Positions 1 to 32,583 of a stretch of DNA of 32,583 nt are shown piece after piece; the first letter of the stretch is position 1, and every line of letters begins with the position of its first letter. Source of the DNA: Rheinheimera sp. (lineage in GTDB: Bacteria; Pseudomonadota; Gammaproteobacteria; Enterobacterales; Alteromonadaceae). The notes under the pieces were generated by a model. It saw nothing but the letters and a program-made list of their open reading frames with translations. It did no database searches and had not been told where the DNA came from. The stretch lies in assembly GCF_030824435.1 (NCBI RefSeq), contig NZ_JAVBXS010000053.1, positions 1-32,583 on the forward strand, given 5' to 3'. A program made the translations under genes and the position numbers.

Positions 1-29
1 AATCATATAGATAAAATAGTTTTTTGGGT

Positions 30-45
30 TGGCACAGCAATTGTA
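30..45 (+). promoter_or_regulatory. Candidate sigma-54 promoter
   Basis: TGGCAC, five bases, then TTGTA places GG and GT exactly ten bases apart, the -24/-12 spacing of RpoN promoters (consensus TGGCACG-N4-TTGCW). The last C of the -12 GC is T, and the base after TGGCAC is A rather than G. It lies 48 bases upstream of the first start codon. A site of the same form with the same GT variant occurs at 646-661. No activator-binding site was identified. The spacing and near-match are seen; promoter function is inferred. Confidence 0.4.
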
Positions 46-92
46 ATAACAGATTGTCGTTCGTTAATTAAATTGCCAACAAGGAAACTATC

Positions 93-362
93 ATGAAAAC
101 TTTTAACACTGCTTTACTGGTTACAACACTGATGTTTGGTTCTTTTAATACTTTTGCTGCCGAACCTGCTACCGAATTATCGTCACAATTGACTCAGGTT
201 TTAAGCACTCAGGTGATGGAAGTCAGCAACAATATTCAGCAACAGATTGCGGCTTCAATTGAAGCGACAGTTGCGGAAATGGTCATCAGCGTTGAAGACA
301 CTCTGAGCCAGGCTCCGGCACAAAACAACACTGCAGAGCAGTCTGTAGCCGCCGTGGAGTAA
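93..362 (+). CDS. Small secreted hypothetical protein
   Basis: An 89-residue protein of no family I recognise. The N-terminus is a typical Sec signal peptide: Lys2, a hydrophobic core over residues 7-17 and a likely cut after the AlaAla at 22-23. The mature part is about 66 residues, acidic, Gln/Ser/Thr/Ala-rich, with no Cys or aromatic residues. Its regular hydrophobic spacing suggests an amphipathic helix or coiled coil. The AAGGAAA ribosome site about 6 bases before the ATG fixes the start. A sigma-54-like site lies upstream, and a 42-residue membrane ORF begins four bases after the stop. Export to the periplasm is likely; the function is unknown. Confidence 0.7.
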   Translation: MKTFNTALLVTTLMFGSFNTFAAEPATELSSQLTQVLSTQVMEVSNNIQQQIAASIEATVAEMVISVEDTLSQAPAQNNTAEQSVAAVE

Positions 363-365
363 CGT

Positions 366-494
366 ATGTTGATCACACCCTTCGAATTGCTGGCGCTGTT
401 TTTAATGCCGGTGCTGAGTGTGTTTGGGATCTGGTTATGCTCACTCTGGTTGTTACCAAACACTGATATTCCCCCTAAAACCCGGTCTTTGTAG
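366..494 (+). CDS. Possible 42-aa single-pass membrane protein
   Basis: A short ORF with a good Shine-Dalgarno site (GGAG at 355-358, six or seven bases before the ATG) that overlaps the end of the preceding gene. The product begins MLITPFELLALFLMPVLSVF and has one strongly hydrophobic segment over about residues 8-30, then a short tail with Lys and Arg. The stop codon lies in the loop of the terminator at 477-511, so the gene fills the whole space between its neighbour and the terminator. Spacing, ribosome site and composition support translation; no homologue is known to me. It may act with the secreted protein before it. Confidence 0.45.
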   Translation: MLITPFELLALFLMPVLSVFGIWLCSLWLLPNTDIPPKTRSL

Positions 495-511
495 TACCGG
501 GTTTTCTTTTT
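477..511 (+). terminator. Intrinsic terminator
   Basis: AAAACCCGGT (477-486) pairs perfectly with ACCGGGTTTT (496-505) across a 9-base loop and is followed by CTTTTTG. It ends the transcript of the two small ORFs at 93-494. Confidence 0.9.
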
Positions 512-645
512 GCAGTTATTGTCAGATTTCCTCCTTTTTAGTGGTTTCCCTCATTTTTTAGTCAAATTTATCTTTATTGCCAAAGATATTTTGCACGACA
601 TGTAGTTATTTGTTTAAAAACATAGGCTTATAGTTATTTCTGTTG

Positions 646-661
646 TGGCATGCCTTTTGTA
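646..661 (+). promoter_or_regulatory. Candidate sigma-54 promoter before the PspC gene
   Basis: TGGCATG, four bases, TTGTA: GG (647-648) and GT (659-660) are ten bases apart, as in the site at 30-45 and in RpoN promoters generally. There are two departures from consensus. In enterobacteria psp genes are transcribed by sigma-54 with PspF (established), so a site 51 bases before a PspC-domain gene makes sense, though no pspF or pspA is in view. The 217 bases between 495 and 711 contain no gene; this is the only signal I see there. Confidence 0.4.
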
Positions 662-711
662 CCTTGTTATCTGACATCTATTTTTAACAACAGCCAAGCG
701 CCGAGGTATTT

Positions 712-918
712 ATGAGCAGAACAAAAGAACACAACTGGTATTGCAACAAAGCACACAAAAAAATTGCTGGTGTATGTGCAGGCTTTGCTGCCTTTTACCA
801 GCAACCAAGGTGGTTAGTCCGGGTGTTGGCGATATTGTTGTTATTAACCTTCCCGGTAGCCGCAGTTGCAGCCTATTTATTGGCGGCTTGCTTGTTACCT
901 GATCGTTATGTGCTCTGA
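712..918 (+). CDS. PspC-domain membrane protein
   Basis: A 68-residue PspC-domain protein. Residues 16-31 carry the family core (KKIAGVCAGFAAFY), in which a basic segment precedes a Gly-rich amphipathic helix. One transmembrane stretch follows at about residues 37-60, and the protein ends with Leu-Pro-Asp-Arg. Full-length enterobacterial PspC is about 119 residues, so this is the short, domain-only form. In that family PspC is an inner-membrane sensor of envelope stress; the role here is inferred by homology. GAGG at 703-706 supports the ATG. A 46-base gap separates it from the copper chaperone gene, so co-transcription with the genes up to 3127 is plausible. Confidence 0.82.
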   Translation: MSRTKEHNWYCNKAHKKIAGVCAGFAAFYQQPRWLVRVLAILLLLTFPVAAVAAYLLAACLLPDRYVL

Positions 919-964
919 ATGTGGATGATGTAAGATGAGGGCAGTTCAGCATCAGGAGCTTGCC

Positions 965-1390
965 ATGCCTTTGTTTTTTGCCCTCATTATTTTATTGAAT
1001 AGTTTTGTGGTTGATGCCACAGAACTTGAATTTAGTAACGCCACTGTGCGTCAGCCTCTCCCCGGGAAATCGCTGAGTGCCGGATATTTTTCGGTGTCAA
1101 ATCCTGGTGTAAACAACATTCAGTTGGTTGCGGCCAGTAGTGACTGGTTTGAACGTGTTGAATTGCATCAGCACAGCATGCATAACGGCATGATGCGAAT
1201 GGAAAAAGTTGAAAGTTTTCAGGTTCAGGCCGGTGAACAACTGCATTTACAGCCAGGTGGGTTGCATCTGATGCTGTTTAAGCCTAAATATGAATTAACC
1301 TTAGGGGCAAAGGTACCTATTCAAATCCGCGCTGCTGATGGCCAGCAGTGGCAAATCTCTGCTGTAGTCACCAGAATTCCAACCCAATAA
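965..1390 (+). CDS. PCu(A)C-type periplasmic copper chaperone
   Basis: A 141-residue protein of the PCu(A)C family (formerly DUF461), periplasmic Cu(I) chaperones that supply copper to cytochrome oxidase or other cuproenzymes. Residues 1-17 form a signal peptide with a likely cut after Val-Asp-Ala. The family's His/Met ligands are visible: a His and Met cluster (HQHSMHNGMMRM) in the middle and His-Leu-Met about 25 residues later, followed by Leu-Phe. The frame is open from 935, but AGGAG at 954-958 is six bases before ATG 965 and only that start leaves a clean signal peptide. The DUF2333 gene begins 12 bases after the stop. Confidence 0.85.
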   Translation: MPLFFALIILLNSFVVDATELEFSNATVRQPLPGKSLSAGYFSVSNPGVNNIQLVAASSDWFERVELHQHSMHNGMMRMEKVESFQVQAGEQLHLQPGGLHLMLFKPKYELTLGAKVPIQIRAADGQQWQISAVVTRIPTQ

Positions 1391-1402
1391 CCGGAGTCAC
1401 AG

Positions 1403-2380
1403 ATGCAAAAAGTAAAGCTGGCCATATTGATCAGTAGTCTGGTGCTTGTACTGTTTTACGCCATGGCGGTTTGGCATAGCAGTGAACCCGATACTTTTGA
1501 TGTAGTGGCCGAAGCCAATCAGTCGGCACAGGGTATTAAACCTGCAGTGGGTTACACCACAACCCACACTTTGGTGCACGTGACAGAGGTATTGCTCCAT
1601 AAATCAGGCGGTTATCTATCAAATGATGTGTTACCACCTTTTGTGATGCTGGACAATATGCCGGCGTGGGAGTTGGGCGCTCTGGAAATGATCCGCGATT
1701 TAGCTTTGTCGATGCGCACTGACATCAGCCGTTCCCAGTCGCAATCGGTAGAGAACTCATTTTTGAAACTGGCACAACCCAAACTGAATATTGACCATCG
1801 CAGCTGGGCTGTGCCTGCTGCTGAAGATGAATATGCCGAAGCTTTGCGCTTGTTGCGCTCTTACCGCCAGGCGCTGAATGACCCCAACAACAGAGAGCAT
1901 CAGTTTTACGCCAGAGCCGATAATTTGCGTGACTGGCTGAAGGCGGTTGAAAAACGACTGGGCAGTTACAGTCAGCGTTTAAGCGCCAGCGTGGGGCAGG
2001 ACAGGTTGAATACCGATCTTGCCGGCGATGCACAAGCACGTCAATCCACAGTCACACCTGCGGAACAACTGATCAAAACCAATTGGTGGCGGATTGACGA
2101 TGAGTTTTATGAAGCCCGCGGTGCGGCCTGGGCCTTGTTGCACTTTTTAAAAGCGATAGAAGTTGATTTTGCCGATGTATTGGCCAAAAAAAATGCCACT
2201 GTCAGTTTACAGCAGATCATTCGTGAGCTTGAAGCAACCCAACAAACAGTCTGGAGCCCTATGGTGCTCAATGGCAGCGGTTTTGGCTTGCTCGCCAATC
2301 ACTCACTGGTCATGGCAAACTATATTTCAAGAGCTAATGCTGCTCTGATTGAACTTTCAGAATTATTGTCACAAGGATAA
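1403..2380 (+). CDS. DUF2333 family membrane-anchored protein
   Basis: A 325-residue protein matching the DUF2333 family of gammaproteobacteria, whose function is not established. It has one N-terminal transmembrane anchor (residues 6-24), followed by a mostly helical domain exposed to the periplasm. Recognisable segments are the region around HVTEVLLHKSGGYLSNDV (residues 58-75), typical of the family, and Asp/Trp-rich helices. The length is close to the family's usual ~330. GGAG six bases before the ATG fixes the start. It sits 12 bases after the copper chaperone and 3 bases before the outer-membrane gene, so the three are almost certainly one operon. Confidence 0.8.
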   Translation: MQKVKLAILISSLVLVLFYAMAVWHSSEPDTFDVVAEANQSAQGIKPAVGYTTTHTLVHVTEVLLHKSGGYLSNDVLPPFVMLDNMPAWELGALEMIRDLALSMRTDISRSQSQSVENSFLKLAQPKLNIDHRSWAVPAAEDEYAEALRLLRSYRQALNDPNNREHQFYARADNLRDWLKAVEKRLGSYSQRLSASVGQDRLNTDLAGDAQARQSTVTPAEQLIKTNWWRIDDEFYEARGAAWALLHFLKAIEVDFADVLAKKNATVSLQQIIRELEATQQTVWSPMVLNGSGFGLLANHSLVMANYISRANAALIELSELLSQG

Positions 2381-2383
2381 TGC

Positions 2384-3127
2384 ATGAGAATTTTATTACC
2401 GCTGCTTGGTGCCGGCATGTTGTTGAGCAGCCCCGTTGTTTCGGCTGATGTATTGGGTCTGACAGTCGGTGCTGAGTGGTGGCAGGCCAACCCGGACGGC
2501 AATGCCGGTGACACAGGTTTCAGCCAGCCACTCAATTTTGACGACGACAGTCATAGTGCTTTTTATGCTGCATTTGAACATCCAATCCCTTTATTACCTA
2601 ATGTGATGATGCGTCGCCAAACCCTGAGTTTTCAGGGCGACACCACTTTACCCGGCGAATTGCGGTTGCACGATATGGTCTATCAGGCACAAAGTCAGGT
2701 CAGGAACCAGCTGAGTCTCGAATATACCGACGCCAGTCTGTATTACGAACTGCTGGACAATGACATCCTGAGTCTGGATATGGGGGTGACAGCCCGATTC
2801 CTGCAATCTGATGTCAGTGTGACTCAGACTACAACAGTGAGCCGTGGTGTTTCGACGCCGCTGCCAATGTTATATGGTCAGGCTGTTGTTGGTGTATTTG
2901 GTACTAACTCCAGCTTGTTTTTCAGCGGTAATTATGGTCGTTATGATGGTCATCAAATGTCTGATCTGCGGGCCGGTTTTGCCTACGAATGGATAGATTT
3001 GGCAGCATTTTCGTTGTCGGTGAAATTAGGAGTACAACGACTGGACCTGGAGCTCAACAGCGAAGACCGGATGGACCTGGATTTGTTGGCTGATGGTGTT
3101 TTTATCGGCCTGGAAGCTGATTTTTAA
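2384..3127 (+). CDS. TIGR04219-type outer-membrane beta-barrel protein
   Basis: A 247-residue exported protein. Residues 1-21 form a signal peptide ending Ser-Ala-Asp. The mature start, with Gly-Ala-Glu-Trp-Trp and Gly residues, then alternating hydrophobic/polar strands and a C-terminal Phe (EADF), are hallmarks of an outer-membrane barrel recognised by BAM. The pattern fits the TIGR04219 family of Vibrio, Shewanella and relatives, whose role is unknown. AAGGA about seven bases before the ATG supports the start. It is the last gene of the cluster starting at 712 or 965. A 13-bp inverted repeat follows at 3144-3187. Confidence 0.78.
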   Translation: MRILLPLLGAGMLLSSPVVSADVLGLTVGAEWWQANPDGNAGDTGFSQPLNFDDDSHSAFYAAFEHPIPLLPNVMMRRQTLSFQGDTTLPGELRLHDMVYQAQSQVRNQLSLEYTDASLYYELLDNDILSLDMGVTARFLQSDVSVTQTTTVSRGVSTPLPMLYGQAVVGVFGTNSSLFFSGNYGRYDGHQMSDLRAGFAYEWIDLAAFSLSVKLGVQRLDLELNSEDRMDLDLLADGVFIGLEADF

Positions 3128-3143
3128 ACCAGGCCATAACAGA

Positions 3144-3187
3144 ACCGGCGTATTGTAGGTTGTTGTTCGCACAGACAATACGCCGGT
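3144..3187 (+). terminator. 13-bp inverted repeat downstream of the operon
   Basis: ACCGGCGTATTGT (3144-3156) and ACAATACGCCGGT (3175-3187) are perfect complements around an 18-base loop. No run of T follows, so it is not a canonical intrinsic terminator. It could be a Rho-related 3' end, an mRNA-stabilising hairpin or a protein-binding palindrome. It lies 40 bases before the start of the next forward gene. Confidence 0.5.
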
Positions 3188-3226
3188 GAAGTGAAAACCT
3201 TGTAGTTCAATCGGTGCACCATTATA

Positions 3227-5419
3227 GTGAGGTATCAGATTGGATCGGTTTTTCTCAGCATGAAGCAGCTTTTTATTCGCCCTCTGTGGCCATTAGTCCT
3301 ATTGGCCCTTGTTGTTGTTATTTCTGTAGTGGCATCCTGGTTATCGTTACAGCTGTGGCAGCAACAACAGAACACAGCTTATCTGCAACAACTCAGTCGT
3401 CATGCAGCCTTACTCGCTATGCATCCGCTGCGTGAGCACAACGCTCAGGCACTCAATCAGACGTTACAGGCTTTACAACAACATAGCGTGCAGCCGTTAC
3501 GGGCTATGGCAGTGTATGATAAAAACCAGCAACTATTTGCGGCAACCGCAGGTGCTGAAGCTGTGTTGAGCAACTATTCACCTTTACCTTCAGTCAGCCA
3601 GCCCGTGGCTTTTGCCGACGGTGTGCAGTTGTTCAGCGTGCCGGTCTGGGCCGATATGGTGCAATTAGGGCGCCTGGATAAACCAGCCCCTGCCATAAGC
3701 TCTGAACAGCTGGGTCATTTGTTACTGGTGGCCGAATCACAACCTTTAGCCCCGTCCTGGTTAATGTTGCCCATATGCATCCAGGTTTTTGTTGGCGGCA
3801 TACTGCTGTATTGGTGGTTGCGGAAAAAACGGCAAAAAAGCCAACGTCAGCAGTTACTGTTGAGCCAGCAACTGCAGCAAGGAGCAACGGTTGAACTGTC
3901 AGGCGATGAGTTTGTAATATTAATTGAAGCTTGGCAACAGCAACAGCAGCGTGTTCAGCACCAACTACGTGCTGTGTCGCGTGATGCAGAGCTTCGGTTG
4001 CAACAACAAGAGCAGCTGCACGCCCATACAGCTGAAAACTTATTGCAGCTGCAGCAAAGTCATCATCAGCTGCAGCAACACAGCAAGTCCTGTGATCAAC
4101 AATTAAAGTTCTGGCTGGAGTTGTGTCATAGATCCGATACGCTCAGTGCCACAGAACTTCGCAGCAAAATTCAGGCGCTGCAGCTGTTATCTCAGCTGCA
4201 TGCCCCGGATTTTGTGTTGCAACCGGACCATCTCTGGCTACCGGACTGGTTGGGTCAACATGCAGCACCCTGGTTTGGCAACAACCAAATCCCGGAACAA
4301 TTTGTGTTTGATGAGGATCCGCAAGCGTACCAATATAAAATTAATATCGATACCCGCCTGCTGAATGTGTTGTGCCAGATTTTTATCTGTTATTGCCAGC
4401 AGGCTGCGGCCGGGCAGGATATTTTGTTTAGCTATCGCTTACGCGAAGTGCCACAAAAACAACTCAAACTGACATTTAAATATACCGGTGCAGGTTTTTC
4501 CCCACGCTGGCGTCAGCTATTGCTGGCGCAACCAGACTCTGTACTGACACTGGATGATGTGGAAGCAGAAGTGGCGAGACTGTTGCTGCAGGCATTGCAT
4601 GGTAGTATTTCGCTGAATTCTCTGGAGGATTTAGGTACTCAGCTGGAGATCCTGTTGCCGTTATCCTGGCAAAAAACCAGCCAGTCGAAATTATGTCAGT
4701 CGGTGCTGGTGCTTGATGAACGCCCTTGTCGTTTACCCCTGTTAAAACAATCCCTGGCCGCCATTGGCGAACAGGTACACAGTGTTGCAACTTTAAGTGC
4801 GTTACCTGAAGCGGTGCAATTACGGCTGGTTGATTTAGTGGTGGTGGTGCTTCCGGAAGAATCGGCGCAGTTGCAAGCCGATGCTGAGGTGCTGAACGCA
4901 CTGGAACTAAGATATCAGTTGTTGTTTTTTGCATCTGACAAAGCCAGACTTTTGTGGCAACCGCTGTTAAATAGCAAGTTGCAGTCAATGCCATTGCTGC
5001 TAAGTCAGGTCAGTCATGCCTTGCAGCATTCCAATGAGTTGGGCAATCAGCAACTGCTGGTTGTTGACGATAACCTGACCAATCTTAAATATGTACAGGC
5101 AATGTTAGCTGGCGGAGGTTTGCGCATAGATATCGCCATGACAGGACATGAAGCCATTAAAATGGCCGCTAACAACAGATATCAGCTCATTTTAATGGAT
5201 ATTCAGTTACCTGATTTGTCAGGCACAGAAGTTACCAAAAGGATCAGGCAATTACGCCATCACCAGCAAACGGCTATTCTGGCTTTTACTGCACACGCAT
5301 TGCCGGATGAAATTGCCAGTTTCAGGCTGGCGGGTATGGATGATGTGCTTATTAAACCGCTGGACACCCAAAAAATTGCTCATATTCTGACCAGGCTCAA
5401 CCCGGCTGATGAAAGCTAA
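3227..5419 (+). CDS. BarA-like hybrid membrane protein with degenerate kinase core and intact receiver
   Basis: A 730-residue (from GTG 3227) two-component protein. In order: transmembrane 1 at ~21-43; a periplasmic region whose segment RAMAVYDKNQQLF (92-104) resembles the sensor domain of BarA; transmembrane 2 at ~178-198; a Gln-rich coiled coil to ~295; a degraded kinase region; a decayed receiver at ~490-600; and a good receiver at ~608-725 (Asp614/615, phospho-acceptor Asp658, Thr688, Lys710). The dimerisation box lacks the His-Glu-x-Arg-Thr-Pro motif. The N-box (RLLNVLCQIFICYC) lacks the metal-binding Asn, and the DxGxG motif reads YTGAG, so ATP binding and autophosphorylation are doubtful. 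BarA's HPt domain is also missing. ATG 3260 is an alternative start giving 719 residues; neither start has a strong ribosome site. Confidence 0.75.
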   Translation: MRYQIGSVFLSMKQLFIRPLWPLVLLALVVVISVVASWLSLQLWQQQQNTAYLQQLSRHAALLAMHPLREHNAQALNQTLQALQQHSVQPLRAMAVYDKNQQLFAATAGAEAVLSNYSPLPSVSQPVAFADGVQLFSVPVWADMVQLGRLDKPAPAISSEQLGHLLLVAESQPLAPSWLMLPICIQVFVGGILLYWWLRKKRQKSQRQQLLLSQQLQQGATVELSGDEFVILIEAWQQQQQRVQHQLRAVSRDAELRLQQQEQLHAHTAENLLQLQQSHHQLQQHSKSCDQQLKFWLELCHRSDTLSATELRSKIQALQLLSQLHAPDFVLQPDHLWLPDWLGQHAAPWFGNNQIPEQFVFDEDPQAYQYKINIDTRLLNVLCQIFICYCQQAAAGQDILFSYRLREVPQKQLKLTFKYTGAGFSPRWRQLLLAQPDSVLTLDDVEAEVARLLLQALHGSISLNSLEDLGTQLEILLPLSWQKTSQSKLCQSVLVLDERPCRLPLLKQSLAAIGEQVHSVATLSALPEAVQLRLVDLVVVVLPEESAQLQADAEVLNALELRYQLLFFASDKARLLWQPLLNSKLQSMPLLLSQVSHALQHSNELGNQQLLVVDDNLTNLKYVQAMLAGGGLRIDIAMTGHEAIKMAANNRYQLILMDIQLPDLSGTEVTKRIRQLRHHQQTAILAFTAHALPDEIASFRLAGMDDVLIKPLDTQKIAHILTRLNPADES

Positions 5420-6329
5420 TGACGTCAGCCAGCATTTGTTGTAAAGCTTGCCAGTATTGCTGATTTGGCTGGCTGCTTAACAGAGGTAACAGTTCTGCAC
5501 CGACGCTGGTAAATTTATAATATTGCAATACCACCCCCTGATGTCTGGTTCGCCCCTGTAAAAGCTGCTGATGGTAATACCATTGCAGCTGTTGGTTTTT
5601 ACCAAGCTCACCACTTTCTATCTCTGATTGATGCAGCAGGCCCAGATCAATCAGGTTCAAAATTTGCGGATAAGTTAAACCAAACTGACTCAGATTCAAC
5701 AGACCACGGTTTTTACCTGCCAGCCAGCGCCATAACGATCCCTGTTGTACATAACCAAAATAGATATGTGCCGGTTCCTGACTTTTAATACGGCAACTCA
5801 GGCTGGCGGCCAGCTGCAAAGCAATGGCGTCTTTGTAGCCCATTTGTTTGAGCAGATGCAGGGTTTTTAATGAAAAGCTGCCGGGATTACTGATCTCTCC
5901 AGCCAGAATTTTTGCCCAGAGTTTTTGCATACTTTGGCTGGAAATATCTAAAACCAGCTCACAATAAGCCTGAAACCAGTCCGGGTCGACATCCTGGGCA
6001 GTGAGGATTTCGGTGCAGTAATCCAGTGCCAGAGTCATCACTTTTTCCAGGTTCAACTGTTGTTGTTCCTGCCGCATCTGAATACGACGACTGGCGCGTT
6101 CTGTAACAGATAAGCTGGCAAAAATTTCGTGTTCAGCCAGAACCACACCAGCTCTGCTGCTTAGTTGCTGATGTTTGTCGATAAAGCTGGCTGTGCCGGG
6201 AGAAGTATCCAGTGGCAGCGGCTGAGTGCCATGACGCACGCTGCCAGCAGCCTGCAGATCAGCGCCCAGCTGTTTTTTGGCCAGCTGTCGTAGTTTTTGT
6301 TGACCAGACAACGTCTGTACCTTTGTCAT
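5397..6329 (-). CDS. TIGR03899 family protein
   Basis: A 310-residue cytoplasmic protein with no signal peptide or membrane segment. The central part (about residues 85-190) has the features I associate with TIGR03899: a Gln-rich stretch, Asn-Leu-Glu, Asp-Pro-Asp-Trp-Phe at ~114-118, Met-Gln-Lys-Leu-Trp-Ala-Lys-Ile-Leu, and Pro-Gly-Ser-Phe-Ser. The function of the family is unknown. GGGAAG just before the ATG supports the start. Its 3' end overlaps the convergent hybrid-kinase gene by 23 bases (5397-5419), so both coding ends and any terminators lie inside the other gene. Confidence 0.7.
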   Translation of the reverse strand: MTKVQTLSGQQKLRQLAKKQLGADLQAAGSVRHGTQPLPLDTSPGTASFIDKHQQLSSRAGVVLAEHEIFASLSVTERASRRIQMRQEQQQLNLEKVMTLALDYCTEILTAQDVDPDWFQAYCELVLDISSQSMQKLWAKILAGEISNPGSFSLKTLHLLKQMGYKDAIALQLAASLSCRIKSQEPAHIYFGYVQQGSLWRWLAGKNRGLLNLSQFGLTYPQILNLIDLGLLHQSEIESGELGKNQQLQWYYHQQLLQGRTRHQGVVLQYYKFTSVGAELLPLLSSQPNQQYWQALQQMLADVISFHQPG

Positions 6330-6666
6330 AGCTTCCCATTTATCTTTGCTGTAACAGCTGTTTTGTCGCCTGTTGAGTGACTGGGTATCGGCTCAAATTG
6401 CCCATACTGAAACTAACTTTAACTAAACCAATCAATTTATTGTTATTTTTATGAATTTAAAAGGTAATTTCTTATTCGGCATTGAGGTCAATACCGACAA
6501 AATGATTGCAATTTTTAACTAAGCGTATAGTGTAATAAGTTAGACAACAAGCTGGCTGCCGGCTTCACTGACAAGGCGTGCAGGTGTGAAGTCGGTGCAG
6601 ATCCTGTCCCTTTGAAAAGAGAGGAAATTGTGCCAGACATTCGGACTCAATGGATAAGGTCGTAAC
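6330..6666. other. Divergent intergenic region with structured leader
   Basis: 337 bases between the reverse TIGR03899 gene and the forward phosphodiesterase gene, AT-rich in the middle (about 6410-6540). An imperfect hairpin lies in the likely leader of the phosphodiesterase: CCGGCTTCAC (6559-6568) against GTGAAGTCGG (6586-6595), nine of ten pairs plus one G-T, with short flanking CTG/CAG pairing. It does not match the GEMM c-di-GMP riboswitch or cobalamin riboswitch pattern by eye. Promoters for both genes must lie here, but no box pair is convincing. Confidence 0.5.
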
Positions 6667-8910
6667 ATGGTGTCAAAAGTAACAGAAGATGATTTTCTGT
6701 TTCTCGCAGAAGATGATGTGCCAGAGTCAGAAATCCCGCAAATCACAGGGGAATGGCATCTGCTGATTGTTGATGACGATGAAGAGATCCATACCGTCAC
6801 CCGGCTTGCGTTAAGTGACTTATTGGTGCTTGGCCGCAAACTGGTATTTCACCATGCTTATTCAGGTAAAGAGGCTATTAATTTCCTTCAGAAAAATCAA
6901 AACGTTGCGGTAATTTTACTCGACGTGGTGATGGAGTCTGATGATGCTGGTTTGTTGGTGGTACAACAAATTCGCGAACAACTCGGCATGGACGAGGTCC
7001 GGATCGTACTCCGGACAGGTCAGCCCGGTTATGCGCCTGAAGAAAGTGTGATTAAAGAATATGACATCAACGATTACAAAACCAAAACTGAGTTGACGCG
7101 CAGTAAACTGGTTACTTCTATTATTTCGTCTATCCGCTCTTATCAGCAAATCCGCACTATTAACCAGAACCGGTTGGGTTTACAGAAAATTATTAATGCT
7201 GGCGCTAACTTGCTGGAACAACATTCACTGCATGAGTTTTCCGAAGGTGTGGTGACGCAAATTTCGTCTTTAATAGGTCTACACGCCGAAGGTGTGCTTT
7301 GCGCCCAAATTGAAGATGATGGTTCCGCCAGTGACAATGTGTATGTGCTTGGCGCTGCCGGCCATTATGCGCCTTTTATAAAATGTAAGTTAGAACGTTT
7401 GAATAACCCGCGGATTATTCAGCAAATTTTGCAATGTTTGCAGCAAAAACGCCATATTTTCACTGGTTTTGATACTGTACTTTATCTCGGCAATGCCGAG
7501 CACAGTGCCGCTGTTTATATTGAAACCAACAGGCCTATTGAAGATTTTGACCGTCAGCTGATTGAAGTGTTTTTAAGTAACATTTCTATCGGTTATGAAA
7601 ACGTCACCTTATTCCAGCAGTTAAAACATGCTGCTTATATTGACCCATTAACCAAAACCCCCAATCGTAATGAATTTACTCAGCTACTGGAAGAAACCAG
7701 AAGGCTTGAGCCTGGTAATAACGTCGCCGTACTCATAGATATTGACCATTTTTCTGATGTCAACGACGGTCTGGGCCAGGAAGTAGGTAACGAGTTATTG
7801 ATTGCGGTAACCCGCCGTCTGGTGGAATTGTTTGGCGATGTGGCGCAAATAGGCCGTATTGGCGCTGACGTTTTTGGTTTAATTGGCCCAGAAGATATTC
7901 TGACCCCAACAGCCATTAATTCAGTGTTTGCACAGCCCTTTCAGGCGTCAGAACATGCACTGCAAATTAATGCCACCCTTGGATTTTGCCGTTTGATGGA
8001 CACAGTCAAACAGGGCCTTGGCATTCTGAAGCACGTTTATATTGCGCTGAACCGTGCCAAAAAAAATCTGTCACAGAATTTTGAATATTACAGCAGTGAA
8101 ATGGAAGAGCAGATGGCCGAACGTTTGGCTTTACTGCGGACCCTGCGGCAGGATTTCAGCCAGGATAAACTGCAGTTGTGGTATCAGCCGCAAATATCTT
8201 TGCATACCAATCAGGTGATTGGCATGGAAGCTTTGTTACGCTGGCCAACAGGTCAGGGCGGTTATATTTCTCCGGCGGTTTTTATTCCTTTGGCAGAATA
8301 TTCAGGTTTGATTGTCGAGATTGGCGCCTGGGTCATTCAGCAGGCCTGTCAGCAGATTAAGTTCCTGCAGTCCCAGGGGTTGTCTGATATGCGTATTGCG
8401 GTGAATGTTTCTATGCCGCAGTTCCGTAATCCCTTGTTTGTACAGTCGGTCATTGACTGTGTTGAACGTTATCAGGTGGCGCCTGAACTGCTGGAGCTTG
8501 AGATCACCGAGTCGGTGGTGATGGATGAACCCAAGATAGTGATTGATTCACTGAACAGGTTAAAAGATCACGGTATTAAGGTGGCTATTGATGATTTTGG
8601 TATTGGCTTCTCCAGCCTGAGTTATTTGCAACAACTGCCGCTGGATCGTATTAAAGTTGACCGTGCTTTTATCCGTGATTTTGCCTTGCCAAATGGTGCA
8701 GTTATTGCAGAAACCATTATTCATCTGGGTAAAAAGCTCGGTTTAGCCACTATTGCCGAAGGTATTGAAACTCAGGAGCAGGCAGACGCTGTGCGTGCTA
8801 TGGGCTGTGATGAAGTGCAGGGTTTTATGTACGCCAAACCAATGCCAACCCATGAGTTATTGCCATTCCTACAGCAAGGATTGGCTCTGGTACCCAAAAA
8901 ATCTGAATAG
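6667..8910 (+). CDS. Response regulator REC-DUF3369-GGDEF-EAL, probable c-di-GMP phosphodiesterase
   Basis: A 747-residue soluble protein. The receiver (residues ~31-155) has Asp36-38, phospho-acceptor Asp86, Thr117 in the LRTGQPG loop and a Lys in the Tyr-Lys-Thr-Lys loop. DUF3369 (~165-320), a GAF-like sensory domain, follows. The GGDEF domain (~327-480) is degenerate: its signature reads GADVF at 399-403, so cyclase activity is unlikely. The EAL domain (~505-735) looks active, with Glu-Ala-Leu at 521-523, Asn in AVNVS, ITES, the DDFGIGFSSL loop, the AEGIET Glu and Gln-Gly-Phe near the end. It most likely hydrolyses c-di-GMP under control of phosphorylation. GGATAAGG upstream supports the ATG. 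No partner kinase is adjacent; the hybrid protein at 3227 has lost its kinase motifs. Confidence 0.9.
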   Translation: MVSKVTEDDFLFLAEDDVPESEIPQITGEWHLLIVDDDEEIHTVTRLALSDLLVLGRKLVFHHAYSGKEAINFLQKNQNVAVILLDVVMESDDAGLLVVQQIREQLGMDEVRIVLRTGQPGYAPEESVIKEYDINDYKTKTELTRSKLVTSIISSIRSYQQIRTINQNRLGLQKIINAGANLLEQHSLHEFSEGVVTQISSLIGLHAEGVLCAQIEDDGSASDNVYVLGAAGHYAPFIKCKLERLNNPRIIQQILQCLQQKRHIFTGFDTVLYLGNAEHSAAVYIETNRPIEDFDRQLIEVFLSNISIGYENVTLFQQLKHAAYIDPLTKTPNRNEFTQLLEETRRLEPGNNVAVLIDIDHFSDVNDGLGQEVGNELLIAVTRRLVELFGDVAQIGRIGADVFGLIGPEDILTPTAINSVFAQPFQASEHALQINATLGFCRLMDTVKQGLGILKHVYIALNRAKKNLSQNFEYYSSEMEEQMAERLALLRTLRQDFSQDKLQLWYQPQISLHTNQVIGMEALLRWPTGQGGYISPAVFIPLAEYSGLIVEIGAWVIQQACQQIKFLQSQGLSDMRIAVNVSMPQFRNPLFVQSVIDCVERYQVAPELLELEITESVVMDEPKIVIDSLNRLKDHGIKVAIDDFGIGFSSLSYLQQLPLDRIKVDRAFIRDFALPNGAVIAETIIHLGKKLGLATIAEGIETQEQADAVRAMGCDEVQGFMYAKPMPTHELLPFLQQGLALVPKKSE

Positions 8911-8944
8911 AACTATTGCTGCTTGTGACAGATTTAATCAAAAG

Positions 8945-8974
8945 AACCACCTTCAATGCAGGTGGTTTTTTTAT
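8945..8974 (+). terminator. Intrinsic terminator of the phosphodiesterase gene
   Basis: AACCACCT (8945-8952) pairs with AGGTGGTT (8960-8967) over a 7-base loop and is followed by a run of T residues. It lies 35 bases after the stop. Confidence 0.9.
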
Positions 8975-9057
8975 TTGTCGCTAGCAGGACTTTGGCGCAG
9001 CAGCTGCAGTTTTTATTGACCTTAGATGATGTGCTCTTCATCTTGGCTGAACGCAAT

Positions 9058-9084
9058 AAAAAAGGCGCCAATGGCGCCTTTTTT
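9058..9084. terminator. Bidirectional terminator between convergent genes
   Basis: AAAAAAGGCGCC (9058-9069) and GGCGCCTTTTTT (9073-9084) form a perfect symmetrical hairpin with A and T tracts on both sides. It can end the MCP transcript on the reverse strand and back up the terminator at 8945 on the forward strand. Confidence 0.9.
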
Positions 9085-9102
9085 AAAATATAAAGTCTGA
9101 AC

Positions 9103-10722
9103 TCAGACCCGGAACAGACGGGCGATACTTTCCAGATTTTGTGCCAGATTGGCCAGTTCACGGGCAGCCTTGGCAATATGGCCAGCGCTTTGTGAACTGT
9201 GTTCGGTGTGTTTTACAATTTCCACCACATGACCCACTATAGTGCCTGCCATGGTTTGTTGCTCTTCGGTAGCTGCTGCAATATGTTGGTTCATTTCGCG
9301 GATACGGCGGATACTGGTGGTGATCACCTGCAGCGATTCACCAGCCTGATTGGCAGAAGTTACACTCTGATCGGCCTGTACTGTACTTTGTTGCATTTTT
9401 TGCACAGCTGAGCGGGCAGCAGATTGTAGTTGTTCAATGGTTTTCTGTATTTCTTCGGTAGATTTTTGCGTGCGTGACGCCAGAGTACGCACTTCATCGG
9501 CAACCACCGCAAAACCACGGCCTTGTTCACCGGCACGTGCTGCTTCAATAGCTGCATTGAGTGCCAGCAGGTTGGTCTGCTCGGCTATACCTTTGATCAC
9601 ATCAAGCACAGCACCAACCTGATTGGCGTCCGTTTCCAGTTTCAGAATAACTTCAGAAGCTTCCTGCACATTGGTGGCCAGTTGACGGATATTATTGACG
9701 GTAACACCCACAGTCTGTTGACCACGGTCCGCAGCAACATTGGAATCGTTGGCAGCGCTGGAGGCTTCGTTGGCACTGCTGGCTTCAGCAATCACGCTGT
9801 TGCTCATATCATCCACAGCGTATTTGGCTTGCTCAGCGGCCTGACGTTGCACAGCAATAGTTTTATTGGTGTCGTCGGTAAGTTGGTGTAAGTCTTTGGC
9901 CAAAGACGACAACGGCAGCGCTGTGTTGACAATTTCTTTCACCACACCCTGCAGTTTTTCCATAAAAGAGTTAAACCAGAAAGCTAAATCGCCCAGTTCA
10001 TCTTTGGATTTGGTTTCAATACGCACTGTTAAATCGCCGTCTTCTTTGGCTAAATCTTTCAGTGAATGAATGATATTACCCAGGCTGTTATTAATGCCGC
10101 TGACCACAGGCACTGCAGTACCAAACAACACCAGGGTGGTGATTACACCCATGATGATACCGACGGTAATTAAGGTGCTGGCCTGATTGTTGGCATCGTC
10201 AATTGACGCTTTAAAATGTTTCAGCTGAATATCACGAAATTCGGTGAGTTTTTTTACCGTATTGTCGTAATCGGCGTTCATCTTCTGCGAACGTTCGCCA
10301 ATGGTGGCCATGTCGGCTGTGTTGCTGACCATCTCCTGTGAGACTTTAAAAGCCACGGCATAATAACCTTCAAAGGACGACAGGATAGGGCTGATTTCTT
10401 TGCTTAGTGCAGCATCTAAGGTACTGACCTGATTCAGTTGTTTTTTCAGCTGATCGGCAAAAGCATTGGAAATGTTCAGCGCTTCTTCGTCACCTGTGGT
10501 GACCGCACTTGCCAGCGATTCCTTCACCCGCTCCAGTGCAACCAGACCACTTTCGGCCGCCTGTAATACCGGGAACTGAATGTCTCTGGTGCTTTCCAGC
10601 GTTTTGACGTTATTCAGTGCAGTGACAGTGGCCAACACCAGGTAGATAATAAAACTGATCGTACCGATGAAGGGTATTAAATAAATTTTTTTCGCAATCG
10701 AAAGGCGTTGCAAAAACTCCAT
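9103..10722 (-). CDS. Methyl-accepting chemotaxis protein
   Basis: A 539-residue transmembrane chemoreceptor. Transmembrane 1 spans residues 13-35 and transmembrane 2 residues 184-206. Between them lies a ~150-residue helical periplasmic ligand domain, probably four-helix-bundle type; the ligand cannot be told from sequence. A HAMP domain (207-262) follows, then a long signalling coiled coil whose tip is the nearly invariant [20 protein letters not shown] segment (381-400) that binds CheA and CheW. It ends in Leu-Phe-Arg-Val with no CheR-tethering pentapeptide. AGGGG lies nine or ten bases before the ATG. It stands alone; no che or flagellar genes are in view, so it presumably feeds a chemotaxis system encoded elsewhere. 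Confidence 0.95.
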
Positions 10723-10970
10723 ACACGCTTACCCCTGTAGATAACAAACCGGAAGGAATTGTTTGTAATGAATATTTTAAAAAGCGGTTTTAGTATAGTC
10801 AGCAAAAAGCCTAAATGCTGCAAGAAATCAAGGAATGCGACAAAAATCTGAATATAAAGAAGGAATTATAACGATTTGCTTAATTTTGTTTCTGTTTGGG
10901 TGTGAAGCCACAAGCGATAAAGCTTGTTCGGGACTGGGCAGTGCGACAACAGGGCAATAACGGTGCAATA

Positions 10971-10999
10971 AAAAAAGCCCGCATCATGCGGGCTTTTTT
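10971..10999. terminator. Terminator downstream of ppa
   Basis: AAAAAAGCCCGC (10971-10982), loop ATCAT, GCGGGCTTTTTT (10988-10999). The symmetrical hairpin has T tracts in both directions, four bases past the ppa stop on the reverse strand. The 280-base gap to the MCP gene otherwise contains only the MCP promoter region, where a TATACT box on the reverse strand (10792-10797) is a weak candidate. Confidence 0.9.
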
Positions 11000-11002
11000 G
11001 GC

Positions 11003-11533
11003 TTATTTCTGCTGAGCACGTTCAAATGAAGTGCTGATTTCAGCTTTGGCTTCGGCTTTGTCGCCCCAGCCAATTACTTTTACCCACTTGCCTGGCTCTA
11101 ATTCTTTGTAACGTTCAAAGAAATGCTGGATTTGTTGTTTCAGCAGTTCCGGCACGTCGTTGATGTCCTGAATGTGGTCGTAAATTTTGGTCAGTTTGCT
11201 GATAGGTACTGCCAGTACCTTGGCATCTTCACCGGCTTCGTCAGCCATTTTTAATACGGCAACAGGACGGCATTTAATCACAGCGCCTGGTACCAGCGGG
11301 TATGGTGTTGGTACTAACACATCAACCGGATCTCCATCCAGGCTCAGCGTATGGTTCACAAAACCATAGTTGCATGGATAAAACATTGGCGTTGACATAA
11401 AACGGTCAACCCAGACAGTACCGCTGTCTTTGTCTACTTCGTATTTGATTGGATCGGCGTTGGCCGGAATTTCGATGATGACATTAATTTCGTCAGGCAG
11501 GTTCTTACCTGCTGGTACCAGGCTCAGGCTCAT
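11003..11533 (-). CDS. ppa: Inorganic pyrophosphatase, family I
   Basis: A 176-residue cytoplasmic enzyme that hydrolyses pyrophosphate to two phosphates, pulling biosynthetic reactions forward. The length is that of the E. coli enzyme (176 residues). The family I signature with metal-binding aspartates is present (DGDPVDVLV), as are the conserved start ([10 protein letters not shown]), NYGF and the C-terminal Lys-Trp-Val-Lys. AAGGAA about nine bases before the ATG on the reverse strand supports the start. It is a single-gene unit: a hairpin and -10-like box lie upstream and a strong terminator downstream. Confidence 0.97.
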
Positions 11534-11564
11534 GTGAGTTCCTTAAGATAAATGAAAAGTGATA

Positions 11565-11591
11565 AATGCCGCCTATTATAACGGCGGCATT
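11565..11591 (-). promoter_or_regulatory. Hairpin with a -10-like box in its loop, between fbp and ppa
   Basis: AATGCCGCC (11565-11573) and GGCGGCATT (11583-11591) are perfect complements. The 9-base loop on the reverse strand reads GTTATAATA, containing an exact TATAAT about 45 bases upstream of the ppa start. No good -35 lies at the right distance. The same hairpin sits 32 bases past the fbp stop and may also act as a weak terminator, although its T run is short. Which role applies is undecided. Confidence 0.45.
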
Positions 11592-11622
11592 AAAAATGGC
11601 TATGGCTTGCCCCGACAAAAAA

Positions 11623-12594
11623 TTATTGCTGATGATACTTCAGACAAGTTTCCACTTCGTGTTTAGAACCCAGGATCACCGCCACCCGCTGGTGAATATC
11701 TGTTGGCTGAATGTCCATAATCCGTTGGTAACCTGTGGAGCTGACACCACCTGCCTGTTCAATTAAAAAGCTCATTGGGTTGGCTTCGTACATCAGGCGT
11801 AACTTATAAGGTTTGTTGGCATCTTTAGTGTCGGTTGGATACATAAAAACACCACCACGGCACAACACACGGTGCACATCGCCCACCATGGCGGCAATCC
11901 AGCGCATATTAAAGTTTTTACCCCGAGGGCCGGTTTTACCCAGCAGCAAATCAGCAACATAAGCCTGCATTGCTGGCTCCCAATGGCGCTGATTCGACAT
12001 ATTAATGGCAAACTCAGCGGTCATACCAGGCACTGCCACTTCTTCCTGGGTTAACAAAAAGCCGCCGTAAGTTTTATCCAGTGTATAAAGTTTGGTGCCT
12101 TTGCCTGTGGTCAGCGCCAGCATAGTAGAAGGGCCGTACAACACATAACCTGCCGCCAGCTGTGCTGTGCCAGGTTGTAAAAATTGGGCGGCATCTGCGG
12201 CGTCCACATCAGAACGCGCTGGCAGAATAGAAAAAATAGTGCCAATCAGGCTGTTGATATCGGTATTGGACGAGCCATCCAGCGGGTCAAAAGTCACCAG
12301 ATATTTACCTTCAGGGTTACCTGCAACCGTATGATCTTCTTCTTCTGACGAAATAGCTTTGACTAAGCCGGTTTCCAGAATCATGTCTTTGAGTAGCTCA
12401 TTGGCCAGCACATCGAGTTTTTTCTGGGTTTCACCCTGAATGTTTTCATCCAAAGTTGAACCTAACACACCGGCCAGTGCGCCTTGGCCTACACGAAAAG
12501 AGATCTCTTTACAGGCGGCCAGAATTGTTTTGGTCAGTGAAATCAGGTCGGTATCAACTCCGTCCTGCCGTAATACGGGAGCCAGTCGGCGCAT
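11623..12594 (-). CDS. fbp: Fructose-1,6-bisphosphatase class I
   Basis: A 323-residue gluconeogenic enzyme that removes the 1-phosphate of fructose 1,6-bisphosphate. Metal and substrate motifs are visible: the SSEEED segment, the [11 protein letters not shown] motif (metal-binding Asp, Gly, Ser), Asn-Met-Arg in the substrate region, and GGVFMYPTD followed by Lys-Leu-Arg-Leu-Met-Tyr-Glu. The frame is open upstream to 12672, but the family begins at Met-Arg-Arg-Leu-Ala-Pro. AAGGAA seven bases before the ATG at 12594 confirms that start. It is divergent from mpl, with about 216 bases between the starts. Confidence 0.96.
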
Positions 12595-12750
12595 GGTGAA
12601 TTCCTTGTTGAATAGGCTGTAGGGTGGGTGTCTGCCCTTATTCTGCAGGCCTTTGGGCGCTTGGCAGTACACCGGCGCACAGTGTAAAGAATTTAACGAA
12701 AAAATGCAGTTTTTGGCCTTATTTTATTTGCTTTTGTTGTGAAGCGCTTT

Positions 12751-12759
12751 TGTTACAAT
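12751..12759 (+). promoter_or_regulatory. Extended -10 promoter candidate for mpl
   Basis: TGTTACAAT is an extended -10 element (TGn followed by TACAAT, one mismatch to TATAAT). It lies about 52 bases before the mpl start. No strong -35 is seen at 17 bases, as is usual for extended -10 promoters. Confidence 0.5.
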
Positions 12760-12810
12760 GCCCCATCTTCGCAAAGCTTGATGCGTGTTGTCGCAGCAAA
12801 AGGAAAGGTT

Positions 12811-14169
12811 ATGCATATTCATATTTTGGGCATTTGTGGCACTTTTATGGGCGGTATTGCCGCTATTGCCAAGGCCATGGGGTATAAAGTGACGGGGTCT
12901 GATGCCAATGTGTATCCGCCAATGAGCACTCAGCTGGAAGCTTTGGGTATAGAGCTGACTCAGGGTTATGCCGCCAGCCAGTTTGAACCGGCACCGGATT
13001 TAGTCATTATTGGCAACGCCATGTCGCGCGGTAACGAAGCTGTGGAATATGTGCTGAATTCCAACTTGCCTTACACTTCGGGCCCTGAGTGGCTGGCAAC
13101 GAATGTCCTGCAAAACCGCTGGGTGCTGGCGGTGTCTGGTACCCATGGTAAAACCACAACTACCTCGATGCTGGCGTGGATTTTAGAATACGCTGGCCTG
13201 AAACCCGGTTTTTTAATTGGTGGTATTCCGCAGAATTTTGATGTGTCTGCAAGATTGGGCGACGCGCCTTTTTTTGTGATTGAAGCCGATGAATACGACA
13301 CCGCCTTTTTTGATAAACGCAGTAAGTTTGTGCATTACCGGCCGCGCACTTTAATTATTAATAACCTTGAGTTTGACCACGCCGATATTTTCCCGGATTT
13401 AGCCGCTATTCAGCGCCAGTTCCACCATTTATTACGTATGGTGCCTGGTAATGGTCTGGTGTTATCGCCTGCCAATGTGCCTGCTATTACTGAAACCTTG
13501 CAAATGGGCTGCTGGAGTGAACAACAAAGTTCCGGCACTGATTGGCAGGCAGAGCTTTTGCAAAAAGACGGCACTGCGTTTTCAGTTAGTTTTAAGGGCC
13601 AGCAACTTGGCAAGGTAGAGTGGGATTTAACAGGCCAACACAGTGTTGATAATGGCCTGATGGCCATTGCCGCTGCGCGCCATGCCGGTGTGCCTGCTCA
13701 AGTTGCTATTGAAGCGCTGTCCAAGTTTATTGCGCCCAAAAGACGGATGGAGCTGAAAGGCACAGTGGCCGACATTGCTGTTTATGACGATTTTGCCCAC
13801 CACCCAACGGCCATTGACACTACTTTGGCCGGTCTTCGCAATAAAGTGGGCGAAAAACGTATTCTGGCCGTATTAGAACCGCGCTCCAATACCATGAGGT
13901 TGGGTGTGCATAAAGAAGCCTTGCCCGCTTCGTTAAAACAAGCCAATCAGGTGTTTTTATTTGAACCGGCCAATTCCGGTTGGTCACTGGCTGAAGTTGC
14001 CAAAGCCATAGGGCCGCAGGCCGAAGTGGGTACAGATATCACCGCTTTAGTGGCGCGCATCACAGATCAGGCGCAAAGTGGTGATTCTATTGTCATTATG
14101 AGCAACGGCGGTTTTGGTGGTATTCACGACAAGCTGCTGGATGCCCTTAGAAAAAAATGGGAACACTGA
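12811..14169 (+). CDS. mpl: UDP-MurNAc:L-alanyl-gamma-D-glutamyl-meso-DAP ligase
   Basis: A 452-residue Mur-ligase family enzyme that reattaches the tripeptide recovered from turned-over peptidoglycan to UDP-N-acetylmuramate in the cytoplasm. The N-terminus [14 protein letters not shown] is the typical Mpl nucleotide-binding start. The ATP loop GTHGKTTT lies at about residues 110-117, and the C-terminal domain has DDFAHHP and ALEPRSNTM-like segments. The frame is open from 12739, but AAGGAAAGG precedes the ATG at 12811 and the family starts there. The stop overlaps the ubiX start (TGATG), which begins the operon mpl-ubiX-yadG-yadH. Confidence 0.95.
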
Positions 14170-14858
14170 TGAGTCACAGCAGCAACAACAGCAACGCTGA
14201 ACAGAACCCGTTGGCGGCGCCAGGTGTAAATCAAGGCGCCGGCAAAGAAGTCACTTTGGCTTTTACCGGCGCTTCCGGCGCTTTATATGGCTGGCGTTTG
14301 TTGCAATGTTTATTGTCGCAGCAGGTAAAAGTGCATCTGCTGATTTCAAGTGCGGCCCGGGTGGTGTTTGCCACTGAACACAATTTAAAGCTAAACGGCA
14401 ACCCACAAAGTTGTCAGCAGCAACTGGTTGAAATTTTTGGCTGTGAACCCAATTTATTGGCTGTATACGGCAAAGACGACTGGTTTTCGCCTGTTGCTTC
14501 AGGCTCAGCAGCACCCAAAACCATGGTGGTTTGCCCTTGTTCTACCGGCACTGTGGCCGCTATTGCTTATGGCATGAGCGACAACCTGATAGAACGTGCT
14601 GCTGATGTGGTAATTAAAGAGCAGGGCCAGCTGATTCTGGTGCCGCGTGAAACGCCACTCAGTGCTTTGCATCTGGAAAACTTATTAAAGCTCGCCAAAC
14701 TTGGCGTGACCATCATGCCGGCTGCGCCTGGTTTTTATCATCAGCCGCAAACAATTGAAGATCTTATAGATTTTATGGTGGCCCGTATTCTGGACCACTT
14801 AAAACTGCCACAACAATTGCTGCCACGCTGGGGTTATGCACCACAGACCCAGGCCTGA
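14169..14858 (+). CDS. ubiX: Flavin prenyltransferase UbiX
   Basis: A 229-residue enzyme that makes prenylated FMN, the cofactor of the decarboxylase UbiD in ubiquinone synthesis. Family motifs include TGASGALYG near the N-terminus (flavin binding), the CPCSTGT segment, [11 protein letters not shown], the phosphate-binding LVPRETPLS, and [11 protein letters not shown] near the C-terminus. Compared with E. coli UbiX it has an extra, low-complexity Asn/Ser/Gln-rich N-terminus of about 25 residues. The start at 14169 overlaps the mpl stop by one base; ATG 14157 in the same frame is an alternative adding four residues. A 23-base gap separates it from the ABC ATPase gene. Confidence 0.93.
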
Positions 14859-14881
14859 CCTTCCCGCACAAGGAGATTCAT

Positions 14882-15808
14882 TTGACGCTCGCGCTTGATA
14901 TTCAACAGCTGAAAAAAACCTATAAAAGCGGCACTGTTGCGCTGGAAGGTATTGATTTACAGGTGCAACAAGGCGACTTTTTTGCTTTGCTTGGCCCCAA
15001 TGGCGCAGGTAAAAGTACCTGTATCGGTATTATCAGCGCTTTAGTCAATAAAAGCTCTGGTAAGGTAAAAGTCTTTGATTTTGATATAGATACAGCACTG
15101 GAAGACGCCAAAAGCCAGCTGGGCTTAGTACCGCAGGAATTTAACTTTAATCAGTTTGAAACTGTGCTGCAAATAGTGGTGAATCAGGCCGGTTATTATG
15201 GCGTGAATAAAAATCTGGCTTTGGTGCGTGCCGAAAAATATTTAGGTCAGCTGGGGTTGTGGGACAAACGCCATGCCCGCTCGCGCGAACTTTCAGGGGG
15301 CATGAAACGCCGGCTGATGATAGCCCGCGCTTTAATGCACGAGCCTAAGCTGTTGATTTTAGATGAGCCTACCGCTGGGGTTGATATAGAACTGCGCCGT
15401 TCTATGTGGGAATTCCTCAAAGACATTAACCAGCAGGGCGTCACTATAATTCTGACCACCCATTATCTGGAAGAAGCCGAAAACCTGTGCCGTAATATCG
15501 CCATTATTAACAAAGGCCGTATTGTCGAAAACACCAGTATGAAGGCGCTCTTGAGTAAACTGACCAAAGAAACTTTTGTACTGGATTTGGCCACCAGCGC
15601 CAAAGTAGAGCAGCTGCAAGGTTTTACTGTAAGGCAGATAGACGACCACACTTTAGAAATAGATGTGGAAAAAGGTCAGGGCGTAAATGCAGTTTTTACT
15701 GCGTTAACGGCCAAAGGAGTGGAGGTGTTGTCGATGCGTAATAAAGCCAACCGGCTGGAAGAGTTGTTTGTCAGTCTGGTGGAAAATACGCAGGGAGTAA
15801 AAGCATGA
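14882..15808 (+). CDS. yadG: ABC transporter ATP-binding protein, YadG-like
   Basis: A 308-residue ATPase subunit of an ABC exporter, the same length as E. coli YadG. It has Walker A GPNGAGKST (about residues 38-46), Q-loop Gln in VPQEF, signature LSGGMKRR, Walker B LLILDEPTAG, and the H-loop His in TTHYLEEAE. The ~80-residue C-terminal extension is typical of drug/lipid/sugar-type ABC-2 ATPases. The start is TTG at 14882, six bases after a strong AAGGAGA. The last four bases overlap the permease start (ATGA), so the two are translationally coupled. The substrate is unknown. Confidence 0.9.
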   Translation: MTLALDIQQLKKTYKSGTVALEGIDLQVQQGDFFALLGPNGAGKSTCIGIISALVNKSSGKVKVFDFDIDTALEDAKSQLGLVPQEFNFNQFETVLQIVVNQAGYYGVNKNLALVRAEKYLGQLGLWDKRHARSRELSGGMKRRLMIARALMHEPKLLILDEPTAGVDIELRRSMWEFLKDINQQGVTIILTTHYLEEAENLCRNIAIINKGRIVENTSMKALLSKLTKETFVLDLATSAKVEQLQGFTVRQIDDHTLEIDVEKGQGVNAVFTALTAKGVEVLSMRNKANRLEELFVSLVENTQGVKA

Positions 15809-16578
15809 TATCTGGCCGTTATTGGATTGCCTTTCAAAGTATTATTAATAAAGAAACCAACAGATTTATGCGCATTTGGGTGCAAACCCTGGTGCCTCCA
15901 GCCATTACTATGACGTTGTATTTTGTTATTTTTGGCAGTTTAATCGGCTCGCGCATTGGCGACATGGGCGGTTTTAGTTATATGGAATTTATTGTGCCCG
16001 GCCTGATTATGATGTCGGTCATTACCAATTCTTATTCCAATGTGGCGTCCAGCTTTTTTAGTGCCAAGTTTCAGCGTAATGTCGAAGAACTACTGGTAGC
16101 GCCTGTGCCTAACTACATCATAGTGCTGGGTTATGTCGGTGGCGGCGTGGCCCGTGGTGTGCTGGTTGGCCTGATTGTCACTTTGCTCAGCCTGTTTTTT
16201 GTCGATATCCGTATTCATCATTTATTTGTGATTATTGCAACTGTGGTGCTGAGCTCAACCTTGTTTTCATTGGGTGGCCTGATTAACGCTATTTACGCCA
16301 AATCTTTTGACGACATTAGCATAGTGCCAACCTTTGTGCTGACACCGCTCACCTATTTAGGCGGCGTGTTTTATTCACTGACTTTGCTGCCGGGCTTCTG
16401 GCAACAAGTGGCGGCGGCTAACCCTATTGTCTATATGGTAAACGCCTTTCGTTATGGCTTTTTGGGTGTGTCTGATGTCAGTATCACTGTGGCTTTTGCC
16501 GTGATGCTGAGTTTTATCGTGCTGCTGTTTAGCATTGCTATGCATCTGATTAATAAAGGCACAGGCCTGCGCAGTTAA
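15805..16578 (+). CDS. yadH: ABC-2 type permease, YadH-like
   Basis: A 257-residue inner-membrane permease, partner of the ATPase encoded just upstream and close to the 256 residues of E. coli YadH. It has about six hydrophobic segments: residues ~27-50, ~60-80, ~108-130, ~140-160, ~170-195 and ~227-248. It also has the ABC-2 signature region with FQRNVEELLVAPV and LTPLTYLGGVFYSL. The ATGA overlap with yadG indicates coupled translation. It is the last gene of the mpl operon; no clear intrinsic terminator follows within the 188 bases before panP. Confidence 0.9.
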   Translation: MISGRYWIAFQSIINKETNRFMRIWVQTLVPPAITMTLYFVIFGSLIGSRIGDMGGFSYMEFIVPGLIMMSVITNSYSNVASSFFSAKFQRNVEELLVAPVPNYIIVLGYVGGGVARGVLVGLIVTLLSLFFVDIRIHHLFVIIATVVLSSTLFSLGGLINAIYAKSFDDISIVPTFVLTPLTYLGGVFYSLTLLPGFWQQVAAANPIVYMVNAFRYGFLGVSDVSITVAFAVMLSFIVLLFSIAMHLINKGTGLRS

Positions 16579-16766
16579 CAGCGACCGGCTTTGAGCTGTA
16601 GCGGGCAGAGGCGCATATGTTGTGGTTCTGCTTCGTTTTACTGCAATAACCAGTTTTTTGCAGACATTTAATGACACTTTTAGTACAGTAACCGCCTTTT
16701 TGACTGACTGTTTTCGCCGCTGTTTTGGTAAATAAATGCCGGTGTAAAGAAACCCAGTGAGAGCTT

Positions 16767-18416
16767 ATGACCGATTTAAAACGCCAGGCTGAGGCCTCGG
16801 AAGAAGCTTTATGGCGCATTTTCACTGTGCCGGAAGCGCCAGATTCAACGCTCAGCATTATTGAGCAGAATATTTCGCAAAACCTGGCGGGTTTTTTGCG
16901 CGAAAGCATAGTGGCAGTGGAAAAACCGCTGTGGCAAATAGAGCGTGATTTTCAGGCGTATCAAATTCCGGCTGAGCCGAAGTTTGTGTCAGATTATGCT
17001 GAAAACATGATGGAAAAGCTGGTGGCCCACTCGGTACATACAGCTGCGCCCAGCTTTATTGGCCATATGACCTCGGCTTTGCCTTATTTTGTGTTACCGC
17101 TGTCAAAAATGATGGTGGGGCTCAATCAAAACCTGGTGAAAATTGAAACCTCCAAGGCCTTTACGCCACTGGAGCGGCAGGTGCTCGGCATGATGCACCA
17201 TCTGGTATATGGCGAAAGCGAAGGTTTTTATAAAAAGTGGCAACACAGCGCCAATCATTCGTTAGGTGCTTTTTGCTCAGGTGGCACAGTTGCCAATATG
17301 ACAGCACTGTGGATAGCCCGTAACAGGTTATTGCGCCCGGACGGTGATTTTAAAGGGGTGGCCAAAGAAGGTTTATTCCGCGCTATGCGCCATTATGGTT
17401 ATCAGGATTTAGCCATTCTGGTGTCGGAACGTGGCCATTATTCGTTGCGTAAAGCCGCCGATATCCTCGGTATTGGCCGCGATATGCTTATTCCGGTTAA
17501 AACCGACGCCCACAATAAAGTAGACAGCGCAGAAATGCGCCGCGTTGCTGCCGATTTAGCGGCGCGTTCTATCCGGGTGGTGGCGATAGTTGGCGTGGCC
17601 GGTACCACTGAAACCGGCAATATAGACCCGCTGGATGAACTGGCCGATTTAGCCGCTGAGCTTAATTGTCATTTCCACGTGGATGCCGCCTGGGGTGGTG
17701 CAACTTTACTCTCTGATAAATATCGTTATTTACTCAAAGGTATAGAGCGGGCTGATTCGGTCACTATCGACGCGCATAAACAAATGTATGTGCCTATGGG
17801 TGCCGGTATGGTGGTGTTTAAACACCCTTCAGCGGCGCATGCCATTGAACATCACGCCGAATATATTCTCCGCAAAGGCTCCAAAGATTTAGGCAGCCAG
17901 ACGCTGGAAGGCTCACGCCCCGGCATGGCGATGCTGGTGCATGCCTGTTTGCAGGTGATAGGCCGCAAAGGTTATGAAATTCTGATTAACCGCAGCTTAG
18001 AAAAAGCCCGTTATTTTGCTGGTCTTATTGATTTACATCCGGAATTTGAGCTGATCACAGCGCCAGAACTTTGTTTATTAACCTACCGTTATGTACCGGC
18101 CAAAGTGCAGCAGGCGATGCAAAAAGCCAAAGCAGCCGGTGACACAGAGCGGCTGCAGAAGTTTAATGAGCTGCTCAGTGGCCTTACTAAATTTATTCAA
18201 AAACGCCAGCGCGAAGAGGGTAAATCTTTTGTCTCGCGCACCCGATTAAAACCAGAAATGTATCAACGGCAGGATACAGTGGTATTCCGTGTGGTATTGG
18301 CTAACCCTTTGACCACTGACAATATTTTGCACGAAGTATTGGCAGAGCAAGTGGAGCTGGCGGCGATGGATAAAGAGTTTTTGCCAAAGCTGCTGAGTAT
18401 GGCAAAGGATAGTTAG
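16767..18416 (+). CDS. panP: PLP-dependent aspartate 1-decarboxylase PanP
   Basis: A 549-residue group II PLP decarboxylase that converts L-aspartate to beta-alanine for pantothenate and CoA synthesis. PanP replaces the pyruvoyl enzyme PanD in Vibrio, Shewanella and relatives. The PLP-binding lysine is Lys338 in DAHKQMYVPMG. The cofactor-binding HVDAAWGG is about 30 residues before it, and FCSGGTVANMTALWIAR marks the phosphate-binding region. The length and N-terminus fit PanP better than glutamate decarboxylase GadB. It stands alone, with its own terminator at 18452. The assignment to aspartate rather than glutamate rests on family resemblance. Confidence 0.88.
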   Translation: MTDLKRQAEASEEALWRIFTVPEAPDSTLSIIEQNISQNLAGFLRESIVAVEKPLWQIERDFQAYQIPAEPKFVSDYAENMMEKLVAHSVHTAAPSFIGHMTSALPYFVLPLSKMMVGLNQNLVKIETSKAFTPLERQVLGMMHHLVYGESEGFYKKWQHSANHSLGAFCSGGTVANMTALWIARNRLLRPDGDFKGVAKEGLFRAMRHYGYQDLAILVSERGHYSLRKAADILGIGRDMLIPVKTDAHNKVDSAEMRRVAADLAARSIRVVAIVGVAGTTETGNIDPLDELADLAAELNCHFHVDAAWGGATLLSDKYRYLLKGIERADSVTIDAHKQMYVPMGAGMVVFKHPSAAHAIEHHAEYILRKGSKDLGSQTLEGSRPGMAMLVHACLQVIGRKGYEILINRSLEKARYFAGLIDLHPEFELITAPELCLLTYRYVPAKVQQAMQKAKAAGDTERLQKFNELLSGLTKFIQKRQREEGKSFVSRTRLKPEMYQRQDTVVFRVVLANPLTTDNILHEVLAEQVELAAMDKEFLPKLLSMAKDS

Positions 18417-18451
18417 CTGTTTGGCGTAACAGCTTTTACCGCTTCTTGCTG

Positions 18452-18486
18452 AAAACGGCTGCTGTTGCAGCCGTTTTTGTTTTTTG
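18452..18486 (+). terminator. Intrinsic terminator of panP
   Basis: AAAACGGCTGC (18452-18462), loop TGTT, GCAGCCGTTTT (18467-18477), then further T residues. It lies 35 bases after the stop. Confidence 0.92.
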
Positions 18487-18612
18487 TTTTGCAGCAAAGG
18501 GGCTTGGTGTTGGGTTGCATGATGCCTGATGCATAGCAGATATGCCGGTTTTGCCGTGTATGTAGGTATCGCATGTATTCATCTTCAGCTTGCAGCTGCT
18601 GGCGCTATAGAA

Positions 18613-18824
18613 GCGGGGACTCGCCCCCGCGGGCGAGTCTCTTTCTTTGCTGACAAAGAAAGAGACGCAAAGAAATCACCCCGAGATCGCTCGAAAGCCC
18701 GCTGTTTTGGCACAATTTTGAGGCGCCGCCAAAACTCAGCGGCTGCTAGCGTCAGCCGCTTCAAACAGTTGGCGTCTTAAAACCTCAAAATCGGCCAAAA
18801 CAACGGCTCGCTTGACGGGGCCAA
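18613..18824 (+). repeat. Structured repeat, left copy (A)
   Basis: A 212-bp element that reappears inverted at 20143-20350. Internal pairing: ACTCGCCC/GGGCGAGT (18619-18638); a 13-bp stem with a 4-base loop (18637-18649 with 18654-18666); GTTTTGGC (18704-18711) with GCCAAAAC (18794-18801); ATTTTGAGG (18715-18723) with CCTCAAAAT (18783-18791); and, inside that, AGCGGCTG/CAGCCGCT (18738-18760). The unpaired blocks are nearly identical to copy B; the stems differ but remain paired. There is no transposase and no visible target duplication. Apparent ORFs running through it are treated as artefacts. The rest of the 18417-18612 gap holds only the panP terminator. Confidence 0.9.
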
Positions 18825-19188
18825 GAGCGCTGGTGTCGTAAATTGGTTATTTATGGTTTGTGCCAGTTGCTGACATAGGCTCAGGGGACGCTCTAATCGC
18901 AGGTTTGACTGATAGCGGGCATTGTTGGAAAACAACACATCATTGCGCTCGAAAGTTCCGAGACTGAAACGCATTGCCAAAACGTTAAAAAAACATGCAT
19001 TATCCATTTCTCATTTCTACGGGTTATCAGTATTCAGACTATAACGATGTAGCCAGAATCAGTTGACTACTACAGATTGGGGGAGGCTGAAAAAATCGAG
19101 GAAAAATTAGCATAAAAGCCCCTTAAGACTAATTTCGGGAATAATCATAGGGGCTCAAAATTAATTGAGCCTCCTAGTTGGAGATATT
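18825..19188. other. Gap between repeat A and the orphan gene
   Basis: About 364 bases with no convincing gene. A 76-residue reverse ORF (18777-19007) runs into the repeat and has no recognisable family. The last 75 bases, just before the orphan gene, hold two overlapping possible hairpins: AGCCCCT (19117-19123) with AGGGGCT (19149-19155), and GGCTCAA (19152-19158) with TTGAGCC (19165-19171). They share bases 19152-19155, so only one can form at a time. Confidence 0.5.
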
Positions 19189-19968
19189 GTGGTTAAGAAT
19201 TTTTATAGAACAGTCGCGAGCTTACCTAGTTATGCCTTAGCTCCATGGATTTTCTTAGGTGGTCATTTTTTATTGATTCTAGTTTTTCGTCATTTTTCTG
19301 GTATGACAGAAGTTGAGTTTTCGTTGGAAAAGTACTGGTATTTCTATATTCCAGTATCATTTTGTGGAGTAATTTTTAATTTTAGAATGCATGTCCTGTT
19401 TTTTGTATGGTGGAGGTTTTTAGCTGGATTGTGTTTTATGTTTTTATACATCAGTGTTTTACTAGAGATGGCTTATTTTAGCGGCTGGCCTTTTGTTTCA
19501 TATAGTATGCTTGTGTTGCTATTACTTTATTCGCTATTGTTTTTGTTGCGATTCGTCTTTTGGTCCGATTTTCATAGAACGCTATTATGGTATCGTAAAA
19601 TTGAAAACAAGCATGGTGAAGACATATTTTACCTGACAAAGGATGGATACATGGAAGTGTATGAACTTAATGACAAGTTAAAATTCTTGAAATTTACAGC
19701 ATTTTGGGAAATTGATTTCTTTGCAAAACCTGTCGATTTAACTTCAAAGACCCTAAACGGATTCTATAAGTTTTTCGGGCTGGTAGTAGCTCTGGGAGCC
19801 ATTTACGCAGCTTTCACCGATTTTAATGTGGTGAGTGCAGGTATCATTATTGTTTTTTCATTAATTATCCCAGAGTTTCTAAGGCACTCCGTCGGAAGTG
19901 CTTTTTTGGACGCAATCTTGGTTAGTAAATACAAAATTGGTGATCGTGTCGTTATTCCAAAAAAGTAA
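19189..19968 (+). CDS. Orphan multi-pass membrane protein
   Basis: A 259-residue protein of no family I recognise. Hydrophobic segments lie at about residues 18-34, 50-65, 73-94 and 104-125. A polar ~70-residue stretch rich in Lys, Asp and aromatics follows, then two more segments at ~195-211 and ~216-231, and a short basic tail. Six transmembrane helices with a central soluble loop is the simplest reading. The start is GTG 19189 with GGAG five bases upstream; the frame is open to TTG 19165, which lacks a site. Composition is clearly more AT-rich and richer in Phe, Tyr and Lys than its neighbours, with rarer codons such as AGA and ATA, suggesting acquisition. It is the only gene between the two inverted repeats. 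Confidence 0.65.
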   Translation: MVKNFYRTVASLPSYALAPWIFLGGHFLLILVFRHFSGMTEVEFSLEKYWYFYIPVSFCGVIFNFRMHVLFFVWWRFLAGLCFMFLYISVLLEMAYFSGWPFVSYSMLVLLLLYSLLFLLRFVFWSDFHRTLLWYRKIENKHGEDIFYLTKDGYMEVYELNDKLKFLKFTAFWEIDFFAKPVDLTSKTLNGFYKFFGLVVALGAIYAAFTDFNVVSAGIIIVFSLIIPEFLRHSVGSAFLDAILVSKYKIGDRVVIPKK

Positions 19969-20033
19969 AAGGTTAGGCAATAAGAATATCCAGCAAATTA
20001 CCCGATGCCTTTGGCAATTCGCTGCGTTAACCA

Positions 20034-20077
20034 AAAAACGAATGACCGCAATTAAGGCAAAATAGATATTCGTTTTT
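20034..20077 (+). terminator. Possible terminator of the orphan gene
   Basis: AAAAACGAAT (20034-20043) pairs with ATTCGTTTTT (20068-20077) around a 24-base loop, ending in a T run. It is weaker than the other terminators here because the stem is AT-rich and the loop long. Confidence 0.4.
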
Positions 20078-20142
20078 CAAATATCTCCGCTTTTAAACAA
20101 CCGCTATTTGTTCAAAACAGAAATTTCCAAGCAGCTCTGTTG

Positions 20143-20350
20143 TTGGCCCCGTCAAGCGAGCCGTTGTTTTGACCTGTTTTGAGGTTTTAAGACGCCAACT
20201 GTTTGAGGCGAGCGACGGTAGCGCTCGCCGAGTTTTGGCGGCGCCTCAAAATTGGTCAAAACAGCGGGCTTTCGAGCGATCTCGGGGTCGTTTTTTATGT
20301 CACTTTTTGTCGACACAAAAAGTGACTCGCCCGCGGGGGCGAGACCCCGC
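20143..20350 (-). repeat. Structured repeat, right copy (B), inverted
   Basis: A 208-bp copy of the element at 18613-18824 on the opposite strand, with both ends matching. Hairpins in forward coordinates: GTCACTTTTTGT (20299-20310) with ACAAAAAGTGAC (20315-20326); GGCGAGCG (20207-20214) with CGCTCGCC (20222-20229); GTTTTGACC (20166-20174) with GGTCAAAAC (20254-20262); TTTTGAGG (20177-20184) with CCTCAAAA (20244-20251). Relative to copy A at least eight stem pairs are changed on both sides. The remaining gap (19969-20142 and 20351-20467) holds a possible terminator at 20034 and short GCCGCAGGC/GCCGCCGGC palindromic motifs, but no gene. Confidence 0.9.
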
Positions 20351-20467
20351 ATACGTGCCATGCCGCAGGCATAAAATAAACCAAAAATAACAGTAGGTTA
20401 GTGCAACAAAGCTGTCATGCCGCCGGCATCCAGCAAAACGCCGCCAACACTTTGGCAAAACCAAGCG

Positions 20468-21370
20468 TCAGCCCAAAACCCAATACCAAACCGGTAAGGT
20501 GACAAAACTCAGCAATAACCCAAAACCCACCAGATTCCCGACCATTCTTGGGGCCAGGCCGGCCATAATGGCGATGGCGCCGGCGGAGATCATCGGTGGC
20601 ATAGCGGCTTCAAATACCGACACTGTTACTGCTTTGCCCTCTAAACCCAGGGCATAACAACCGGCGTAGGCCAATAACGGCATTAAAATCAGTTTAATGC
20701 TGATGCCGCTGACCAGCGGTGATAAGCGTTCGCCACCCAGCGAAAAGCGCAAAGTAAAACCCACGGCCACCATAATGAGTGGTACTAAGGTTTGCGCCAG
20801 GTTGTCGATCAGCGCCTGGAAAAAGCTGGGGTAGGGGGTGTTTTTCAACAGCAAAGCCGCCACTAACGCCAGAAAAGGTGGAAAAGTCAGAATTTTCAGG
20901 CTGATGCTTTTGACCGTGGCTTTTTCGGCGCTGGGGCTAAAAGCGGCGGCCAGAATAGTGGAGTAGGTGGCGAGCGCCACAAAAGAGCCGACCTGGTCGT
21001 AAATCAGCGCATAAGGCAGATGATCACCACCAAAAAACGCTTCAATCATTGGAAAACCCAAAAACGAGGTATTGCCAAGTGGCAGCACTATTAAAAGTGC
21101 AGCTGTGACATCGCGGCCCCACTGAAAAATTTTACTTAGCAGCAGCACCAGCGCCACCACTATTAATAATAAAACCCAGGGAGTAACGGCTGGGATCAGT
21201 AGCGCTGAAGAAAAGGTAAGTGCCGGAATTTTCTGCAAAATAAGGGCAGGCAATGCAATATAAAGCACAAAAGCATTCAGCACAGCCGGCGTGTCCTGGC
21301 TGAATTTCGGGATAAAACGGATGCCAACCCCAATGGCCAGATACAGCAAAATCAGCAGAAAATTATCCAC
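20468..21370 (-). CDS. AEC family transporter
   Basis: A 300-residue integral membrane protein of the auxin-efflux-carrier (AEC) family, with about ten hydrophobic segments in two halves of five. Typical features are the LYIALPALI segment early on, GNTSFLGFPM in the middle, and AAMPPMISAGAIA near the C-terminus, the Asn/Gly/Pro-rich re-entrant motifs of the fold. Bacterial members move malate, other small acids or amino acids; the substrate cannot be read from the sequence. The frame is open to 21409, but the GTG at 21370 has GGAG seven bases upstream and gives the usual N-terminus just before the first helix. It begins about 118 bases from repeat B. Confidence 0.85.
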   Translation of the reverse strand: MDNFLLILLYLAIGVGIRFIPKFSQDTPAVLNAFVLYIALPALILQKIPALTFSSALLIPAVTPWVLLLIVVALVLLLSKIFQWGRDVTAALLIVLPLGNTSFLGFPMIEAFFGGDHLPYALIYDQVGSFVALATYSTILAAAFSPSAEKATVKSISLKILTFPPFLALVAALLLKNTPYPSFFQALIDNLAQTLVPLIMVAVGFTLRFSLGGERLSPLVSGISIKLILMPLLAYAGCYALGLEGKAVTVSVFEAAMPPMISAGAIAIMAGLAPRMVGNLVGFGLLLSFVTLPVWYWVLG

Positions 21371-21480
21371 AATAATACTCCGGAGCAGGCAACAGCCATT
21401 TGAATGCATGGAAAAAACGATGATAACTGCTGGCGGTCTTTACCGCTATTCGACTTCTGGTGAACAGGGCATTTTCCCGG

Positions 21481-22002
21481 TTAAAGCAGTGCCTTATAAA
21501 GGGGCGCTTGCAAAACTGCGTCTTGCTCATCTGTGTCTTGTAAAGCTGCGCCTTGCAAAGTAGCGCCTTGTAAACCCGGGTCTTGCAACCCCTTGTCTTG
21601 CAGCCCCGTGTCTTGCAAAGCAGCGCGCTCTGGTTGCGGCAACAGCTCTGTCAGCAAAGCGCCGGCAATCAGGCGCTTTTTGTCGGCTTTTTTCAGTTGT
21701 TTCAGCTGATATTCCAGGCTGCTTGCCAGGCTGCGATTCGGCGCCAGCTGTTGCCACACCAAAGTTAACGGCCCTTTGCCCCGCAACGCTTTAGCCCCGC
21801 CTATGAGCTCGCCCTGATGTTGCCGGAGCCGGCGCTCTGGATCTGTGCTGATGCCGGTATACAACATACCTTTGCCGGTTTGTACCAGATATACAAACCA
21901 GGGTTGTTGCGCCGCTGTTTGCGTCTGGGTTTGAACCTGGACTTGCGGCTGTGGTTCGATCTGAAGGGTTGTGGTTGCTGGCAAAGGTTCAATATCCTGC
22001 AA
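21481..22002 (-). CDS. GIY-YIG nuclease domain protein with pentad-repeat tail
   Basis: A 173-residue protein. Residues ~35-115 form a GIY-YIG domain of the short UPF0213/YhbQ type: FVYLV (GIY-equivalent), LYTGIS (YIG-equivalent), the catalytic Arg in PERRLRQH and Glu97 in LEYQLKQLKK. An N-terminal Gln/Thr/Val-rich stretch (residues 14-34) precedes it. The C-terminus (about 129-168) is eight five-residue units of the form Leu-Gln-Asp/Gly-x-x, encoded by a 15-nt tandem repeat at 21499-21618. The start is a TTG with no evident ribosome site, and another TTG lies six codons in, so the N-terminus is uncertain. It is divergent from the rhlE gene. Confidence 0.82.
   Translation of the reverse strand: MQDIEPLPATTTLQIEPQPQVQVQTQTQTAAQQPWFVYLVQTGKGMLYTGISTDPERRLRQHQGELIGGAKALRGKGPLTLVWQQLAPNRSLASSLEYQLKQLKKADKKRLIAGALLTELLPQPERAALQDTGLQDKGLQDPGLQGATLQGAALQDTDEQDAVLQAPLYKALL
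21499..21618 (-). repeat. 15-nt tandem repeat within the GIY-YIG gene
   Basis: Eight 15-base units in frame, each containing CTTG(C/T)AA or a close variant on the forward strand, encoding LQDTG, LQDKG, LQDPG, LQGAT, LQGAA, LQDTD, EQDAV and LQAPL. The 15-bp phase preserves the frame whatever the copy number, so the tail can lengthen or shorten without disrupting the gene. Confidence 0.85.
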
Positions 22003-22012
22003 AGGTTGATTC

Positions 22013-22021
22013 TGCTATACT
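22013..22021 (+). promoter_or_regulatory. Extended -10 promoter candidate for the DEAD-box gene
   Basis: TGCTATACT is an extended -10 (TGn plus TATACT, five of six to consensus), about 85 bases upstream of the helicase start. It leaves a leader of roughly 75 bases. No strong -35 is seen. Confidence 0.5.
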
Positions 22022-22105
22022 CTGGTCGTTTTTTTGGCCGCCGTTTTTTCTGGTCGCAGTTGTTGTCGGCCACACACTGGCCAGCGCCCCAATTCAAGGA
22101 ACTTT

Positions 22106-23386
22106 ATGCAATTTGCAGATTTGGCGTTAAACGCGCCTATCTTAAAGGCAATCGCCGAGCAGGGCTATCAAAGCCCAACGCCAATTCAGCAAAAAACCAT
22201 ACCGGTGATTTTACAAGGCAAAGATGTGTTAGGTGGTGCCCAAACCGGCACCGGCAAAACCGCGGCTTTTACCTTGCCTATTTTGCAAAAACTCAGCAGC
22301 CAGCCAAAAAAACTTGAAGCCAAACAAGTGCGTTGTTTAGTGTTAACGCCAACCCGTGAATTAGCCCAGCAGGTGGCCGACAATATTGCCGCTTATGCCC
22401 GGCATTTACCGCTGAAAACTGCGGTGTTTTATGGTGGCGTGTCAATGAACCCGCAACTTGATGCCGCTGAAGGCGGACTGGATATTTTAATCGCCACCCC
22501 GGGCAGGCTGTTAGATCATATGCATCAGGGCACTATCAGCTTGTATCAGCTGGAAGTGTTGGTACTGGATGAAGCCGACCGCATGTTGGATATGGGTTTT
22601 ATTCACGACATTAAAAGGGTGATGGCCAAGTTACCGCCAGAGCGGCAAACGTTGTTGTTCTCCGCCACCTTTTCCAAAGAAATCAAAGAGCTGGCAGACA
22701 CCTTACTGAAAAGCCCTGAGCTGATTGAAGTGGCCACCGCCAACTCGGCTTCAGCTCAGGTGCAGCAGCTGGCGTTTCGGGTGGATTCCCAGCGTAAACG
22801 TGAGTTGTTATCTCATGTGATAGGCGCGCGCAACTGGCAACAGGTGCTGATTTTCAGCCGCACTAAACATGGTGCCGACCGTTTAAGCAAGCAGCTGGCG
22901 CTCGATGGTATTGAAGCGGCCAGTATTCATGGTGATAAAAGCCAGGGCCACAGAACCAAAGTGTTGCAGGATTTTAAAGACGGCAACTTGCGGGTATTGG
23001 TGGCCACCGACATTGCCGCCCGTGGTTTAGATATTGAGGATTTGCCGATAGTGGTGAATTACGATCTCCCTCATGTGGCCGAAGATTATGTACACCGGAT
23101 TGGCCGCACCGGCCGTGCCGGTCGTTTTGGTCTGGCGGTCACTTTAGTGACGCCTGATGATTTACCTATGCTTTTGCAAATTGAAAAGCTGATTAAACAA
23201 GTGATAGAGCAGCAGGTGTTGCCGGGTTATGAGCATAATCCGAAGTTTAATCACTCCAGCAAAGCGAAAGAAGATGCCGCCGATGCTGAAGTAAAAATGA
23301 AGAAAAAAATCAGTAATAACAAAAAGTTGTCTATTGAAAAGTCGAAGCTTCGCGCTATAGCCCTTGGTAAAAAAAGGCCGCAATAA
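22106..23386 (+). CDS. rhlE: DEAD-box ATP-dependent RNA helicase, RhlE-type
   Basis: A 426-residue superfamily 2 RNA helicase. Motifs: Q motif around YQSPTPIQQ, motif I AQTGTGKT (45-52), Ia PTRELA, DEAD (155-158), SAT in FSATF, motif [11 protein letters not shown] and motif [13 protein letters not shown]. The N-terminus and core match RhlE better than DbpA, SrmB or CsdA. The C-terminal tail after ~380 is short and Lys-rich, suited to RNA binding. RhlE acts in ribosome assembly and RNA turnover. The frame is open to 22034, but AAGGAA five bases before ATG 22106 and the family start at Met-Gln-Phe-Ala-Asp-Leu decide. The exact subfamily is fairly, not fully, certain. Confidence 0.9.
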
Positions 23387-23414
23387 CAGCAGCTGAAATC
23401 CGACAAATTTTTGT

Positions 23415-23450
23415 AACAACAAAGGAGCTATCGGCTCCTTTGTTGTTTTG
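23415..23450. terminator. Bidirectional terminator after rhlE
   Basis: AACAACAAAGGAGC (23415-23428) pairs over 14 bases with GCTCCTTTGTTGTT (23434-23447) around a 5-base loop, followed by a T-rich end. It lies 28 bases after the rhlE stop and just past the convergent acetyltransferase gene. Confidence 0.82.
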
Positions 23451-23473
23451 ATGGGATCTGATGTTTGTGCGGT

Positions 23474-23995
23474 TTAACCATCCACAGGTTCAAGCGGAGT
23501 TTTCAGTGTCAGCTGATAAAAAGCTAAATCAAGATAACGGCCAAACTTAAAACCAGCCTGAGTGATAGTGCCGCTATGCACAAAACCATGTTTTTGATGC
23601 AGCGCAATACTGCCGCTATTGCTGGCATCTATACCACCGATCAGCAGGTGATACCCTTGTTGCTCCGCGCTTTTAATCAGCTGTTGCAGCATCAGGCTGC
23701 CATAACCTTTGCCCTGATGATCGGGGTGTACATAAACCGAATGTTCCACCGAATATTTAAAAGCCGGAAATGCGCGGAAAGTACCATAACTGCCAAAAGC
23801 CAGCAGTTCACCCTCATTGTTTTTTAAACCCCAGACCGGAAAGTTGCCGGCAGCTTTATTGTTAAACCACTGCTGCATAGTTTCCAGCGTGCGGGGTTTG
23901 TATTCATACAAAGCTGTGGTATGCAAAATGGCGTGGTTAAAAATAGCCAGAATGGCTTTGGCGTCTGTATCAAACTGGCAAAGCGAAAGTTGCAT
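23474..23995 (-). CDS. GNAT family N-acetyltransferase (MnaT/phosphinothricin-type)
   Basis: A 173-residue GNAT acetyltransferase. The acetyl-CoA pyrophosphate loop is QGKGYG at 94-99, preceded by the VEHSVYVHPDH strand. The segment YGTFRAFPAFKYSVEHS is characteristic of the YncA/MnaT and phosphinothricin acetyltransferase group, which acetylates methionine sulfoximine-like or other amino-acid analogues. The substrate here is not determinable. AGGAA about nine bases before the ATG supports the start. It is separated by only 31 bases from the parvulin gene on the same strand, so the two may share a transcript. Confidence 0.88.
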   Translation of the reverse strand: MQLSLCQFDTDAKAILAIFNHAILHTTALYEYKPRTLETMQQWFNNKAAGNFPVWGLKNNEGELLAFGSYGTFRAFPAFKYSVEHSVYVHPDHQGKGYGSLMLQQLIKSAEQQGYHLLIGGIDASNSGSIALHQKHGFVHSGTITQAGFKFGRYLDLAFYQLTLKTPLEPVDG

Positions 23996-24026
23996 CTGGC
24001 TATTCCTGTGTTGCTGTGTGGGTGTT

Positions 24027-24305
24027 TTAACTGCGGTAAAGGGTTTTGATTAAATGAAAACCAAACTGGGTTTTTACCGGACCATGAACTTCCAATAATG
24101 GCTTTTTAAACACCACATCGTCAAAAGGTTTTACCATTTGACCGGCGCGGAATTCGCCTAAGTCGCCGCCTTTTTTGCCGGAAGGGCACAAAGAGTGTTT
24201 TTTGGCGAGCTCATGAAAATTGGCGCCTTTGGCCAATTGTTGCTTCAGGTTTTGGGCTTCTTCCTGGGTTTTTACCAGGATATGACAAGCACAGGCTCTG
24301 GCCAT
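24027..24305 (-). CDS. ppiC: Single-domain parvulin peptidyl-prolyl isomerase
   Basis: A 92-residue cytoplasmic parvulin, the same size as E. coli PpiC (93 residues), catalysing cis-trans isomerisation of Xaa-Pro bonds. Family features are [10 protein letters not shown] with the active-site His, [23 protein letters not shown], the PFDDVVF segment and the final GFHLIKTL with the second conserved His. There is no signal peptide. It precedes the acetyltransferase gene on the same strand and is divergent from the DUF885 gene. Confidence 0.95.
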
Positions 24306-24418
24306 TTTGTAACTCCTACCACTGTATTTTGGCGCGCTAACACAACGCGGCCGCGCATTTTAATGGAAAAGTTGCTCGAACAACAGCATCTGTTTAGACC
24401 AGTTTTTGTGCTTTGCCA

Positions 24419-24424
24419 TTGACA
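24419..24424 (+). promoter_or_regulatory. -35 element candidate for the DUF885 gene
   Basis: An exact TTGACA lies 58 bases before the DUF885 start. The expected -10 position (about 24442) holds only weak matches (TAGTAA, GTAAAG). TATAAC at 24456-24461 is too far away for this -35. Low confidence. Confidence 0.3.
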
Positions 24425-24481
24425 GCTATGGGCTTATCTTAGTAAAGCTATGTTTTATAACTATAAAAACGGAGAGAAATA

Positions 24482-26299
24482 ATGGCAAAGTGGTTGTTAA
24501 GAATTTTTGGGGTACTACTGCTGTTAGCAGCGATATTTGTCGTGAATGCGGTCTGGTTTAAACCTTTTTCCAGCCGGGTGTTTTATGAAAGGGTATTTCT
24601 GGAATATGGCCTAACCAGCCCTGAGCTTTTAACCCAACTGCGGTTGTTAGAGAGTTTTGGCATTCGTTCACACAACGCCAAACTGGACGATCGCAGTCGG
24701 CAGGCCGGTGATTTACAGTTTGCCAAAATGAAAACCGATCTTGCGACCTTACGCAGTTACGACCGTGCTGCCATGTCAGAGGCTGAACAGCTGAATTACG
24801 ATATGCTGGAATGGTTTATTGCGCATAGCAGTGAAGGTGAGCGCTGGCGTTATCACGGTTATCCGGTCAATCAATTGTTTGGTGTGCAGAGTAACCTGCC
24901 CAAATTTATGGTCAGCAGTCATCCGCTGGCAGATGTGACTGATGCTGAACACTATATAAGCCGGCTCAATCAGTTCCAGCAGGTATTTTTGCAGGTGGTG
25001 GAAGATTTAAAAATTCGCGCCGAAAAAGGTGTAATACCACCGCGGTTTGTGTTGGAAAAAGTGCTGGCAGAGATACAAGGTTTTACCAAAGGTGAAGTAA
25101 AACAACAGCTGTTATACAAACATTTTGCCGATAAAGTCAGCACTCTGGCGGATATTGATGCTGCGACCACCGAACATCTGCAAACAAAAGTTGCTGAAGC
25201 TGTGCAACAATCTGTGTTGCCTGCTTATCAACATTTGAGTTCTTACCTGCAAACTTTATTAACACAAAGCAGCACTGATGATGGCGTCTGGAAGTTGCCG
25301 GATGGTGATGCTTATTACGCCTATATGCTAAAACAACATACCACCACAGATTTAACACCTGAACAAATCCATCAGCTGGGTCTTGCTGAGGTGGCGCGTA
25401 TTCAGGCGCAAATGACAGAAATTCTGACGGCACAAGGCCATAGTGGTGATTCTGTCGCTGCCATGATGAGTACATTGGGTGATGATGCGCAGTTTTTATA
25501 CCCGGACACTCAAGACGCCAGGCTGCAAATTCTGGCCGATTACAAAACCATATTGGCCGATATTAACACCAGACTAGAGCCCGCCTTTAATATCAGGCCC
25601 AAAGCAGAGATGGATGTACAGCGGGTGCCTGAGTTTAGCGAAAAAACCGCACCAGGGGCTTATTACAATGCTCCAGCCATGGATGGTTCCAGGCCCGGGG
25701 TGTTTTACGCCAACTTATACGATATCCGCGCTACCCCTAAATTCAGTATGAAAACCCTGGCTGTCCACGAAGGTATTCCAGGCCATCATTTCCAGATAGC
25801 CATTCAGCAGGAACTGCAGGGTTTACCCACCTTCCGTAAAATTTTGCCTTTTACTGTGTACTCAGAAGGCTGGGCGCTTTATACCGAAAAACTGATGGCA
25901 GAGCTTGGTTTGTATAAAGACGATCCTTATGGCGATTTAGGCCGGCTGCAGGATGAATTATTCCGTGCTATCCGCTTAGTGGTCGACACTGGAATACACC
26001 ATAAACGCTGGACACGCGAACAAGCCATTAGCTATATGACCAGCAATTCAGGCCTTGCCGCTTCAGATGTGGAAGCTGAAATTGAGCGTTATATAGTGAT
26101 GCCAGGCCAGGCCTGCGCTTACAAAATTGGCATGTTAAAAATTCTCGAGCTCAGACAAAAAGCGCAAAATGAATTGGGCAATAAGTTTAAGCTGACCGAT
26201 TTTCACGATGTGGTGCTGAAAAACGGTTCTATGCCTATTGCGATACTGGAGCGGGTGGTGGAGCAATATATTGCTAGCAAAAAACAGGCTGGCGTTTAA
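24482..26299 (+). CDS. DUF885 family putative metallohydrolase, membrane-anchored
   Basis: A 605-residue protein of the DUF885 family. A hydrophobic N-terminal segment (residues 4-24) without a clear cut site or lipobox suggests anchoring with the body in the periplasm. The metal-binding motif is HEGIPGHH starting near residue 429, a HExxxH-like arrangement. It is followed by YSEGWALYTEKL, whose Glu residues are probable third ligands, and by PGQACAYKIG near residue 540. Some members are reported as zinc peptidases; the activity here is inferred. GGAGAG upstream supports the ATG. It is a single-gene unit, with a bidirectional terminator 100 bases downstream. Confidence 0.85.
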   Translation: MAKWLLRIFGVLLLLAAIFVVNAVWFKPFSSRVFYERVFLEYGLTSPELLTQLRLLESFGIRSHNAKLDDRSRQAGDLQFAKMKTDLATLRSYDRAAMSEAEQLNYDMLEWFIAHSSEGERWRYHGYPVNQLFGVQSNLPKFMVSSHPLADVTDAEHYISRLNQFQQVFLQVVEDLKIRAEKGVIPPRFVLEKVLAEIQGFTKGEVKQQLLYKHFADKVSTLADIDAATTEHLQTKVAEAVQQSVLPAYQHLSSYLQTLLTQSSTDDGVWKLPDGDAYYAYMLKQHTTTDLTPEQIHQLGLAEVARIQAQMTEILTAQGHSGDSVAAMMSTLGDDAQFLYPDTQDARLQILADYKTILADINTRLEPAFNIRPKAEMDVQRVPEFSEKTAPGAYYNAPAMDGSRPGVFYANLYDIRATPKFSMKTLAVHEGIPGHHFQIAIQQELQGLPTFRKILPFTVYSEGWALYTEKLMAELGLYKDDPYGDLGRLQDELFRAIRLVVDTGIHHKRWTREQAISYMTSNSGLAASDVEAEIERYIVMPGQACAYKIGMLKILELRQKAQNELGNKFKLTDFHDVVLKNGSMPIAILERVVEQYIASKKQAGV

Positions 26300-26401
26300 C
26301 AAAACACAGCAGCGGCCAGCTGAAGCTGGCTGCTGACATCAGCTGCAGATCAAAGTGCAAGCTAAAATGCACTCAAGGCTGATACAGTTTAAAAAACAAT
26401 A

Positions 26402-26427
26402 AAAAACGGCGCCCAGGCGCCGTTTTT
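26402..26427. terminator. Bidirectional terminator between convergent genes
   Basis: AAAAACGGCGC (26402-26412) pairs with GCGCCGTTTTT (26417-26427) over a CCAG tetraloop, with A and T tracts on both sides. It serves the forward DUF885 gene and the reverse protease locus. Confidence 0.88.
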
Positions 26428-26465
26428 GTCAGATAAAACCAGCCACTGCCGGTTTAAGATTTCAC

Positions 26466-27017
26466 TTAATAAGCGACGTCACGTTTTTCGATTAAATCTA
26501 ACTGTACTTCCTGCACCAACGCAGATTCTGCCAGCGCTTTTTTCAGCTTTAACAGATTGGTATTGGCTTTGGCTTGTAACAACACCAGGCGATCATCGCC
26601 CGCAGTTTGTACCAGCGTTAAATCAAAGTCTTTTTGCAGTTGTGCCAGTTGTGAAGCGTCTTTAAGCAACACACTGACAATACCGCTGTAATGACCCAGT
26701 TCACCTGTCATGCGGTTTTTCACCACAGTACCAGGCACTATGTCAGTGCTTTGCACAAGCATGGGCGATACGCTGCGAACAACAACCTGTTCACCAAAGC
26801 TGGCAACCACATCCGCAGATTGTGCCTTGTGCGCTTCTACGACACGAAGTTCAGGCTGAACTTCATAAATAGGGCCACGCAGGCCTTTTTTAGTGGCAGG
26901 TTGGTTCTGTTCAGCTTGTTTGTTCAGTTGACGCAACTCTTTGTCTTGTTCAGTCGCAGTTGCAGGCAAAGCCATGCTGATAACCAGCAATGCCAAAGCA
27001 GATAATTTTGTGTTCAT
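26466..27017 (-). CDS. Secreted protein paired with S8 protease, possible ORF2-like chaperone
   Basis: A 183-residue exported protein; residues 1-21 form a signal peptide with a cut near Ala-Thr-Ala. No family is recognised with certainty. The C-terminal ~70 residues alternate strands and helices (VSVLLKD, LVQTAGDDRLVLLQA, LKKALAESALVQEVQLDLIE), which suggests the ferredoxin-like fold of subtilisin propeptides (I9). It starts 15 bases after the stop of the S8 protease. In Aeromonas the kexin-like protease ASP needs a small secreted chaperone, ORF2, encoded directly downstream, and order, size and export all match. I infer a folding partner or inhibitor for the protease. A ribosome site (GAGGAA) precedes the ATG. 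Confidence 0.6.
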   Translation of the reverse strand: MNTKLSALALLVISMALPATATEQDKELRQLNKQAEQNQPATKKGLRGPIYEVQPELRVVEAHKAQSADVVASFGEQVVVRSVSPMLVQSTDIVPGTVVKNRMTGELGHYSGIVSVLLKDASQLAQLQKDFDLTLVQTAGDDRLVLLQAKANTNLLKLKKALAESALVQEVQLDLIEKRDVAY

Positions 27018-27032
27018 CGTTAATTCCTCGAC

Positions 27033-29309
27033 TTAATGACCAAAGACGCGCAGTGCTACACCATCAACCTGAGAGGTTTCAGTGTTATTAACATAACCAT
27101 CAACTTCCAGGATGCCGCCCGCTGATGCGTAATCTGCACCATTGACGTCCAGTACACGGATTTTCCAGGTACCTTTGGCCGATTCACCATAAAACGCGTT
27201 GCTTAACAGCACAGTGTCTTTGAGCAGATAACCCGGGTTATCTGAGAAGTCTGCATTTAAGGCCGGGTAAATCAGTGCTTGTTTTGATGACAATAACACG
27301 CTGCGGGTACCGGCAGGTGACGTCACTTCAATAGCTAAGTCGATACCAGCAGTGGTTTGAACTACACCATCAGCAGTTTCAATGCCGTAGCCATATTCAG
27401 GGTTGCTGATAGTAAATTTAAACTGCGCACCTTCCAGTTTGATATTTTCAGTCACTTCGATAGCTATTTCAGTACCGGTTATGCTGTTGTCAGGAACTTG
27501 TTGCGCCAGCGTTTGTTTGTTTTCAGCATAACTGCCTAAACCTTTCCAGGCGGACACTTTTTCTGCTGGTAAACCAGTGTGTTTTTTCGCCAAAGCTACT
27601 GCTTTGCCTGCGTCAACACGACCAAAACCATAGTTGTTGTTAAATTCATAACCTGCTTTGTTTTTCACCCAGCCCTGATGTGCGACAAAATCGCCGTCAG
27701 CTGTTTTCAGCGCCACAGTTTTATTGGCCGCGTCCACTTTGGTACTGGTTTGTACCAGAATGTCACGCACGTCACGATAGCTCAGGTTTGGATTTGCCGA
27801 CAACATCAGGCTGACCACACCTGAAGCGTTTGGCGCTGCTGACGAAGTACCATTAAAGGTAGAGCTGTAGTTACAACTGGTGTTGTCCGGGTGGCCCGGG
27901 TTATTAAACGGGAAATAACCGGCAAAAAAGCCTGGCCAGTAAATTTTGTCGTAAGTATCAACACCAGTGAAGCTGCTGTAACCACGTAAACAGGTCATTT
28001 GATCTGTAGTGACCATGGCAGGAGCAAAGGTGCCGTATTCACCTGCTGGTGCAGAAACTAACAGGTTGGCACCAGCAGTAGAATAACTGGTATGGCGGCC
28101 ATCAGAGTTGACTGCGGCAACTGTCATGTAATAAGGCGTGTTCTGGCTTGGTTCTAACGCGCCGTTGTAGCAGGTTAAACCCAGTGTATTGGCACCGTTG
28201 TCGTAACACAGGTCGGCATCGTATTCGTTGCCGTCCAGGAAAGAGTTACCAGCGGCTTTAACGTTCACCACACCTTTACCGGCACGCAGCACTTTGGCGC
28301 TGTAAGCCTGGATCAATTCAGACTGCTCACTGTAAGCAATAGCGGCAGGCACAGTAGTACCATAACTGCGGTTAAACACAGCCACAGGTTCGTTTATGCC
28401 AATGCCACTACCTGGGTGACCGTGAATTAACAATGTACTACGGGCACCTTGAGATGCCAGATAGTTCATACCGATCAATTGTGTATCTGGGGCCACACCA
28501 CGACCACCTAAACCGTTCCAGCCTGTTGCAGCTATTAAACCTGCAACGCTGGTACCATGGTCGCCACCGGCGGCCATACTGGTTGGGTTGGTTGGGTCTG
28601 CAGCACCTTTAATCAGGTTTAACGAGCGGTTTGGTAAAACGTTTGATACCAAATCTTCATGGTTAATTTCCAGACCGCTGTCGACAACCACAGCAATGGT
28701 ATTTTTACCTGTAGCGCCAAGTGCATAAGCACCCAGCACATTCATATCTTCATTCGGTTTTAATACTGAAGCATCAGCACGTTTAGCGGCGCGTGCATCA
28801 GCATCTTCTTTGGTCCAGCCAAGAATACGTTGTAATTGTAAAGAGTACTGTTCAATCAGGCTGTCGCTCATGGCATAAGCTTTTTGGCCTGTGTTACGTA
28901 AATGCCATTGTTGATCCGCCAATGGGTCAGTTTTGGCTGCACCAATTTTAATGGTGCCTACGCTGCTTTCTTTACCATCAGACAAGGTGTAGCTAAAAGT
29001 GGTCGCTTCCGGTTTTAAAGCCGTGTAGCTGAACTCAGGGCCTGTTAATACTAAATTACCGTTCTTTAATGCATATACGCCATTTTTGGGGCTGATGGCG
29101 GTGCCATTTTCACTGATCGTGGTGATAGTCAGTGGATCACCATCTACATCACTGGCAACTAATTTCCCCGTGATCGGAACCCAGACCAGGCCGCCGGCAA
29201 AACTTTCACTTTTTACGAATGGAGGTGTGTTTTTACTGCTGCTGCCGCCACATGCAGTCAGTGCAATCAGCACTGATGCAGAAATCAGCGTTCTTTTAAG
29301 TTGAAGCAT
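27033..29309 (-). CDS. S8 kexin-like serine protease lipoprotein with P domain
   Basis: A 758-residue subtilisin-family protease. Residues 1-19 form a lipoprotein signal with lipobox Leu-Thr-Ala-Cys20, followed by Gly-Gly-Ser. A cadherin-like/Ig-like domain (about 30-123, with ASDVDGDPL) comes next, then the S8 domain: Asp210 in VVVDSG, His251 in GDHGTSVAG, oxyanion Asn355 in AAGNS and Ser489 in NGTSSAAP. A P/Homo-B domain (~620-745) follows, as in kexins and Aeromonas ASP. No I9 propeptide is evident. The frame is open to 29366, but AGGGAA and the lipobox fix ATG 29309. The outer-membrane or surface location is inferred from the lipobox. Confidence 0.9.
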   Translation of the reverse strand: MLQLKRTLISASVLIALTACGGSSSKNTPPFVKSESFAGGLVWVPITGKLVASDVDGDPLTITTISENGTAISPKNGVYALKNGNLVLTGPEFSYTALKPEATTFSYTLSDGKESSVGTIKIGAAKTDPLADQQWHLRNTGQKAYAMSDSLIEQYSLQLQRILGWTKEDADARAAKRADASVLKPNEDMNVLGAYALGATGKNTIAVVVDSGLEINHEDLVSNVLPNRSLNLIKGAADPTNPTSMAAGGDHGTSVAGLIAATGWNGLGGRGVAPDTQLIGMNYLASQGARSTLLIHGHPGSGIGINEPVAVFNRSYGTTVPAAIAYSEQSELIQAYSAKVLRAGKGVVNVKAAGNSFLDGNEYDADLCYDNGANTLGLTCYNGALEPSQNTPYYMTVAAVNSDGRHTSYSTAGANLLVSAPAGEYGTFAPAMVTTDQMTCLRGYSSFTGVDTYDKIYWPGFFAGYFPFNNPGHPDNTSCNYSSTFNGTSSAAPNASGVVSLMLSANPNLSYRDVRDILVQTSTKVDAANKTVALKTADGDFVAHQGWVKNKAGYEFNNNYGFGRVDAGKAVALAKKHTGLPAEKVSAWKGLGSYAENKQTLAQQVPDNSITGTEIAIEVTENIKLEGAQFKFTISNPEYGYGIETADGVVQTTAGIDLAIEVTSPAGTRSVLLSSKQALIYPALNADFSDNPGYLLKDTVLLSNAFYGESAKGTWKIRVLDVNGADYASAGGILEVDGYVNNTETSQVDGVALRVFGH

Positions 29310-29430
29310 GGTTATTCCCTGATTTTTATTGTCACTAAAAATATAAAGCGCATCCGATGCTAACACCGTGCCGGGATAATTTACTATTTTTTAATAAAAA
29401 AACTCAAATTAATTGATTAATAAACAAACA

Positions 29431-29456
29431 AAAAGCACCATTTAGGTGCTTTTTTA
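29431..29456 (-). terminator. Terminator downstream of aguA
   Basis: AAAAGCACC (29431-29439), loop ATTTA, GGTGCTTTT (29445-29453). On the reverse strand the T run follows the hairpin about 30 bases past the aguA stop. The promoter of the protease gene must lie between this and 29310; the AT-rich stretch 29380-29430 is the likely place. Confidence 0.88.
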
Positions 29457-29482
29457 TTCATATTTGTAGGTGTTATATGGAA

Positions 29483-30604
29483 TTACAGTGGCTGTTGTTG
29501 GGTAATACAGTGCACATTACCGCCACCCAGCAGAATTTCCCGGCCAGGTACTGTCACCACCTGATGTTGTGGAAATACCTTGCTTAAGATCTCAACCGCA
29601 ACTTTGTCCATCGGGTCGTCAAAGGTTGGCAATATCAGGCCGCCATTACATAAATAAAAGTTAATATAAGAGCCTGCCAGACGGGCTTCTGCTTCTCTTG
29701 GCGTTGCTGCGCCTGTTAAATCTACCGAAGCGTATTCTTCGGCTTTGGCCAATAAAGGGCCTGGTACCGGCAGTTTATGAATAATAAACTTACGGCCTTT
29801 GGCGTCAGTGCTGTTTTCCAGTACTTCCAACGCCGCTTTAGAGCGGGCATATTGTGGGTCGGACTCATCGTCAGTCCAGGCCAGCAGCACTTCGCCAGGG
29901 CGGACAAAACAACACATGTTATCCACATGGCCATCGGTTTCGTCGTTAAAAATGCCGTCTTCCAGCCAAATTACTTTGTCGATTCCAAGGTAATCACTGA
30001 GCTTTTGTTCAATCTGGCTTTTGGTTAAATGCGGGTTACGGTTTTTATTCAGCAAACACTCGGCTGTGGTTAATAAAGTGCCTTCACCGTCGGTATGAAT
30101 AGCACCACCTTCCAGCACAAAACCTTCAGTACGGTAACGTGGTAAACCTTCCACATTCAGCACCTTTTGTGCCACCTGGTCGTCTTTATCCCATGGGAAA
30201 TATAAACCGCCATCCAGGCCGCCCCAGGCGTTAAAAGTCCAGTCAACACCACGCACTTCTTTGCCATTGGTGACAAAAGTAGGGCCGGTATCACGGCACC
30301 AGGCGTCGTTATTGGACACTTCAATCACCCGGATTGGGTGATTGGTTGGCTCCATTGCCAGCTGCGCCTGGGCATTGGCAAACTGCTGCGCTGACGCCAT
30401 CACTGTGACAGGCTCAAAACGGGCAATAGCACGAATCACAGCACAAAATGCCTGCTGCGCCGGCTTGGCACCTAAACGCCAGTTATCGGTGCGCTCCGGC
30501 CATACCAGCCAGCTTTGTTTATGAGTGGCCCATTCGGCCGGCATATAAAAACCATCAGCTCTTGGGGTGCTGGTTAAGGTACGATCTGAAATAAATCCGC
30601 TCAC
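29483..30604 (-). CDS. aguA: Agmatine deiminase
   Basis: A 373-residue enzyme of the guanidino-group modifying (pentein) superfamily that hydrolyses agmatine to N-carbamoylputrescine and ammonia. Signature segments are [18 protein letters not shown] at the N-terminus, [24 protein letters not shown], the His in DETDGHVDN, and the catalytic Cys366 in [11 protein letters not shown] near the C-terminus. The frame is open to a TTG at 30640. The GTG at 30604 has AAGGA seven bases upstream and gives the normal N-terminus, so it is preferred. It lies 122 bases downstream of aguB on the same strand; the two enzymes act in sequence. Confidence 0.95.
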
Positions 30605-30726
30605 GTCAGGATCCTTATGCTGCTTCAGCTCCCTTAACAACAGAGAACTGCAAAAAGTATTCAGGCCAGAATATTCCGGCCTGATGTGTTTTTGGGTTGA
30701 GGTGCAGTTGCACCACGGCTGAACCC

Positions 30727-31614
30727 TTAGTTGCTGTTTTTTGGTACTGTTTTGCCGTCTTTGGTTAAAAGCGTGTCAAACAGGTCGATACGGCGGTCGC
30801 GGTATACACCCCAGCTGCGGCGGATATGCGCCAGCGCGTCTAAATCAAAGGTATGCACCAGTACAGCTTCACTCACTTCATCTGCTTCCTGCACCTTGGC
30901 ACCAAACTGGTCGGCAATAAAAGTGCTGCCGTAGAAAGTAATCGAAAAATCCTGTTCAGTTTCAGTACCAATACGGTTAGAGGCAATGAGCGGCACCAGG
31001 TTGGCGGCTGCATGGCCTTGTTGGGTACGTTGCCAGTGATCGCGTGACGAAATAGTCGCGTCATGCGGTTCACTGCCAATGGCTGTTGGGTAAAACAGCA
31101 GCTCGGCACCCATTAATGCCATAGTGCGGGCACATTCAGGGAACCATTGATCCCAACAAATGCCGATACCAATTTTGGCATAAGCGGTGTCCCAGACTTT
31201 AAAGCCGGTGTCACCAGGCGTGAAATAGTATTTTTCGCTGTATCCAGGGCCATCAGGAATATGGCTTTTACGGTAAGTGCCAAGGTTTGAGCCATCAGCG
31301 TCAATCACAGCCACGCTGTTATACAGGCAGTTGCCAGCGCGCTCATAAAAACTGATTGGCAATACCACATTCAGCTCTTTGGCAATTTTAGTAAAGTGGG
31401 CAACAGCCTGGTTATTTTCCAGCGGAGTTGCAAACTCAAGGTATTCTGGTTTTTGCTTTTGGCAGAAGTAGTTGCGTTCGAACAACTCTTGCAACAGGAT
31501 AATTTGTGCACCCTGAGCAGCGGCCTGGCGAACCAGTTTTTCGCCACGGGCAATATTTTCTTCCACATTCCAGCCACCCACCATCTGGGTCGCGGCAACT
31601 GTTACATTACGCAT
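30727..31614 (-). CDS. aguB: N-carbamoylputrescine amidase
   Basis: A 295-residue nitrilase-superfamily amidase that splits N-carbamoylputrescine into putrescine, CO2 and ammonia. The catalytic Glu43 (LLQELF), Lys116 (YRKSHIP) and Cys153 ([10 protein letters not shown]) are all present, and the C-terminal SWGVYRDRR is family-typical. ATG 31614 is chosen with GGAG nine bases upstream; an upstream TTG would add five residues. With aguA it completes the arginine decarboxylase route to putrescine. Whether the two share a transcript is open: the 122-base gap contains a short hairpin-like CCGGAATATTCCGG but no T-run terminator. Confidence 0.95.
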
Positions 31615-32008
31615 GCAAAGGTTCTCCAAGCCAAAATAAAAAAGGACACATTACTGTAGCCAGTTGTGCTGCCGGGCGCAAAATAACTGCATCAGCTATT
31701 GGCGTAAAAACTGTGGCAATACAACGACTGACTAAATGTGATTTGGGCGCGCAAAATGCCGGATTTTTCACCGGGCGTCAACGCATTTTTCCGCTGAATT
31801 TGTTGTGCTGGCAGGCGCTGCATCAGCATGGCATGAATATGCGAAATATCCGAATAAAGATGGTTTTTATATGCGTTTTTAGCTGAGCTGCTATGCAAAG
31901 CGGTCAGCGAAACAAACTGCGGGCACAACAGGTGAAGCTGCAGCTACAAACCCTGTGCGGCCTGACGCAGCGCAGGGTTTGTGTTTCTGTAGCTTATATT
32001 AAATAAGC
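31615..32008. other. Intergenic region upstream of aguB
   Basis: 394 bases with no convincing gene; the open frames here have neither ribosome sites nor recognisable families. Near the right end an inverted repeat, ACAAACCCTG (31946-31955) with CAGGGTTTGT (31973-31982), is flanked by a further AGCTACA/TGTAGCT pairing. It may be a cruciform or a weak terminator for the reverse peroxiredoxin gene, but no T run follows on that strand. A promoter candidate for aguB lies at 31653-31681. Confidence 0.6.
31653..31681 (-). promoter_or_regulatory. Sigma-70-like promoter candidate for aguB
   Basis: On the reverse strand TTGCGC and TACAGT are separated by exactly 17 bases, matching the consensus at three and four of six positions. 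The -10 lies about 39 bases before the aguB start. Confidence 0.4.
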
Positions 32009-32583
32009 TTATTCTTTGGCGAGTTTGGCAGCCAACAGCAATAACTCAGGCTGCAAACGGGTTTTATAGTTGATATGCACATAACTAAACTGCACTTCGG
32101 CTTTGCTATTCAGAATATAAACCGCCGGCACCGGCAATACTGCCTGGCCACTTTGATCATAAGTCAGCTCAATACCATAAGTGCCTTTGTATAAGGCTGT
32201 GGTTTTGGCGTCCAGATAATAAGCCAGACCAAAAGCTCGGGCCACATTGAGCTGTTGATCGGACAATAAACGATAATTCAGCGCCGCGTCTTTGGTGCTG
32301 GCCTGACTATCCGCCACAGCTTTTGGCGCTTGTGGGCTAATGGCAAGGAGCTGATAACCCAAAGCACTGAGTTTCGGTTCGATATCACGCAGGCCAGCCA
32401 GTTGCGTGTTGCAATAAGGGCACCAGCCACCACGGTAAAACACCAGAACTGTTGGTTTTTTGCCAAGTTCAGCCAGCAATTCCACTTTTTTCCCTTGTTG
32501 ATCCAACAAAGTTGCTGCCGGCGCCGTCATGCCATTCAGTAAAGGTCTTACTGTTTGTGGGCTATCAGCGATGGCTGGAAGTG
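32009..32583 (-). CDS. Peroxiredoxin-like (AhpC/TSA) protein, cut by the window edge
   Basis: A thioredoxin-fold protein of the AhpC/TSA-like peroxiredoxin group. The internal ATG at 32530 is unlikely to be the start: it has no ribosome site, and the frame continues open to the window edge, reading LPAIADSPQTVRPLLNG just before that Met. This looks like the end of a signal peptide (Ala-Ile-Ala) and the family's mature N-terminus. The gene is therefore partial here. The redox motif is GGWCPYC (Cys37 and Cys40 counted from the internal Met), followed by LLSDQQLNVARAFGL and the cis-Pro region PVPAVYIL. It probably reduces peroxides or disulfides in the periplasm. Confidence 0.85.
   Translation of the reverse strand, partial: LPAIADSPQTVRPLLNGMTAPAATLLDQQGKKVELLAELGKKPTVLVFYRGGWCPYCNTQLAGLRDIEPKLSALGYQLLAISPQAPKAVADSQASTKDAALNYRLLSDQQLNVARAFGLAYYLDAKTTALYKGTYGIELTYDQSGQAVLPVPAVYILNSKAEVQFSYVHINYKTRLQPELLLLAAKLAKE

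Follow-up and report, generated by a model that had tools for sequence, protein, structure and literature searches.

Fold-conserved inverted repeats of Rheinheimera as the probable ends of a non-autonomous mobile DNA unit

In a contig of Rheinheimera sp. (NZ_JAVBXS010000053.1; its 32,583 nucleotides, the whole stretch of DNA analysed, are called the window here), two copies of a structured element lie in inverted orientation on either side of a foreign-looking 267-aa frame. These two copies probably mark the two ends of a single non-autonomous unit of mobile DNA, a large, structured inverted doublet of the REPIN-like kind that can carry genes. We favour this reading because the fold is conserved, because it covaries almost wholly by Watson-Crick exchanges and because neighbouring copies on opposite strands are convergent; further, because doublets exist in compact and in gene-carrying form, the cargo differs at two orthologous sites and one insertion is absent from two relatives.

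The two copies measure 212 nt (18613-18824, plus strand) and 208 nt (20143-20350, minus strand). Alignment gave 181 identical bases out of 208 (87%) with 4 gap columns, which confirms the inverted pair with matching ends reported in the preliminary description, and an independent detection of inverted repeats in the window returned the same arms. From the outside to the inside, each arm is made of a small palindrome (P1), two hairpins (P2 and P3), a further CAAAGAAA-like stretch and a 3' module of 145 positions; P2, P3 and the 3' module form the core of ~210 nt. The features of the window are the following:

18586..18598, plus strand: P1, small palindrome CAGCTTGCAGCTG, outer end of copy 1
18613..18824, plus strand: copy 1 of the structured element, core
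18620..18637, plus strand: P2 hairpin of copy 1, CTCGCCC-CGCG-GGGCGAG
18637..18666, plus strand: P3 hairpin of copy 1, 13 bp, loop CTGA
18668..18675, plus strand: further CAAAGAAA after P3, direct repeat of part of the 3' arm of P3
18677..18820, plus strand: 3' module of copy 1, with long-range helix, internal helix and apical hairpin
18825..18880, plus strand: inner extension of copy 1, ATTTATGGTTTGTGCC...TTGC
19165..19968, plus strand: cargo frame of 267 aa with a listed TTG start; inspection by eye shows several hydrophobic stretches
20143..20350, minus strand: copy 2 of the structured element, inverted, core
20147..20289, minus strand: 3' module of copy 2, facing copy 1
20299..20326, minus strand: P3 hairpin of copy 2, 12 bp, of another sequence type
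20360..20372, minus strand: P1 palindrome ATGCCGCAGGCAT, outer end of copy 2

Relatives are designated below by inferred genome names, namely UBA8519 (G017), sp. 4Y26 (G019), R. riviphila (G005), sp. SA_1 (G013), R. texasensis (G003) and UWPOB_PARA1 (G007). The sequence of P1 changes between copies, and P1-like small palindromes were found by eye ahead of copies in the closest genomes and also free-standing, in the manner of REPs. P2 reads TCGCC/GGCGA in other subfamilies and TCACC/GGTGA in R. texasensis, and P3 occurs as TTTCTTTG..CAAAGAAA, as ACTTTTTGT..ACAAAAAGT and as other types. The 3' module contains the unpaired motifs CGAAAGCCCG, AACTC, TCAAACA and CTTAAAACCT and ends near CGGGG plus AARAGC; the inner extension that follows it in copy 1 resembles that of several copies in the closest genomes. 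Two repeated structures were met beside these parts: a REP-like palindrome akin to P1, in tandem units of 27 bp such as TAAATAAAACCGCCATGCCGCAGGCAT, at about 3600-3750 of locus L113, and, in UWPOB_PARA1 (L159:63-387, also L158 and L162), arrays of a ~88-bp unit consisting of the inner end of the element and followed by a full inverted element.

When folded as single-stranded DNA, each window copy gave a structure that was matched by no dinucleotide shuffle among 200 (z-scores of -7.53 for copy 1 and -7.57 for copy 2). In the consensus fold of the two copies, 54 of the 62 pairs are unchanged, 7 are changed on both sides to another Watson-Crick pair, one has become G-U and none is broken. At least eight covarying pairs had been claimed previously; this alignment, in which the unlike P3 hairpins are hard to superimpose, holds seven. 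The mismatches are not concentrated in the stems (15 of 124 paired columns versus 12 of 88 unpaired columns). Covariation from two copies alone is modest, and it is the wider family that settles the question.

Among 22 diverse copies, changes on both sides were found in 30 of 46 pairs. Paired cells amounted to 89.1% versus 69.0% in shuffles, cells with a double change to 205 versus 66, and the covariation score to 0.481 versus 0.147; for each of these values none of 500 shuffles was as high, in a control that ignores the relatedness of the copies. The number of further pair types was not exceptional (95 of 500 shuffles as high). When the partners were slid by 1-3 columns, at most 46.0% of the cells were paired and the covariation score was at most 0.147, a comparison that leans in favour of the structure, which was derived from the same 22 copies. 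These results support the proposal that the fold is under selection. In the 3' module the four unpaired motifs are invariant or nearly so, in contrast to the variable internal and apical stems.

Covariation of this kind would also arise if template switching at replication corrected one arm of a palindrome against the other, with no selection on the fold. The overall dominance of double changes and the rarity of wobble pairs agree with such a process. Against it, copies less than 6% diverged showed 44 one-sided versus 22 double cells in the apical helix (counted over non-independent pairs of copies), and the strong conservation of the unpaired motifs is what a selected structure would be expected to show. 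Because one-sided changes exist among close copies, arm correction is not the whole story, and we regard it as an improbable explanation of the covariation.

The preliminary description had left open whether the folded molecule is RNA or single-stranded DNA. Of the 46 pairs, 35 are kept at 80% or more; there, G-U accounted for 4 of 729 paired cells (0.55%), alongside 10 A-C and 20 mismatches of other kinds. Across columns 104-180 of an alignment of 107 copies (21 pairs), 12 of 2162 cells were G-U, with 24 A-C and 42 other. By contrast, RNase P from the 22 genomes of the genus, with its structure computed in the same way, had 368 G-U in 2456 cells (15.0%) and 3 A-C, a standing fraction in an RNA that is far more conserved than the element (94% versus 66% mean identity). 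One-sided departures from the commonest pair kept a standard pair in 54 of 94 cells of RNase P and in 4 of 182 cells of the element. With all helices of the 107 copies included (47 pairs kept), G-U rose to 4.3%, mostly through the P2 and P3 columns, in which dissimilar types are misaligned. DNA is thus favoured over RNA because G-U is nearly absent and A-C at least as common, compared with 15.0% G-U in RNase P, and pairing looks to be kept at the DNA level. A structured non-coding or cis-regulatory RNA, which would equally account for the strong fold and the covariation, is therefore scarcely probable given the G-U values and the lack of any Rfam match reaching the gathering score, either in the window or among 11 loci from relatives; an RNA gene or riboswitch was set aside as the main reading on these two grounds. 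The Rfam search returned one microRNA match at E 0.21, far below its threshold. That no named family with this layout was known remains the case for Rfam and for the literature searched, in which the exact element sequences were not found in any paper (preprints and most subscription papers lay outside this literature). Covariation free of wobble pairs suggests a general test for DNA versus RNA structure when genomes are scanned, in which G-U and A-C cells are compared with those of a known RNA from the same genomes.

The element is repeated in its own genome, with 20 matches at E<=1, of which 16 at E<=1e-6, whole or partial and several cut by contig ends; the near-full copies are 81-94% identical to the window copy over about 180-210 bp. 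At least 46 copies were found in Rheinheimera sp. UJ63. Out of 60 genomes searched at 1e-6, 11 gave matches, namely 10 of the 22 genomes of the genus (its own included) and one of another family. A pattern scan of genome contigs yielded 57 stretches from Rheinheimera, Alishewanella longhuensis and gammaproteobacterial MAGs. A covariance model of the 3' module recovered one further genus among 394 genomes of the order, with two matches (E 2.7e-5 and 9.7e-4), and gave no match in 398 genomes of the phylum; both searches used stricter filters, with 7-8 candidates scored per genome in the rows listed, and absence is here weak evidence. The window element had no match in the plasmid and phage collections, and the 3'-module pattern was absent from the viral contigs.

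The outer module, that is the two hairpins plus CAAAGAAA, is found more widely. The P3 pattern was present in 22 of 398 phylum genomes and in 17 of 212 genera, with zero in the reversed-pattern control columns, which agrees in part with the earlier remark that CTTTCTTTG/CAAAGAAAG hairpins are frequent in the genomes of proteobacteria. The same pattern gave 22 stretches in viral contigs. Many copies of the wider family share P2, P3, CAAAGAAA and GCGACCC-like letters, after which they continue into a long hairpin that differs in sequence. P3 is not sufficient to define the family, because the apical motif AACTC...TCARACA was carried by 14 of the 26 genome copies, two of these being from Rheinheimera, and by 3 of the 22 viral-contig copies; it was found in none of 46 upstream controls. 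Hairpins resembling P3 with an extra CAAAGAAA, lacking the apical motif, occur in viral contigs L359, L364, L373 and L377, and also in a plasmid of Ilyobacter polytropus (L415; Fusobacteriota).

The outer module of other Gammaproteobacteria is in some cases arranged as convergent doublets. In 20 stretches from seven genomes, chosen partly for pairs already visible in the P3 pattern scan, neighbouring P3s were convergent 7 times, tandem 4 times and never divergent, and 12 stretches held a single P3; compact convergent doublets were seen in 4 other genomes among these stretches. Compact convergent arrangements were also present in 3 of 5 plasmid records, from Variovorax paradoxus (read from the apical motifs and the sequence), Caballeronia zhejiangensis and Pasteurella multocida, the Comamonas and Ilyobacter records having one P3 each. 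One relative at the level of the order, L320, has a short frame enclosed by an inverted pair, the whole lying between two other genes.

The orientation of neighbouring copies was surveyed in a non-redundant set of 147 copies covering at least about 100 model positions each, 101 outside UJ63 and 46 in UJ63. Within 3 kb, opposite-strand neighbours were convergent in 30 cases and divergent in 2 (p 2.5e-7, a guide only, some orthologous pairs being counted in more than one species), and 24 neighbours were tandem. Outside UJ63 the counts were 25 convergent, 2 tandem and 1 divergent; in UJ63 they were 5, 22 and 1, respectively, and this genome contains head-to-tail arrays of elements, some of whose units are near-identical. 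Many copies are single. The gaps between the cores of convergent pairs fall into two ranges, 68-242 nt in 15 of the 30 and 672-2418 nt in the other 15, and it looks as if the compact form is an inverted doublet and the long form carries genes. Convergent copies around exchangeable genes are the feature that the preliminary description had missed. A dispersed palindromic repeat of ~118 nt, GGCTGGAGACGT...CTCCAGCC, precedes many UJ63 elements and was also met alone and diverged (L262:6816-6936, and other places in UJ63, EpRS3 and A. longhuensis). As a candidate target of the element it was rejected, given its occurrence alone and diverged and the lack of a clear junction.

The 267-aa protein encoded between the window copies had no match in Pfam or PADLOC, and its gene appears from its letters to be an orphan of membrane-protein-like type. 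The segment 19087-19966 (880 bp) shares 97% identity with a locus on the chromosome of R. riviphila (C81), where the decarboxylase flank is 85% identical and the relative of the cargo follows a 390-aa frame that has no Pfam match. That the 390-aa and 267-aa frames form a toxin-immunity pair is a guess. Behind the cargo gene, at 19998-20027 of the window, lies a 30-nt hairpin repeat that is 87% identical to L109:5567-5596, behind the native gene in R. riviphila; a 12-nt inverted match to this hairpin lies ahead of the cargo gene at 18970-18981.

Genes scanned in or beside other element intervals encode a MerR/TipAS protein (own genome, site C79), a HEPN protein and a protein of which a short stretch matches PADLOC Stk2 (both in sp. 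4Y26), zinc-ribbon/ankyrin and RHH-ParE proteins (R. riviphila), and DUF2971, which also matches PADLOC PDC-S31, and Phd-ParE (sp. SA_1). In UJ63 they include Phd-ParE twice (one pair in the divergent interval, the other next to a partial element in an interval of 3.3 kb), DUF4160-DUF2442 next to a ubiquitin-like protein, and, as judged by eye, a racemase, a hydrolase and a deacetylase; several intervals in this genome contain genes of ordinary appearance, a PAS sensor kinase among them. The other interval proteins scanned had no convincing domain or PADLOC match. The C79 cargo is 93% identical to C22 of G002, a genome that has no element match.

Comparison of orthologous sites revealed that the cargo differs between species. 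At the window site, the pair enclosing the 267-aa frame is replaced by a pair with a 182-aa frame in UBA8519 and by a single element copy in sp. 4Y26, and in R. riviphila, sp. SA_1 and G020 the two flanks are only about 80-140 nt apart; no element was found in the sequence of this site in R. riviphila and sp. SA_1. In UBA8519 the site has a further 4-kb stretch (L112:5007-8938), at the end of which part of the right flank is repeated. At C79, the pair holds MerR in the own genome and HEPN in sp. 4Y26. Finally, site C10 of sp. 4Y26 carries an element-gene-element-IS110-element arrangement of about 3.07 kb that is absent from the same site in UBA8519 and G000. In place of it, UBA8519 has 26 nt (flanks 92 and 91% identical) and G000 has 34 nt (flanks 92 and 80% identical), and the empty site of G000 keeps one P1-like palindrome. 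Judged from these alignments, C10 appears to be the clearest sign of insertion, the alternative being deletion in two lineages. The flanks are diverged and rich in other repeats, and no target-site duplication could be read at the window site, where divergence was too high, or at the junctions of C10.

Several observations speak against a mobile unit: no recurrent enzyme was seen, no target-site duplication was read, 22 of the 28 UJ63 neighbour pairs are tandem, several UJ63 intervals contain ordinary genes, many copies are single and the site that is empty in relatives holds an IS110 gene. The main rival is homologous exchange between copies, in which the repeats would be dispersed under some other constraint and the cargo swapped by RecA-dependent recombination, for instance after uptake of foreign DNA. 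The identity of the near-full copies in the own genome, the shared flanks and differing cargo of orthologous loci, and copies mixing features of different types, which suggest exchange among copies, all speak for it, and part of the cargo turnover may be its work. By itself, however, it leaves unexplained the 30:2 ratio of convergent to divergent neighbours, the compact doublets in other families and the origin of new insertion sites, and we consider it unlikely as the full account.

No transposase or recombinase was seen to recur inside or beside the pairs, and no insertion sequence with the same ends as the element was seen in the retrieved stretches. One IS110 transposase gene and three intI neighbours were encountered, at single or apparently orthologous sites. 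The IS110-family gene lies between two elements in sp. 4Y26 (L126:4495-6130), one of which lacks its inner end; it therefore reads as an insertion into the element and was rejected as the mobiliser. A Y1/RAYT transposase was likewise discarded as a present-day partner, no PF01797 match being found in G003, G010 and G019, three of the ten element-bearing genomes of the genus.

A relationship to integron sites, with the element acting as an attC-like folded site recombined by the IntI of the genus, was also considered. In sp. 4Y26, UBA8519 and the own genome, the 3' end of the intI match is separated by about 65-95 nt from a copy of the element (L240:6339-6557, L241:16027-16230 and L249:1003-1062), and the cargo of single genes and toxin-antitoxin pairs resembles that of integron cassettes. 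Yet these three cases look like one orthologous site, intI exceeded the cut-off in 9 of 10 element-bearing and in 9 of 12 element-free genomes of the genus, the arms are convergent rather than direct outside UJ63, and compact relatives occur in other families too (the intI counts cover genomes of the genus). IntI was therefore rejected as the partner, its presence not tracking the element, and the whole relationship is very improbable. Inspection of sp. 4Y26 by eye showed attC-like sequences beyond the 5' end of intI, and a resemblance of one element flank (L148:4110-4470) to the attI-like region upstream of intI.

The reading as ends of a mobile unit invites comparison with known systems. MITEs and mobile insertion cassettes (MICs) have inverted ends around passenger genes and no transposase. 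The element likewise has inverted ends around non-transposase cargo, but neither a parent IS nor a target duplication was found for it in the retrieved stretches, and in its arms the fold is better conserved than the sequence. Integron cassettes with their attC sites are folded DNA sites of variable sequence, with single-gene cargo and organised in arrays. These traits are shared by the element, with arrays in UJ63; by contrast, its arms are mostly convergent outside UJ63, tandem copies dominating only there, no attC boxes were recognised in it by eye and the integrase does not track it. REPINs are inverted REP doublets mobilised by RAYT transposases. They are described as intergenic inverted doublets with a short spacer that form hairpins in single-stranded DNA and show compensatory changes (PMC3116915). 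The short-gapped half of the convergent pairs and the compact doublets of other families have this inverted, short-spacer layout. With several hairpins and a length of some 210 nt or more, the arms are nevertheless much larger than a REP, given as about 20-40 bp in another report (PMC3733652). Further, the element has gene-carrying versions, and a Y1 (RAYT) match is missing from the three element-bearing genomes mentioned above. The ends of IS200/IS605 carry subterminal hairpins recognised in single-stranded DNA (PMC6006769); the element differs in that no TnpA was seen in its units and its two ends are inverted repeats of each other.

If the arms do bound a mobile unit, each would have to fold as DNA, with small hairpins on the outside and a long hairpin, next to them, pointing inwards. 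The folded arms would be recognised, probably in single-stranded or extruded DNA, by a nuclease or recombinase supplied from elsewhere in the cell, and the unit between two convergent arms would move. A unit that took up a gene would become a gene cassette; that of the window would carry its presumed membrane-protein gene, with the near-identical relative residing elsewhere in R. riviphila.

We propose more tentatively that these units may represent a widespread cassette system recognised by shape, with multi-hairpin arms that keep their fold while drifting in sequence and that form convergent doublets across the Gammaproteobacteria; in Rheinheimera, toxin-antitoxin, defence-like and orphan genes would be captured and exchanged at fixed chromosomal sites by a putative enzyme. 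The element family looks abundant enough for direct testing. If the arms are indeed the ends of moving units, they would offer, beside integrons and transposons, a further route for shuffling small defence and toxin-antitoxin genes, in which recognition depends on the shape of the DNA.
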